Part shown: positions 1 through 64,000 of the stretch, piece by piece
Layout of the letters: each line of letters begins with the position of its first letter
Numbering within the stretch: the first letter of the stretch is position 1
Assembly: GCF_014174355.1 (NCBI RefSeq)
Contig: NZ_JABEQF010000003.1
Span: 1-64,000 of the forward strand
Reading direction: 5' to 3'
DNA length: 64,000 nt
Origin: Gluconacetobacter azotocaptans
Lineage (GTDB): Bacteria > Pseudomonadota > Alphaproteobacteria > Acetobacterales > Acetobacteraceae
Translations under genes and position numbers: made by a program
Notes under the pieces: generated by a model
What the model saw: only the letters and a program-made list of their open reading frames with translations
Databases searched by the model: none
What the model was told of the DNA's origin: nothing

Positions 1-216
1 GGGGGCCGCGGCGTCGGGAGCGGGCGCCGCCGGAGCGGCAGCGTCGGGCGCAGGCGCGGCCGGGGCGGCGGCAGGCGCCGACGCATCGGGAGCGGGAGCG
101 GCGGCCGGAGCGGCGGACTGTGCATCCTGGGCGACCGCAATCACGGGCGACGAGAGGCTCAGCACGGCCGCCAGAGCCGAAGCGGCGACAACAGGAACAC
201 GGTGCAGTCTGGTCAT
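1..216 (-). CDS. ExbB-like protein, N-terminal part only (runs off the window)
   Basis: This minus-strand gene starts with ATG at 214-216 and continues past the window edge, so only 72 codons are visible. They encode a signal peptide (hydrophobic core with VVAASALAAVLSL, then Ala-x-Ala near residues 23-25) followed by an Ala/Pro-rich repetitive stretch built from APAPDA-type units. A GGAG ribosome site lies just upstream (TTTGGAGTAC before ATG). It directly follows tonB on the same strand with a 90-nt gap. In acetic acid bacteria a tonB-exbB-exbD order with an Ala-rich leader on ExbB is common, so ExbB is the likely identity, but the MotA/TolQ/ExbB channel domain lies outside the window and this is inference from context. 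Confidence 0.6.
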   Translation of the reverse strand, partial: MTRLHRVPVVAASALAAVLSLSSPVIAVAQDAQSAAPAAAPAPDASAPAAAPAAPAPDAAAPAAPAPDAAAP

Positions 217-306
217 GTACTCCAAATCCTCTGTGTAGATGGCCCGTTTACCGGAACCCCGGAACCGCCGGAGATATCCGAACGGTTCCGATAACCTCGA
301 TGAACT

Positions 307-966
307 TCAGTCGTCGTTGCTGAGCCTGAAGGTGATCGTATACGGATGATGGAATTCCTTGATGGGAACGCCGTTCTTGACCGCAGGCTGATACTTGGCG
401 CGGCGGACGTAATCCAAGGCCGCCTGGGCAAAGGCCTGCCCGCCCTGCACGCTGGTCACCGAGCAGTTGTCGGTCTGGCCCGACGCCTCGACGTCACACA
501 CCACGGTCACACGACCCTCGCGGTTTTCCTCGAGCATGTCCTCGGGGTATTCCAGCTTGATGTTGTTGACCGGACGCGCGCCCGCCAGATGATCCGGAAC
601 CGGCGGACCCACAGGCGCGTTCGGCGCGGGCGGGGTCGGCACGGCCGGCGGCATCGCCTTGGGCGGCGGCGTGTGCGTCACCTGCCGGATCACCTGCTGC
701 GGCGGCGGCTGGATCTGGATTTTCGGCGGCGGGATGTACGGCGGCGGCGGCTGCGTCATCACCGGCGGCGGCGGGGGCGGCGGCGGTGGCGGCGGCGGCT
801 TGGGTTCCGTAATAATCTTGGTCTGGATGGGCGGACGCAGCTCCTGGACAATCTTTGCCCCGAGACCGTTCATCAATGCCCAGATCAGAACCACGTGCAG
901 GAGAACAACGACAGTGATCCCGATGATATGTTTCATCGGACTGCGTTGTTGTTCCGCGTAGTTCAT
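307..966 (-). CDS. tonB: TonB energy-transducing protein
   Basis: Periplasm-spanning protein that couples the inner-membrane proton motive force (ExbB/ExbD) to outer-membrane receptors for iron chelates and other ligands. The 219 residues show a short cytosolic N-terminus, one membrane helix (about residues 13-34), a proline-rich arm (about 45-110, with an EPKP followed by a run of twelve prolines), and a C-terminal TonB domain (about 135-219, with LEYPEDML, REGRVTVVCDV and AKYQPAVKNGVP). The start at ATG 966 gives MNYAEQQ; a second ATG ten codons in is also possible. The likely ExbB gene follows immediately. The long upstream region (967-1553) carries the candidate promoter and an AT-rich inverted repeat. 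Confidence 0.9.
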   Translation of the reverse strand: MNYAEQQRSPMKHIIGITVVVLLHVVLIWALMNGLGAKIVQELRPPIQTKIITEPKPPPPPPPPPPPPVMTQPPPPYIPPPKIQIQPPPQQVIRQVTHTPPPKAMPPAVPTPPAPNAPVGPPVPDHLAGARPVNNIKLEYPEDMLEENREGRVTVVCDVEASGQTDNCSVTSVQGGQAFAQAALDYVRRAKYQPAVKNGVPIKEFHHPYTITFRLSNDD

Positions 967-1229
967 GTCGAAACCTCCTTAACCTCATCGTCCGCGCCGG
1001 TTTCGGCACTCAAAACCACAGCAAATCAGGACCACTGAGACAGCTTCCGGCCCCGGCCCCGGATCACCCGGAACCCGTACCACGGCGCGGACCGTCGGCA
1101 CGATAAAGGCACGTGAAAACCGCATCGGAGATCGTCGATCCCCTGCGTTCCGACCTGGCCCGGCGGGCATCGAAATGCTGCCAAGCCCTTGAATTGGGCT
1201 ATTGCCCCCCCCTCATGTCAAGAAAGATA

Positions 1230-1280
1230 TTTATCGAAATTGAAACGAGCATTTTGTCATCAGAGGCTTAAAAAATGCTC
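1230..1280 (-). promoter_or_regulatory. Candidate tonB promoter with overlapping inverted repeat
   Basis: Reading the minus strand, ATGACA (1255-1260) and GATAAA (1230-1235) are separated by 19 nt and could act as -35 and -10 boxes, although the spacing is long. A perfect 9-bp inverted repeat, GAGCATTTT at 1247-1255 and AAAATGCTC at 1272-1280, overlaps the -35 box and could be an operator, for example for an iron-responsive repressor. The transcript would have a leader of about 255 nt before tonB. This is inference; the repeat itself is seen directly. Confidence 0.3.
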
Positions 1281-1490
1281 ATATTAACAACATGTCATAA
1301 ATGGCTAAAAACCGGCGATTTTTAGAGGAAGCGCCCAGATTTTGCCGTTTTTCGCGCCGTGCCGCTTTTCGTTGCGTACATGGTATCCGATCCTGGCCGA
1401 CATGTCGGGCGGCCGAGGATCACGCAATCTTGGGTAACGCGCGAAGCATCGTCGGGTTCGATTCCGTCTTCTTCCGACCGTCCGCGCGAC

Positions 1491-1530
1491 AAAAAAGGGC
1501 GGGAACGGTCCTGCCGTTCCCGCCCCTTTT
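1491..1530 (-). terminator. Rho-independent terminator of prfB
   Basis: A perfect 12-bp stem (GGGCGGGAACGG at 1497-1508 with its complement at 1514-1525) and a 5-nt loop are followed, on the minus strand, by a run of six T. It lies 24-60 nt past the prfB stop. The plus strand also has four T after the stem, so weak bidirectional function is possible. Confidence 0.9.
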
Positions 1531-1553
1531 CGGGCCCGTGAGGCCTGGGCGTG

Positions 1554-2685
1554 CTACTGGGCCGAGGCGCTGGCTTCGGACCGGGTGGCGCCCACGCGGG
1601 CGGCCAGGGCGGCGGCCATGAAATCGTCCAGGTCGCCATCCAGCACGGCGGACGGATTGCCGCGTTCGACGCTGGTGCGCAGGTCCTTGACCAGCTGGTA
1701 GGGGGCCAGGACGTACGAGCGGATCTGGTGGCCCCAGCCGATGTCCGTCTTGGCGGCCTCGGTCTGCGCGGCCGCGGCCTCGCGGCGTTGCAGCTCCTGC
1801 TCGTACAGCCGCGCCTTCAGCATGGTCATCGCGGTCGCGCGGTTGCGGTGCTGCGAGCGGTCGGTCTGGCAGGCGACGACGATGCCCGAAGGCACGTGGG
1901 TGATGCGGATGGCCGATTCGGTCTTGTTGACGTGCTGGCCGCCCGCGCCCGAGGCGCGGAACGTATCGACCCGCAGGTCGGCCTCGTTCACCTCGATCTC
2001 GATCGAATCATCGACCACGGGATAGACCCACACCGACGCGAACGAGGTCTGGCGCCGCGCCGCCGCATCGAAAGGCGAGATGCGGACCAGGCGGTGCACC
2101 CCGGCCTCGGTCTTCAGCCAGCCGTAGGCATTGGGACCGGACACCTGGATGGTCGCCGATTTCAGGCCCGCCTGCTCGCCTTCCGAGCTTTCCATCAGCG
2201 CGACCTTGTAGCCGTGCTGCTCGGCCCAGCGGGTGTACATGCGCAGCAGCATCTCGGCCCAGTCCTGGGCCTCGGTGCCGCCGGCGCCGGCATTGACCTC
2301 CAGATAGCAGTCGTTGCTGTCGGCCTCGCCGGACAGCAGGCTTTCGGTCTCGCGCCGCTTGGCCTCGTCGGCCAGGGCGCGCAGCATCAGCAGCGCGTCC
2401 TTCTGGACGCCCTCGTCGCCTTCCATCTCGGCCAGTTCGCTGAGGTCGAGCGCATCGCGCACGTCGGCCTCCAGCCGCTGCACGCCCTCGACCTGGCCGG
2501 CCAGCAGCGTGCGCTCGCGCATCAGCTTCTGCGCGACGTCAGAGTCGTTCCACAGATCCGGGTCTTCGGCCCGGTTGTTCAGTTCCGCGAGGCGGCCAAG
2601 AGCGACATCCCAGTCAAAGATGCCTCCTCAGCAGCGCCACCGACTGCTTGATCTGTTCGTTGAGGGCCTCGGTCTCGGCGGACAT
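1554..2685 (-). CDS. prfB: Peptide chain release factor 2 (programmed +1 frameshift)
   Basis: RF2 recognises UGA/UAA stops and triggers peptide release on the ribosome. The zero frame starts at ATG 2683-2685, encodes 23 residues ending RRHL and meets an in-frame TGA (2614-2616). The sequence there is CTTTGAC (2613-2619 on the complement) preceded at 3 nt by AGGAGG (2623-2628), the classical autoregulatory +1 slip site. After the slip the frame continues 353 codons to 1554, giving about 376 residues, close to the usual RF2 length. Visible motifs are the SPF stop-recognition tripeptide (RISPFDAA) and the catalytic GGQ ([12 protein letters not shown]). A call that starts at 2522 misses the true N-terminus. 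mrcA lies 43 nt upstream on the same strand. Confidence 0.95.
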
Positions 2686-2728
2686 GAAAATCGGTCTCCC
2701 GGTCAGGACGGAAAGGGCTGAACGCGCG

Positions 2729-5455
2729 TCAATACAGGCCGCCCATGCCGATGTCACCCCCGGCGGGGGCGGGAGCGGCGGGGGCCGCGGGCTGGCCGGG
2801 CGGCCCGGCGGGGGCGACGCCCGGCGCCCCGGTCACCGCCGGCGAGGCCGCCATGTCGCTTTCGGAATCGGGCATGTTCTCGGCCCCGGTATCGGCGGCG
2901 GTCAGCGCGCCGGTCACGTTGGCGTACAGGTCGGAGCTGATGCCCGGCACCTGGTCGGGCTTGAACGCATCGACCGTCACCCCCATGCCGGTATCGTAGC
3001 GCGCCAGCGTGACGCCTTCGGGCACCGGGAAGTCCAGCCGGGGACGGTCGGCCAGCACCGCCTTCATCACCCGGTTCCAGATCGGCCCGGCGATGGCGGC
3101 GCCGGTTTCGTTCTTGCCCAGGGTCTGCGGCGCATCAAAGCCCACCCAGACGATGGTCACGATGTCGGGCGAAAAGCCGGCGAACCACGCATCGTTGAAA
3201 TCCTGGCTGGTGCCGGTCTTGCCGGCGATCGGGCGGTCGATGCCCGCGCCGGCCTGCACGCCGGTGCCACGCTTGATCACATCGCGCATCATCGTCGTGA
3301 TCTGGAACGCGCTGGCCGGCGAGGCCACCTGCGGGCGTGTGTCGGTCACCACCGGGCCGTCGGCCGGGGCGGCGGGCAGCCCCGGGAGCAGGACCGCGGG
3401 GACCGCGGCGGAGGCAGCGGGCGCACCGGCGGTGACGGTCGCCGGAACAGGGGCCGGGGCGGCAGGCTGCAGGCCGATCCCCTCCGGCCGCCACAGGATG
3501 CGCCCGTCGCGGTCCTGCACGTCGTCGATCAGGGTGGGCGTCACCAGCCGGCCGCCGGCCGCGATGGTGGCGTAGGCCCCCGCTTCGCGCAGGACGGTGG
3601 TTTCCACCGCCCCCAGCGCCGCCGGCAGGACGTGGGGCATGGTGTCGACCAGATGCAGGTTTGCGGCCATCGCGGCCACCGACTTCATGCCGATATGGGC
3701 GGCCAGCCGGATGGTCACCAGGTTGCGGGATTCCCGCAGCGCGTCATGCAGGGTGGTCGGGCCCCAGAAATCCTTTTCGAAATTGTTGGGGTGCCATGCG
3801 CCATACGAGACCGGGGAATCGTCGAATTTCTGCGACGGCGAAATCCCCTGTTCCATGGCCGTCAGATAGACGAACGGCTTGAAGGACGAACCGGGCTGGC
3901 GCAGCGCCTGCGTCGCGCGATTGAACTGCGACACGTTGAACGACCAGCCGCCGACCATCGCCAGCACCCGGCCGGTGCGCACGTCCAGGGTGACCAGCGC
4001 GCCCTCGACCTTGGGAATCTGGCGCAGGGCGACGGTGCCGCCCTCGGCCTGCGGTTCGATCAGGACCAGGTCGCCGGCATGCGGCAGGCGCCAGCGCCGC
4101 ATCCACGCCATGTCGCGCGCCAGCAGGCGGCCGGTGCGCGGGCTGGCGGCGCCGCCCCGCCCCTCGGCCCAGCCGACCTCGCCGGTGGCGGGCGACAGGA
4201 TCACCCCCAGGCGCCAGCTGTCCAGCATGCCGGCGGGATGGGCCGCCGCCGCCAGACCGGGCATCCACTGGCTCGCCTCGGGCGCCGTCCGGCCGGCGCC
4301 GATGCCGGACAGCTGGCCCAGCGGCCCGCGCCAGCCGCCATGGTCGCGGTCATAGGCCGCCAGCCCGTCGCGCACCGCCGCGGTGGCGATCTGCTGCAGG
4401 TGGGGGTCGAAACTGGTGTGGACGGACAGGCCGCCCTGCATGGTGGTGTCGACGCCGTAGCGGTCGATCAGCTGGCGCCGGACCTCCTCGGCGAACCATT
4501 CCGATCCGGGGACCGGGCCAGGCCGGGTGAAGGCCTGCGGCATCAGGGGTTCCTGCTGGGCGATGCGCGCGGCCTCGGGCGTGATGTCGTGCACCTCGGC
4601 CATGCGCTGCAGCACCCAGTTGCGGCGCGCCCGCGCCGCGTCGGGATAACGGTAGGGGTTGTAGTTGGTCGGCGACCGGGGCAACCCGCCGAGGAACGCG
4701 GCCTCGGCGTCGTCCAGCTGGTCCAGCGGCTTGTTGAAATAGGTCTGCGCCGCCGCCCCGATGCCGTACGCGCCGGCCCCCAGATAGATTTCGTTCAGAT
4801 AGATCTCGAGGATCTTTTCCTTGGACAGCGTCTGCTCGATGCGGATCGCCAGCAGGGCTTCCTTGGCCTTGCGCTGCAACGACACCGCGTTTGTGCCCAG
4901 CAGCATGACGCGGGCTACCTGCTGCGTGATGGTCGAGGCCCCCAGCGGCCGGTGCCCCTTGTGCATCGTCAGGTCGGTCAGGCCGGCGCGCAGGATGGCG
5001 AACGGGTCGACGCCGCCATGGGTGTAGAATTTCTGGTCCTCGGTCGCGATGAAGGCGTTCTTCACCCGGTCGGGAATGGCGCTGTAGGGCACGAAGATGC
5101 GCCGCTCCGCGGCCAGTTCGGCCATCACCCGGTCGTCGCCGGAATAAAGCCGGCTCATGACCGGGGGCTGGTACGTGCGCAGGCCGTCAACCGTGGGCAG
5201 GTCGGCCACCAGCTGTTCGTATTTCGTCCAGACCACCAGCCCGCCCGTCGCCGCACCCAGCAGCAGCAGCGCCATCCCGCCGCCGGCGAGGCGGCGGATC
5301 AGGCGATAGCGCGGCCGGTGCGGCCCCCCGGGGCCACCGAAACCCGGCGCCCCGCCCGCGCCGCCGCCGCGCCGGCCCTCGGCCATGCCGTTGCCGCCGA
5401 TGCGGGAGGTCACGAGCATCCGGCCATCCTGGCCTGATCCATTAGAAAGCGTCAT
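2729..5455 (-). CDS. mrcA: Penicillin-binding protein 1A (bifunctional transglycosylase/transpeptidase)
   Basis: Builds and cross-links peptidoglycan at the inner membrane. The 908 residues contain a cytosolic basic/Gly-rich N-terminus, one membrane helix (about 53-76), a GT51 glycosyltransferase domain (catalytic Glu in EDQKF at 139-143, GASTITQQ at 172-179) and a transpeptidase domain with SSFK at 523-526 (active Ser523), SRN at 576-578 and KTG at 746-748. A Pro/Ala-rich tail ends the protein. An insert rich in Ala and Pro lies between the SRN and KTG boxes. The start at ATG 5455 lacks a strong ribosome site; ATGs at codons 13 and 24 are alternatives. It precedes prfB in the same orientation, a common alphaproteobacterial arrangement. 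Confidence 0.93.
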   Translation of the reverse strand: MTLSNGSGQDGRMLVTSRIGGNGMAEGRRGGGAGGAPGFGGPGGPHRPRYRLIRRLAGGGMALLLLGAATGGLVVWTKYEQLVADLPTVDGLRTYQPPVMSRLYSGDDRVMAELAAERRIFVPYSAIPDRVKNAFIATEDQKFYTHGGVDPFAILRAGLTDLTMHKGHRPLGASTITQQVARVMLLGTNAVSLQRKAKEALLAIRIEQTLSKEKILEIYLNEIYLGAGAYGIGAAAQTYFNKPLDQLDDAEAAFLGGLPRSPTNYNPYRYPDAARARRNWVLQRMAEVHDITPEAARIAQQEPLMPQAFTRPGPVPGSEWFAEEVRRQLIDRYGVDTTMQGGLSVHTSFDPHLQQIATAAVRDGLAAYDRDHGGWRGPLGQLSGIGAGRTAPEASQWMPGLAAAAHPAGMLDSWRLGVILSPATGEVGWAEGRGGAASPRTGRLLARDMAWMRRWRLPHAGDLVLIEPQAEGGTVALRQIPKVEGALVTLDVRTGRVLAMVGGWSFNVSQFNRATQALRQPGSSFKPFVYLTAMEQGISPSQKFDDSPVSYGAWHPNNFEKDFWGPTTLHDALRESRNLVTIRLAAHIGMKSVAAMAANLHLVDTMPHVLPAALGAVETTVLREAGAYATIAAGGRLVTPTLIDDVQDRDGRILWRPEGIGLQPAAPAPVPATVTAGAPAASAAVPAVLLPGLPAAPADGPVVTDTRPQVASPASAFQITTMMRDVIKRGTGVQAGAGIDRPIAGKTGTSQDFNDAWFAGFSPDIVTIVWVGFDAPQTLGKNETGAAIAGPIWNRVMKAVLADRPRLDFPVPEGVTLARYDTGMGVTVDAFKPDQVPGISSDLYANVTGALTAADTGAENMPDSESDMAASPAVTGAPGVAPAGPPGQPAAPAAPAPAGGDIGMGGLY

Positions 5456-5593
5456 CCGGGGTCCAACGGGGCGAAATCCAAGGGGCAGAAATCCGCCGGG
5501 ACAGGGTCCTGGCGGAGTAGTCGGGGGGATCTCCTAGCACTGTCCGGGGTGCGCGTCGCCCCTTGCGGGTACCACGGTGGCGGCAGGCGGCCT

Positions 5594-6484
5594 TCATGAC
5601 GGCGCGAGGCGCCGCCATTCCGCGCGCCCATGCTGGTCCAGCAGGTCGAAGACGGCGGCATCCAGCACCAGGCCGGCGGCCGCCACATTGTCGTCCACAT
5701 GCGCCGGGCTGCCGGTGCCGGGAATCGGCAGCATGACCGGCGACCGGCGCAGTAGCCAGGCCAGCGCCACCTGCCCGGGTGTGGCGCCCATGTCCCGCGC
5801 CACGCGGGCCAGCACATTGTTCCCCGCCGCCAGCCCGCCGGCGGCCAGCGGCGCCCAGGGGATGAAGCCGATGCCCCGGGCGGCGCAATAATCCAGCACG
5901 TCCTCGGACGCGCGATTCACCAGGTTGAAGCGGTTCTGCACCGTGGCGACGGGGAAGAAGCGCGCGGCGCGTTCGATCATCTCGACTGAGACCTCGGACA
6001 GGCCCACATGGCGGATCAGCCCTTCCTCGCGCATCGCGGCGATCACCTCGAACTGCGCCTCGGGCGGGCAGTCGGGGCCGACACGATGCAGCTGCCACAG
6101 GTCGATGCGCGCCAGCCCCAGGCGGCGCAGGCTCATGAGCACGCATTGGCGCAGATAGTTCGGATTGCCGACCGGCCGCCAGATGTCGGGGCCGTGGCGC
6201 GTGTGCCCGCCCTTGGTGGCGACGACCAGCCCGGCCGGATAGGGATGCAGCGCCGCGCGGATCAGATCCTCGCTGACATAGGGGCCGTAGCTGTCGGCGG
6301 TGTCGATCAGGGTCACGCCGCATTCGACCGCGCGGCGCAGGGTCGCCAGCGCGCGGTCGCGGTCGGGCGGATCGCCCCAGATGCCCGGGCCGGTGATCCG
6401 CATGGCACCGAAACCCAGGCGGGCCACCGGCAGGTCGCCGCCGATGCGGAACAGTCCGGCCTGGTGCGCGTCGGGGTGGGACAT
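5594..6484 (-). CDS. Aldo/keto reductase
   Basis: NAD(P)H-dependent oxidoreductase of the AKR superfamily with a TIM-barrel fold, 296 residues. The catalytic tetrad is visible: Asp and Tyr in [10 protein letters not shown], Lys in VVATKGG and His in LWQLHRVG. The C-terminal cofactor-binding part ([15 protein letters not shown]) is also present. The N-terminus resembles the subgroup beginning with [11 protein letters not shown]. The substrate cannot be told from sequence. It sits alone between hrcA and mrcA, with 87 nt to hrcA on the same strand. Confidence 0.85.
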
Positions 6485-6571
6485 GAGCGGCCTCGTGGTC
6501 TCGGGGTTTCCGGCGTCAGGACCGGGCTAGGAACAGAAGATGGCAGGAGCAAGGCGGCAGCCCGCCGGGAG

Positions 6572-7645
6572 TCACCCCAGCATCCGGCCGATGACCCGCG
6601 CGGTGTAGTCCACCACCGGGATGATCCGGCCGTAATTGATCCGCGTGGGGCCGATGACGCCGATCGCGCCGACGATGCGGTTGCTGTCGGTCCGCGCCGG
6701 GGCGACCACCACCGACATGCCCGACAGGCCGAACAGCCCGCTTTCCGCCCCGATGAAGATCCGTACTCCTTCGGATTCCTGCGCCAGGTCCAGAAGACGC
6801 AACATCGTCTCCTGGGTTTCCAGCCGTTCGAACAGCATCTGGATGGTCGACAGGCGCTCGATCTCGGTCACGTCGGCCAGCAGGCGGCCCTGGCCGCGCA
6901 CGAACAGGGTGCCGCCGCGATCGACGTCGCTCCACGTCGCCAGGCCGCTGGCCACCACTTCGGCGGTCAGATGATCCAGTTCGCTGCGGTTGGCTGTCAT
7001 TTCGGCGTTGACGTGTTCGCGCAGGTTTTCCAGCGTGCGGCCGGTCAGATGGGCGTTCAGGTAGTTCCCGGCCTCGACCAGCGCCGAGGGCGGCAGGCCG
7101 GCCGGGGTTTCGATCACCCGGTTTTCCACCTGCCCGTCCGCGCCCACCAGAATGACCAGCGCGCGGCGCGGGCCCAGGGCCACGAATTCGATATGCTTCA
7201 CCGCCCCGTCGCCCTTGGGCGCCAGCACCAGGCCGGCCGCCGAGGACAGGCCGGACAGCATCGACGAGGCCTCGGACAGGGTATCCTGCAGGGACCGGCC
7301 CCGAACCTCCAGCGAACGGGTGATCGTCTCGCGCTCGTCCTCGGTCAGGCTGCCGAACTGCAGCAGGCCGTCGACGAACAGCCGCACGCCCCGTTCCGTC
7401 GGGAGCCGCCCCGCCGAGGCGTGGGGCGAGAACAGCAGCCCGGCCTCGGTCAGGTCCGCCATCACGTTGCGGATCGTCGCCGGCGACAGCGGCAGCGGCA
7501 GGCGCCGCGACAGGGTGCGCGAGCCCACCGGCTCGCCGGTTTCCACATATTGTTCCACGATTTCGCGCAGGATCGCGGCGGATCGCGCATCCAGGCCCGG
7601 TGGAAGGGCGGAACGCGACGCCAGCGCGCTGAGATCCATGACCAT
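6572..7645 (-). CDS. hrcA: Heat-inducible transcription repressor HrcA
   Basis: HrcA represses groESL/dnaK-type operons through the CIRCE operator and is itself kept active by GroEL. The 357 residues have an N-terminal winged-helix domain (about 1-80, [20 protein letters not shown] and [12 protein letters not shown]) and the HrcA C-terminal domain ending in a conserved [14 protein letters not shown] segment. Start ATG 7645 has AGGAGG 6 nt upstream. It is divergent from rph, which is the usual alphaproteobacterial neighbour. No CIRCE element (TTAGCACTC-N9-GAGTGCTAA) is visible in its own upstream region, so autoregulation through CIRCE is not supported here. grpE does not follow. Confidence 0.95.
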
Positions 7646-7818
7646 CTACCCCCCTCCTCAGTTCGACCGCCGGCCGGCGAAAACATGCCGCCACCCTAAA
7701 TCTGGAACCTGGCCGCCGCCATGACAAGCAGGGGCATCACAAGCAGGGGTGGCAATCGCCCCCCGGCACGGGCTATGCCCCGGCCTGGTCCCGCCACCGA
7801 TCTGGAGTTCCCGCCGCC
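7646..7818. promoter_or_regulatory. Divergent hrcA/rph promoter region
   Basis: This 173-bp region must carry promoters for both genes. It contains an 11-bp direct repeat, ACAAGCAGGGG, at 7725-7735 and 7740-7750. No clear CIRCE site or strong sigma-70 boxes were found. Confidence 0.4.
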
Positions 7819-8568
7819 ATGGCCACCCGTCCTTCGGGCCGCGCGCCCGATGCCCTGCGCCCCGTTTCCATCGAACCCGGATTCGCCCGCCACGCCGAAG
7901 GGTCGGTGCTGATCCGCATGGGCGGCACCGAGGTGCTGTGCGCCGCCAGCGTCGAAAGCCGGGTGCCGCCGTTCCTGCGCGGGCAGGGCAAGGGCTGGGT
8001 GACGGCCGAATACGGCATGCTGCCCCGCGCCACCCACACCCGTGGCGGGCGCGAGGCCGCGAAGGGCAGGCAGTCGGGCCGCACCCAGGAAATCCAGCGC
8101 CTGATCGGCCGGTCGCTGCGGGCGGTCGTGAATCTGAAGGCGTTGGGCGAGATGTCGATCACGGTCGATTGCGATGTGCTGAACGCCGATGGCGGCACCC
8201 GCTGCGCGTCGATCACGGGTGCATGGGTAGCGCTGCGCCTGGCGCTGGAAACCCTGGTCCGCAACCGCGTGCTGGCCAGCGTGCCGCTGACGGCGCAGCT
8301 GGCCGCCGTGTCCTGCGGCCTGACCGGCGCCGGAGCGGTGCTGGACCTGGATTACGACGAAGACAGCGCCGCCGCCGCCGACGCCAATTTCGTGCTGACC
8401 GAGGCCGGCGGCATCGTCGAGATCCAGGGTACCGCCGAGCAGGCGCCCTTCAGCGAGGAACAGTTCCAAGACCTGATGCGGCTGGCGCGGATCGGCACCG
8501 GGCAGTTGTTCGCCGCCCAGCGGGAGGCCGTGGACACGGCCTTGGCCGCGAGCGGGGGCGCACGATGA
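7819..8568 (+). CDS. rph: Ribonuclease PH
   Basis: Phosphorolytic 3'-5' exoribonuclease that trims tRNA 3' ends. The 249 residues start [11 protein letters not shown] and contain the family signatures [31 protein letters not shown] and [13 protein letters not shown], which form the phosphate-binding active site. Length matches the family (about 240). Start ATG 7819 is the first codon in frame with the conserved N-terminus. Its stop overlaps the start of rdgB by ATGA, so the two are translationally coupled. Confidence 0.96.
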
Positions 8569-9188
8569 GCCCGGCCCCGACAGCCGACCACCGCCTGGCG
8601 CGCGGCGCGCGCCTGGTGCTGGCCAGCCACAACAAGGGCAAGCTGGCGGAATTTTCCGCCCTTCTGGCCGGATACGGCATCACTGTGCTGTCGGCCGGGG
8701 ACCTGGCTCTGCCGGAACCCGAGGAAACCGCCGACAGCTTCACCGGCAACGCGGTGCTGAAGGCGGTCGCGGCCGCGACGGCGGCCGGACTGCCGGCGCT
8801 GGCCGACGATTCCGGATTCTGCGTCGCCGCGCTCGGCGGGGCGCCGGGAATCTATTCCGCGCGCTGGGCCGGGCCGTCCAAGGATTTCCCTGCCGCCATG
8901 GCCCGCGTCCATGCCGAGATGGGCGACAATACGGACCGGTCGGCCTGGTTCATCTCGGTCCTGTGCCTGGCGTGGCCGGACGGGACCGTGCAGACGTTCG
9001 AGGGACGGATCGACGGGCAGTTCACCTGGCCGCCGCATGGCACCAACGGCCATGGCTACGACCCGGTGTTCGCCCCCGACGGCGGCAACCGGACCTTCGC
9101 CGACATGACCGACGTCGAGAAGAACGCCATCAGCCACCGCGCCCGCGCTTTCGACCTGTTCCGCGCCGCCTGCCTGCCGCGCGACTGA
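8565..9188 (+). CDS. rdgB: XTP/dITP diphosphatase (non-canonical purine NTP pyrophosphatase)
   Basis: Hydrolyses dITP/XTP to monophosphates and so keeps deaminated purines out of nucleic acids. The 207 residues contain [12 protein letters not shown] (substrate-binding SHNxGK), [30 protein letters not shown] (as [14 protein letters not shown]) and the C-terminal SHRARA. ATG 8565 overlaps the rph stop; an upstream in-frame extension through rph is an alternative-frame shadow. The next gene on the opposite strand ends only 10 bp away. Confidence 0.95.
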
Positions 9189-9198
9189 TACCAATCGG

Positions 9199-10149
9199 TC
9201 AGGCCGTCGGGGTCGTCCGGGCGTCGAAGGCCCGGCCGGCGGCGCCCAGCGCGGTCACGAAGGCGCGGGTCTTGGGCGGGACCACCTTCTTGCGGGGGTA
9301 AAGCACGGACAGATCGCACGATTCGTCGGGGTCGGGCGTCACCCGCCAGCCGGGCAGGATGCGCACCAGCCCGAACGCGGCGGGCGGCCGATCCATGAAC
9401 ATCCAGTCCGGCAGCAGGGCCAGGCCCGCGCCCGCGCCGGCCAGCGTCCGCAGCATGTCCAGCGAATCCGCTGCCACCCGGGTGGGAAAGGACAGGACGT
9501 GCGCCTGTCCCGCGCGGTCGCAGCGCCAGGCCGGCGGGGTGCCGGTCCGCGACAGGCATGCCACGCCGGACAGCCCACCCATCGGGTCGCGGTCGTCCCT
9601 CAGGCCCATGTGCGCGACCAGGTCGGGGGCCGCGACCGCCCACCAGGTCCCGGTCAGCACCGGGCGGAACAGCAGGCCGGAGTCCGGCGGCCGGCCGGAC
9701 AGCACCGCGACGTCCGCGCCGCTTTCGATCAGGATGTGCGACAGGTCGCCGAAGGCCGGGCCGCTGCGGATTTCCACGTCGACGTCGGGATAGGCCCGCA
9801 GGAAGGCCGGCAGCATCGGCGCGATCACCGCGCGCCCCACCGACGGCGAGGCCAGCACGCGCAGGCAGCCCCGGGGGGCGGCGTTCAATGACGTGGCCTC
9901 GGCCCGCGCATCGTCCAGGTCGGCCAGGATCCGCCGCGCGCGGCCCAGGAACCGTTCGCCGATTTCCGTCAGATGCAGCCCGCGCGTCGACCGGTTGAAC
10001 AGCGCGGCGCCCAGATCGTGCTCCAACTCGGCAATCGCGCGCGAGGCCGAGGACACGTTCAGATCCAGCACGGTCGCCGCGCGCGACAGGCTGCCCGCGT
10101 CGGCGGTGGCCAGCAGCACCCGCAGGCAGGTCACGTAATCCACGCCCAT
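9199..10149 (-). CDS. LysR-family transcriptional regulator
   Basis: DNA-binding regulator with an N-terminal winged helix-turn-helix (about residues 1-65; SLSRAATVLDLNVSSASRAI and LFNRSTRGLHLTEIGERFL) and a C-terminal periplasmic-binding-like co-inducer domain. ATG 10149 gives MGVDYVTCLRVL and fits family starts; an ATG eleven codons upstream (10182) is possible. It is divergent from the bicupin gene at 10291, so regulation of that gene is likely by analogy with other LysR pairs. The inducer is unknown. 316 residues is typical. Confidence 0.85.
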   Translation of the reverse strand: MGVDYVTCLRVLLATADAGSLSRAATVLDLNVSSASRAIAELEHDLGAALFNRSTRGLHLTEIGERFLGRARRILADLDDARAEATSLNAAPRGCLRVLASPSVGRAVIAPMLPAFLRAYPDVDVEIRSGPAFGDLSHILIESGADVAVLSGRPPDSGLLFRPVLTGTWWAVAAPDLVAHMGLRDDRDPMGGLSGVACLSRTGTPPAWRCDRAGQAHVLSFPTRVAADSLDMLRTLAGAGAGLALLPDWMFMDRPPAAFGLVRILPGWRVTPDPDESCDLSVLYPRKKVVPPKTRAFVTALGAAGRAFDARTTPTA

Positions 10150-10290
10150 CCCCCCCACGCCGCATGCGCGCGCGCCGCGCAAAACTCTTTTCCATATTCC
10201 GGCGTTCCGCCGCGACAGGAACCCACCCTACTCTGCTCGGGCAGTCCGGCAAGACACAGAACCGGACAGGAAATACAGGAGAACCAGATC

Positions 10291-11220
10291 ATGCTCGATC
10301 GTACCAGCATCCCCGTCACCCGCGATGCCGAATGGTTCGAATACAGCCGCGCCGCGAACCCGATCCGCCCCGGACTGACGCCCCGCCTGCCCTTCATGTC
10401 CTGGGGGCCGGAAACCTGGGCCGAGGGGCCAAGCCGGATCATCCCGCTGGATGTCTCGGAACAATTGCGTTGCCCCGGTCCGGCGACGTCGCCGGGCCTG
10501 TGCGCCGCCTTCGTGCGGATCGACGCCGGCGACACGGTGCGCCCCGACATCGCGGCGACGTCGCAGGTCTTCTACGTGATCCGGGGCGCGGGCCGCACCG
10601 AACCCACGGCCGCCTACCTGCCGTCGGTGGACTGGCAGCGCGGCGATATCGTCGCCCTGCCCGGCGGCACCGGCTACACCCACACCGCCAGCGACGACGC
10701 GACGCTGTACCTGGTGCACGACGCGCCGCTGCTGACCTATCTGGGGGTGCGGGTCGAGCAGCCCCGCTTCGAACCTACGCTGTACCCCGCCGAACGGACG
10801 ATGGACGAACTGCGCGCCGTCGCCGCCAGCCCCGAGGCCCGGTCGCGCAGCCGCGTGTCCGTGCTGCTGGGAAACACGAATTTTCCCGGCACGCGCACCA
10901 TTACCCATGTCATCTGGACGATGTTCGGCCTGTTGCCGGCGCAATCGGTGCAGAAGCCGCACCGGCACCAGTCGGTGGCGCTGGATTACATCGTGTCCTG
11001 CCCCGAGGGGTGCTACACGCTGATCGGCGAGACGCTCGACGCCCAGGGCCAGATCGCCAATCCGATCCGCCAGGACTGGCAGTCGGGCATGGCCTTCATC
11101 ACGCCGCCGGGCCTGTGGCATGCCCATTACAACGAAAGCGACGAGGAAGCCTTCCTGATGCCCATCCAGGATGCCGGATTGCAGACCTATCTGCGGTCGC
11201 TGGACATCCGGTTCGGCTGA
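10291..11220 (+). CDS. Two-domain cupin protein (gentisate 1,2-dioxygenase-like)
   Basis: 309-residue bicupin. The first cupin (about 80-150, VFYVIRGAGRTE, WQRGDIVALPGG, TLYLVHDAPLL) lacks an obvious metal-binding HxH. The second (about 205-290) has KPHRHQSVALDY and PPGLWHAHYNE, which supply plausible metal ligands. The overall layout resembles gentisate/salicylate-type ring-cleaving dioxygenases, but in those enzymes the N-terminal cupin usually binds the iron, so the substrate is uncertain. Start ATG 10291 follows AGGAGA at a good distance. Divergent from the LysR gene, which probably controls it. A hairpin repeat follows the stop. Confidence 0.7.
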   Translation: MLDRTSIPVTRDAEWFEYSRAANPIRPGLTPRLPFMSWGPETWAEGPSRIIPLDVSEQLRCPGPATSPGLCAAFVRIDAGDTVRPDIAATSQVFYVIRGAGRTEPTAAYLPSVDWQRGDIVALPGGTGYTHTASDDATLYLVHDAPLLTYLGVRVEQPRFEPTLYPAERTMDELRAVAASPEARSRSRVSVLLGNTNFPGTRTITHVIWTMFGLLPAQSVQKPHRHQSVALDYIVSCPEGCYTLIGETLDAQGQIANPIRQDWQSGMAFITPPGLWHAHYNESDEEAFLMPIQDAGLQTYLRSLDIRFG

Positions 11221-11228
11221 CGGGGCCC

Positions 11229-11304
11229 AAGGCAAGGGCTTTGCCCTTTGGAGACCCAGGGTTTTATAAACGAATGGGCGGCAAGGGTCTTGGCCCTTGC
11301 CGCC
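11229..11304 (+). repeat. Intergenic hairpin repeat, copy a
   Basis: Copy of a dispersed family: hairpin AAGGCAAGGGC-TTT-GCCCTTT, linker with CCCAGG and TTTATAAACGAATGGG, then a longer hairpin GCGGCAAGGG...CCCTTGCCGCC. It lies between the convergent bicupin and nitronate-monooxygenase-like genes and may end transcription from both sides. Confidence 0.8.
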
Positions 11305-11311
11305 CGTCCTT

Positions 11312-12730
11312 TCAGCGCCCCGTCAAAATCCGGTCGACCAGTTGCCCCACCGTGGGCACGAAGCCATTGGCATAGAACGGGTCGGTGGCGAAGCGCCAGG
11401 CGTTGGTGCCGCCGAACATCAGGTTATTGTCCATCACCGCATCGCTCTCGTCCTCCGAGGCGTGGGCGATGGCCTGCAATGTCTTCTGGATGCAGAACGA
11501 GCGCGGATCGGCCTTGTGCCCGTTGGTATAGCCCGGCCCGCGCTGGCTCCAGTTCGAGAAGCGGCATTCCGACAGGCAGCCCATGCAGGCGACCTGATCG
11601 GCCAGGATTTCCTGCGCCTTGTCCTTCGTCACGAAGATCAGCGTCGAATCCGGGGTGCGCATCGCCTCGGTATAGCCCTCGGCCTCCCACAGGCGCACAT
11701 GCTCGCGGTCGGCTTCGGTCATGAAGACCTGGCGGGCCCGGGCGCCGACGCCGTAGGGGGCGGTGTGTTCGCCCACCGGTTCGCTGGAATAGGCGACCTG
11801 GCGTTCCGAACGGCCCTGCAGCTCGAGCAGGAACGGGTTGTTCACGGCCGAGGAATAGAAACCGGTCGGCGAGAAGCGGTTGAGGAACACGTCCCCCTTG
11901 TGCAGGGTGCGCAGGCGGCGCTTCCACGCATCGGGGATGGGGCTTTCCTGCGTCAGCAGCGGGCGGGTACCGAACTGGAAGGCGATGGGGCCGAGTTCGG
12001 GATTGTCGATCCAGTCCTCCCATTCCTCCAGCCACCAGACGCCGCCGGCCATGATGATGGGCGTGTCATGCAGCCCGAACGTGCGCATCACGCGGCGCAG
12101 CGCCAGCACGCGCGGCAACGGGTCCTCGGGGGTCTGCGGGTCCTCGGTGTTGGACAGGCCGTTATGGCCGCCGGCCCGCCACGGATCTTCATACACCACG
12201 CCGCCCAGCAGTTCGGCGGTCTTGCTGAACGACCGCTTCCACAGGGCGCTGAATGCCCGGGCGGAGGAGACGATGGGGTAGTAATAGATGCCGAAGCGCG
12301 CCGCGATGTCCGACAGGCGATAGGGCATGCCCGCACCGCAGGTCACGCCGTGGATCAGGCCCGGCGCGCCTTCCAGCACACCCGTGATGACCTGTTCGGC
12401 GCCGCCCATTTCCCACAGGATGTTGGCATGGATCCGGCCCCGGCCACCCGAAAGCTCGTGGGCAATGCGGGCCTGGGCGATGCCGCCGCGAATGGCGTAG
12501 TCCACCAGCTCGTCCTGCCGTTCGCGCCGGGTGCGGCCATGATAGACCTGCGGAACCGGCCGACCGTCCGCGTCGTATGAATCGGCATTGACGACCGAGA
12601 CCGTGCCGACGCCGCCGGCCGCCGCCCAATGCCCGGACGATACTCCGGTCGAGACCGATACGCCCTTTCCGCCTTCGACTACCGGCAGGACGTCCACCCC
12701 GCCCATGCGGATCGCATTGATCGCCTTCAT
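11312..12730 (-). CDS. Nitronate monooxygenase / 2-nitropropane dioxygenase-like flavoprotein
   Basis: FMN-dependent TIM-barrel protein of the NPD family. The 472 residues from ATG 12730 (MKAINAIRMGG) contain barrel segments HANILWEMGGAEQV, IHGVTCGAGMPY and PIIMAGGVWW, and GPIAFQFGTRPLLTQESP typical of the phosphate-binding end. It is longer than the roughly 320-360 residues of classical enzymes, with a C-terminal region containing ACMGCLSECRFSNW, a cluster of three Cys. An upstream in-frame ATG at 12814 would add 28 residues overlapping the pnp hairpin and is unlikely. The substrate is unknown. It follows pnp on the same strand after a strong hairpin. Confidence 0.72.
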   Translation of the reverse strand: MKAINAIRMGGVDVLPVVEGGKGVSVSTGVSSGHWAAAGGVGTVSVVNADSYDADGRPVPQVYHGRTRRERQDELVDYAIRGGIAQARIAHELSGGRGRIHANILWEMGGAEQVITGVLEGAPGLIHGVTCGAGMPYRLSDIAARFGIYYYPIVSSARAFSALWKRSFSKTAELLGGVVYEDPWRAGGHNGLSNTEDPQTPEDPLPRVLALRRVMRTFGLHDTPIIMAGGVWWLEEWEDWIDNPELGPIAFQFGTRPLLTQESPIPDAWKRRLRTLHKGDVFLNRFSPTGFYSSAVNNPFLLELQGRSERQVAYSSEPVGEHTAPYGVGARARQVFMTEADREHVRLWEAEGYTEAMRTPDSTLIFVTKDKAQEILADQVACMGCLSECRFSNWSQRGPGYTNGHKADPRSFCIQKTLQAIAHASEDESDAVMDNNLMFGGTNAWRFATDPFYANGFVPTVGQLVDRILTGR

Positions 12731-12810
12731 CTCTACCCTATCGTCCACGACACCCGCATGGGGGCCGGCGTTTATCGGTTCTGTCCCCGCCCTGGCGGAC
12801 GGGGGCGCCG

Positions 12811-12849
12811 CCACGGCCGGGCAGGGCGCAACGCCCTGCCCGGCCGTGG
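12811..12849 (-). terminator. Long perfect hairpin downstream of pnp
   Basis: An 18-bp perfect stem, CCACGGCCGGGCAGGGCG at 12811-12828 and its complement at 12832-12849, encloses a 3-nt loop. It begins 8 nt past the pnp stop. There is no T-run, so it may act as a 3' stabiliser or as part of a factor-dependent terminator and not as a simple intrinsic terminator. Confidence 0.7.
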
Positions 12850-12856
12850 TCGGCCC

Positions 12857-14998
12857 TCAGCGCGCGGGCGGACGGCCCGGCTTGGCGCCGACGGTATCGG
12901 TGATGTCGGCACCGGTTTCCTGGTCCACGACGCGCATCGACAGCTTGACCTTGCCGCGATCGTCGAAGCCCAGGACCTTGACCTTCACGGTATCGCCCTG
13001 GTTGACCACGTCGGTGGTCTTGGCGACGCGTGCCGTCGACAGTTCCGAGATGTGGACCAGCCCGTCGCGCGCGCCCATGAAGTTCACGAACGCACCGAAA
13101 TCGGCGGTCTTGACCACCTTGCCGTTGTAGATCTTGCCGATCTCGGGCTCGGCCACGATGCCGCGGATCCGCTCGATGGCCTTTTCGGCCTGCTCTTCGG
13201 ACGTGGCGGCGATCATGATCGTGCCGTCGTCGTTGATGTCGATCTTGGCGCCCGAATATTCGACGATCTCGCGGATGACCTTGCCGCCCTGGCCGATCAC
13301 GTCGCGGATCTTCTCCTTCGGCACCGAGATCGTGGTGATCTTCGGCGCGGACGAGGACACGTCGGCGCGGCCTTCGGTCAGCGCCTTGGACATCTCGCCC
13401 AGGATGTGCAGGCGGCCTTCGCGGGCCTGGCCCAAGGCGATCTTCATGATCTCGGGCGTGATGGACGTGATCTTGATGTCCATCTGCAGCGAGGTCACGC
13501 CCTGCTCGGTGCCGGCGACCTTGAAGTCCATGTCGCCCAGGTGGTCTTCGTCACCCAGGATGTCGGACAGCACGGCGAAGCCGCGATCTTCCTTGATCAG
13601 CCCCATGGCAATGCCCGCCACCGGCCGCTTCAGCGGCACGCCGGCATCCATCAGCGCCAGCGAGGTGCCGCAGACCGTGGCCATCGAGGACGAGCCGTTG
13701 CTCTCGGTGATCTCGGACACCACGCGCATCGTGTACGGGAAGGTGTCCTTGCCGGGCAGCAGCGGATGGATGGCGCGCCAGGCCAGCTTGCCATGCCCGA
13801 TCTCGCGCCGGCCGGGCGAGCCCATGCGGCCGCACTCGCCCACCGAATAGGGGGGGAAGTTGTAGTGCAGCATGAAGTTGGTGCGGTACTCGCCTTCCAG
13901 CGCGTCGATCACCTGCTCGTCCTGCGCGGTGCCCAGCGTCGCCACGACCAGGGCCTGCGTCTCGCCACGGGTGAACAGGGCTGAGCCATGGGCACGCGGC
14001 AGGATGCCGACCTCGGAGACGATCGGGCGGACCGTCTTCAGGTCGCGGCCGTCGATGCGGTAGCCGGTGTCGAGCACGGCGCTGCGCACCACGTCGGCCT
14101 CCAGCTCCTTCAGCATCGGCTTGGCGGCGGCTGCGTCCAGGCCCTCGGCGGTCAGGGCGGCCAGGACGGCATCCTTCGCGGCGCCGACCTTCTTGTAGCG
14201 TTCCTGTTTCACGCGCTCCTGATACGCCTCGGCGATGGGCGCACGGCCCAGCGCGTCGATGCGCTTTTGCAGGGCAATGGCCTCGGCCGACGGCTCGACC
14301 AGGTCCCACGGCGCCTTGGCCGCGTGCTCGGCCAGCGCGATGATGGCGTCGATCACGACCTGGAAGGCCTCATGGCCGAACGTCACGGCGCCCAGCATCA
14401 CGTCCTCGGACAGTTCGCTGGCCTCGGACTCGACCATCAGCACGCCTTCCGACGTCCCGGCGAGGACGAGGTCGAGCGCGCTGTCCTTCATTTCGGCGAT
14501 GGTCGGGTTCAGGATGTAGGCGCCATCCGCGTAGCCCACGCGGCAGGCCGCCACCGGGCCGAAGAAGGGAATACCCGACAGCGTCAGCGCCGCCGAGCAG
14601 CCGATCAGGGCGGCGATCGCCGGGTCGTTTTCCAGATCGTGGCTCAGGACCGTCGCGACGACCTGGACCTCGTTGCGGAAATTGTCCGGGAACAGGGGAC
14701 GGATCGGACGATCGATCAGGCGGGAATTCAGGACTTCGATCTCGGACGGACGGCCTTCACGCTTGAAGAAGCCGCCGGGGATCTTGCCGGCCGCGAAGGC
14801 CTTTTCCTGGTAGTTGACCGTCAGCGGGAAGAAATCCTGGCCCGGCTTGACGCTGCGGGCGCCGACGGCGGTGCACAGCACGACCGTGTCGCCATAGGTC
14901 ACGACGACGGCGCCGTCGGCCTGGCGGGCGATCTTGCCGGTCTCCAGCACCAGGGGGCGGCCGCCCCACTCGATTTCCTTGCGGTAGTAATTGAACAT
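12857..14998 (-). CDS. pnp: Polyribonucleotide nucleotidyltransferase (PNPase)
   Basis: Phosphorolytic 3'-5' exoribonuclease of the mRNA decay machinery; acts as a trimer, often with RNase E. The 713 residues hold two RNase PH-like domains (about 1-230 and 310-550; [41 protein letters not shown]), a KH domain (about 555-615; [15 protein letters not shown], the GxxG loop) and an S1 domain (about 620-690; [22 protein letters not shown]). Length is usual. rpsO precedes it after a 320-nt structured gap, the standard arrangement. Confidence 0.97.
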
Positions 14999-15318
14999 TC
15001 AGACATGTCCTGTCGGGCGGCCGGCCCGGACGGAGCGAAGCATCCCGGACAAAGGGATGAGAGACAGCGCCTCGGACGGCATGGAGCGATGACGGTCACC
15101 CGTCAAAACACCATGTGGCCTGAAACGCTGCGACCCGGTCCGGATGTCTCCACCGTCGTGGCGGCAGCATGTTGCCCGGCCCACGATTGGGCGACGGGGG
15201 TGGCCTGTCTGGCCAGGCAGGGTGGCCCGTGCCCCCCGCCCGCCGGGCGGACCGGTGCGATCAGGCACGGACCATGACCATGAAACACATGGTCACGCGC
15301 GCCCGATCGCGCAACGGG
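14999..15318. promoter_or_regulatory. Structured rpsO-pnp intergenic region
   Basis: No gene in 320 bp. On the minus strand it holds an 8-bp perfect hairpin (TGACCATG at 15275-15282 with 15288-15295) 24 nt after the rpsO stop, a GC-rich potential foldback near 15205-15265, and a TGACGG/CCGTCA hairpin at 15090-15105 near the pnp start. In other bacteria this gap carries the pnp promoter and an RNase III-processed leader hairpin through which PNPase autoregulates; that role here is inference. Confidence 0.5.
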
Positions 15319-15588
15319 TCAGCGACGCAGGCCCAGACGGCCGATCAGGGTCTGGTACCGGGCGCTGTCCTTGCGCTTCAGATAGTCCAGCAGGCCACGG
15401 CGCTTGCCGACCATCACCAGCAGGCCGCGACGCGAATGGAAATCCTTCGCGTGGGTCTTCAGATGCTCGGTCAGGTTGGTGATCCGTTCGGTCAACAGGG
15501 CGACCTGGACCTCGGGCGAGCCGGTATCGGTGGCGGCGGTCTGGTATTCGCCGATCAGCGTCGTGCGACGCTCTGCGGTAATCGACAT
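15319..15588 (-). CDS. rpsO: 30S ribosomal protein S15
   Basis: Primary 16S rRNA-binding protein of the small subunit platform. 89 residues starting [15 protein letters not shown] and containing [21 protein letters not shown], the [15 protein letters not shown] segment and a [10 protein letters not shown] rRNA-binding helix, all family hallmarks at the usual length. ATG 15588 is chosen because upstream in-frame codons encode nothing conserved. truB ends 23 nt upstream, consistent with a truB-rpsO-pnp transcript. Confidence 0.98.
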
Positions 15589-15611
15589 CGTGTTCTCCAT
15601 AAATACGAAGG

Positions 15612-16532
15612 TTAAAGCATGCGGTCCGGGCGCAGCCAGCCATCTTCCAGCCGGCACAACCCGATCACGCGCCCCCCGTCCATTCCCCGCACGACCCCTT
15701 GCACGGGGTCGACGGCGTCCGGAATCCGCCCCATCAGGTCGAGCAGGCTGATCGCCCGCCCGTGTGACAGGGCCCCCGCTTCTTCCTCGGTCAGGGCCAG
15801 CGCCGGGATGTCGGCCAGCGCGGTCGCAACCGGAAGCAGCAGATCCGGTGAGGCAGGCGCGTTGTCGTCGTTCAGGACAATTTTGTCCAGAAGAATTGCG
15901 TTATCCTCGGAAAACGGGCCCACGCGCAGCCGGCGCAGGGCAGCCACATGCCCGACCGTGCCGCAGGCTCGGGCGATGTCGCGCGCCAACGACCGCATGT
16001 AGACGCCCTTGCCGGATTCCACCTCGAAGATCGCGGTGTCGGCGTCGGGGCGGGCCACCAGTTCGAACCGGTCGATCCGCGCCGGACGCGGCGGCAGATC
16101 GGGGGGGCGGCCGTCGCGCGCCATGTCGTACGCGCGCTCGCCCGCCACCTTGATCGCGGAATAGACCGGCGGAACCTGCATGATGTCGCCGCGAAAGGCC
16201 GGCAGCGCCGCGCGGAAAGCGTCGTCGGTCGGGCGCACGTCCGACGTCTCCGTCACCGCGCCGTCGGCGTCGTCGGTGTCGCGGGCCTCGCCCAGGCGCA
16301 GGGTGAACTGGTACCGCTTGGTGCCATCCATGATATAGGGCACCGTCTTGGTGGCCGCGCCGAAGGCGATGGGCAGCAGCCCGGTCGCCAGCGGGTCCAG
16401 CGTGCCGCCATGCCCTGCCTTGCGCGCATCGAACAGGCGCTTCACCCGGTTGACGACATCGGTCGATGTCATGCCGGACGGCTTGTCGATGACCAGCCAG
16501 CCATCAATCGGACGTCCGCGCTTGCGTCGCAT
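15612..16532 (-). CDS. truB: tRNA pseudouridine(55) synthase
   Basis: Makes pseudouridine 55 in the T-loop of tRNAs. 306 residues; the N-terminal catalytic domain contains [19 protein letters not shown] and [15 protein letters not shown], where the Asp is the catalytic nucleophile, and [17 protein letters not shown]-like residues (here [10 protein letters not shown]). The C-terminal part (SRAISLLD to the end) forms the PUA-like extension. Its usual upstream partner rbfA is 2.4 kb away because other genes intervene. Confidence 0.96.
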
Positions 16533-16688
16533 GGGGCAGAACCTTTTTCAGAATTTCGGGGAAGAGGCGTGCGTGTAGACGAGCCCCGAGCGCGGAGCAA
16601 TGCCGGATTGTGCGATGCCCCGTTCCCCCCGATCCATCCAGCGGCGAAAACGAACCTGTCCTCTCACCTTTGGCCGGAAACCACGCCC

Positions 16689-17705
16689 ATGACGACATGC
16701 CTGCACGCGCCGGGCCAGCCCGGCCGGGCGGGATGGGTGACGACCGCCCTGTTCTTGGCGGGCGGGCTGGCGATCGGGCTGGCTATCCTGGGTTCGATCG
16801 GGCAGTTCGGCATTGCCGCCCGGACCGAACGGGCCGTCATCGTCTTCGACACGCCGGTCGCGGGCCTGCGCCCCGGCGCGCCCGTCACGTTCCGGGGAGT
16901 GGCCCTGGGACGCGTCGAACAGGTCGCGGCCCTGGCCGACCCCGCGCGGCGCACCGTCGCCGTGCCGGTGACCATCCGTATCGAGCCCGACCGCATCCGC
17001 ATGGCGCCGCACGCCCCCCGGCGCATGACGGTGGCCTATCTGGTGGGACAGGGGCTGGAGGCCGAACTGCATCGCCAGAGCGTGGTGACCGGGCGCGTCG
17101 GGATCGACCTGGATTTCCGCGCGCCCGACCCGTCGCGGGGCCGCCCTCCCCGCCATTCCGGCCTGTCGTCCCTGATGGAAATTCCGGCCCATCTGTCCGC
17201 CTGGCAGGTGCTGCGCCACACGCTGACCACCCTGCCGGTCCACGCCATGGCGGCCGAAGCCCGGCAGGCCGCTGCCCATGGCCGGCATATCGCGACGAAC
17301 CTGTCCACCGCCCTGCCGCCCCTGCACGACAGGCTGGACGCCCTGCGCGCCGACGCCGCCACGCTGGGAAACACCCTGCGCCGCACGGAACACAGGCTGG
17401 GCCGCGAGCTGGCAACAACCCGGACGGACCTGGCCCACACGGCCGCCACCGCCCGGCAGCAGGCCGGTGCGCGCGGGGCGGACATCCGGGCCCTGGCCGC
17501 ATCGTCCCGCGCGGCCATGACCGAGGCGCAACAGACACGCGACGACCTACTTACACTGACAAACGCACACTCACCCGCACGCGCGGACCTGGCCGCCGCC
17601 CAACGCGACATCGCCGCCGCCGGCCCCGCCCTGCACCGCGCCGCCCGCGCGGTGGAACGGAACCCGGCCATGCTGGTTGGTGCGCCAAGGGGCTTTGCCC
17701 CTTGA
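16689..17705 (+). CDS. MCE-domain (MlaD-like) protein, single membrane anchor
   Basis: 338 residues. An N-terminal membrane helix (about 17-40) is followed by one MCE domain (about 46-125; FDTPVAGLRPGAPVTFRGVALGRV, TGRVGIDLDF) and a long Ala/Arg-rich alpha-helical region (about 170-320) with coiled-coil character. MCE proteins form barrels that move lipids or hydrophobic molecules across the envelope. No MlaE/MlaF partners are adjacent, which is unusual. It lies on the opposite strand within the translation operon, between truB and rbfA. The last residues (APRGFAP) are encoded by a dispersed hairpin repeat, so the natural C-terminus may have been altered. ATG 16689 is the first plausible start before the helix. 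Confidence 0.75.
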   Translation: MTTCLHAPGQPGRAGWVTTALFLAGGLAIGLAILGSIGQFGIAARTERAVIVFDTPVAGLRPGAPVTFRGVALGRVEQVAALADPARRTVAVPVTIRIEPDRIRMAPHAPRRMTVAYLVGQGLEAELHRQSVVTGRVGIDLDFRAPDPSRGRPPRHSGLSSLMEIPAHLSAWQVLRHTLTTLPVHAMAAEARQAAAHGRHIATNLSTALPPLHDRLDALRADAATLGNTLRRTEHRLGRELATTRTDLAHTAATARQQAGARGADIRALAASSRAAMTEAQQTRDDLLTLTNAHSPARADLAAAQRDIAAAGPALHRAARAVERNPAMLVGAPRGFAP

Positions 17706-17741
17706 ACCCCATCAAAGGCTTGCCTTTGAAATCCAGTCGTT
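17685..17741 (+). repeat. Intergenic hairpin repeat, divergent copy b
   Basis: Hairpin AAGGGGCTTTGCCCCTT (17687-17703) that includes the stop of the MCE gene, then AAAGGCTTGCCTTT (17714-17727) and a linker ATCCAGTCGTTAAG resembling the linker of the other family members. More divergent than the other copies. Confidence 0.55.
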
Positions 17742-17807
17742 AAGCGTAAGACGAATATATCATTCGCAAATAGGTCAACTTTCGACCCGCATTTCAGTCT
17801 CTAACCC

Positions 17808-18602
17808 TCAGCCAGGCGACATCGAAACCGGATATTCCCTGCCCTCAGGCGGCGGCTCGTCAGAAGCGGTGAGAGGTCGGCAGCCCGACATTGCAAGGGC
17901 GCGGGCAATGGCGTCGAACTCTGCTGGCGATCGGGTGCGATCCTCGTCGTCGCCTCTCGGCACAAAGATGATTGACCCAGCCCGCGCGCGCGTAAGCAGC
18001 ACGCGGTAACCGTTGAGACGAAACCGTCGCTTATCCGCATCTCGGACCATCTGCCAATTCGGGGCGCGCATCATCCGCGGGCTCCAAGTCTCGCCAGATC
18101 AGATGAGATCACCACCCCAGCATAGACAGACGTAGTCAAGTTCAAGGCCCTGACAACCGAACTCGCTCATCGGTGTCTCCAGCGCGCCTGCGCTTCGGAA
18201 GTCGGAATAGGGCTTCAGGAACCAGTGGCCGATTGATTCTAGTTCGTTGGATCGCGGTGCCAGTGGCACGCCATCAGCAACAAGCCGTACTGCGCCTGAA
18301 CTGGTCAGCATGCCCACCGAGCGGCCCCCGCGGCGGCGATGGCGCAGCCAGGCCTTCGCACTCACGAGATCTCGTGTCAGCCATGCCGGCTGCTCGTCCA
18401 TCTGAAACCAATCGGCCTCTTCCCGCACGTCGAGCTTTGCGAAATGGCACCCGATTTCCGCTGCTGTCGCAGCACCGGCGGTCTCATTCAGGTCGGTAAC
18501 GATGACGATGCCGCCTTCACGGTGGAAGCGGGCAGCAATCGCACGGCCGATGCCGCGCGCAGCGCCGGTAACGACGCACGTTTTTGCATTCAGTCTTTGC
18601 AT
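17808..18602 (-). pseudogene. Chimeric remnant: SDR oxidoreductase N-terminus joined to a DUF2075-type helicase C-terminus, with an in-frame TGA
   Basis: The first 60 or so codons from ATG 18602 encode the start of a short-chain dehydrogenase (CVVTGAARGIGRAIAARF, the TGxxxGIG nucleotide loop, and AKLDVREEADW). From there the frame continues into an unrelated segment (RGGRSVGMLTSSGA, GALETPMSEFGCQGLELD, CLCWGGDLI) that I recognise as the C-terminal part of DUF2075/RecD-like ATPases. A TGA at 18099-18101 replaces the Trp expected after CWGGDLI; the same frame then resumes and continues to 17808 (RMMRAPNWQ, LNGYRVLLTRARAG, FVPRGD). No Walker A motif remains. I infer that a deletion fused two genes and that a nonsense mutation followed. 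Confidence 0.65.
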
Positions 18603-18773
18603 GATATTCTCGAAATAGAGACCAGACGGCGGGTTGCGCCGCGTGCAAATGCCTTGCCGCTTTAGCGGTGACGCTGGATCATTTCGAAAACTCCCGACAC
18701 ACTATCTTTGATAGCCGGCAGGGCCCGAGCGGGCAATGGTCTCAACCGTCAGCGTGCCTGAAACGCGCGATTT

Positions 18774-18916
18774 CGTAGACGCGATTTGCTGAGTGAGAGT
18801 GCCGCAAAGCGGCACGCCCGTCGTGTGTTTCCGGGCATCGGAGCGGAGCGGCCTTGATGGCCGTGGCACCGAAGCACAGAAAACGCGCGTCGGACCGCCG
18901 GCAAATCGCGTCTACG
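18774..18916 (-). repeat. Palindromic element, copy 1 (downstream of rbfA)
   Basis: A 143-bp foldback with 16-bp perfect terminal arms (18774-18789 and 18901-18916, CGTAGACGCGATTTGC and complement). Inside are hairpin GTGCCGC-AAA-GCGGCAC (18799-18815) and a longer imperfect hairpin centred on GGCC...GGCC near 18850. On the minus strand it begins 10 nt after the rbfA stop. The core matches the element at 39.5 kb at most positions in the same sense, while the arms differ in sequence but still pair. Confidence 0.85.
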
Positions 18917-18925
18917 GACGGATTT

Positions 18926-19359
18926 TCAGTCGAGGTCGCGGGCGACGTCCGGCTGCTTCAGCAGCGCGTCGACTTCCATGGCGTAATCCAGCGCAGTGTC
19001 GGGCTGGAAATGGATTTCCGGCACCTGGCGCAGGCGCACGCCCGAGGACAGGCGCGACCGCAGGAAGGGTGCTGCGCGCTTCAGCGCCGGCAGCAGCGAT
19101 TCGACGTCGCTGCGGCCCAGCCGGGCGACGAACGCGGTGGCATGTTTGAGGTCGGGGGAAATCCGGACCTCGGTCACCGTGATGCGGGCGTCGGACAGGT
19201 CGGGGTCGCGGAATTCGGTGCGGGCGAACAGATCCGCCAGCACGCGCCGCACCTCTTCCGCCACGCGAAGCTGGCGCTGCGAGGGTCCGGAAGCAGCATG
19301 GCCGGCGAGTTTCCCCGCCGGCCCCGCCGTAGTCACCTTCCCTCGTGTGGGATTGCGGC

Positions 19360-19363
<4 letters not shown>
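18926..19363 (-). CDS. rbfA: Ribosome-binding factor A
   Basis: Small KH-like protein that matures the 5' end of 16S rRNA in the 30S subunit. 145 residues from ATG 19363: a basic N-terminal tail, then [44 protein letters not shown] and [26 protein letters not shown], which are strong family features. Its ATG overlaps the infB stop (ATGA), so it is coupled to infB. Length is within the alphaproteobacterial range. Confidence 0.95.
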
Positions 19364-22071
<2,708 letters not shown>

Positions 22072-22083
22072 GTACCCGCCTGT

Positions 22084-22758
22084 TCACACCCGTCCGGCGG
22101 ATCGGTCCGCCGAACCGGGGACCGTCCTGCCGGACAGCCCCGTAAAACGTTCATTATCGACGCGGAAACGCCGCGCCAGCTCGCCATGCGACATCGCCGC
22201 ATGCACGACATGGTCGCGGCCGAATGCCGCCCCCAGACCCGCCGCCGTAGGAATTTCCATAACCGGAAGGTCCCGTGCGCCGGACAACAGCCTCGCCCTC
22301 TCGTCCGGGCTGCCGTCCTCGGCCTGGATGACCAGACCGGCGCGACCGCCCGCAATCCATTCCCGCACCTTGGCGAAGCCGCAGACAACCTGCCCGGCAC
22401 GCCGCGCAAGTCCCACTGTATCCATCATCCGGCGCAGAAGTCCGCTTTCCAGGATATCGGCCAAATCGGGTGGAACGACAACCTGTCCACGGGCGGCACG
22501 TGCAAACGCCCCCCGAGTCCGGGCCGTTTCTAGCACATCCCGCCGCGCGCTCAACCAGATTCCCCGTCCGGGCAGACGCGCAGAAAGATCAGGCGTCAAA
22601 ATCCGGTCCGGAGACAGGACAAAGCGCACCATGGTCTCGGGCGACGCGCGGTCGCGGGTGACGATGCAGCGCCGCAGCGGCCCGCGTTCGTCCTCCTCTT
22701 CCCGGTCGATCTCCTGGTTCTCGCCCAGGTCCCCGCCCATGTCCATGTCCCGATCCAT
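22084..22758 (-). CDS. YlxR-family RNA-binding protein fused to an L7Ae-like domain
   Basis: 224 residues. The N-terminal part (about 25-110) is a YlxR/DUF448 domain with RRCIVTRDRASPETMVRFV and GRGIWLSARRDVLETA. The C-terminal part (about 120-205, VGLARRAGQVVCGFAKVREWI, AGLVIQAEDGS) resembles the L7Ae/YlxQ RNA-binding fold. In Gram-positive bacteria these two are separate neighbouring genes between nusA and infB, so the fusion matches the context. The start has a run of acidic residues. Function is not settled; roles in RNA binding or transcription have been proposed for the family. Confidence 0.85.
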   Translation of the reverse strand: MDRDMDMGGDLGENQEIDREEEDERGPLRRCIVTRDRASPETMVRFVLSPDRILTPDLSARLPGRGIWLSARRDVLETARTRGAFARAARGQVVVPPDLADILESGLLRRMMDTVGLARRAGQVVCGFAKVREWIAGGRAGLVIQAEDGSPDERARLLSGARDLPVMEIPTAAGLGAAFGRDHVVHAAMSHGELARRFRVDNERFTGLSGRTVPGSADRSAGRV

Positions 22759-22783
22759 GCCGTGTCGTGCGATCGCCCGCCGA

Positions 22784-24331
22784 TCAGGCGTCGGACGCCT
22801 CCCCTTCCGTGGCCGCGGCCGGCGCGGCCGGCTCGCCCTCGAACCAGTGGGCGCGGGCGGCCATGATGATCTCGTTTGCCGCTTCCTCGTCGATCACGTC
22901 GCCACCCAGCATCTCGACCAGTTCGTCGCCTGCCAGATCGGCCAGGTCGTCGAGCGTCTTGACACCCTTCTCGCCCAGCGTGACCAGCATCTGGTTCGAG
23001 AACACGCCCAGCACGGCGATGTCGTCCGACACGCCCAGGCCGCGGCGCTTCTCATCCAGTTCGTCCTCGCGTCGGGCCAGGAAGCCCTCGGCGCGGCGGA
23101 CCAGCTCGCCGGCCACGTCCTCGTCGAAGCCTTCGATCTCGGCCAGTTCGTCGGCGTCGGCGTAGGCCAGCTCCTCGATCGAATGGAAGCCTTCGGTCAC
23201 CAGCAGGCCGGCGATGACGTCATCGACGTCCAGCGCCTCGACGAACAGGTTGCTGCGGCGGCGGAATTCTTCCTGCCGACGCTCGGATTCCTCGGCCTCG
23301 GTCAGGATGTCGATGTCCCAGCGGGTCAGCTGGCTGGCCAGGCGGACGTTCTGGCCGCGCCGGCCGATCGCAAGGCTGAGCTGCTCGTCAGGGACCACGA
23401 CCTCGACCCGGCCGGCTTCCTCGTCCATCACCACCTTGGTGACTTCGGCGGGCGCCAGCGCGTTGACCACGAAGGTCGCGGCCTGCGGGCTCCAGGGAAT
23501 GATGTCGATCTTCTCGCCCTGCAGTTCCTGCACCACCGCCTGCACGCGCGATCCGCGCATGCCGACGCAGGCGCCGACCGGGTCGATCGAGGCGTCGCGC
23601 GAAATCACCGCCATCTTGGCGCGCGATCCGGGATCGCGGGCCACGGCCTTGATCTCGATGATGCCGTCATAGATCTCGGGCACTTCCTGCGCGAACAGCT
23701 TGGCCAGGAAGGCCGGATGGGTGCGCGACAGGAAGATCTGCGGGCCGCGCGGCTCGTCGCGCACGTCGTAGATATAGGCCCGCACGCGGTCGGAATTGCG
23801 GAAGCTTTCGCGCGCGATCAGCTCGTCACGGCGCAGCAGCGCCTCGGAACTGCCGATCTCGACCATCAGGTTGCCGTACTCGGTCCGCTTGACGGTGCCG
23901 TTCACGATCTCGCCCACGCGGTCCTTGAATTCGTCGTACTGGCGCTTGCGCTCGTATTCGCGCACGCGCTGGACGATCACCTGCTTGGCGGTCTGGGCGG
24001 CGATGCGGCCGAAATCGATCGGCGGCAGCGGGTCGATCAGATGCTCGCCCAGCTGGATCTCGGGCTTGAACTTGCGCGCGATATGGAGCGGGATCTGCGT
24101 TTCCTCGTTCTCCACGACCTCGACGGCCTCGGTCCAGCGGGACAGGCGAACGTCGCCGGTCCGGCGGTCGATGGTCGCGCGGATATCCTTTTCGTGCCCG
24201 TACTTGGCGCGGCCAGCCTTCTGGATGGCCTGCTCCATCGCCTCCAGCACCTCTTCCCGGTCGATCGCCTTCTCTCGCGCGACGGCGTCGGCCACCAGCA
24301 GCAGTTCAGGACGGGAAACGGACGTATCCAT
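22784..24331 (-). CDS. nusA: Transcription termination/antitermination factor NusA
   Basis: Binds RNA polymerase and nascent RNA to control pausing, termination and antitermination. 515 residues: N-terminal polymerase-binding domain (about 1-125), S1 domain (about 135-200, [18 protein letters not shown]), KH1 and KH2 (about 210-345, [17 protein letters not shown] and [14 protein letters not shown], GxxG loops), and C-terminal helix-hairpin-helix-like acidic repeats (about 355-490). ATG 24331 is preferred over the TTG at 24343 because GGAGG sits 5 nt before it. Second gene after rimP. Confidence 0.95.
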
Positions 24332-24349
24332 CAGAGCCTCCAAGGCGTC

Positions 24350-24958
24350 TCAGTGGGTCTTGCGCACCGGCGCGGGGCCGGGCTTCGGGGTCGATTCCGG
24401 GGCTTCGGCCCCGGCGGAGGGCTCGGCCTCCGCGGCGTCGGGCACACCCATCATGTGGGCGCTGGCCGCGATCAGTTCATCGGTCAGGACCAGCCGTGCC
24501 TTGCGCAGGTCCGACAGCGGCAGGGCCGCCTCGGTCCCGTCTTCCAGGCGCAACCGTCCGACATTATCGTCGGCGCCCAGCAGGATACCGGCAAAGCGCT
24601 TGCGGCCGTTGATGGGGATATTCACCTCGGCCTTGGCCAGATGGCCGGCGAAGCGGTTCCAGTCCTTCACCCGCGTCAGGGGGCGGTCGATTCCCGCCGA
24701 GGATACTTCCAGCGTCCATACGCCGGGCAGCGGGTCCTCGACATCCAGAACCGCGCCCACCGCGTGACTGATCTGCTCGCAATCCTCGATACGGATCAGC
24801 GTGCCGTCGGCGCGGTCGGCCATGATCTGGACCGTGGGGCTTTCGCGGCCCAGGACCGCGACCCGCACCAGTTCGAATCCCATGTCCGCCAGCACGGGCG
24901 CCACGATGGCGGCCAGCTTGGCGTCAAGGCCGGTCAGGAAAGGCAGATCTGCGTCCAA
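24350..24958 (-). CDS. rimP: Ribosome maturation factor RimP (TTG start)
   Basis: Assists late assembly of the 30S subunit. 202 residues with the RimP N-terminal domain ([36 protein letters not shown]) and C-terminal SH3-like domain (YTLEVSSAG-like [20 protein letters not shown]). The start is probably TTG 24958: an in-frame TGA at 24977-24979 excludes upstream starts and the next ATG is inside the conserved domain. No Shine-Dalgarno sequence is visible, and the T-run of a terminator-like hairpin ends 3 nt before the start codon. An Ala/Pro/Glu-rich tail follows residue 165. Confidence 0.92.
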
Positions 24959-24961
24959 GAC

Positions 24962-24986
24962 AAAAAAGGCGGCCGGTCAGGCCACC
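24962..24986 (-). terminator. Terminator-like hairpin in the rimP-nusA leader
   Basis: On the minus strand GGTGGCC (24980-24986), loop, GGCCGCC (24968-24974, one G-U type pair) is followed by six T (24962-24967). It lies between the operon promoter and the TTG of rimP. In enterobacteria the same operon has leader terminators; an attenuation role here is inference. Confidence 0.65.
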
Positions 24987-25019
24987 CCCCAAAAAAGCGG
25001 AAGATGAAGGAATGGTGCG

Positions 25020-25048
25020 GATATAGGCCACAATGCGCCCCACTGCAA
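25020..25048 (-). promoter_or_regulatory. Sigma-70-type promoter of the rimP-nusA-infB operon
   Basis: Minus strand TTGCAG (25043-25048) and TATATC (25020-25025) are separated by exactly 17 nt. Transcription would start near 25012, giving a leader of about 55 nt that contains the terminator-like hairpin. Confidence 0.65.
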
Positions 25049-25146
25049 GGTCCCGGTGCCGGGCCGTCGCACAAGGCCGTGTACGGCACATTACATTACA
25101 ATCAGATCATCCTTTCGATACTTGCACGCCGGCCGCCGCCACCCGC

Positions 25147-25752
25147 ATGATGCGGGCCATGACGCAGGTGCCAGACCCCGCGACACGACCCGCACCGGAC
25201 GACTCCGGCCCCGGCAGCCGCCGGGCGCTGTGGTACGGGCTTGCGGCAGGCGTGATCGTCGCCGCGGGCTTCAGCGCCCGGATGGCGAACGAGGCCCCCC
25301 GGCCCGCGGCCGCCGTCAGCGACGCGGCCGGCGGCGCCATGCCCGCGGCCGCCCACAGCCTGACCGCCGTCGAGCAGTTCGCCATGGTGTCACCCGACAA
25401 CGCCCCGCAGGCGTTGCAGCAATCGGGCCTATCGCCGGACCAGCAGGCGACGATCCTGGCGGGCATCAAGCGCCGCGAATACCGGCTGGTACGCATGCCG
25501 ATCTATGACGAGGCCGGGACCGGCGGGGTCGTCACCGTACGCTCGGGCGGCATCGCCCAGACCGTACCGCTGGGCGCGCAGCCGCGTGTCGTGCTGCTGC
25601 CGATCCGCATATCCGGCGAGGTCGATATCGCGCCGGTGGTCGATCCGGGACCGGCGGGGGTGGCGCCGGGGGCCATCACCGTGCTGGGCCCGACGCCGCT
25701 GCCCGTGATCCATCGCGATGAGATGCTTGTGCTGAATGTGATCGTCCAATGA
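25147..25752 (+). CDS. Membrane-anchored protein of unknown function (first gene of AAA+ cassette)
   Basis: Not recognised. About 201 residues: a Pro-rich cytosolic N-terminus, one membrane helix (about 24-42, ALWYGLAAGVIVAAGF) and an extracytoplasmic domain containing FAMVSPDNAPQALQQSGL and GIKRREYRLVRMPIYDE, ending with beta-rich segments. ATGs at 25147, 25150 and 25159 are all possible and none has a clear ribosome site. Its stop overlaps the ATG of the AAA+ gene (ATGA at 25749-25752), so the two are co-translated. It is divergent from rimP. By layout it may be a partner or adaptor of the AAA+ ATPase. Confidence 0.7.
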   Translation: MMRAMTQVPDPATRPAPDDSGPGSRRALWYGLAAGVIVAAGFSARMANEAPRPAAAVSDAAGGAMPAAAHSLTAVEQFAMVSPDNAPQALQQSGLSPDQQATILAGIKRREYRLVRMPIYDEAGTGGVVTVRSGGIAQTVPLGAQPRVVLLPIRISGEVDIAPVVDPGPAGVAPGAITVLGPTPLPVIHRDEMLVLNVIVQ

Positions 25753-27017
25753 AGGCGCTTCTGCCCGCCCTGAACCGGCTGATGCCGGTGATGATGGTGA
25801 TCTTCCTGATTCTGGCGAGCCTGCAGGCCGCGGCGTCGCTGCATCTTTCACTCGCCAGCCTTTCCCATTTCATGGAATGGTGTGGGCCGGCCTTTCCCGT
25901 GCTGACGGCCGGGAGCAGCCTTCTGGCCCTGGCGGGACTGATGTTCGAGACCCGCGCCGAACGGCTGGCACGCAAGGGGCTCCGACGCCGACGGGGATGG
26001 ATGATGGATGTATTAGCCAGACTGACCAACCGCACCGCGCTGGAAGAAATGATGGCGCAGGAACGCAGGGAAACGGTCATCGACGCCGAGGAACTGGCGG
26101 CCGGGATGCGCGCGCGCGTCATCGGCCAGGACCAGGTGTGCGAGGACATCGCCGCCCAGCTGCGCCGCCGGATGGCGTTGCAGGTGCGCGGCAAGCCGGT
26201 GGGGATCTTCCTGCTGGCCGGCCCGCCGGGCACCGGCAAGACCTACCTGGCCAAGCAGATGGCCCGGCTGCTGGACCGGCCGCTGCTGCATTTCGACATG
26301 ACGCAGATGAGCTCGCCGCACGCGGCGACGCAGCTGTTCGGCTCGCCCAAGGGCTATGTCGGGTCCGACACGTTCGGCAAGCTGACCGGCGGCCTGAAGG
26401 AAAAGCCCGATGCCGTCGTGCTGCTGGACGAAATCGAGAAGGCGCATCCCGACGTCTTCAAGAAATTCCTGACCGCGTGGAACGACGGCCATGTGACCGA
26501 GGCCTCGACCGGGCAGCAGGTCTCGACCGTGCGGTCCATCTTCGTGCTGACGTCCAACATCGCGACCGAGGCCCTGTCGGAAATTGCCGACCGCCTGGCG
26601 GATGAGCCCGACCGCATGCGCGCCGAGTCGGTCGAGGCCCTGCGCCAGGCCGGCTTTGCCCCCGAGGTGCTGAACCGCCTGGACCGCATCTTCGTCTTCC
26701 GGTCGCTGACCGGCCTGGATGTCGCCCGCGTCGCGGCGCTGGAGATCGAGGCGATGATCGACAGCTACGGCCTGAAGGTCGAGACCGGCGGCATCGACCC
26801 GTCCCTGCTGTTCGAGGTCATGCGGCGGCAGAATCGGATGGGGGCGGCCGCCAGCGCCCGCGACCTGGTCCGTTCCATCGAGGACATGATGAGCGATTCG
26901 CTGATTTCCGCCCGCCAGCAGGGCGCCAAGCTGGTGCGCGTCGTGTCGGGCGAGAACGGCGTCACCGCCGAAATCGCGAACGATGCCGAGGCACAGCGGG
27001 CACGGATCGCCCGCTGA
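25749..27017 (+). CDS. Membrane-anchored AAA+ ATPase, ClpB/ClpA D2-like
   Basis: 422 residues. Two predicted membrane helices (about 10-30 and 48-66) place a short loop outside and the ATPase in the cytosol. The AAA+ module has Walker A GPPGTGKT (158-165), pore-loop GYVG in GSPKGYVG (198-205), Walker B VVLLDEIE (223-230), sensor 1 Asn270 (LTSN), an arginine-finger region PEVLNRLDRIFVF (about 306-318) and sensor-2-like SARDLVR. These are the features of a Clp/Hsp100 second domain that threads polypeptides. No peptidase domain or ClpP-binding loop is seen, and a soluble first AAA domain is absent. I infer a single-ring, membrane-tethered unfoldase or remodeller. Middle gene of a three-gene set. 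Confidence 0.8.
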   Translation: MKALLPALNRLMPVMMVIFLILASLQAAASLHLSLASLSHFMEWCGPAFPVLTAGSSLLALAGLMFETRAERLARKGLRRRRGWMMDVLARLTNRTALEEMMAQERRETVIDAEELAAGMRARVIGQDQVCEDIAAQLRRRMALQVRGKPVGIFLLAGPPGTGKTYLAKQMARLLDRPLLHFDMTQMSSPHAATQLFGSPKGYVGSDTFGKLTGGLKEKPDAVVLLDEIEKAHPDVFKKFLTAWNDGHVTEASTGQQVSTVRSIFVLTSNIATEALSEIADRLADEPDRMRAESVEALRQAGFAPEVLNRLDRIFVFRSLTGLDVARVAALEIEAMIDSYGLKVETGGIDPSLLFEVMRRQNRMGAAASARDLVRSIEDMMSDSLISARQQGAKLVRVVSGENGVTAEIANDAEAQRARIAR

Positions 27018-27052
27018 TCCACCCCTCCATTCCCTTGCCCCGGTTCGTCTGA

Positions 27053-28063
27053 ATGTCCGCTGCCTCCCGTCTCTGGCATCGTGCGCCGCTGTGGCGCACG
27101 TGTGTGTTTTCCATCCTGATCTTCACGGCGCTGACGCTGCTGTATCCGCCGGCGTACCTGACGCGGGCGATTCCGGCGCTGCAGCCCGTCATCGACCGGA
27201 TCAACCGCACGCTGGGCCGCAGCACACCCCCGCCCGCGCCGGCGCCCGACGCCGCCCCCTCGCCCGATGCGCCGCCCGACGCACCACCACCCGGCCAGCA
27301 GGCCGACGGGAGCGGCGCGCCGGGGGCTGGCGGGCCGGGGGGCACACAGGTCGCGGCGCCGCCGATCACGTCCGACCTGTCGGGGGCGATTCCCTTTGCC
27401 GGGCGCATCCTGCCGCTGCCGGCCGGTACCTGGCACCCTGTGCTGACGACGCAAAGCGGCCCGCACGGCGAATTGCTGAGCAACGTCCTGGTACGGGCCG
27501 AGGGCGGGGTCGTCACCGGCGTCATTATCGCCCGCGGCAGCACGCAATCCCTGCCGCTCTCGACCGTCGATGCCATGAACAATGGCTGCCACGACGACCG
27601 GAATTATCTGTCACGCGTCATTACGACCGACCCCAAGGTGATGGAATGCTGGTTCACCGGCCACGTCCAGATCGAAGGGCAGCCGTTGAGCGACAGCATC
27701 GATATCCAGACCGCCTTCAACCGCCTGCACGTGCTGGGCTTCCCCATTCCCTACGTCATGCTGGTGGCGACCTGGGATTATGCCGAAATCGCCGCCGACC
27801 ACGGCGCGAATATCGAAAACGTGACCATCCTGCTGAGCCCCGCCCGCAAGGGCACGATGACCCTGCCGGCCCCGCCCGACAAATGGATGAAGCAGCTTCT
27901 GCCGCAGAACCCGGGCGCCGAACGCTTCGTGCACCAGGCCAATGACTGGATGGAAGGCTGGACGGCGATGCTGCGCCGCGGCTTCCACGGCACCCTGTCG
28001 GCCGACGCACCGGAACTGGCCCGGGCCGCGCGTGATCCGGCATCGGTCATGAATGCGGACTGA
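27053..28063 (+). CDS. Membrane-anchored Pro-rich protein of unknown function (third gene of AAA+ cassette)
   Basis: Not recognised. 336 residues: an N-terminal membrane helix (about 14-34, FSILIFTALTLLYPPAYL), a Pro/Ala/Asp-rich linker (about 60-105) and a folded extracytoplasmic domain (about 115-310) with two Cys (in NNGCHDD and MECWFTG) that could form a disulfide, and the motif WDYAEIAADHGANIENV. It follows the AAA+ gene by 35 nt on the same strand, so it is very likely co-transcribed. Together with the first gene it would give two proteins reaching the periplasm and one cytosolic ATPase. Confidence 0.7.
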   Translation: MSAASRLWHRAPLWRTCVFSILIFTALTLLYPPAYLTRAIPALQPVIDRINRTLGRSTPPPAPAPDAAPSPDAPPDAPPPGQQADGSGAPGAGGPGGTQVAAPPITSDLSGAIPFAGRILPLPAGTWHPVLTTQSGPHGELLSNVLVRAEGGVVTGVIIARGSTQSLPLSTVDAMNNGCHDDRNYLSRVITTDPKVMECWFTGHVQIEGQPLSDSIDIQTAFNRLHVLGFPIPYVMLVATWDYAEIAADHGANIENVTILLSPARKGTMTLPAPPDKWMKQLLPQNPGAERFVHQANDWMEGWTAMLRRGFHGTLSADAPELARAARDPASVMNAD

Positions 28064-28100
28064 CGACAGGCAAGAGCGTTGCCCGTACGCGCCCACTTAA

Positions 28101-28124
28101 GGGCGCAACGGGGTTGTTGCGCCC
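28101..28124. terminator. Hairpin between convergent AAA+ cassette and accC
   Basis: A 9-bp perfect stem GGGCGCAAC/GTTGCGCCC with a 6-nt loop, 37 nt after the third cassette gene. No T-run, so intrinsic termination is uncertain. Confidence 0.5.
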
Positions 28125-28158
28125 CTCATCGGCGTGGTCGGCCGCCCAAATTGGCTGA

Positions 28159-28210
28159 CCAGGACTTTATGGAACGAATGGAATGCAAGGGCCGAGGCCC
28201 TTGCCCGGGC
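28159..28210 (+). repeat. Intergenic hairpin repeat, partial copy c
   Basis: Contains the family linker CCAGGACTTTATGGAACGAATGG followed by hairpin GCAAGGGCC-GA-GGCCCTTGC. The first hairpin of the family is missing. It ends 2 nt before the accC stop. Confidence 0.7.
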
Positions 28211-28212
28211 CG

Positions 28213-29555
<1,343 letters not shown>

Positions 29556-29556
<1 letters not shown>

Positions 29557-30005
29557 TACTCGATGATGGCCAGGGCTTCGCCGAACTCGACCGGATCGCC
29601 CGACGCCACCAGCAGCGCCTTCAGCGTGCCGCCGCGCGGGGCCTTGATCTGGTTGAAGGTCTTCATCGCCTCGATCAGCATCAGGGTCTGGCCGGCGGCG
29701 ACCGTCTGGCCTTCGGTGACGAAGGGTGGCGCGCTGGGGTCCGGCGTCAGGTAGGCGATGCCGACCATCGGGCTGGTGACCGCGCCCGGATGCTTGGCCG
29801 GGTCGACGGGGGCGACCGGCGCGGCCGCGGCGGCGGGGATCGCGACCGGGGCGGCGGCGGGCAGGGCATGGACCTGGCCGGCGGCGGCGCGGACGACGCG
29901 GATGCGGTTGTCCTTCTCCGCGATCTCGATCTCGGTCAGGCCGGTTTCGGTCAGGATTTCAGCCAATGCCCGAATGGCATCCGCGTCCACGAGCAGTCGG
30001 CTCAT
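29556..30005 (-). CDS. accB: Acetyl-CoA carboxylase, biotin carboxyl carrier protein
   Basis: Carries biotin between AccC and the carboxyltransferase. 149 residues: an N-terminal helical segment ([15 protein letters not shown]), an Ala/Pro-rich hinge (about 45-75) and a C-terminal biotinyl domain with the biotin-accepting Lys in [11 protein letters not shown] and the AMK motif. It overlaps both accC and aroQ by ATGA-type junctions, so the three are co-translated. Confidence 0.96.
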
Positions 30006-30457
30006 CGATCGTCCTCGTCCAGAATCATGTCTGTCATCGCCTGAAGCGCCAGCGCATACCCGCGCACCCCCAGCCCGCAGATAACGCCTGCGGCCGCCCG
30101 GGAGCAGTAGGTATGGTGGCGGAAGTCCTCACGCCGATGAATGTTGGAGATATGCACCTCGATCACCGGCAGGTCGACGGCCAGCAGCGCGTCGAGCAGG
30201 GCGATCGAGGTATGGCCATAGGCGGCCGGGTTGATGACGATGCCCCGCGCGCGGTTCCGGCATTCCTGGACCCACGACACCAGCTCGCCTTCACCGTTGG
30301 TCTGGCGGAAGTCGATGGCGACATCCAGCCGTTCGGCGGCCTGGATGCAGATCTGCTCCACGTCGTCCAGGGTCGTCCGACCGTAGACGTCCGGCTGGCG
30401 CAGTCCGAGCATGTTGAGGTTGGGTCCGTTGAGGACCGCGATAAGAGGGCGCACCAT
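30002..30457 (-). CDS. aroQ: 3-dehydroquinate dehydratase, type II
   Basis: Shikimate-pathway enzyme converting 3-dehydroquinate to 3-dehydroshikimate. 151 residues from ATG 30457 (MVRPLIAVLNGPNLNMLGLR). The catalytic Tyr is in QPDVYG, the catalytic His in EVHISNIHRRE, with IVINPAAYGHTSIAL and the GLGVRGYALAL end typical of the dodecameric family. Upstream in-frame codons lack family features. First gene of aroQ-accB-accC, a frequent alphaproteobacterial set. Confidence 0.96.
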   Translation of the reverse strand: MVRPLIAVLNGPNLNMLGLRQPDVYGRTTLDDVEQICIQAAERLDVAIDFRQTNGEGELVSWVQECRNRARGIVINPAAYGHTSIALLDALLAVDLPVIEVHISNIHRREDFRHHTYCSRAAAGVICGLGVRGYALALQAMTDMILDEDDR

Positions 30458-30785
30458 TATGACAGGCGCCGTAGCACGACCGTCATTCCGTTCCAAGAGA
30501 ATGATCGCCGCCCCTACGGCCCTCGCCCCCGGCAACCCCGCGCGGACCGTCGCCGCGAACGCCGGACAAGGGGGCGGACCGCCCGGTGCGGTGCACAATA
30601 ATGATGACCGAAATTTGCCACAATCCACCCCGAGAACACTGAATCGGCGACACTAATTCAAGGAAAGGCCAAGGCGCCGTCCGATGGTGTCCGCCGGCAC
30701 GAGGCAGAAAATCCTTGAATTTCCTGTCCCGGGTTTATTGTATGGCTTTCGTTATTGCCGAATTGGCCGAACAGGATTGGGGAAC
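30458..30785. promoter_or_regulatory. Divergent aroQ/rlpA intergenic region
   Basis: No gene found in 328 bp. It must hold both promoters. A 9-bp inverted repeat, AATTCAAGG (30655-30663) and CCTTGAATT (30713-30721), spans the likely rlpA control region; the second arm contains TTGAAT, a possible -35 box with only a poor -10 match about 17 nt downstream. Confidence 0.4.
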
Positions 30786-31454
30786 GTGCTGGAACAGGAC
30801 CGGGAGACGGGGCGGATACGATCGGGCGGCCGGCTGCTGGCGACGGTGGCGTGCCTGTTCGCCTTCGCATCCACCGCCTGTGGCCGGGAAGCGACAGCCC
30901 TGACGGAAAATAAGGCGCCCCTCGTCGCCGGTGCGGCCGGGGCCGATACCGACGCCTCGCCCTCCGACGCGCCGCCCCCCCAGGCGACGACCGGCCATCC
31001 GGTGACCGCCTGGGCGGCATCCGTCCGCGCGGCCCTGGCCAAGCGGTCCCACCGGCTGGTGACCGCCAGCCGTACGGCCCTGTCCTGGTCCGAACATGGG
31101 GTGGCAAGCTGGTATGGTCATCTGCGGCCGGTGCGGCGGACGTCCTCAGGCCATCCATTCGACCCGCACGCGCTGACGGCGGCCCACCCGACCCTGCCGA
31201 TGGGCACGCGGGTGCTGGTACGCTCGCAGGATACCGGCCGTTCGGTGGTGGTGACGGTCAACGACCGGGGGCCGTTCCTGCACCACCGCATCATCGACCT
31301 GTCCCCCGCCGCCGCGGCGCGGATCGGGATGCTGGATGCCGGCACCGCCCATGTCGTCATCGAACCCCTGACCGAAGTCGCGCAGGCCGAACCCGACGAC
31401 ACCAGCGAGGATGCGATCGCCGCTGCCGCGCCCGGCGCGCCCCGCCGCCGCTGA
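30786..31454 (+). CDS. rlpA: RlpA-like septal ring lytic transglycosylase / double-psi beta-barrel protein
   Basis: 222 residues from GTG 30786, which follows a GGATTGGGGA ribosome site. The N-terminus has a signal peptide ending near FASTACG that could be a lipobox, although Ser at -3 is atypical. The RlpA barrel (about 105-200) contains GVASWYGHLRPVRRTSSGHPFDP, LPMGTRVLVRSQDTGRSVVVTVNDRGPF and IIDLSPAAAARIGM, where the Asp of NDRGPF is the catalytic candidate. No SPOR domain follows, so it would not bind denuded septal glycan through that module. An upstream in-frame ATG (30684) is less likely. Confidence 0.85.
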   Translation: MLEQDRETGRIRSGGRLLATVACLFAFASTACGREATALTENKAPLVAGAAGADTDASPSDAPPPQATTGHPVTAWAASVRAALAKRSHRLVTASRTALSWSEHGVASWYGHLRPVRRTSSGHPFDPHALTAAHPTLPMGTRVLVRSQDTGRSVVVTVNDRGPFLHHRIIDLSPAAAARIGMLDAGTAHVVIEPLTEVAQAEPDDTSEDAIAAAAPGAPRRR

Positions 31455-31468
31455 CGCCGCCCGGCATC

Positions 31469-32542
31469 TTATCCGGCCGGATATTCCCGGCGATGGCCCG
31501 CGTCGTGGCCCCCGTTCCTGGGGCGCAGGTGCATCTCGGCTTCCAGCCCGGCATTCAGTTCCGCGCCCAGCAGGATCACGTAGGCGGTAACGAAGAACCA
31601 CATCATCGTGGCCACCACCGCACCCAGCGGCCCGTAGGTGGCGTTGTAGCTGGCGATCGCGCTGACATAGTACGAAAACCCGATCGACGATGCGATCCAG
31701 ATCAGCGTGGCGGCGACCGATCCGGGCAGGATGCACACCCAGTGCGTAATGGAACGGTCGGGGCTGAACCGATACAGCAGCGCGCAGGCCGCCAGCACGA
31801 ACAGCAGCAGCAGCAGCGGGCCGCCCATCTGCACCAGCAGTTCGATCGACCAGGACGGCGGCGCCATGCCCAGCCGGGCCGGCACGAAATCGATCAGGAC
31901 CGGCAGGGCCACCAGCACCGCCAGCGCCATGACCGCGCCGCAGATGGCGCATAGCGTCATGCCCAGCGCCATCAGCTGAAAGCGCACGAAGCTGCGGGTT
32001 TCCTGCGTGTCGTAGGCGATATTGACGGCAGAGATGATCGACCGCGTGGCCGCCGACGCCGACCACAGCGCCACGGTGGTCGATATGATCAGGTTCAGCG
32101 TCAGCGACGAATGGGACTGCGCGACCAGCGTATGGATCCGTTCGCCGATCAGTTCGAAGGCCGCGGGCGGCAGCATCAGCCGCAGCATTTCCAGCTGCGG
32201 TTCCACGGTCTGCAGATCGAACGCCAGCCCGTAGATCGAAATCAGCGTGCTGATGGCGGGAAACAGCGACAGCGTGGCATAGAACGCGCATCCGGCCGCC
32301 GCCAGCGTGATCTGGTCGGACGACAAATTGCGCAGCATCCGTTGCAGGACGGGCTTCCAGATCCGGCGCAGCGCGTGGACCGAGGGGATGCAGGCCTCGG
32401 TGCCGGGTTCGGCGGCCGGGTTCGGGGCAAGGCGGGGGTCGTCCGGCCGGGAAGTGGTCAAGCGCGCTCCATGGATCGGGCGTGGGGTTCGGGGCGGACG
32501 GGCCGCGGGAAATCCCGCCGGAGGCGCCGCCTGCGCTAGCAT
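31469..32542 (-). CDS. YihY/BrkB-family inner-membrane protein
   Basis: 357 residues with a Pro-rich N-terminus and a core of about six membrane helices (around 75-310), containing the family segments AGCAFYATLSLFPAISTLISIYGL, RTSRSFIS-like NIAYDTQETRSF and TYGPLGAVVATMMWFFVTAYVILLGAELNAGLE. Once misannotated as ribonuclease BN, the family has no proven biochemical role; transport or envelope functions have been suggested. It is convergent with rlpA, with 14 nt between stops. Confidence 0.85.
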   Translation of the reverse strand: MLAQAAPPAGFPAARPPRTPRPIHGARLTTSRPDDPRLAPNPAAEPGTEACIPSVHALRRIWKPVLQRMLRNLSSDQITLAAAGCAFYATLSLFPAISTLISIYGLAFDLQTVEPQLEMLRLMLPPAAFELIGERIHTLVAQSHSSLTLNLIISTTVALWSASAATRSIISAVNIAYDTQETRSFVRFQLMALGMTLCAICGAVMALAVLVALPVLIDFVPARLGMAPPSWSIELLVQMGGPLLLLLFVLAACALLYRFSPDRSITHWVCILPGSVAATLIWIASSIGFSYYVSAIASYNATYGPLGAVVATMMWFFVTAYVILLGAELNAGLEAEMHLRPRNGGHDAGHRREYPAG

Positions 32543-32587
32543 GATGACCTACCTAGCGAAAAACATGCGGTCAGGTCGATTTTTCTG

Positions 32588-32616
32588 TTGCGTCCGGGGC
32601 GTATTGCCCTCATATG
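32588..32616 (+). promoter_or_regulatory. Candidate promoter of the ornithine decarboxylase gene
   Basis: TTGCGT (32588-32593), a 17-nt spacer and CATATG (32611-32616) form a plausible sigma-70-like promoter and would leave a leader of about 170 nt before the ATG at 32795. Confidence 0.4.
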
Positions 32617-32794
32617 CGCTCCCCACGCAACAACGCACGTGCCACTGGCCCTCTGAGGTTACGCAACGACGTCAAGCGTTCTGGCAATCGGGATCCCCGC
32701 GTGGGGCCCAGTCTTGGTCGCTGGTCCGTTAGACCGTTTCGCAACTCCCGCCCGGCTTTGATCCGGACGACGCTACAGAAGGGATTTGGGTGCG
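32617..32794 (+). ncRNA. Possible structured leader (speF-type motif) of the ornithine decarboxylase gene
   Basis: The roughly 175-nt leader contains hairpins CCCC-GCGT-GGGG (32696-32706 region), GGTC-CGTTA-GACC (near 32724-32736) and CCGG-CTTTGAT-CCGG (near 32753-32767). A conserved structured leader called speF is known upstream of alphaproteobacterial ornithine decarboxylase genes. Position and length agree, but I cannot verify the consensus from memory, so this is an inference from context. Confidence 0.35.
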
Positions 32795-33925
32795 ATGACC
32801 CCCAAAATCGCCCGTTTTCTGGCCGAACAGGCCCCCGCGACGCCATGCCTGGTCGTCGACGTTGATCGTGTCGAGGCCCGGTACCGTGCACTGCGCACGG
32901 CCCTGCCGCTGGCGCGCGTCTATTACGCCGTGAAGGCCAACCCGGCGATGGAAATCCTGCGCCGGCTGGTGTCGCTCGGTTCGTCGTTCGACGCCGCGTC
33001 GGCCGAGGAAATTCGCCTGTGCCTGGCGGCCGGAGCGGATGCCGGGACCATTTCCTTCGGCAATACCGTCAAGAAGGCCTCGGCCATTGCCGAAGCCCAT
33101 CAGGCCGGCGTCACCATGTTCGCCTTCGACAGCGTCGAGGAGCTGGAGAAGCTGGCCCGCCACGCCCCGGGCGCGCGCGTCTATTGCCGCCTGATCGTCG
33201 AGAACGAGGGCGCGGAATGGCCGCTGTCGCGCAAGTTCGGCACCACGCTGGACAGCGCGCGCGACCTGATGCTGCGCGCGCGGGACATGGGGCTGGACCC
33301 CTACGGCCTGTCGTTCCACGTCGGCAGCCAGCAGACCACGACCGACGCCTACGAGGCCGCGATCGCGCGCGTCGGCATGCTGTTCACCGACCTGGCAACG
33401 GCCGGGCTGAACCTGCGCATGGTCAATCTGGGCGGCGGCTTCCCGATCCGCTACCGCGAGGACGTGCCCGAGATCGACCGCTTCGCGCTGGCCATCAGCC
33501 ACGCGATGACCGAACATTTCGGCAATGACCTGCCGGAAATGATCGTGGAACCCGGACGCTTCATCGTCGGCGACGCCGGCGTGGTGTCGGCCGAGGTCGT
33601 TCTGGTCACCCAGCGCGGCCTGCCGGGCGACACGCGCTGGGTCTATCTGGATATCGGCCGGTTCGGCGGCCTGGCCGAGACCGAGGGCGAGTCGATTCGC
33701 TACGGCATCCGCACGCCCCACGACGGATCGCCGACCGGACGGGTGGCGATCGCGGGCCCGACCTGTGACGGCGCGGATATCATGTATGAAAAGGCGCCCT
33801 ACGCCCTGCCGCTGGACCTCGCCAGCGGCGACCGGATCGAACTGCTGTCCACCGGGGCGTATGTCTCGACCTACTGCTCGACCCGCTTCAACGGCTTCGC
33901 GCCGTTGAGCGAGCATTATATCTGA
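32795..33925 (+). CDS. PLP-dependent ornithine (or lysine/ornithine) decarboxylase, fold type III
   Basis: Makes putrescine (or cadaverine), the entry to polyamines. 376 residues from ATG 32795. Pyridoxal-phosphate Lys is Lys47 in YYAVKANP; other motifs are SFDAASAEEI, SFHVGSQQ, VNLGGGFPIRY and EPGRFIVGDAG. The catalytic Cys324 lies in GPTCDGADIMYE. This is the eukaryotic-type alanine-racemase-fold family, not the large inducible bacterial enzyme. Ornithine versus lysine preference cannot be settled from sequence. copC begins 1 nt after the stop. Confidence 0.88.
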   Translation: MTPKIARFLAEQAPATPCLVVDVDRVEARYRALRTALPLARVYYAVKANPAMEILRRLVSLGSSFDAASAEEIRLCLAAGADAGTISFGNTVKKASAIAEAHQAGVTMFAFDSVEELEKLARHAPGARVYCRLIVENEGAEWPLSRKFGTTLDSARDLMLRARDMGLDPYGLSFHVGSQQTTTDAYEAAIARVGMLFTDLATAGLNLRMVNLGGGFPIRYREDVPEIDRFALAISHAMTEHFGNDLPEMIVEPGRFIVGDAGVVSAEVVLVTQRGLPGDTRWVYLDIGRFGGLAETEGESIRYGIRTPHDGSPTGRVAIAGPTCDGADIMYEKAPYALPLDLASGDRIELLSTGAYVSTYCSTRFNGFAPLSEHYI

Positions 33926-33926
33926 C

Positions 33927-34313
33927 ATGGCGGGGGTCGCCCGGTCCGGAAGGGTACGGTCCGTGCGGCTTCTCGCCCTGCTGGCATTGCTGCCTGTCCT
34001 GCTGACGCCCGCCGCCGCGTCGGCGCGGGTGCATCTGCTGTCCGCGACGCCGGCCGCGGGCTCCATCGTCGCCGCCGGGCCCCTGGCCGTGTCGCTGCAT
34101 TTCGACTCGGCGCTCGATCCCGTGCGGTCACGCATGATGCTGACGGGGCCGTCCGGCGCGCCGACGCTGATGATGGTGCCCCCGCCCACCGACGACCACG
34201 CCATTTCGACCACCGCCCCGGTCACCCCCGGAGCCTACCATCTGCACTGGCAGGTCTGGGACCGGGACGGGCGGATGGCGGAGGGCGACCTGCCTTTTTC
34301 GGTGGCGCCCTGA
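33927..34313 (+). CDS. copC: CopC-domain periplasmic protein
   Basis: 128 residues with a signal peptide (about 1-32, LLALLALLPVLLTPAAASA) and an immunoglobulin-like CopC fold: RVHLLSATPAAGSIV at the mature N-terminus, LHFDSALDPVRSRM, and PGAYHLHWQVWDRDGRMAEGDLPFSV at the end. The near-N-terminal His of the mature protein fits Cu(II) binding seen in the family. No copD is adjacent. It directly follows the decarboxylase gene, so it is probably co-transcribed although functionally unrelated. Confidence 0.85.
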   Translation: MAGVARSGRVRSVRLLALLALLPVLLTPAAASARVHLLSATPAAGSIVAAGPLAVSLHFDSALDPVRSRMMLTGPSGAPTLMMVPPPTDDHAISTTAPVTPGAYHLHWQVWDRDGRMAEGDLPFSVAP

Positions 34314-34319
34314 TCAAGG

Positions 34320-34407
34320 TCGGGCTCTGCCCGAACCCGGCAAGGGCCTCGGCCCCTGCATCCCAGTCGTTTTAAAACTCCGGGGTTTTCAAGGGGCGAA
34401 GCCCTTG
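34320..34407 (-). repeat. Intergenic hairpin repeat, copy d
   Basis: Reverse-orientation match to copies a and h: CGGGC-TCT-GCCCG, then CAAGGGCC-TC-GGCCCCTGC, linker CATCCCAGTCGTTTTAAAAC, and AAGGGGC-GAA-GCCCTT. It separates copC from the convergent ccmB. Confidence 0.8.
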
Positions 34408-34420
34408 TCTTCGCCAGGGA

Positions 34421-35101
34421 TCATTCCACCGCCGCGCGCAACCCCGCGCCCGCCGCCAGCGGGCACAGCGGCAGTGCGGCGGCCAGGAACGCGCCCAGCA
34501 ATTCCAGGTCCGGCTGCCAGGACAGACCGGTCTGCGCCGCGTCCAGCGCCGCCGCGCCGAAGATCAGGGCCGGGGTGGCCAGCGGCAGGACCAGCAGCGG
34601 CAGCAGCACCCCGCCCCGCCGCGCCCCCAGCACCACCGACGCCGCCATGCCCCCGATCAGCGACAGCACCAGCGTGCCCAGCAGCAGCCCGGTCAGCAGC
34701 ACCGGCAGCACGGGCGCGGGCAACCCCAGCATGATCGCCAGCGGCCCCGCCGCGAACAGCAGCGGCAAGCCCGTGGTCAGCCAGTGCGCCGCCATCTTGG
34801 CCAGCGCCACCAGCGAGGGCGGCAGGCCGGTCAGCATCAGCTGATCCAGCGACCCGTCCTCCAGCTCCGAGCCGAACAGGCGGTCCAGCGGCAGCAGTGC
34901 GGCCAGCAGGGCGCAGACCCAGACGATGCCCGGCGCCATCCGGCGCAGCAGGTCGGGCGACGGGCCAAGCGCCAGCGGAAACAGCGCGCCCGCCAGGACG
35001 AAAAACAGGACGGCGCCCAGCGTGTCGGCCCCATGCCGGACGGCCAGCCGCAGGTCGCGGCCCACGACCGCCAGGACCAGGGCGGGGATCTGCAGGCTCA
35101 T
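34421..35101 (-). CDS. ccmB: Haem exporter protein CcmB
   Basis: Integral membrane subunit of the CcmAB transporter needed for cytochrome c maturation. 226 residues with about six hydrophobic helices, including RRMAPGIVWVCALLAALLPLDRLF, the conserved EDGSLDQLMLTGLPP loop and a C-terminal hydrophobic pair. Length matches the family. Start ATG 35101 overlaps the ccmA stop. No ccmC follows; a hairpin repeat lies next to its stop. Confidence 0.93.
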   Translation of the reverse strand: MSLQIPALVLAVVGRDLRLAVRHGADTLGAVLFFVLAGALFPLALGPSPDLLRRMAPGIVWVCALLAALLPLDRLFGSELEDGSLDQLMLTGLPPSLVALAKMAAHWLTTGLPLLFAAGPLAIMLGLPAPVLPVLLTGLLLGTLVLSLIGGMAASVVLGARRGGVLLPLLVLPLATPALIFGAAALDAAQTGLSWQPDLELLGAFLAAALPLCPLAAGAGLRAAVE

Positions 35102-35745
35102 GTCACATCGTCCAGGCTTGCGCGCGCGCCGTCACGGGCCGCATCGTTCAGATCGGGCAGAATCAGCGATTTCGGGTGGGCCAGCGGCAGGGGAACGTGG
35201 GTGGTTGCGATCACGATTCCGCCAGTGTCGCGATGGGTGCGAAACAGCCCCTCCAGCAGCCCGATCGCGCGACTGTCCAGCCCCAGGCTGGGTTCGTCCA
35301 GCAGCCACAGCGGCGCCCGCGCCAGCATCACCCGCGCCAGCGCCGCGCGGCGTTTCTGCCCCGCCGACAGCATGCGGGCCGGCAGGTCAGACAGTCCCGA
35401 AAGGTCCAGAGCCGCCATGGCCTCATCCGGATCGGACCCCGCCGCGCGCGCCGCAAGCAACAGGTTTTCCCGCAGGGTCAGCCCGGCCTTCAGTGCGTCC
35501 TGATGGCCCAGGTAGGCGACGCGGGCGGCATGGGCCGTGCGGTCGGCCAGGGCGTCGATCCCTGCCCACAGCACATGGCCGCCTTCCGGTTTGCGCAGTC
35601 CTGCCAGGACGCGCAGCAAGGTCGATTTTCCGGCGCCGTTCGGCCCGGTCAGCAGCAGCGCGTCACCGGCGTCCAGCGCCAGCCCGACGCCGTCGAGCAC
35701 CAGCCGCTCTCCGCGGAAAACGGAGATATTTTCAACGTCCAGCAA
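35098..35745 (-). CDS. ccmA: Haem exporter ATP-binding protein CcmA
   Basis: ABC ATPase partner of CcmB in cytochrome c biogenesis. 215 residues with Walker A GPNGAGKSTLL, signature MLSAGQKRRAALARVML (variant LSAGQ typical of CcmA) and Walker B LWLLDEPSLGLD, then the H-loop region (ATTHVPL). Length is typical for CcmA and shorter than most ABC ATPases. Divergent from acnA. Confidence 0.93.
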   Translation of the reverse strand: MLDVENISVFRGERLVLDGVGLALDAGDALLLTGPNGAGKSTLLRVLAGLRKPEGGHVLWAGIDALADRTAHAARVAYLGHQDALKAGLTLRENLLLAARAAGSDPDEAMAALDLSGLSDLPARMLSAGQKRRAALARVMLARAPLWLLDEPSLGLDSRAIGLLEGLFRTHRDTGGIVIATTHVPLPLAHPKSLILPDLNDAARDGARASLDDVT

Positions 35746-36000
35746 CGGGCGGGCCTGGGGGGGAAAGGCAGGGATGACGATGCTCCTCGGATCGTTCGCG
35801 GCGGAACCGGTCCGGCGGCGGAACGGGGTGTTCCCGCGTTCTTGTTACCGGGGCCAGCTTGTGTCGAAACCGGGTCCGGGTATGTTCTACCCCCGTTGGG
35901 AGATCAAGCCGGTTGTCCAGGTGGATCACACCGCCATCCGAATGCGGATGTCGTGCTTCAATTTGGATAATCCGTTGCTGACGCCTCGGAGGAAAAACCA
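35746..36000. promoter_or_regulatory. Divergent ccmA/acnA promoter region
   Basis: 255 bp without a gene. For acnA, TTGTGT (35859-35864) and TATGTT (35881-35886), 16 nt apart, are a plausible promoter; GATAAT at 35966-35971 is an alternative -10 without a good -35. A strong GGAGG ribosome site precedes the acnA ATG. Confidence 0.45.
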
Positions 36001-38694
<2,694 letters not shown>

Positions 38695-38724
38695 GCCGCT
38701 TTTTTCTCTGTCTGACGAGTACCG

Positions 38725-38758
38725 CGCCGGCCCGGATCATTCCGGGCCGGCGTTTTTT
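38725..38758 (+). terminator. Rho-independent terminator of acnA
   Basis: Perfect 12-bp stem CGCCGGCCCGGA (38725-38736) with 38741-38752, loop TCAT, then six T (38753-38758), 31 nt after the acnA stop. Confidence 0.95.
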
Positions 38759-38770
38759 GCCGACCCCGTC

Positions 38771-39514
38771 GTGCGCGCCGAGCAGGTGCGCAAGACCTTC
38801 GACGGGCACGAGGTACTGCGCGGCATTTCGCTGTCGGTGACGCGCGGGGAACTGGTGTCGATCATCGGGCCTTCGGGCTGCGGGAAATCGACCTTCCTGC
38901 GCTGCCTCAATTTCCTGGAAATCCCCGACGACGGCGCGGTCACGATCGCGGATGTCGCCATCATCCGTTCGGGCGGGCGCTGGACCCGCGCGGACGAGGA
39001 CGCGGCCCATCGCCTGCGCGCGCATGTCGGCATGGTGTTCCAGTCCTTCAACCTGTTTCCCCACCGCACCGTGCTGGACAATGTGATGCTGGCGCCCATG
39101 CGGGTGAAGCGCCTGCCCGCCGAGACGGCCCGGGCCGAGGCCCTGGCCCTGCTGGACAAGGTGGGCCTGTCGGCCATCGCCGCGCGCTATCCCGACACCC
39201 TGTCGGGCGGCCAGCAGCAGCGCGCCGCCATCGCCCGGGCGCTGGCGATGCGGCCGGACGTGATGCTGTACGACGAACCGACCTCGGCCCTCGATCCCGA
39301 ACTGGCCGAGGAAGTCCTGTCCGTCATGCGTGCCCTGGACGAGGACGGCATGACCCAGATCGTGGTGACGCACGACATGCGCTTCGCCCGCGCGGCGTCG
39401 GACCGCGTGGTGTTCATGGAAGGCGGCGAGATCGTGGAGATCGACGACCCCGACATTCTCTATGTGTCGCCGCAGGACATGCGGACCCGGCGCTTCCTGA
39501 GATCCGTCCTGTGA
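38771..39514 (+). CDS. Polar amino-acid ABC transporter, ATP-binding protein
   Basis: 247-residue ABC ATPase of the HisP/GlnQ type. Walker A GPSGCGKSTFLRCLNFLE, Q-loop MVFQSFNLFPH, signature DTLSGGQQQRAAIARALAM, Walker B VMLYDEPTSALDPEL and H-loop VVTHDM are present. The start is GTG 38771, only 12 nt after the acnA terminator T-run. The stop overlaps the GTG of the receptor/permease gene. The amino acid transported cannot be told. Confidence 0.92.
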   Translation: MRAEQVRKTFDGHEVLRGISLSVTRGELVSIIGPSGCGKSTFLRCLNFLEIPDDGAVTIADVAIIRSGGRWTRADEDAAHRLRAHVGMVFQSFNLFPHRTVLDNVMLAPMRVKRLPAETARAEALALLDKVGLSAIAARYPDTLSGGQQQRAAIARALAMRPDVMLYDEPTSALDPELAEEVLSVMRALDEDGMTQIVVTHDMRFARAASDRVVFMEGGEIVEIDDPDILYVSPQDMRTRRFLRSVL

Positions 39515-41190
39515 ATTTCGGCCTGAAGACGGGGCTTGCCGGCGATCCGACGCGCGTTTCCTGCGCTTCGGTGCTCACGGCCGGTAAGGCCGCTCCGCTC
39601 CGGTGCTCGGAAACGCACGACGGGCGTGCCGCTGCGCGGCACTCTCGCTCGGCAAGCCCCGTCTTCAGGCCGAAATTTATACTTTTCGCGTGCCTGATGG
39701 CCGTCCTGCTGGTGACAGGACTTGCGGGTACCGCCCTTGCGGCGCCGCTGCGCTGGGCGTCGGATGCCGAAGCGAACGTACCGTTCGTCTTCCACGATCC
39801 GGCCGATCAGTCGCGCCTCATCGGGTATGAATATGAAATTGCCCAGGCCATCGCCCGCCGCCTGGGCCGGCCGACCCAGTTCGTGCAGAACGACTGGGAC
39901 GGGCTGATCCCCGGCCTGCAACGCGGGCTGTACGACATGGTGATCGACGGGATCGAGATCACGCCGGAACACGAACAGGGCGTCGCGTTCAGCCATCCCT
40001 ATTACGTGACGTCGGAACGCATTACCGTCCGCCGCGACCAGCAGGGGCTCGACACCCTGGCGGCGCTGCACGGCCATGTCGTCGGCACGCTGAAGGACAC
40101 GACGGCCGAACGGATGCTGCAGGCCGATCCCAGCATCCACATCCGGTCGTACGAAGAAGAGACCAACGCCTATACCGACCTGAAGAACGGGCGGCTGGAT
40201 GCGGTGCTGCTGGACGGCACCATCTCGCTTTATTACGGCGCGCCGGATCCGGAGCTGAAGCTGGTGGGTGGGCCGATCGGGCGCATTTCCTACGGTATCG
40301 CCGTCGCCACCGGCAACACCGCCCTGCGCGACCAGGTGAACGGCGCGCTGGACGCGATGATGCGCGACGGCGAGCTGCACCGGATCCTGGCGCGGTGGAA
40401 ATTATGGACGCCGGAAATGGCGGAGCTGACCGGCGATCGCGGCACGCCCGACATCGCCCCTGACGCCTGGCGGCATTACATGGAGGCCACGGCGCCCCGT
40501 GCCGGCTGGCAGGCGCGGCTGGCGCGCTATGTCGGCTTCCTGCCGCTGTTGCTGCATGGGGCGGTCCTGACCCTGGTGGTGTCGGCCTGCGCGATGGTGG
40601 TGGCGGTGGCGCTGGGGCTGGCGCTGGCGCTGGCCCGGCGCTACGGGCCCCGCTGGCTGGCCATGCTCGCCACCCTGTATGTCGAAATCGTGCGCGGCAC
40701 GCCGCTGCTGATCCAGATCCTGTTCATCTTCTACGCCCTGCCGGGCATCGGCCTGCGCCTGTCGCCCTTCGTCGCCGGCGTGCTGGCGCTGGGCATGAAC
40801 TATGCGGCGTACGAGGCCGAGAATTACCGCGCCGGCCTGCAATCCGTCGCGCGCGGACAGATCGAGGCCGCGCTGGCCCTGAACATGACGCACATGCAGG
40901 CCCTGCGCTTCGTCGTGGTGCCGCAGGCGGTGCGGATGGTCATCCCGATCATGACCAACGATTTCATCTCGCTGCTCAAGGATTCGTCGCTGGTCAGCGT
41001 CATCACCCTGACCGAACTCAGCCAGACCTACGTCCGGCTGTCGTCGACCTATTACGATTATTTCGGCACCGGCCTGCTGATCGGCGCGGCGTACCTGCTG
41101 CTGGGCCTGCCCTTCGTGCGCCTGGCGCGCATGGCCGAGGCCCGGTTCGCGACCGGACAGCGCCGGCAGGGACGTACGGGACACCCCTGA
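39511..41190 (+). CDS. Amino-acid ABC transporter, substrate-binding protein fused to permease (with repeat insertion at N-terminus)
   Basis: 559 residues. After an unusual N-terminal extension comes a signal-like helix (about 56-75), a family-3 solute-binding domain (about 77-310; SDAEANVPFVFHD, GYEYEIAQAIARRLGR, GLYDMVIDGIEITPEH, GRLDAVLLDGTISLYY) and a permease domain (about 345-545) with several helices and the EAA loop YEAENYRAGLQSVARGQIEAA. Such receptor-permease fusions are known. Codons 3 to about 54 are a palindromic repeat element kept in frame. Without it GTG would be followed by AAATTTATACTTTTC, giving MKFILF and an ordinary signal peptide. ATG 39697 (codon 63) is an alternative start that avoids the insert but shortens the signal. 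Confidence 0.85.
   Translation: MNFGLKTGLAGDPTRVSCASVLTAGKAAPLRCSETHDGRAAARHSRSASPVFRPKFILFACLMAVLLVTGLAGTALAAPLRWASDAEANVPFVFHDPADQSRLIGYEYEIAQAIARRLGRPTQFVQNDWDGLIPGLQRGLYDMVIDGIEITPEHEQGVAFSHPYYVTSERITVRRDQQGLDTLAALHGHVVGTLKDTTAERMLQADPSIHIRSYEEETNAYTDLKNGRLDAVLLDGTISLYYGAPDPELKLVGGPIGRISYGIAVATGNTALRDQVNGALDAMMRDGELHRILARWKLWTPEMAELTGDRGTPDIAPDAWRHYMEATAPRAGWQARLARYVGFLPLLLHGAVLTLVVSACAMVVAVALGLALALARRYGPRWLAMLATLYVEIVRGTPLLIQILFIFYALPGIGLRLSPFVAGVLALGMNYAAYEAENYRAGLQSVARGQIEAALALNMTHMQALRFVVVPQAVRMVIPIMTNDFISLLKDSSLVSVITLTELSQTYVRLSSTYYDYFGTGLLIGAAYLLLGLPFVRLARMAEARFATGQRRQGRTGHP
39514..39677 (+). repeat. Palindromic element, copy 2 (in-frame inside the ABC transporter gene)
   Basis: Perfect 27-bp terminal inverted arms at 39514-39540 and 39651-39677 (AATTTCGGCCTGAAGACGGG... 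and complement) enclose a core closely matching copy 1 at 18774-18916 in its minus-strand sense, including GCGTGCCGC-TGC-GCGGCAC-type hairpin at 39625-39641. All codons through the element are open, and about 159 nt (53 codons) appear to have been added between the start codon and the signal peptide. Confidence 0.88.
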
Positions 41191-41242
41191 TCGCCTGACC
41201 TGACGGCATTTGGCCAATGCGTCTGGCACATGTCGGTGCTGT

Positions 41243-41264
41243 TTTATGCTACATTGTGCATAAA
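41243..41264 (+). promoter_or_regulatory. Candidate LysR-type operator upstream of the regulator gene
   Basis: Perfect 7-bp inverted repeat TTTATGC (41243-41249) and GCATAAA (41258-41264), 8 nt apart, 45 nt before the LysR start. LysR regulators commonly bind such interrupted dyads (T-N11-A type) at their own promoters; that use is inferred. Confidence 0.45.
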
Positions 41265-41308
41265 TGAACCGAAGTTTAGAACGGCGTTCAGCGAAATACT
41301 GAAAATCG

Positions 41309-42208
41309 GTGGCCATGGACCTGCTTTCTGCCCTTCACAGTTTCGTCCGCGTCGCGGCGACGGGCTCGTTTTCGGCGGTCTCCCGTGAAACCGGGGCCAG
41401 CCAGCCGACGATTTCGCGGCATATCGCGTTGCTCGAGGCCCATTACGGCGCGACCCTGTTCGCCCGGACCACCCGCAGCCTGATGATGACCGAGGACGGG
41501 CGCAGCCTGCTGCCTCATGCCTACGAAGTCCTGGAAATCCTGGAAACCGCCGAAACCGCGCTGGGCCGTCGGCGGGCCTCGGTCTCGGGCCTGGTGCGGC
41601 TGGGCGTGACCACGGCGTTCGGCCTGTACATGACGGGCCGGCTGGGCGAACTGCTGGACAAGCATCCGGACCTGTCGGTCGAACTCATCATGCGCGACGG
41701 CTTCGGCGATCTGGTCGAGGAAGGGCTGGACCTGGCGGTGCGCGTCGGCGAAATCGCCGAGGGGTCGCTGATCGCCCGCCGGCTGGGCACGGTCAAGCGC
41801 ATCGCAGTGGCGTCGGGCGATTACCTGGCGCGGCGCGGCACGCCGGAACATCCGCGCGACCTGCTGGCCCATCCCTGCATCGCCTATACTTATGGCGGCA
41901 CCCGCCACGATTGGCATTTCGAAGGCAATAACGAGGAAAGCGTGGTCGCCGCCAGCGGCCCCTTCCGCGCCAACAGCAGCGAGGCCGTGCTCAACGCCGT
42001 CGTCGCCGGCCTGGGCATCGGCCTGCTGCCCTCCTTCCAGGTGCGCGAGGAAATCGCGGCCGGCCATCTGGTGCATCTGTTCCCCGAATGGTCGGTCCCC
42101 GACCTGCCGTTCTATGCCGTGCATACCGGCCCGCGCACCCTGCCGTTGCGTACCCGCACCGTGCTGGATTTCCTGATCGATATCTCGGACGTCCTGCGCC
42201 AGGGGTAA
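41309..42208 (+). CDS. LysR-family transcriptional regulator
   Basis: 299 residues: winged helix-turn-helix (about 1-65, FVRVAATGSFSAVSRETGASQPTISRHIALLE and LFARTTRSLMMTEDGRSLL, read in parts) and an effector domain (about 90-295). Start is GTG 41309 or ATG 41315 two codons later. It belongs to the subgroup resembling aromatic/stress regulators with RTTRSLMMTEDG. It follows the ABC transporter on the same strand with 118 nt between, so the target is not evident. A partial hairpin repeat follows its stop. Confidence 0.88.
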   Translation: MAMDLLSALHSFVRVAATGSFSAVSRETGASQPTISRHIALLEAHYGATLFARTTRSLMMTEDGRSLLPHAYEVLEILETAETALGRRRASVSGLVRLGVTTAFGLYMTGRLGELLDKHPDLSVELIMRDGFGDLVEEGLDLAVRVGEIAEGSLIARRLGTVKRIAVASGDYLARRGTPEHPRDLLAHPCIAYTYGGTRHDWHFEGNNEESVVAASGPFRANSSEAVLNAVVAGLGIGLLPSFQVREEIAAGHLVHLFPEWSVPDLPFYAVHTGPRTLPLRTRTVLDFLIDISDVLRQG

Positions 42209-42214
42209 GGGAGG

Positions 42215-42243
42215 GTCGGGCTCCGCCCGAACCCGGCAAGGGC
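42215..42243 (-). repeat. Intergenic hairpin repeat, truncated copy e
   Basis: GTCGGGC-TCC-GCCCGAACCCGGCAAGGGC matches the first 30 bases of copy d and then stops, so the second and third hairpins are missing. It lies 7 nt after the LysR stop. Confidence 0.65.
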
Positions 42244-42352
42244 GTCCACTGGATAGGTGCTATCCGTTCGTGTTCTTCGACGCGATCCGGGACGAAGGGC
42301 ATGCTCGGCCTGAAAGGTTTCCCCGAGGCCATCACGCCGCCCCTCCGATTCA

Positions 42353-43408
42353 TCAGGCGGCCGCCAGCGCCGCCAGAAGCGCATCGACGTCCTCGATGCG
42401 CGTATAATAGCTGGTAACCAGCCGCACCACCGTACCGTTCAGCCCCAGCGGCGCGCGCCAGTCCCGGAATGCGAACCCCGCCGCCCGCAGGTGCGTGACC
42501 GCCGGGCCGGGCAGCAGCACGAAGATCTCGTTGGCCTGCGTTTCGTACAGCAGCCGCGCGCCCGGATGGCGGAACAGCCCGCCCGCCAGGCGCTGCGCCA
42601 TCGCGTTGGCCTGCCGCGCGTTGTGCAGCCACAGATCGTCGTGCAGATAGGCCAGCAACTGCGCGCTCAGGAACCGCTGCTTCGACCAGTCATGGCCCCC
42701 GCGCTTGCGGCGACGGGCGAAATGCTCGGCCCGCGCCGGATCGAAGAACACCACGGCCTCGGCCGCCATCGCGCCGTTCTTGGTGGCGCCCAGCGCCAGC
42801 ACGTCCACCCCGGCCTTCCATGTCGCCTCGGCCGGGGTGCAGCCCAGATGCGCGATGGCGTTGGCCAGCCGCGCGCCGTCCATATGCACCGCCATCCCCC
42901 GGCCGCGGGCCCGCGCGGCCAGATCGGCGATGGTGGCGGGGCGGTAGACCGTGCCCCATTCGCTGGCCTGCGTCAGGCTCAGGGTCGCGGGCAGGTTCTG
43001 CTGCGTGTCGTCCACCGGCAGGCGGTCCAGCGTGTAGGCCAGGGCCTCGGCCGTCATCCGCCCGTCCTCGGACGGGATGGGCACCAGGCGCGCGCCGCCG
43101 GTATAGAAATCCGGCGCGCCGCATTCCGACTGCATGATATGGGCGCTCTCGTCGCACAGGACGGCGCCGAAGGCCGGGGTCGTGGCCGCCAGCGCCAGTG
43201 CGTTCGCCGCGGTGCCGGTCGCGACGGGGAAGATCCGCACCCGGCGTTCGAACAGGTCCGACGCCGCGTCCTGCAGGCGCGCGGTCCACGCATCGGCGCC
43301 ATAGGCGGGGGCGGCGTCCGCGTTCGCCTCCATCAGTGCGGCCATGACGGCGGGGCAGGCGGGAACGACATTGTCGCTGCTGAAATTCTTGCGTATCTGC
43401 TCTTTCAC
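42353..43408 (-). CDS. ltaE: Low-specificity L-threonine aldolase family protein
   Basis: PLP enzyme of the beta-eliminating lyase family that splits threonine to glycine and acetaldehyde. 351 residues from GTG 43408, which has AGGGA at a suitable distance; family proteins start near KNFSSDN. Motifs: [60 protein letters not shown] and [18 protein letters not shown], where Lys of TKNG binds PLP. Glycine/one-carbon logic fits the divergent folD and MetF-like genes 37 nt away. Confidence 0.9.
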
Positions 43409-43445
43409 GATGTCGTCCCTCGTCAAGCCAGTGTCCGGAGCGTTC

Positions 43446-44360
43446 ATGACCGACCCAGCTTCCGCCGAAACCGCGCCCGTCCGCAATCCGTCCGCGCGCC
43501 TGATCGACGGCAAGGCGTTCGCGGCGAACCTGACCCGGACGATCGCACAGGACGTCCGTTCGTTCCATGACCTCCATGGCGTGACGCCGGGCCTGGCGGT
43601 GGTGCTGGTGGGCAACGACCCGGCCAGCGAGGTCTATGTCCGCAACAAGGCGCTGCAGACCCATCGCGCGGGCATGCGCTCGTTCATGCACATGCTGCCG
43701 GACACCACATCGCAGGCCGAATTGCAGGCGTTGATCGTGCGGCTGAACGCCGATCCCGAAATCCACGGCATCCTGGTGCAACTGCCGTTGCCCGAAGGGC
43801 TGGACCCGGTGGCGGTGACGAATGCCATTCACCCGGACAAGGACGTCGACGGGCTGGGCCAGGTCAATGCCGGGAGGCTGGCGCTGGGGCAGCCGGGAAT
43901 CGTGCCGTGCACGCCGCTGGGCTGCCTGATGCTGCTGAAATCCGAACTGGGCGACCTGCGCGGGCTGCATGCGATGGTCATCGGCGCGTCGAATCTGGTC
44001 GGCCGGCCGATGGCGCAATTGCTGCTGGGTGAAGGCTGCACCGTCACCATCGCGCATATCGACACCCGCGACCCCGCAGCCCTGGCGCGGCAAGCGGATA
44101 TCCTGGTGGTGGCGACGGGGTGCCGGGGCCTGGTGCGCGGCGACTGGATCAAGCCGGGGGCCACGGTCATCGACGTCGGTATCACCCGCGTGTCCCTGCC
44201 CAACGGCAAGACGCGCCTGGTCGGCGACGTGGCGTTCGACGAGGCCGTGACCCGCGCCGGCCGCATCACCCCGGTGCCCGGCGGTGTCGGCCCGATGACG
44301 ATCGCCTGCCTGCTGAACAACACGCTGGCCGCCGCGCGGCGGATCGTGGGCGGCGCATGA
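43446..44360 (+). CDS. folD: Bifunctional methylenetetrahydrofolate dehydrogenase / methenyl-THF cyclohydrolase
   Basis: Interconverts 5,10-methylene- and 10-formyl-THF. 304 residues from ATG 43446 (GGAG site upstream). Motifs: [20 protein letters not shown] with the catalytic-type Lys/Tyr region, [31 protein letters not shown], the NADP-binding [17 protein letters not shown] and the C-terminal [16 protein letters not shown]. Slightly longer N-terminus than E. coli FolD. Its stop overlaps the next gene. Confidence 0.96.
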
Positions 44361-45100
44361 CGCGGATCTCGGTCGAACTGATCCCCCGCGACGCGGACAC
44401 GCTGCTGCGCGACGCGGCCGAGGTCCGGGACTGCTTCCCCGCCGCCGACACCCTCAACGTCCCGGACCTGATGCGCTTTCCGCTGCGCAGCTGGGACACT
44501 GTGCCGCTGCTGCATCCCCTGATGCCGCGTGTGGTGCCACATGTCCGCGCTATCGACATCGACCCCGACGGCCCGCTGCCCGGCCTGGATCAGGACGATC
44601 TGCGCGAGATTCTGGTGGTGCGCGGCGACCCGCCCGCCGACATCAGCCGCCGCACCTTCCCCAATTCCAGCGAGAGCGTCATCCGCCGCTATCGGCGCGA
44701 GGCCCCGCATCTGGCGGTCTATGCGGCCTTCGACCCCTATCGCCGCGCCCCGTACCGCGAACTGGAGGCCGTGGCGCGCAAGAAGGACGCCGGGGCCATG
44801 GGCTTCTTCACCCAGCCGGTGTTCGACCGCCGGACGCTGGATGTCTGCATGGGCTGGCTGGCGGGCGAGACCGTCTTCTGGGGCCTGTCGCCGGTCATCG
44901 GCCCGAAATCGCGCTCGTATTGGGAAACGACCAATCACGTGGTCTTCCCCCGCGATTTCGCCCCGACGATCGAGGCCAATGTCGCCTTCGCCTGCGATGC
45001 GATCCGCACCGTCCGCGCCCAGAGCGGGCATGTCTATCTGATGCCCCTGCGCGTGAAGCTGTCGCGCTATCTGGCCCCGATCCAGGACGGAATCGCCTGA
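44357..45100 (+). CDS. Methylenetetrahydrofolate reductase-like protein
   Basis: 247 residues, shorter than typical MetF (about 290-300). The start [17 protein letters not shown] corresponds to the MetF beginning, and [17 protein letters not shown] is the conserved substrate loop with Gln. The flavin-binding segments before it are weakly conserved. ATG 44357 overlaps the folD stop, so folD and this gene are one transcript and it likely reduces methylene-THF or a related folate. Divergence and shortness leave some doubt about activity. Confidence 0.72.
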
Positions 45101-45186
45101 AGGCAAGAGCCCCGCCCCCCTTTGGGTGGGTTACGTCCGTCCGGCAATTCCGTTAGCGTCGGTCCTCTGACTCCTCCGGAAAGGTC

Positions 45187-47301
45187 ATGATCTTGCCGAA
45201 CTCTCGCCTGCATCCGTGCCGTCCCGCCGCTGGCCGTTTCCTTCGGACCGGCGGGGCGATGCTGGCCGCGATACTGGCCTGCGGCGCGGGGGCCGTGCCT
45301 GCCGGCGCCGCCGATGCGGGCGCCGACACGGCATCGGCCCCGGCGCTGCCCGCGTCGCCGCCGCCCGACCCGGCGCGGATCTTCGCCCCGCTGGCCTATC
45401 CGCATGCATCCGGATCCTACCGGTCGGGTTCGGGCGTGCCCGGCCCGGCCTATTGGCAGAACAGCGCGGATTACGAGATCAAGGCGGCCATCGACCCCAC
45501 CAACCGCCTGCTGTCGGGGTCCGAGACCATTACCTATGTCAACAACAGCCCCGATGCGCTGGACGTGTTGTGGGTCCAGCTTGACCAGAACATCTATCGC
45601 GACGGCTCGCGCGGCGGCTTCGCCAACCCCCAGCGCCACGCCAAGCACACCGATGGCGAGGCGATCGAGAGCGTATCGGTCGAGCAGGACGGCAAGAGCG
45701 TCGCGGTGACGCCTGTGATCTCGGACACGCGGATGCAACTGCCCCTGCCGAGCCCGCTGGACGGCAAGGGCGGCAAGATTCGGGTCAAGATCGTCTGGCA
45801 TTACACGATCCCCGGCGAATGGGGCGGCCGCACCGCCGTCACCGCCAGCCGCAACGGCGATGTCTACGAGGTCGCGCAATGGTATCCGCGCATGGCCGTC
45901 TATGACGACCTGCGCGGCTGGGATACCGCGCCGTATCTGGGCCAGGAATTCTTCCTGGATTATGGCGACATCGATTACAGCATCACCGTGCCGTGGAATT
46001 TCACCGTGGTGGGGTCGGGCGCGCTGGTGAACCCGGCCGAGGTCCTGACCCAGACCGAGCGCGACCGCCTGGCCCAGGCGGCGAAGAGCGACGAACGGGT
46101 GATGATCCGCACCGAGGCCGATATCGCCGACCCCAAGAGCCATCTGGCGCAGAGCGGGACCAAGACCTGGCATTTCCGCATGAACAACACGCGCGACGTC
46201 GCCTTCGCCGCGTCGCCCGCATTCCTGTGGGACGCGGCGCGGCTGGACCTGCCGCCGCTGCCGGCGGAAGGGGGCCGCGCCGCGACGCCGCGCCTGGCGA
46301 TGTCGGCCTATCTGGTCGAGGGCGCGGGCCCGCATCAGTGGGACCGTTCCACCGCCTACGTGAAGCACGCGATCGAGTATTTCTCGCACCAATGGTACCC
46401 GTACCCGTGGCCCAACGCGATCAACCTGGGCGGCCATGGCGCGGGCATGGAATATCCCGGCATCGTCTTCGACGGGATGCATGACAAGGACCCCGAGCTG
46501 TTCTGGATCACGACGCACGAACTGGGGCACGACTGGTTCCCGATGATCGTGGGCTCCAACGAACGCCGCAACGCCTTCATGGACGAAGGCTTCAACACCT
46601 TCATCGACGCCTATGCGTCCCAGCATTTCAACAATGGCGAATTCGCGCCCAAGCGCGATGCGGAATTCGCCCCCGCCACCGGCAAGCCGGCGGAAGACAT
46701 CCTGTCGGTCCTGCGCGACCCGACCGCGCCCCGGCTGATGACGCCGTCCGACCTGGTGCCGGAACGCTATCGCCACCCCGTGACCTACTTCAAGGGCGCC
46801 TACGGCCTGATGCTGCTGCGCGAGCAGATCCTGGGGCCGGAACGCTTCGACCGCGCCTTCCGCCGCTATATCGCGCTGTGGGCCTATCGCCACCCCACGC
46901 CGTCCGACTTCTTCCGCCTGATGGACAGCGAGGGCGGCGAGGATCTGTCCTGGTTCTGGCGCGGCTGGTATTTCAACAACTGGGGCCCGGACTATGCGGT
47001 GAAATCCGCGACGACGACGGGCGACGGCGCGGCGCGCGGCGTTCTGGTCACCGTCGACAACAAGGGCTGGCTGCCGCTGCCGGTGACGCTGATGCTGACC
47101 TACACCGACGGCACGACCTCGCGCCTGGTCATCCCGACCGAGACCTGGCAGCTGCGCAACGAGATCGAACTGACCATCCCCACCACCCGCACGCCGCAGA
47201 CGGTGACGCTGGACCCGGACCACGAGATCCCCGACCTGAACCGGACGGACAATGTGCTGACCCTGACGGCCCCGCCACCGCCGCCCGCGACGGGACATTG
47301 A
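45187..47301 (+). CDS. Secreted M1-family zinc metallopeptidase
   Basis: 704 residues. A signal peptide (about 1-40, AMLAAILACGAGAVPAGAADA region) indicates export. The M1 N-terminal beta-saddle is followed by the catalytic domain with HELGHD (444-449) and the third zinc ligand Glu467 in FMDEGFNTF, the exact HExxH-x18-E spacing. The substrate-amine loop is GAGMEYPG instead of GAMEN. Tyr in VTYFKGAYGLML is a transition-state candidate. It belongs to the less-studied bacterial exported branch of M1. The C-terminal region is beta-rich. Hairpin follows the stop. Confidence 0.88.
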   Translation: MILPNSRLHPCRPAAGRFLRTGGAMLAAILACGAGAVPAGAADAGADTASAPALPASPPPDPARIFAPLAYPHASGSYRSGSGVPGPAYWQNSADYEIKAAIDPTNRLLSGSETITYVNNSPDALDVLWVQLDQNIYRDGSRGGFANPQRHAKHTDGEAIESVSVEQDGKSVAVTPVISDTRMQLPLPSPLDGKGGKIRVKIVWHYTIPGEWGGRTAVTASRNGDVYEVAQWYPRMAVYDDLRGWDTAPYLGQEFFLDYGDIDYSITVPWNFTVVGSGALVNPAEVLTQTERDRLAQAAKSDERVMIRTEADIADPKSHLAQSGTKTWHFRMNNTRDVAFAASPAFLWDAARLDLPPLPAEGGRAATPRLAMSAYLVEGAGPHQWDRSTAYVKHAIEYFSHQWYPYPWPNAINLGGHGAGMEYPGIVFDGMHDKDPELFWITTHELGHDWFPMIVGSNERRNAFMDEGFNTFIDAYASQHFNNGEFAPKRDAEFAPATGKPAEDILSVLRDPTAPRLMTPSDLVPERYRHPVTYFKGAYGLMLLREQILGPERFDRAFRRYIALWAYRHPTPSDFFRLMDSEGGEDLSWFWRGWYFNNWGPDYAVKSATTTGDGAARGVLVTVDNKGWLPLPVTLMLTYTDGTTSRLVIPTETWQLRNEIELTIPTTRTPQTVTLDPDHEIPDLNRTDNVLTLTAPPPPPATGH

Positions 47302-47312
47302 GGCACCGCGCA

Positions 47313-47342
47313 CCGGTCCGGAGGGCAAAGCCCTCGGACCGG
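47313..47342. terminator. Hairpin after the M1 peptidase gene
   Basis: CCGGTCCG-G-AGGGC (47313-47326) pairs with GCCCTCGGACCGG (47330-47342) around an AAA loop with a single bulged G. No T-run. It serves the convergent ends at 47301 and 47350. Confidence 0.6.
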
Positions 47343-47349
47343 GTGGACG

Positions 47350-47640
47350 CTAGATGAACTGCCCGCGCAGGAACCCCAGCGCCGGCAACGGCCGCCAGGC
47401 CCGGGGCAGGTCGGCGCGGCGGATGGGGGCGACACTGTAGCGTGGCGCCGGCTGGCGGGTCTGGCGCAGGAACTGCGCGTAGGCCCGGACCTGCTGCTCG
47501 CGCCAGTCCCGGTCGGCCATCGCGGCGGCGCGGGCGGGATAGACATCGGCGATCCGCATGGTCCGACCGGCCGAGGCGATGACCGCCCACAGCGTGTCGT
47601 CCTTGCGCGCGGTACCGCGAAACGCGATGATTTCACTCAA
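47350..47640 (-). CDS. Small hypothetical protein (about 96 residues)
   Basis: Not recognised. From TTG 47640 (GGAG 7 nt upstream of a neighbouring TTG) it encodes SEIIAFRGTARKDDTLWAVI, ADRDWREQQVRAYAQFLRQT and ends LPALGFLRGQFI. Basic, no membrane helix. The frame stays open upstream to 47787 but that part is Arg/Pro-rich shadow-like sequence. Convergent with the M1 gene, divergent from the LapA-like gene. Coding status rests on the plausible start and amino-acid composition. Confidence 0.5.
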   Translation of the reverse strand: MSEIIAFRGTARKDDTLWAVIASAGRTMRIADVYPARAAAMADRDWREQQVRAYAQFLRQTRQPAPRYSVAPIRRADLPRAWRPLPALGFLRGQFI

Positions 47641-47790
47641 GGGCAAACTCCGCCTCGGGCTGACGTCACGAGACCACGCCGGTCCATCGGGAATCAAGAC
47701 CCATCTGCGCCGGACGGGGCGGGCGGCCCGGCGCCAGGCGCGGGGCCGATTTTCTTGCCGCCGGCCGTGCGGAACTGTAGGAGGCAAGGC

Positions 47791-48135
47791 ATGTTGCGTC
47801 TTCTCATCACCATCCCCTTCCTGCTGGCGCTGATCGTCTTCAGCGCCTGCAACCAGGATCCGATCCAGATGTGGTTCCTGGACTGGGGCTGGAAATCGTC
47901 GGTCGGCGTGCTGACCCTGATCGTCGCGGCGTTCTTCTTCGCACTGGGCGCGCTGTCGCTGTGGTTCGCCGAATTGCGCCAGCGCGGCCGCGCCCGCCGC
48001 GCCGAACAGCAGATCCGCACGCTGGAGGAGCAGATCGCCGAACTGCGCCGCCAGCAGGCCGAAACCTTCAATCCCCCCGCCACCCCGGCGCCCGTCCCTC
48101 CGGCGGGGTCCTATCCCGAGGTGCTGCCGCGATGA
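47791..48135 (+). CDS. LapA-domain (DUF1049) membrane protein
   Basis: 114 residues: two membrane helices (about 4-22 and 38-60) and a C-terminal cytosolic coiled coil ([23 protein letters not shown]) with a Pro-rich tail. This matches the LapA/DUF1049 architecture associated with lipopolysaccharide assembly in other bacteria. ATG 47791 has AGGAGG upstream. The stop overlaps the pyrF ATG. A LapA-like gene before pyrF or trpF is frequent in alphaproteobacteria. Confidence 0.85.
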
Positions 48136-48854
48136 CCGCGCGGCGCACGCGCCTGATCGTGGCGCTGGACACCAAGGACGCGGCGCAGGCCCGCGCCTGG
48201 CGCACCCGGACGGCGGCCAGTGATGGCAGGCCCGGGGCCGATGCCGTGAAGCTGGGGCTGGAATTCACCTATGCCCGTGGGCTGGACGCGGTGCGGGAGG
48301 TCGCGGGCGACCGGCCGCTGTTCCTGGACCTGAAGCTGCACGACATTCCCAACACCGTCGCCTCGGCGATCGGCAGCCTGGCGGCGACGCGGCCGGCGAT
48401 GCTGACGATCCACGCCTCCGGCGGGCACGCGATGATCGCGGCGGCGCGCGCGGCGGTGGATGACGCCTTTCCCGTGGACGCGCGGCCCATCCTGCTGGCG
48501 GTCACGGTGCTGACCAGCATGGACGCCGAGGCATTGCACGAAACCGGGGTGTCCGACACCCCGCGCGGGCAGGTTGTGCGGTTGGGGGCGCTGGCAATGG
48601 CGGCCGGGGCCGACGGGCTGGTGTGCTCGTCGCATGAAATCGCGCCGCTGCGCGACCGGCTGGGCGACCGGCCGGTGCTGGTGGTGCCGGGCATCCGGCC
48701 CGCCGGGGCCGCCGCCGGCGACCAGAAGCGGATCATGACCCCCGCCCAGGCCAGCCGCGCCGGTGCCGACTGGATCGTGGTCGGCCGTCCCATCACCACC
48801 GCCGCCGACCCGGCCGCCGCCGCCGCCGCCATCGCGGCGGAACTTGCCGGCTGA
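48132..48854 (+). CDS. pyrF: Orotidine 5'-phosphate decarboxylase
   Basis: Last step of UMP synthesis. 240 residues, TIM barrel. Motifs: [13 protein letters not shown] (substrate Asp), [20 protein letters not shown] with the catalytic Asp-Lys-Asp array, [25 protein letters not shown] and [11 protein letters not shown] (phosphate-binding Arg). Overlaps the upstream gene by ATGA; trpF follows 7 nt later. Confidence 0.96.
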
Positions 48855-48861
48855 CCGCCCG

Positions 48862-49497
48862 ATGGAGCGGCCCATCGGCGTCAAGATCTGCGGCCTGACC
48901 GAACCGGCCGGGCTGGAGGCCGCCGTGGCGCATGGTGCCGATTGGGTCGGATTCGTGTTCTTCGCGCGTTCGCCCCGCCATGTCACGCCCGCGCAGGCAG
49001 CGGCGCTGATCGCGCGCCTGCCTGCCGGCGGTCCCCGGCGCATCGGCCTGTTCGTGGCGCCGGATGACGACGCCATCGCCGCCGTGCTGGATGCGACCGA
49101 ACTGGACGGATTGCAGATCTACGCCCCGCAGGCCCGCGCGCGCGCCGTCCGCGACCGGTTCGGCCTGCCGGTCTGGCACGCCCACGGTGTGGCGACGCCA
49201 GAGGACCTGCCGGTCGAAACATCCCTGGACGGGCTGGTGATCGAATCCCGCCCGCCCGCGGGTTCGGACCGGCCGGGCGGCAATGCCCATGCCATCGACT
49301 GGACGATGACGCGCGGCTGGGTCGCGCCCGCGCCATGGATCCTGGCCGGGGGGCTGACCCCCGACAATGTGGCCGATGCCATCGCTCGGAGCGGTGCGCC
49401 CGCAGTCGACGTGTCGTCGGGCGTTGAAAGCGCGCCGGGCCGCAAGGACCCGGCGCTGATCGCACGGTTCATTCGCGCCGCCCGACAGGACGGGTGA
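48862..49497 (+). CDS. trpF: Phosphoribosylanthranilate isomerase
   Basis: Third dedicated step of tryptophan synthesis. 211 residues from ATG 48862: VKICGLTEPAGLEAA (catalytic Cys), ADWVGFVFFARSPRHVT, LDGLQIYA, and the C-terminal ILAGGLTPDNVADAI and AVDVSSGVESAPGRKDPALI phosphate-binding segments. trpBA are not adjacent within the window; a hairpin repeat and convergent Gly-rich gene follow. Confidence 0.96.
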   Translation: MERPIGVKICGLTEPAGLEAAVAHGADWVGFVFFARSPRHVTPAQAAALIARLPAGGPRRIGLFVAPDDDAIAAVLDATELDGLQIYAPQARARAVRDRFGLPVWHAHGVATPEDLPVETSLDGLVIESRPPAGSDRPGGNAHAIDWTMTRGWVAPAPWILAGGLTPDNVADAIARSGAPAVDVSSGVESAPGRKDPALIARFIRAARQDG

Positions 49498-49501
49498 TGC
49501 G

Positions 49502-49593
49502 AAGGCAAGGGCTTTGCCCTTTGAAAACCCAGGACTTTATAAACGAATGGGATGCAAGGGCCGCGGCCCTTGCCGGGTGCGGGCAGAGCCCGG
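49502..49593 (+). repeat. Intergenic hairpin repeat, copy h (full length)
   Basis: Hairpin AAGGCAAGGGC-TTT-GCCCTTT, linker ACCCAGGACTTTATAAACG, hairpin GCAAGGGCC-GC-GGCCCTTGC, and CCGGG..CGGGC-AGA-GCCCGG. It is the reverse complement of copy d in layout and lies 4 nt after trpF. Confidence 0.85.
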
Positions 49594-49603
49594 CCTTTCC
49601 TTT

Positions 49604-49978
49604 TTACCAGCCCGGATAATAGCCCGGATAAGGGGCGCCATACGCCGGGTACGAATAGGCCGGATACGCCGGATAAGCGGGATAAGCCGGATAACCGTAA
49701 ACCGGATAGCGATAGCGATATCCGCCATAGTACGGCGCTGCCACCACCGCGCCGGCCGCCGCCCCGGCCAGCATGCCGACGCCGAAGCCGCCCCAGCCCC
49801 ATCCGGGACCGCGCCAGCCGCCACGCCAGCCACCACCGTGCCAGCCCCAGCCACCGCCGCCGCGCCATCCGCCGCCACCGCCCCAACCGCCACGTCCGCC
49901 CCATGCCATGGCGGATGTCGATGACAGCGTGCCGGCGACGCCCAGCGACAGGGCCAGCAGGAAAGCCATCTTGCGCAT
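49604..49978 (-). CDS. Secreted Gly/Trp/Tyr-rich protein
   Basis: About 124 residues from ATG 49978. A signal peptide (MRKMAFLLALSLGVAGTLS, cleavage after SAMA) precedes a WGGGGGWRGGGGW-type region (about 27-65), a short hydrophobic Gly-zipper-like stretch (VGMLAGAAAGAVVAAP) and a tail of PAY repeats (YPAYPAYPAYPAYSYPAYG). No enzymatic motif. Similar in design to the gene at 53858, which suggests paralogous surface or matrix proteins. Function unknown. Confidence 0.75.
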   Translation of the reverse strand: MRKMAFLLALSLGVAGTLSSTSAMAWGGRGGWGGGGGWRGGGGWGWHGGGWRGGWRGPGWGWGGFGVGMLAGAAAGAVVAAPYYGGYRYRYPVYGYPAYPAYPAYPAYSYPAYGAPYPGYYPGW

Positions 49979-50170
49979 CGGAATGCTCCCTTTCAGCAAG
50001 AAACCGTTCTCTCTTCTTCGGCGGGACGGGCGGTCCGGGAAACCGGCGTGCCGCGCACATTCGCGGGATTATGCCATCCACGCCCCGTCAATACCGGAGG
50101 CAGGAAGCGCCGCGATCCCGGCCTTTTTATGGCAGGGCCCGATCGTCATGTTTCTCTGCCAATCCTGTCG

Positions 50171-50668
50171 TCACCGCCGTCCGGAGCGTTCGCGCACGCG
50201 CGCACCCAGCGCCGCCAGCGCGTCCTTCAGCGGTCCCTCGGGCATGTCGGGAATGGCGACCGGCGGCGGCGGGGCCTGCCGTGGGGGCGGGGCCGCCGGA
50301 GCGGGGCGGGGTACCAGATCCTGGACCAGCTTCAGCGACCGCACGGCGTCATGGCCGCAGGCCCGGTTGATCCGTCCGATCAGGGCGGGCGCCAGATGCT
50401 GCAATTCCATCGCCACCGGCCCGGCACAGCCCAGGGTCAGCACCCCCGCCGACAGGCGGCGCGGCACGGTGGCGCGCGCAAGCTCGGGCCCCACGATGTC
50501 GGCCCAGTCCGCGATGATCTGCGCCGCCGCCGGCGATTGCTTGCGGAAGGCGGGGCGGGCGACGTTGGGGATCAGCGCGCCCAGGCTGCGCATCGACCAG
50601 GCGCGCGCGGGCTCGGGCGGCGGGGCGGCGGGGCGTGCCCGCTTGCCGTTCGTCGGTTCCTTCGTCAT
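50171..50668 (-). CDS. dciA: DciA-family (DUF721) protein
   Basis: 165 residues. DciA is the ancestral loader or interactor of the replicative helicase DnaB in bacteria lacking DnaC. The DUF721 domain (about 35-125) includes WADIVGPELARATVPRRLSAGVLTLGC read in parts and QHLAPALIGRINRACG. Pro-rich segments flank it. GGAGG lies 12 nt before ATG 50668. It is divergent from mutY with only 9 nt between start codons, the standard alphaproteobacterial pairing. Confidence 0.85.
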   Translation of the reverse strand: MTKEPTNGKRARPAAPPPEPARAWSMRSLGALIPNVARPAFRKQSPAAAQIIADWADIVGPELARATVPRRLSAGVLTLGCAGPVAMELQHLAPALIGRINRACGHDAVRSLKLVQDLVPRPAPAAPPPRQAPPPPVAIPDMPEGPLKDALAALGARVRERSGRR

Positions 50669-50677
50669 AAGCGGACC

Positions 50678-51763
50678 GTGCCTCCTTTACCCGTCGACCT
50701 GCTGCGCTGGTACGACCGCCACCGGCGGACGCTGCCCTGGCGGGCCCTGCCCGGCCGAACCGCCGATCCCTATCACGTCTGGCTCAGCGAGATCATGCTG
50801 CAGCAGACGACCGTGGCGGCCGTCATCCCATATTTCCATCGTTTTCTCGACCGGTTTCCCACCGTGGCCGACCTGGCGCGCGCCAGGCAGGACGATGTGA
50901 TGGCCGCGTGGGCGGGCCTGGGCTATTACGCGCGGGCGCGCAACCTGCATACCTGCGCCCAGGCAGTGGACCGCGCCGGCGGCTTCCCCCGCGACATGGC
51001 GGGGCTGCTGGCCCTGCCCGGGATCGGGCCCTATACCGCGGCCGCCATCGCCGCCATCGCCTTCGGCCATCCGGTCGTGCCGGTCGATGGCAATGTCGAA
51101 CGCGTGACCACCCGCCTGTTCGCCCTGACCGACCCGCTGCCCGCCGCGCGCAAGGCCATCGCCCTGCAGGCCGCGACATTGGGCGACGCGGCCGAGGCCC
51201 GGGCCAGGCCGTCCGACTTCGCGCAGGCGCTGTTCGATCTGGGGGCGGGGATCTGCACCCCGAAATCCCCGGCCTGCGTGCTGTGCCCCTGGCAGGCGGC
51301 CTGCGCCGGGGCGCGGCTGGGCATCGCCGCCAGCCTGCCGGCCAAGGCGCCGAAGGCCGCGAAGCCGGTTCGCCACGGGGCACATTTCCATCTGGTCGAC
51401 GCCGCGGGAAACGTCCTGCTGCGCCGCCGGCCGGAACGCGGGCTGCTGGGCGGCATGCTGGAACTGCCCGGCACCGCCTGGCGGGCCGAGGCATGGACCA
51501 TGGCCGACGCTTTCTCTCATGTTCCGCTGGCCCCCACGCGCGGGCTGTCGGCGTGGAAGTCCATGGGGCGGGTGACGCATGTCTTCACCCATTTCACCTT
51601 GCATGTGGATGTGTACGCGGCGCGCATCGACCGCTTTCCCAACAGCATCGCCGCCCGGGGCGGACTGGTCTGCGGCGAACACGAACTGGACGGGCTGGCC
51701 CTGCCGTCGCTGATGCGCAAATGCCTGCAGATTGCACGCAGCGGGGAAGCCGGCGAAACTTGA
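50678..51763 (+). CDS. mutY: A/G-specific adenine glycosylase MutY
   Basis: Removes adenine opposite 8-oxoguanine. 361 residues from GTG 50678, the only start compatible with the LLRWYDRHRRTLPWRALP beginning. Motifs: SEIMLQQTTVAAVIPYF (catalytic Glu), ALPGIGPYTAAAIAAIAFG helix-hairpin-helix, VDGNVERVTTRLF with the catalytic Asp, and CTPKSPACVLCPWQAAC, the four-Cys [4Fe-4S] motif with C-x6-C-x2-C-x5-C spacing. The C-terminal NUDIX-like 8-oxoG reader (GLLGGMLELPGT, VTHVFTHF) is present. Confidence 0.96.
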   Translation: MPPLPVDLLRWYDRHRRTLPWRALPGRTADPYHVWLSEIMLQQTTVAAVIPYFHRFLDRFPTVADLARARQDDVMAAWAGLGYYARARNLHTCAQAVDRAGGFPRDMAGLLALPGIGPYTAAAIAAIAFGHPVVPVDGNVERVTTRLFALTDPLPAARKAIALQAATLGDAAEARARPSDFAQALFDLGAGICTPKSPACVLCPWQAACAGARLGIAASLPAKAPKAAKPVRHGAHFHLVDAAGNVLLRRRPERGLLGGMLELPGTAWRAEAWTMADAFSHVPLAPTRGLSAWKSMGRVTHVFTHFTLHVDVYAARIDRFPNSIAARGGLVCGEHELDGLALPSLMRKCLQIARSGEAGET

Positions 51764-51941
51764 CGAATCGCAGCGCCGTTCCCATGTCGGGGATGCGTCG
51801 CTGGTTCCCGTCATTTTTTCGTTGACGGGGCATAAACCCGCACGGTTCACTGGAATGTGCGGTCCGGACCACCGATTTCGCGGCGCTGTTCCGCCGCCGC
51901 GCAAGCCTTCGAGGACCGCCCCGATCGGGATGGAGAGCACG

Positions 51942-52082
51942 ATGACCGCCATTTCCGCCTTTCTGTCGTCATCCCTGCCGCTGGTGTGCGTGTCCGTGCT
52001 GATGGGCTGTGCGGCGATCCAGGCGTGGCGCGCCCAGCCCACGCCCCGCCCGGTACCCGTGCGGGTACGCAATCGTCGCTGA
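51942..52082 (+). CDS. Small single-pass membrane protein (46 residues)
   Basis: ATG 51942 follows GGAGAGCACG, a good ribosome site. The product is one hydrophobic helix (FLSSSLPLVCVSVLMGCAA) and a basic Pro/Arg tail (RPVPVRVRNRR). An ATG at 51930 is in frame. Not recognised; the ribosome site and helix make it a credible small gene between mutY and hemH. Confidence 0.5.
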   Translation: MTAISAFLSSSLPLVCVSVLMGCAAIQAWRAQPTPRPVPVRVRNRR

Positions 52083-52185
52083 CGCGGCGCCGGTACAGGT
52101 TCCCACCTCTTTCACCGCCGGCGGACATCAGTCGCGATGAGGGCATTTTGCCAGGAACCGTGTCATCCTGTAGCAGAATGACCCG

Positions 52186-53223
52186 ATGAGCTTCCTGACC
52201 ATCCGTCCCGACGCGCCCGCCACGCCCGGCCCGTCACGCATCGGCGTATTGCTGACCAATCTCGGCACCCCGGACGGAACCGGCTATCAGGCCATCCGGC
52301 GGTACCTGTCGGAGTTCCTGTCCGACCGCCGTATCATCGAAGCCAGCCCCGCCATCTGGCAGCCCATCCTGCAAGGCCCCATCCTGACCCTGCGTCCACG
52401 CAGGACGGGGGCCGCCTACCGCCGCATCTGGCATGCCCAGCGCGACGAAAGCCCGTTGCGCACCCACACCCGCGCGCAGGCCGAAGGGCTGGCCGAACGG
52501 CTGGCCGCCGACGGCGTGGCGGTGGAATGGGCCATGCGATACGGCAACCCGGCCATCCTGTCGGGAATCGACCGGCTGCTGCGCCGTGGCTGTGACCGGA
52601 TCCTGCTGCTGCCGCTCTATCCCCAATACAGCGCCACCACCACGGCCACCGCCAACGACCAGGCGTTTCGCGCACTGATGCGGCTGCGCAACCAGCCGGC
52701 CATCCGGACCGTGCCGCCCTTCCCCGACCATCCGCTTTATATCGACGCCCTGGCCCGTTCGGTGCGCGAGACGCTGGCGGACCTGCCCTTCGCGCCGCAG
52801 CGGATCGTGGCCTCGTTCCACGGGCTGCCCCGCGATTACGTCGCCCGTGGCGATCATTATCCCCAGGATTGCGAGCGCACGATCGCCGCCCTGCGCCGGG
52901 CGCTGGACATGGACGAGGCGACCATGCCGCTGACCTATCAGTCGCGCTTCGGCCCCGCGCGCTGGCTGGAACCCTATACCGCGCCGCTGGTGCGGGCGTT
53001 GCCCGCGCAGGGCGTCACCCGTGTCGCGGTCATCATGCCGGGCTTCATGGCCGACTGCATCGAAACGCTGGACGAGATCGGCAACGAGGTGCGCGCCGAA
53101 TTCATCGCCGCCGGCGGAACCGATTTCGCGCTGATCCCCTGCCTGAACGGGGCCCCGGCCGCGATCGACCTGCTGGAAGCCCTGGCGCGGCGGGAACTGG
53201 CGGGGTGGCTGGACCCCGCCTGA
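52186..53223 (+). CDS. hemH: Ferrochelatase
   Basis: Inserts Fe(II) into protoporphyrin IX, the last haem step. 345 residues: VLLTNLGTPDGTGYQAIRRYLSEFL, MRYGNPAI, ILLLPLYPQYSATTTATAND, VASFHGLPRDYVARGDHY with the metal-binding His, YQSRFGPARWLEPYT and PGFMADCIETLDEI with the Glu of the active site. Length fits the family. Haem synthesis matches the haem export genes elsewhere in the window. Confidence 0.96.
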   Translation: MSFLTIRPDAPATPGPSRIGVLLTNLGTPDGTGYQAIRRYLSEFLSDRRIIEASPAIWQPILQGPILTLRPRRTGAAYRRIWHAQRDESPLRTHTRAQAEGLAERLAADGVAVEWAMRYGNPAILSGIDRLLRRGCDRILLLPLYPQYSATTTATANDQAFRALMRLRNQPAIRTVPPFPDHPLYIDALARSVRETLADLPFAPQRIVASFHGLPRDYVARGDHYPQDCERTIAALRRALDMDEATMPLTYQSRFGPARWLEPYTAPLVRALPAQGVTRVAVIMPGFMADCIETLDEIGNEVRAEFIAAGGTDFALIPCLNGAPAAIDLLEALARRELAGWLDPA

Positions 53224-53231
53224 AGGAAAAA

Positions 53232-53342
53232 TCGGGCGTCGCCCGAACCCACCAGGGCCTGAGGCCCTGGACCCCGATCATGGATCAACGACCGGGTTTC
53301 CAAAGGGCGAGGCCCTTTGGCGGGTTTCAGGGCAGCGCCCTG
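53232..53342 (+). repeat. Intergenic hairpin repeat, copy i
   Basis: TCGGGCGTCGCCCGA, hairpin CCAGGGCC-TGA-GGCCCTGG, linker GGATCAACGACCGGG, hairpin CCAAAGGGC-GAG-GCCCTTTGG, then AGGGC-A-GCGCCCT. Very close to copy j at 60.4 kb. 9 nt after the hemH stop. Confidence 0.85.
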
Positions 53343-53363
53343 ATGCTTGCCGATGAGGCGTCC

Positions 53364-53720
53364 TCAATGTCCCGGGGCGGGCGGATGCTCGGCGTCATAC
53401 AGCGTGGCCTTCTGCTCGTCCGTCTTGCGGTTCCGGTACCGTTCCGCCAGGCTCATATGCGGGTCGGCGGGATGTTCCTTGTCATACAGCGCGGCCTTCG
53501 CGCGGAGGCCCTTGCGGTATTCGTGGCGGGTATACATGCCCGCGACGCACCCCCCGGCGGCCCCCATAACGCCATGATGGGCCAGATGCCCACCGACCGC
53601 GCCGACCGCACCGTATTTCAGGCAACCGCCGGGTTCGGCCCGCGCGTCGGTGGCCATGCCCGCCGCCAGCAGGCCGGCGGCCATCAGAGCGGGCGCGACG
53701 CATTTCCGCAAACTCATCAT
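53364..53720 (-). CDS. Secreted small protein with glycine-zipper stretch
   Basis: 118 residues from ATG 53720 (a second ATG follows at once). Signal peptide KCVAPALMAAGLLAAGMATDARA, then two Cys and GAVGAVGGHLAHHGVMGAAGG, a Gly/His zipper-like segment, then a charged helical C-terminus with two related copies of LYDxEHPxxP (ALYDKEHPADPH and TLYDAEHPPAPGH). Not assigned to a known family. Frame remains open upstream to 53798 but that part lacks a signal-like start. Confidence 0.65.
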   Translation of the reverse strand: MMSLRKCVAPALMAAGLLAAGMATDARAEPGGCLKYGAVGAVGGHLAHHGVMGAAGGCVAGMYTRHEYRKGLRAKAALYDKEHPADPHMSLAERYRNRKTDEQKATLYDAEHPPAPGH

Positions 53721-53857
53721 CTCTCGTATCCAATTTCGATTGCCGGACATCGGAACGGAACCGCCCGTTCCATGCCCCGGACATGCATCATGTAACATAA
53801 TATGTCACGGCTGTGGCATCCCCAAGCCCGGCCTCGGGTCAAGGGATGCGCATCGCG

Positions 53858-54499
53858 TCACGGCCGGTCGCAACTCTCGGTCAGGCGATTGAAGACCAGC
53901 CCCTTGCTGCAGGTGACGACGGGCGACTGCATCGGCGCCCCCTGCGGCGGCGGGGCGGCATAGGGCTGCTGATATGGCTGATACGGCTGCTGCGGGTAGG
54001 CGGCGGAGGCCGCCGTGCCGGGGTAATAGGGATAATAGCCGGGCGGGTAGCCCGCGCTGCCGTCATATCCATCGTCATATCCGTCATAGTACGACCCGTA
54101 AGAGGATGCCGCCGCGCCGGCCGCCACGCCCAGGACCGCGCCGAAGGCCAGCGGCCAGCCCCAGCCGCCATAATAGCCGCCGTAATACGGATAGCCGCCC
54201 CATCCCCAGCCGCCATAATAGGGCCGGTAGCCCCAGCCGCCGCCGCGCCACCCACCGCCACGCCAGCCCCAGCCACCGCCACCGTGCCAGCCGCCACCAC
54301 CGCCGTGCCAACCGCCGCCACCACCGCCGTGCCAGCCACCGCCGCCACCGTGCCAGCCGCCGCCGCCACCACCGTGCCAGCCACCACCACCACCGCCACC
54401 ATGACCGCCGCCGCCGCCATGTTGCGCCCAGGCGATCTGACCTCCGGCCGTCGTCCCGAGCATCAGGGCTGCCGCCCCCAGAACCAGAAATCGCCGCAT
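53858..54499 (-). CDS. Secreted Gly/His/Trp-repeat protein
   Basis: 213 residues from ATG 54499 (MRRFLVLGAAALMLGTTAG, signal peptide). Residues about 27-95 are imperfect repeats of GGGGGWHG, followed by Tyr/Gly-rich sequence (YPYYGGYYGGWGWP), a Gly-zipper-like hydrophobic stretch (FGAVLGVAAGAAASS), Tyr/Asp and Gln/Pro-rich linkers and a short C-terminal motif SPVVTCSKGLVFNRLTESC with two Cys. The last motif looks conserved and folded. Function unknown; likely an envelope or extracellular protein related in design to the gene at 49604. Confidence 0.75.
   Translation of the reverse strand: MRRFLVLGAAALMLGTTAGGQIAWAQHGGGGGHGGGGGGGWHGGGGGGWHGGGGGWHGGGGGGWHGGGGGWHGGGGWGWRGGGWRGGGWGYRPYYGGWGWGGYPYYGGYYGGWGWPLAFGAVLGVAAGAAASSYGSYYDGYDDGYDGSAGYPPGYYPYYPGTAASAAYPQQPYQPYQQPYAAPPPQGAPMQSPVVTCSKGLVFNRLTESCDRP
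54240..54425 (-). repeat. Coding tandem repeat in the Gly/His/Trp protein gene
   Basis: Imperfect 18-27-bp units (plus strand CACCGTGCCAGCCGCCGCC and variants) encode WHGGGGG repeats. It is a coding low-complexity array, prone to length change, and not a CRISPR array because the units are contiguous and vary in step with codons. Confidence 0.8.
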
Positions 54500-54595
54500 G
54501 ACCGCGCCTCCCTTTCCATGTCCTTTTATATAGGTGGTCATGTGGCCCGATTCAGGTTGCGCCGGTATCGATATGTAACGCGGCGATATCGGGCG

Positions 54596-55438
54596 TCAGG
54601 GCCGGTGGCGTTCTTCCCACTGGGCTATCACTTCCATGACGGCAGCCGACGTTTCCTCGATCGAACGCTGGCTGACATCCACCAGGGGCCAGCCATGCCG
54701 GGCGCACACGCGCCGCGCCCAGCGGACTTCCTCCTCGACCTGCTCGGGGTCGACATACGGGTTGTTGCGCATCACCAGATCCATCCGCCGGTCGGCCATC
54801 ACATCCAGCCTGTGCCGCCGGATACCGATCAGCACGTCGGGATCTATGGTCAACCCGACCACCGGCCGGGACAGATGCTCCAGCTCGCCTGGCAGCGGCA
54901 GGTTGGGGATCAGCGGCACGTTGGCCGCCTTGACGCCGCAATTGGCCAGGTAGAACGAGGTCGGGGTCTTGGACGCGCGCGACACCCCCACCAGCACCAC
55001 GTCGGCGTGCGACAGGCCGCCCATTTCCTGCCCGTCATCATGGGCCAGCACGAAATGCATGGCGTCGATGCGGCGGAAATAGGCATCGTCCATCACGTAC
55101 TGGCCGCCCGGCCGGGCGATGGCGGCTTCGCCCAGTTCGTCCTGCAGGACGTTGGTGACAGGGTCCAGCACGTTGATCAGCCGGACGCCGATATGTCCGC
55201 ACCCGACCGTCAGTTCGTGCCGCAGCCGGGGATCGACCACCGACGACAGGACCGGCCCCGGATCCTGTGCGATGCCTTCGAGCGCGCGCCGCAATTGCGA
55301 GCGCGTCCGCAGCAGGTTCCAGCGATGGTAGGTGACGTCGGCATGGCTGAACTGCGCGACCGAGGCACGGACGAGGGAATCCAGCGTCTGCCCCGTCGCG
55401 TCCGACGCCAGATGCAGCACGATATGGTGCGATGGCAT
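54596..55438 (-). CDS. Pyruvate, phosphate dikinase regulatory protein (DUF299 kinase/phosphorylase)
   Basis: ADP-dependent kinase and phosphate-dependent phosphorylase that switches PpdK (or PEP synthase) off and on by modifying a Thr next to its catalytic His. 280 residues from ATG 55438 ([18 protein letters not shown]). The P-loop is [20 protein letters not shown], with [10 protein letters not shown] and ITP-like [17 protein letters not shown]. An upstream ATG at 55501 would add 21 residues. It is immediately downstream of ppdK on the same strand, which supports PpdK as its target and not PEP synthase. Confidence 0.93.
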
Positions 55439-55520
55439 GCGTATATGGCCCCGGCGCCCCATGGGGGCGGACATGATCGGCATGGCCGGGTGTGCGCGCA
55501 CACACCCGGCCGGCCAGTCG

Positions 55521-58211
55521 TCAGCGGCTGTCGGCGGGCAGCGGACGCTTCTGCTCGTCCCGGCGGGCCAGGGCGGCCTGTGCCGCCGCCAGGCGCGCGA
55601 TCGGCACCCGGAACGGCGAACAGGACACGTAATCCAGCCCGACCGATTCGAAGAACCCGATCGAGGCCGGATCGCCCCCGTGCTCGCCGCACACGCCCAG
55701 CTTCAGGCCCGGCTTCGTGCGGCGTCCCTTCTCGACCCCCATCGCGACAAGCTGGCCCACGCCTTCCTGGTCGATGGAGATGAACGGGTCGCGCGGGATC
55801 AGGTCATGTTCCAGATAGAACGGCATGAACGTGCCCGCGTCGTCGCGCGACAGACCGAACGTGGTCTGCGTCAGGTCGTTGGTGCCGAACGAGAAGAAAT
55901 CCGCGTCCTGCGCGATCCGGTCGGCCGTCAGCGCCGCGCGCGGCAGTTCGATCATGGTGCCGATGCTGTACTCCAGCGCGACGCCGGCCGCCGCCACGAC
56001 TTCCGCCGCCACGGCCTCGACATTCGCGCGGGCACGGCGCAGTTCGGTCTCCATGCCCACCAGCGGGATCATGATCTCCGGCACCACCTGCTGTCCGCTC
56101 TCGCCCGAAACCGCAATCGCGGCCTCGATGATCGCGCGGGCCTGCATGGCGTACAGTTGCGGATAGGTCAGGCCCAGGCGGCAGCCGCGATGGCCCAGCA
56201 TCGGGTTGGATTCCGACAGCGCCGCCTTGCGGGCCGCCAGGGCCTCGACGCTTTCGCCCAGCGCCGCCGCGACCTCGGCCAGTTCGGCATCGCCATGCGG
56301 CAGGAATTCATGCAGCGGCGGGTCCAGCAGGCGGATCGTCACCGGCAGCCCTGCCATGATGCGGAACAGCGCCTTGAAATCCTCGCGCTGGAACGGCAGC
56401 AGCGCGTCGATGGCGCGCGTCCGCGCGGTGTCGTCGCCCGCCATGATCATCTGCCGCACGAAGCCGATGCGGTCCGGGGCGAAGAACATGTGCTCGGTCC
56501 GGCACAGGCCGATTCCCTCGGCGCCGAAGTGGCGCGCGGTCTCGGCGTCCTCGGGCGTTTCGGCGTTGGCGCGGATCTTCATCCGGCGCGTGCGGTCGGC
56601 CCAGCCCATCAGGGTCGAGAAATCGCCCGACAGGGTGGGTTCGATCGTCCCGACCCGGCCGGCGAAGACCTCGCCCGTCGCGCCGTCCAGCGTGATCCAC
56701 TCGCCTTCGTGCAGGACGGTGCCGCCGACCGACAGCGTGCGCGCGCGATAATCCACATGGATCCCGCCGGCGCCGGCGACGCAGACGCGCCCCATGCCGC
56801 GCGCCACCACGGCGGCGTGCGACGTCATGCCGCCACGGGTGGTCAGCACGCCGCGCGCGGCATGCATGCCGTGCACGTCCTCGGGCGAGGTTTCGATCCG
56901 GACCAGGATCACGTCCTCGCCCCGGGCAGCGCGGATTTCCACGTCCTCGGCGGTGAAGACGATGGCGCCCGCCGCCGCCCCCGGCGACGCCGGCAGCCCG
57001 CGGCTCAGCAGCGTGCGGGGCGCTTCGGGGTCCAGCGTCGGATGCAGCAGCTGGTCCAGCGACGAGGGGGGCACCCGGCGGATCGCCTCCTCATGCGTGA
57101 TCAGGCCTTCCTCGGCCATGCTGATGGCGATCCGCAGCGCGGCGGCGGCGGTGCGCTTGCCGGTGCGGGTCTGCAGCATGTACAGGCGGTTGGCCTGGAC
57201 CGTGAATTCGATGTCCTGCATGTCGCGGTAATGGCGTTCCAGGATGTCGCGCACCGCCAGCAGTTCGCGATAGGCGTCGGGCAGTGCCTTTTCCATCGAC
57301 ACCTCGTCGCCACGGGCGCGGGCCTCGGACATCGGCTGGGGGGTGCGGATGCCGGCCACCACGTCCTCGCCCTGGGCGTTGATGAGGTATTCGCCGTAGA
57401 AGACGTTTTCGCCGGTGGACGGATCGCGGGTGAAGCACACGCCGGTGGCGCAATCCTCGCCCATGTTGCCGAACACCATGGCCTGCACGTTGACCGCCGT
57501 GCCCCAGCTGGCCGGAATGTCGTGCAGGCGGCGATAGGTGTTGGCGCGCGGGTTCATCCACGACCCGAACACCGCCCCGATCGCGCCCCACAATTGCGCG
57601 TGCGGGTCCATGGGGAAGTCGTCCCCGGTCTCGCGCAGCACGATCTCCTTGTAGCCCGCGACGACGTCCTGCCAGTCCTCGGCCGACAGGCGGGTATCGT
57701 CCTGCACGCCGGCCGCGCGCTTGGTCTCCTCGATCAGGTCCTCGAAGCGATGGTGCGACACGCCGAGCACGACCGAGCCGTACATCTGGATGAAGCGGCG
57801 ATAGCTGTCCCAGGCGAAGCGCGGATCGCCCGACGAGGCCGCCAGCCCTTCCACCGTGCTGTCGTTCAGGCCCAGATTGAGGACGGTGTCCATCATGCCC
57901 GGCATCGACACCCGCGCGCCCGAGCGGACCGAGACCAGAAGCGGGGCGGCCGGATCGCCGAAGCGCAGGCCCAGCGTCTCCTCGATGCCGTGCAGGGCCG
58001 TGTCGAGCTGCGCCTTCAGTTCGGCGGGATAGGCCCGGCCGTTTTCATAGAAGCTGGTGCAGACCTCGGTGGTGATCGTAAAGCCTGGTGGCACGGGCAG
58101 GCCGATCGCCGCCATTTCCGCCAGGTTGGCGCCTTTGCCGCCCAGCAGGTCGCGCATGCCGGCGCTGCCTTCGTTGGTGCCGCTTCCGAAACCATAGACC
58201 CACTTCGTCAT
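55521..58211 (-). CDS. ppdK: Pyruvate, phosphate dikinase
   Basis: Interconverts pyruvate + ATP + Pi with PEP + AMP + PPi. 896 residues: N-terminal ATP-grasp ([30 protein letters not shown] read in parts, GFTITTEVC), central phosphohistidine domain ([23 protein letters not shown]; the His is the phosphocarrier and the adjacent Thr the regulatory site) and C-terminal TIM barrel ([37 protein letters not shown]). ATG 58211 has AAGGAG upstream. In acetic acid bacteria it supports gluconeogenic PEP supply; that role is general knowledge. Confidence 0.97.
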
Positions 58212-58717
58212 CTCGGTATCTCCTTGTGCCCCGTGTTCTTTCTGCGCGAAACGTAGGCATTCCTCTGACCCGAACTTTTCTTGATCTTGCTTGTTCGGGC
58301 GCCGCCCTGCTTTCTTAGCTGCTCATCGGGCGGATTTCGATCTTTTTATTATGACGGAACCTGTCTGCTCGCGGCCTGTTTTCGGGCCTGCGCGGCCGTA
58401 CGCGCGGGGCGGCAGCGCGGGCGCCGAGGTGGGCTGCGTGGCGAGCATGGCCGGCGCGTCCGGATGGGGGGCACGGGGGCCGGCACCCGCGGGCGTCGTT
58501 ATTGTGAACGATCTGCCGGCCCGCCTGTTCTTTCGATACCGATGTGATGCCGGTTGCGGCAGGACGGCCGCTTCCCGGCCCGCGCCGTCGATTTTTCCGT
58601 GTCGGGGCATGGGAAATCCGGCAATCCGGGCCTGCCGCCGCCCGCTCCTGTCCGGTTGACAGGCCCACGCGAATGGGCGACGTCTGCCCTAACCAACAAG
58701 AAAAAAGGCGCATCGGG
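58212..58717. other. Gene-free divergent region between ppdK and the DUF3311 gene
   Basis: 506 bp in which I see no convincing gene. Part of it (58300-58360) is relatively AT-rich and may hold the ppdK promoter; the remaining ORFs on both strands are high-GC artefacts. No repeat copy or clear hairpin terminator was found. Confidence 0.6.
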
Positions 58718-58897
58718 ATGAAAATGCTCCGTCTGGCGTTGCTTCTGCCGTTCCTGGGGCTGTTATGGCTTCCGTTTTATGACCGGATCGAACCCTCGTT
58801 CCTGGGGTTTCCGTTCTTCTACTGGTACCAGCTGGCCTGGGTGCCGCTGACGTCCCTGCTGGTCCTGCTGGTCTGGAAGAAGGGCGCGCGTTCATGA
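58718..58897 (+). CDS. DUF3311 small membrane protein
   Basis: 59 residues, two membrane helices (about 4-19 and 34-53) separated by FYDRIEPSFLGFPFFYWYQLAWVP, the DUF3311 signature. Genes of this family sit directly before sodium:solute symporters, as here, where the stop overlaps the symporter ATG. It is probably an accessory subunit of the transporter. ATG 58718 is preferred; ATG 58724 is possible. Confidence 0.88.
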   Translation: MKMLRLALLLPFLGLLWLPFYDRIEPSFLGFPFFYWYQLAWVPLTSLLVLLVWKKGARS

Positions 58898-60363
58898 CCG
58901 CGCAAGCACCCGGTCCGGCGGCCCTGATCGTCTTCATCCTGTTCTTCGCCGCCACGATCCTGCTGGGCAGCACCGTCAGCTGGTGGCGCGCCCACCGGCC
59001 CGCGCACGGCGCCGACAAGTCCGAGGACTGGGGCCTGGGCGGCCGGCAGTTCGGCACCTGGGTCACATGGTTTCTGGTCGGCGGCGATTTCTATACCGCC
59101 TATACCGTCATCGCGGTGCCCGCCCTGGTCTACGCCACCGGGGCGTTCGGTTTCTTCGCGCTGCCTTATACGATCATCGTCTATCCGTTCGTGTTCCTGG
59201 TCATGCCCATCCTGTGGCGCATCGCGCATGCCGGCCGGCATGCCACGGCGGCGGACATCGTGCGGGCACGCTTCGGCAGCCGCCCGCTGGAACTGGCGAT
59301 CGCCTGCAGCGGCCTGGTCGCGGTCATGCCCTATATCGCCCTGCAGCTGATCGGCATCCGCACGGTGATCGCGGCGCTGGGCCTGCCGGGCGAAATCCCG
59401 CTGATCGTCGCCTTCGTGTCGCTGGCCGCCTATACGTGGCTGGGCGGGCTGCATGCCCCGGCGCTGACGGCGTTCATCAAGGACATCATGATCTATATTG
59501 CGGTGCTGGCCGCCGTGATCGTCATTCCGGTGCATCTGGGCGGATATGCCGCGATGTTCGCCACCGCCGCGCAGCACCTGCCCAAACCCGAGGGCAACCA
59601 CGCCCTGATGGCCGGGCAGGCCGTGCCCTATGCGACGCTGGCGCTGTCGTCGGCGCTGGCGGCATTCCTGTATCCGCACACGCTGACCGGCGTGCTGGCC
59701 GCGCGCTCGGCCGACACGATCCGCAAGAACGCGGTCATGCTGCCGGCCTATACGCTGCTGCTGGGCCTGATCGCGATGCTGGGCCTGATGGCGCATGCCG
59801 CGGGGATCGTGACGACCCACTCCTCGTCAGTCGTGCCGTTGCTGTTCCTGGCCATCTTCCCCGCATGGTTCAGCGGTTTCTGCTTCGCCGCCGTCGCCGT
59901 CGGCGCGCTGGTGCCCGCGGCGGTCATGGCCATCGGCGCCGCCAACCTGGTGACGCGCAACATCCTCACCGGGCGTGGACAGGACGTCGGAGCCGCCCGG
60001 ATCGTCGCCTTCGGCGTCAAGCTGGGCGCGCTGGCCTGCGTGCTGTTCCTGAATGCCCAGTTCGCCATCGACCTGCAATTGCTGGGCGGCTTATGGATTC
60101 TTCAGACTTTCCCGGCGCTGGTGCTGGGCCTGACGCGGATTCGTTTCTCGGCCGGCGCGATGCTGCTGGGCTGGACGGTCGGCACGCTGTTCGGGACGTA
60201 TCTGTGCTTCCAGGACGGGCTGAAACCCACGCATGTCCTGGCCCTGGGCGGCCTGCACCAGGCGGTTTCGACCGGTCTTCTGGCGCTGCTGGTCAATATC
60301 GGCGTGGTGGCCGTCGCCACCGTTCTGGTCCCCGGCCGCCGCACGGAAACCACCGTCGCCTGA
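58894..60363 (+). CDS. Sodium:solute symporter (SSS family)
   Basis: 489 residues with about 13 membrane helices. The N-terminal LGGRQFGTWVTWFLVGGDFYTAYT and GIRTVIAALG, AYTWLGGLHAPALTAFIKDIMIY segments are SSS family hallmarks. The pairing with DUF3311 points to the subgroup that includes monocarboxylate/pyruvate-type permeases, but the substrate is inferred only. It is coupled to the upstream gene by overlap. A full hairpin repeat follows the stop. Confidence 0.9.
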   Translation: MTAQAPGPAALIVFILFFAATILLGSTVSWWRAHRPAHGADKSEDWGLGGRQFGTWVTWFLVGGDFYTAYTVIAVPALVYATGAFGFFALPYTIIVYPFVFLVMPILWRIAHAGRHATAADIVRARFGSRPLELAIACSGLVAVMPYIALQLIGIRTVIAALGLPGEIPLIVAFVSLAAYTWLGGLHAPALTAFIKDIMIYIAVLAAVIVIPVHLGGYAAMFATAAQHLPKPEGNHALMAGQAVPYATLALSSALAAFLYPHTLTGVLAARSADTIRKNAVMLPAYTLLLGLIAMLGLMAHAAGIVTTHSSSVVPLLFLAIFPAWFSGFCFAAVAVGALVPAAVMAIGAANLVTRNILTGRGQDVGAARIVAFGVKLGALACVLFLNAQFAIDLQLLGGLWILQTFPALVLGLTRIRFSAGAMLLGWTVGTLFGTYLCFQDGLKPTHVLALGGLHQAVSTGLLALLVNIGVVAVATVLVPGRRTETTVA

Positions 60364-60403
60364 ACGTCCGGCCGGTTGTCAGGAGGGGGCGCCCGCAGGC
60401 AGA

Positions 60404-60506
60404 TCGGGCGTTGCCCGAACCCACCAGGGCCTGAGGCCCTGGACCCCGACCCTGGATAAACGACCGGGCTTCCAAAGGGCGAGGCCCTTTGGCGGGTTTC
60501 AGGGCA
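60404..60506 (+). repeat. Intergenic hairpin repeat, copy j
   Basis: TCGGGCGTTGCCCGA, CCAGGGCC-TGA-GGCCCTGG, linker GGATAAACGACCGGG, CCAAAGGGC-GAG-GCCCTTTGG. It extends into the convergent glycosyltransferase gene and supplies its stop codon. Confidence 0.85.
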
Positions 60507-61623
60507 TCAATTCCACGACCCGCCGCGCCACCTGCCCGACATTGATCCCGTGCGCCCAGTTGGCGACATGGTCCTGCCTGTCCGCCCCGGTGGGAAAGCA
60601 GTCCGCCCAATAGGCCAGGTCCCCCCGCATGGCCATGGCCAGGAAGCAGGGATTGGCGTGATGGTCCGGCACCAGATCGTACACCACGGTCCCGGGCCGG
60701 CAGAAGCCGATATTGGTCATGCCGGCGCCCAGCGGCCCCACCACCATCGATGCGGCCCGGAACAGGTCGATCTGCGCCTCGGGCGCCAGGGTCTCGGGCC
60801 GCACCGCCAGGAAACCCATGTCGTGCAGTCGCGCGGCCAGAGCACTCTCGTTCGGGATGGCGCGATTGCCGGTTCCGCTGCGGTTTACGTACAGGCGCGC
60901 CCCCGGCCGGCGGGCGACGGGAACGGCCGCCGCCATGCGCCTGAAAACCGCCCCGCACAGCCGCGACATCGCGAAATCGGCTGCCCCGGCCACGATATTG
61001 CAATAGGCGACCCGGTCGACCCGATATTGCGCCCCGGCGGCGATCGGTTCGATCCCGCAGCGTCCGGGGCGCAGCAGTTCCAGCGTCCGACGCTGCCACG
61101 GCAGCAGCGCCGGCAGCAGCAGCCGTGCCGATCCCCATTCCGGCCGATCGGACAGGGACGCGATCACCGGCAGGGTGTGCGCCATCCAGTGATAGTAATT
61201 GCCCGGCCAGTGGTCGCTGCACGGAATGGCCACCCCCGGCCCGGCCAGTCGGCCCAGCCGCGCCCGATCGACGGTGATCCGCGCCAGCGCTTCCGGCGGT
61301 TGCAGGTAGCAGGTCTCGGCAATCAGGCAGCCGTCCTTGATCAGTACCCGGTGGTCGACATCGTAGACCACATCGCGCAGATGGTGGACCGTCACCGTGA
61401 CCGGCGAACTCGACCACGCCAGGAACGGGTTCGTCTCGCCATCCAGCAGCGCGCCACCGCCCGCGAACCGGGCGGGCTGGGCGGGACAGGTTTCCAGGCA
61501 GGCGACGGAGTCCGCGACATCGGCAAGGCCGATCGTGCGCGCTACGCCCTTGTGAACAGGAGCATCGTCGCGTGTCCGGCGGTCGCGCAGGAACGAGGCG
61601 AACATGATCGTGGCGCACCCCAT
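60499..61623 (-). CDS. Glycosyltransferase 61-like (DUF563) protein
   Basis: About 374 residues if ATG 61623 is used; ATG 61605 or 61788 are alternatives and none has a strong ribosome site. Characteristic features are HWPGNYYHWMAHTLPVI in the middle, LYVNRSGTGNRAIPNE and the C-terminal region GPLGAGMTNIGFCRPGTVVYDLVP, as in GT61 xylosyl/arabinosyl-transferase-like proteins. Acceptor and sugar are unknown. The stop is within a hairpin repeat. It lies next to the integration site of the mobile element, so the upstream region may have been changed. Confidence 0.72.
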   Translation of the reverse strand: MGCATIMFASFLRDRRTRDDAPVHKGVARTIGLADVADSVACLETCPAQPARFAGGGALLDGETNPFLAWSSSPVTVTVHHLRDVVYDVDHRVLIKDGCLIAETCYLQPPEALARITVDRARLGRLAGPGVAIPCSDHWPGNYYHWMAHTLPVIASLSDRPEWGSARLLLPALLPWQRRTLELLRPGRCGIEPIAAGAQYRVDRVAYCNIVAGAADFAMSRLCGAVFRRMAAAVPVARRPGARLYVNRSGTGNRAIPNESALAARLHDMGFLAVRPETLAPEAQIDLFRAASMVVGPLGAGMTNIGFCRPGTVVYDLVPDHHANPCFLAMAMRGDLAYWADCFPTGADRQDHVANWAHGINVGQVARRVVELMP

Positions 61624-61802
61624 GCTGGATCGGCGCGACACCCCATGCGCCGCCCGACGGCCAGCATGGGCGGCGGGCGTTGATGTTTGCTTAAGGGCTC
61701 GCGCCAGCATGGCCAGTACGCACGACAACGCCCTTGCGGGCCATCCCGTTCTTTCGAACGGGCCGGCCGCAACGGCGATGGTCATCATATCTTTGAAAAA
61801 GC

Positions 61803-61847
61803 TGGTCGGAGTGAGAGGATTCGAACCTCCGGCCCCTGCGTCCCGAA
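61803..61847 (-). other. 3' fragment of a tRNA-Pro gene; left attachment site of an integrated element
   Basis: On the minus strand this begins at anticodon loop TTCGGGA (anticodon CGG) and continues through CGCAG, the T arm GGAGGTTCGAATCCTC and the acceptor strand CACTCCG-A-CCA. The 5' half is absent: bases before the loop (AAGTG) cannot pair with CGCAG. A tyrosine integrase gene ends 23 bp away. This is the classic pattern of integration into a tRNA 3' end. Confidence 0.85.
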
Positions 61848-61869
61848 CACTTATAACGGTTGTTTCTTT

Positions 61870-62976
61870 TCAATCTGTTAGGTCATTTCCTCCACAGGAG
61901 TTTGAGCATTTTGCACCACGGGATTCCGTGAGTTTTTCCGTGTCCGTGTTCACGCGCGCAACCGGGAACTGTTGCAATATGCTCATGTCGAGGACGCGCG
62001 ATGCTGCCTTGAGATGGCCTGGGCTATGATGGGCATAGGTATCCTCGACCATCCTCGTATTCGAGTGCCCCAGGAATCCGGCTACCTCCCAAAGCGGGAC
62101 ACCTGCCTGAGCCATCCAGGTGGCCGCAGTATGCCGCAGGGTATGGGGCGTCACGCCCTGAAGCCCAGCCCGCTCGGCCGCCGCGCGAAATCCGCGCTTG
62201 ATCGAAGCGACCTTGTTGCCGGCCCACTCGATTACCCAGTCGGTCTCCCGGACGGCATGCGCTTCCTGTAGCGCAGCGAGCAAGCCGTCATTGACGGGAA
62301 CGCGGGCCCTCCCTTTTGATGTGCGCGGCCTGGTCGGATCACGTAGGTCGATCACCCGGCCATCGAAATCGACCCGTGACCACGGCAGTTCGAGCAATGA
62401 TGCGACTCGGGCGCCGGTCCCAAGGGCCAGAATGACGAACAGTCGCATGTGATGGGAACCGCATCCTTTAATGAGAGCCTGCGCTTCATCGCGGGTCAGC
62501 CATCGTTCCCTCGGAACGGCGCGCGGAGGCAGGGGGATATGCGGCGCTTCGGCCGTCAGTTTCTCTTTCGCTGCCCACCGCAGCGCCGCACGGAGTGCCT
62601 GCATCTCTGTCCGCACAGTACTGGTGCTGATTCCGTTGGCCAGACGATTCCTCAAATAGGCTCGGCATTCCGGGTCGGTGATAGCTTCGACTGGCCTTTC
62701 GCCGAACCAGGCACTGACCTGTTTGTGGGCGAACGCCAGCCTGTCCGCGCCCGGCTTGAGGGCATCCCGACGGTCTGCCAGATAAAGGTCCAGAATCTGC
62801 GAAATCCCGACTGCCTGCGTCTGCGGCCGAGATAGATCGGCGACATATTTCGAGAGAACTAATTCAGCCGACGCGCGATCCGTGCAGCCCGTAGAGAGGC
62901 GTTTGCGCTGGTGATAGATGTGCCATGTGTCGCGCCCTGCGACTCGGCAGAGTCGCGGCTTGTCGTTTGCGGGCAT
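61870..62976 (-). CDS. Tyrosine recombinase integrase
   Basis: Site-specific integrase that would insert and excise the element at the tRNA-Pro 3' end. 368 residues: N-terminal arm-binding and SAM-like core-binding part (about 55-150), catalytic domain with Arg190 (LALGTGARVASLLEL), His278 and Arg281 (TPHTLRH), His304 (LGHSN) and nucleophile Tyr314 (VEDTYAHHSPGHL). All key residues are present, so it should be active. ATG 62976 gives MPANDKPRLCRV. It overlaps the excisionase-like gene by about 118 nt. Confidence 0.93.
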   Translation of the reverse strand: MPANDKPRLCRVAGRDTWHIYHQRKRLSTGCTDRASAELVLSKYVADLSRPQTQAVGISQILDLYLADRRDALKPGADRLAFAHKQVSAWFGERPVEAITDPECRAYLRNRLANGISTSTVRTEMQALRAALRWAAKEKLTAEAPHIPLPPRAVPRERWLTRDEAQALIKGCGSHHMRLFVILALGTGARVASLLELPWSRVDFDGRVIDLRDPTRPRTSKGRARVPVNDGLLAALQEAHAVRETDWVIEWAGNKVASIKRGFRAAAERAGLQGVTPHTLRHTAATWMAQAGVPLWEVAGFLGHSNTRMVEDTYAHHSPGHLKAASRVLDMSILQQFPVARVNTDTEKLTESRGAKCSNSCGGNDLTD

Positions 62977-63143
62977 TCAGTCTTTGCCTCGATTTCCAGG
63001 ACTGCGGAGAGGGGGATGCGGACCATCCCATCCAGGCGGATAGCTGGCAGCTTCCCTGCTTCAATCATGCGGCGGATCTTGGCGGGCGAGCACTCCCACC
63101 GATCCGCAAGAGATTTCACCCGGCAGCACGTCGCCTCAGCCAT
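62859..63143 (-). CDS. Excisionase/AlpA-like helix-turn-helix protein
   Basis: 94 residues from ATG 63143. The N-terminal half is a MerR/excisionase-type winged helix (VKSLADRWECSPAKIRRMIEAGKLPAIRLDGMVRIPLSAV read in parts: the helix-turn-helix and the RLDGMVRI wing). The C-terminal half is low-complexity polar. Its 3' end overlaps the integrase start by 118 nt in another frame. Next to an integrase this is most likely the excision directionality factor or a transcriptional switch. Confidence 0.8.
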   Translation of the reverse strand: MAEATCCRVKSLADRWECSPAKIRRMIEAGKLPAIRLDGMVRIPLSAVLEIEAKTECPQTTSRDSAESQGATHGTSITSANASLRAARIARRLN

Positions 63144-63378
63144 TTGCCTCTCCCTCACCGCGCGCCGGCGTCGTCAAATACCCCGTCAGCTCCAGCACAC
63201 ACTGGCCGTCGATCGTGACCAGCCGGCCGACGTGCGCGATCGCGCAGGCGCCGCCGTCCTCGCGCGTGGCACCGACGTAGGCGCCCTTTCCGTCGCCGTA
63301 GAGGCGGGTCGTGTAGGCTGCCTGACCGATCACCAGATCGGACAGGCAGGAATGGGATGGCAGCGGATTATCGGGCAT
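63136..63378 (-). CDS. Hypothetical protein of the integrated element (80 residues)
   Basis: Not recognised. LSDLVIGQAAYTTRLYGDGKGAYVGATREDGGACAIAHVGRLVTIDGQCVLELTGY, read in parts, suggests a small beta-rich domain. It overlaps the ends of both neighbours by a few bases, typical of compact phage operons. Function unknown. Confidence 0.6.
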   Translation of the reverse strand: MPDNPLPSHSCLSDLVIGQAAYTTRLYGDGKGAYVGATREDGGACAIAHVGRLVTIDGQCVLELTGYLTTPARGEGEANG

Positions 63379-63778
63379 CTTGAGTGCCCTCCATCCGTGT
63401 CTGGCTGCGCCAGTTCGGCCGCGCCTGGTCCAGCGCTATCAGGAGCGCGTCCATCTCAGGCCACGGATCGAATGCGACCGGGTCGCCGCCATTCAGGACC
63501 GACTCGGTGCCGGCCTCTGACCAGGCCAACCTGATCGCGGCCGCAATGACCACCTGCGCCTGGTGCCGGCCGATTGTGATTCCGGCTTCGCGCCCGTTCT
63601 GGACGCCGCGCTGGTAGACGTCCCCGATCTCGGCCTGCGCCTCGGCGCGGGCTCGGGATTCGGCTTCTTCTATGTGGCGACGGGCGCTTTCCCGCTCGAA
63701 CGCTCCTATGCAGCGGACCCCGGACAGATTCCCGGCCAATGCGCTGATCTGCTCTTCCCGCGTCCTGTGCTGGGTCAT
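63368..63778 (-). CDS. Hypothetical protein of the integrated element (136 residues, helical)
   Basis: Not recognised. Largely alpha-helical with a charged coiled-coil-like region (FERESARRHIEEAESRARAE, about residues 28-50). Its ATG overlaps the stop of the upstream 65-residue gene, and its end overlaps the next. Context suggests an accessory gene of the element. Confidence 0.6.
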   Translation of the reverse strand: MTQHRTREEQISALAGNLSGVRCIGAFERESARRHIEEAESRARAEAQAEIGDVYQRGVQNGREAGITIGRHQAQVVIAAAIRLAWSEAGTESVLNGGDPVAFDPWPEMDALLIALDQARPNWRSQTRMEGTQDAR

Positions 63779-63972
63779 GGGGCATCTCCCTGCTTGATGG
63801 CTTTACTCTCGCGGCGCGACAGGTCCAGATTGGAAATCGGCCTGGCCGCCGCACTGGCCCCACCCCACGACGCGCCACAGCGCGTGCATCGGTAGGCGCT
63901 GACGTCGCATCGCGCGCGATCACGCCAGACGATGGCCACGGGATAGCCCATGCAGGTGCAGGGTTCGCTCAC
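63775..63972 (-). CDS. Hypothetical Cys-containing protein of the integrated element (65 residues)
   Basis: From GTG 63972, with GGGGGGAGAGAAGG upstream as ribosome site. It contains CTCMGYPVAIVWRD and YRCTRCGASW; the two pairs of Cys (CxC and CxxC) could bind zinc, in a small ribbon. Not matched to a known family. Overlaps the following gene by ATGA. Confidence 0.6.
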   Translation of the reverse strand: MSEPCTCMGYPVAIVWRDRARCDVSAYRCTRCGASWGGASAAARPISNLDLSRRESKAIKQGDAP

Positions 63973-64000
63973 GCCTTCTCTCCCCCCGAGTGGCGAATGG

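Follow-up and report, generated by a model that had tools for sequence, protein, structure and literature searches.

The permease locus

The window analysed here is a stretch of 64,000 nucleotides from Gluconacetobacter azotocaptans (contig NZ_JABEQF010000003.1). It contains two consecutive ABC transporter genes, and a palindromic element lies where they meet. The features are as follows.

38771..39514, forward strand: ABC transporter ATPase open reading frame (ORF) with a GTG start, 247 aa; the ATPase is assigned by eye, and its TGA stop is the insertion target
39512..39514, forward strand: left 3-nt target copy, TGA; it is also the stop codon of the ATPase ORF, with which the GTG start of the permease gene overlaps
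39515..39676, forward strand: palindromic, MITE-like element of 162 nt, which read in the permease frame gives ...AGDPTRVSCASVLTAGKAAPLRCSETHDGRAAARHSRSA...
39515..39541, forward strand: left inverted arm, 27 nt (28 nt counting the flanking base 39514)
39650..39676, forward strand: right inverted arm, 27 nt (28 nt counting the flanking base 39677)
39677..39679, forward strand: position of the right target copy, now TTA and taken as an altered TGA
39511..41190, forward strand: permease gene, fused SBP_bac_3 and BPD_transp_1, 559 aa, with a 55-codon insertion behind codon 1
39680..39747, forward strand: remaining leader (ILFACLMAVLLVTGLAGTALAAP) with a hydrophobic core, a likely signal-peptidase site between ALA and AP (by eye) and a rival ATG at 39697
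18765..18925, reverse strand: second copy of the element in the window, 161 nt, directly behind the TGA of a 318-codon ORF

The arms 39514-39541 and 39650-39677 comprise 28 nt, are 100% complementary and stand 108 nt apart, the outermost pair being flanking sequence. The ORF from GTG 39511 to 41190 has no stop across the element, and its product consists of an SBP_bac_3 domain joined to a BPD_transp_1 permease (Pfam). These observations agree with a preliminary description of the locus, which had noted a palindrome with perfect 27-nt arms at the N-terminus of the permease. The 318-codon ORF ahead of the second copy resembles RbfA by eye.

Empty and filled alleles

Orthologous permease loci were found at 41 places. 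Sixteen were inspected, and 11 of these have at least 87% protein identity (10 Gluconacetobacter species and Nguyenibacter). The genomes G002, G004, G009 and G013 named below are G. johannae, G. diazotrophicus, G. tumulisoli and Nguyenibacter, respectively; G013 is grouped with the genus here. The nearest named orthologue of the permease protein is that of G. johannae, at 98% identity.

Nine of the 11 closest named orthologues (eight Gluconacetobacter species and Nguyenibacter) have an element-free overlap of the stop and start codons, followed by a leader of 22-40 codons. In the other two the element is present and keeps the frame: G. johannae, where it is shortened, and G. tumulisoli. The distance from the start codon to the LRWAS motif is 42 nt shorter in G. 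johannae than in the window and 177 nt longer in G. tumulisoli, whose permease gene holds a second, tandem copy. Five more distant orthologous loci are likewise without the element (by eye). The in-frame insertion proposed in the preliminary description is thus seen as filled and empty alleles in related species, and the overlap with the ATPase stop that it had deduced for the shortened gene is present in the empty relatives. The filled alleles are probably descended from a single insertion in the common ancestor of the carriers.

The insert had previously been given as about 159 nt (53 codons), and its excision at that length leaves 26 codons ahead of LRWAS. Excision of 165 nt (39515-39679) leaves 24 codons instead. 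A leader of 24 codons is also found in five of the nine empty relatives (G. liquefaciens, G. dulcium, G. sacchari, G. aggeris, and G. tumulicola). The best-supported insert therefore has 165 nt or 55 codons, made up of 162 nt and a 3-nt target duplication. The flanks of the window copy are unequal, with TGA on the left and TTA on the right, so that the duplication is not intact; the copy presumably once duplicated TGA, and the right-hand triplet has since changed to TTA. The landing point was also described earlier as lying inside the gene, whereas it is the TGA stop of the upstream ATPase gene.

The element family and its target sites

The window copy has at least 37 BLAST matches in its own genome among the best 40 of 90 candidates, three of them being the copy itself or its own arms. 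A 132-nt query matches at least 20 of 60 genomes, comprising all 14 of the genus, five others of the family and one of the class; at most the 14 best candidates per genome were scored, and a miss is not proof of absence. The palindrome is therefore dispersed. Weaker matches to the element core occur in G014, G017, G019, G020, G032, and G045, one genome from each of five other genera in this family and one from elsewhere in the class.

From 143 loci chosen for similarity to the window copy, 152 elements were defined. Many are at orthologous places and are therefore not independent events, and up to five are probably wrong or doubled calls (lengths 141, 218, and three times 170). Exactly 162 nt, a capacity of 54 codons, is the length of 98 copies, which are called canonical here. 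The element is short, multicopy, and bounded by terminal inverted repeats, and it contains no transposase gene. Together with target duplications, seen at other copies of the family (TGA/TTA at the window copy), and empty sites in relatives, seen for the window copy too, these are the features of a MITE.

Insertion follows a stop-codon rule. Of the 152 elements, 60 have the stop codon of an ORF of at least 100 codons directly at the left end and four have one at the right end; elsewhere within 40 nt no offset has a count above 15 on the left or above 10 on the right, and the left-side peaks at +8 and +14 fall inside the element. TGA stands at the left end in 59 elements, 19 of which also have TGA at the right, and the commonest left flank is CTGA (48/152). 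The flanking 3-mers are unequal in 83 of the 98 canonical copies. Among eight loci compared with empty loci of G. johannae, two (L002/L110 and L004/L125) have TGA-element-TGA against a single TGA in the empty allele; the other six in this comparison are L003, L007, L008, L009, L012, and L015. An IS605-like insertion without target duplication, considered on account of the mostly unmatched right ends, was set aside after these two exact TGA duplications.

The orientation of the element at stop codons is strongly biased. The GGCGATCC end is at the stop codon in 60 copies and the opposite end in four, despite the near-perfect inverted arms.

A likely mover

G004 and G012 carry a 930-bp insertion sequence (IS) of the IS5 family (NF033580) with the ends GAGCCCGATCCGAAAG. 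At five of the 30 transposase loci examined, such ends are accompanied by 3-bp duplications of TGA, TTA or TAA. The five are not all independent, since three have a left flank in common. At L203, L228, and L229 the 930-bp copies have a common left flank and different right flanks, as if they lay beside another repeat. The IS1031 group favours a TNA target and makes a 3-bp repeat, and a member ends in GAACCTGTCTAG (PMC12016507, in the part of the text available). By the features of its ends and duplications the 930-bp IS probably belongs to this group; NCBIfam gives the IS5 family alone.

The element family has IS1031-like ends and 3-bp TNA duplications as well. Compared with the IS end, the left arms of the 98 canonical elements agree at 8.6 of 16 positions, and shuffled arms at 4.3, with a maximum of 4.9. 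The palindromic element is thus best read as an IS1031-type MITE, to judge from these sequence features, and an IS1031-like transposase would move it in trans. It resembles the IS1031 group and IS-derived MITEs in its GAGCCYG-type ends and its 3-bp TNA duplication (PMC12016507, as far as its available text describes them, and the IS copies of G004 and G012). It differs in that it has no transposase gene, and in that its arms vary among copies yet remain complementary.

The genome of the window itself yielded no IS of this kind; the two PF01609 elements found there end in CTAG-type repeats. These two DUF4096/PF01609 transposases were rejected as partners, since both are located between CTAG-type inverted ends.

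Survival of the reading frame

The reading frame survives the insertion because 162 plus 3 gives 165 nt. At least one forward frame is open in 97 of the 98 canonical elements, while one of the reverse frames is open in none. The frame that continues through the junction is open in 61 of 98, compared with 34% for one frame in base shuffles; an earlier, smaller sample gave 40 of 48, and the count from the larger one is used here. Openness of the junction frame is common, not universal. As the forward frames are poor in stops and the insert has 165 nt, a gene downstream of an RTGA insertion will often gain 55 codons.

In-frame copies were sought among the 152 strictly defined elements and at the RTGA places. 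Of 19 exact RTGA places, 10 represent three read-through genes and eight have downstream frames of 3-75 codons; L230 was left out.

In-frame copies in other genes

The search for copies inside other ORFs yields at least four further genes with an in-frame copy, all for products that seem to be exported: a lipoprotein gene with an ABC_trans_aux domain, a cytochrome-c lipoprotein gene, and two genes for ABC binding proteins. With the permease gene, a palindromic repeat with an open frame is located in frame within five genes. In all four further genes the element precedes the hydrophobic part of the signal peptide (by eye).

The ABC_trans_aux gene, presumably PqiC-like, lies behind an MlaD-domain gene. 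Eight of the 14 genomes have the full element there, in frame, and five (G000, G002, G004, G009, and G012) have an empty ATGA overlap; G013 is unreadable, and a second match in G011 was left aside. In G005 and G011 there is no ATG, GTG or TTG between codon 21, which is inside the element, and the lipoprotein cysteine, so that synthesis of the protein from a usual start would involve translating codons of the element.

The cytochrome-c gene has a lipoprotein-like leader and in G004 holds a shortened copy, in frame; the same matched stretch occurs in G012. L018, in the window's own genome, reads MMKKLLRLL-element-SGLAIVPILGTILAGPAARA, has an NMT1 domain and shows no clean duplication. L301, in G. 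johannae, reads MVHSTTL-element-RRWAGLSMLVLGAGPAHA, with SBP_bac_1 and an exact TGA duplication. In both, the element is in reverse orientation, an ATG behind a motif like a ribosome-binding site and an n-region precede it, and the hydrophobic core follows it.

Pfam matches above the cut-off are present in 12 of 49 stop-to-stop frames through copies, and all 12 are downstream of the element; a single Cementoin match falls below its cut-off. Five of the 12 (L004, L253, L254, L270, and L325) have their own ATG between the element and the domain and are chance frames. The remaining ones come from the window gene and its orthologue in G. tumulisoli, from the PqiC-like gene in three genomes, and from L018 and L301. 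Among the 152 elements there are 17 combinations of a start codon and an open frame, nine of which are the genes reported here. The other eight (L146, L152, L153, L274 twice, L284, L299, and L305) were judged by eye to be chance frames, and the frames of L146, L153, L274, and L299 gave no Pfam match.

Constraint on the palindrome and the peptide

In the outer helix of 10 copies, eight from the PqiC-like gene and two from the window gene, 18 of 31 pairs have changed on both sides. They covary with a score of 0.309, compared with 0.111 for shuffles (none of 500 as high) and 0.05-0.09 when slid. Over the 98 canonical copies, Watson-Crick pairs occupy 86% of the arm cells, compared with 54% when arms are dealt at random, as counted at 19 of 22 positions with the weaker-pairing positions 18-20 excluded. 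Conservation is about 0.68 in the arms and 0.90 in the core. Arms that diverge but remain complementary point to upkeep of a DNA palindrome, not to selection on the peptide.

The ratio pN/pS of the element peptide is 0.70, against 0.17 for the mature part of the protein. In the other two frames it is 0.86 and 1.22, and for 44 family copies elsewhere 0.98, all of these being descriptive ratios. The peptide encoded by the element appears to be constrained weakly at most.

The RNA of the element forms a very stable hairpin (39515-39676) that starts at the start codon of the permease gene. The fold of 39512-39680 has -122.6 kcal/mol, compared with -72.0 (sd 4.3) in shuffles, which gives a z of -11.7, with none of 200 shuffles as good. 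A hairpin of this kind would be expected if the element were kept as an RNA device, serving as a terminator, a stabiliser of the mRNA 3' end or a translational attenuator between co-transcribed genes. The excess of stop codons at the left end agrees with such a role, as orientation relative to the upstream gene matters. The base pairs do not fit it. G-U pairs are no commoner than A-C mismatches, the counterparts of G-U on the opposite strand (53 and 73 over the 98 copies, 12 and 27 in the 40 copies that abut stop codons, at the same 19 of 22 positions). This speaks for maintenance of a DNA palindrome and against that of a sense RNA. Nor was any terminator-like site called at the element. An RNA device is accordingly rather unlikely.

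A hairpin at the start codon could nevertheless lower translation of the permease, and it may reduce the ratio of permease to ATPase in the three carrier species. An Rfam scan of 36000-43000 of the window gave three weak matches, none of them at the element.

Comparison with known repeats

Rickettsia palindromic elements (RPEs) are palindromic repeats of about 150 bp with open frames that are inserted in frame into genes, and in R. conorii nearly half of them are in ORFs of unrelated genes (PMC10969869, excerpt). The preliminary description had likened the window copy to RPEs. By the description in that excerpt, the likeness holds for the way the element works, as a palindromic repeat with an open frame that lies in frame in genes (PMC10969869). 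It need not extend to an identity with RPEs: the present element has IS1031-type ends and 3-bp duplications of the TNA type, and in all the in-frame cases found it precedes a signal peptide's hydrophobic core.

The enterobacterial repeats RU-1, RU-2, and RU-3 are similar in being MITE-like and fused in frame to ORFs (PMC2759123, 2007, as its available portion states). RU repeats help to make a signal peptide, whereas the present element extends an existing one at the front (PMC2759123, same portion). In contrast to the RU repeats, the present element has empty sites in relatives and a TGA target rule, which applies also at stop/start overlaps.

REP units are linked to RAYT. The element could in principle be a repeat of the REP/BIME type that a RAYT (Y1 transposase) mobilises, CTGA standing in for the GTAG tag. 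GTAG-tagged REPs are palindromic and their ends supply stop codons to the flanking ORFs (PMC3733652, in the text available), and the copies described here adjoin stop codons in the same manner, with TGA far commoner at the left end than at the right. The two differ in size and in movement. REP units comprise 20-40 bp (PMC3733652, same text), while the present unit has 162 nt and 3-nt duplications, and the genome of the window gave no Y1_Tnp match. CGTC repeats are also stated to be missing in Acetobacteraceae, within the accessible part of that source (PMC3733652). A RAYT-moved repeat is thus very improbable.

No description of this family, or of in-frame palindromes in acetic acid bacteria, was found in the open-licence literature, as covered by titles and the beginnings of abstracts, with subscription papers mostly missing.

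Probable translation through the element

The explanation that is most probably correct is the insertion of an IS1031-type MITE at a stop codon, with the frame preserved. The MITE would have landed beside the ATPase TGA, which overlaps the permease GTG, probably by means of an IS1031-like transposase acting in trans. The 3-nt TGA duplication made there would give the 165-nt (55-codon) insert. Translation would still begin at GTG 39511, coupled to the ATPase stop, and would run through the element. The extra residues would give the signal peptide a long basic n-region until signal peptidase removes them, and the insertion may be tolerated because of this removal. From the position of the leader, the product of the added 55 codons is probably cut off during export.

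Several points tell against this explanation, namely the rival start at ATG 39697, the right target TTA and the unequal 3-mers beside most canonical copies, the negative search for a matching IS in the window's own genome, the junction frame that is not always open, the weak constraint on the peptide, and the stable hairpin, which could lower translation. The first belongs to a different account, in which the element splits the genes, the permease now starts at ATG 39697, and the frame through the element is open by coincidence. This ATG is in frame, through-frames are often open by chance in GC-rich DNA, and the five chance frames with a Pfam domain have their own ATG after the element. The leader starting at ATG 39697 (MAVLLVTGLAGTALA), on the other hand, lacks a basic n-region and has no ribosome-binding site by eye. 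The frame is open too in G. johannae and G. tumulisoli, where the distance to LRWAS is shorter and longer, respectively, and the parallel PqiC-like gene lacks a usual start codon after the element in two genomes. A new start behind the element is therefore unlikely.

With translation from GTG 39511 as the preferred reading, the locus provides comparative examples of a probably translated mobile element, for which closely related species have filled and empty alleles. It suggests a rule of tolerance, by which a foreign peptide is accepted where signal-peptide cleavage removes it. The mechanism offered is that a TNA target, a 3-nt duplication and a length of 162 nt together make stop codons safe landing sites at which the frame survives. 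A broader proposal is speculative and has a small chance of being correct. It holds that a 162 + 3 nt MITE with stop-poor forward frames, landing on TGA, repeatedly gives genes for exported proteins a foreign 55-residue prepeptide at stop/start overlaps, with signal peptides as the niche in which translated mobile DNA can be taken up by a genome, and that the prepeptide or the hairpin now regulates export or the ratio of the coupled proteins.

Tandem copies

Tandem arrays of the element are present at L149, L157, L159, L162, and L197, with a spacing of roughly 156-170 nt. In the G. tumulisoli permease gene (L032, upstream of 3001), the arms of the second tandem copy pair at 13 of 22 positions (by eye), and its frame is open.
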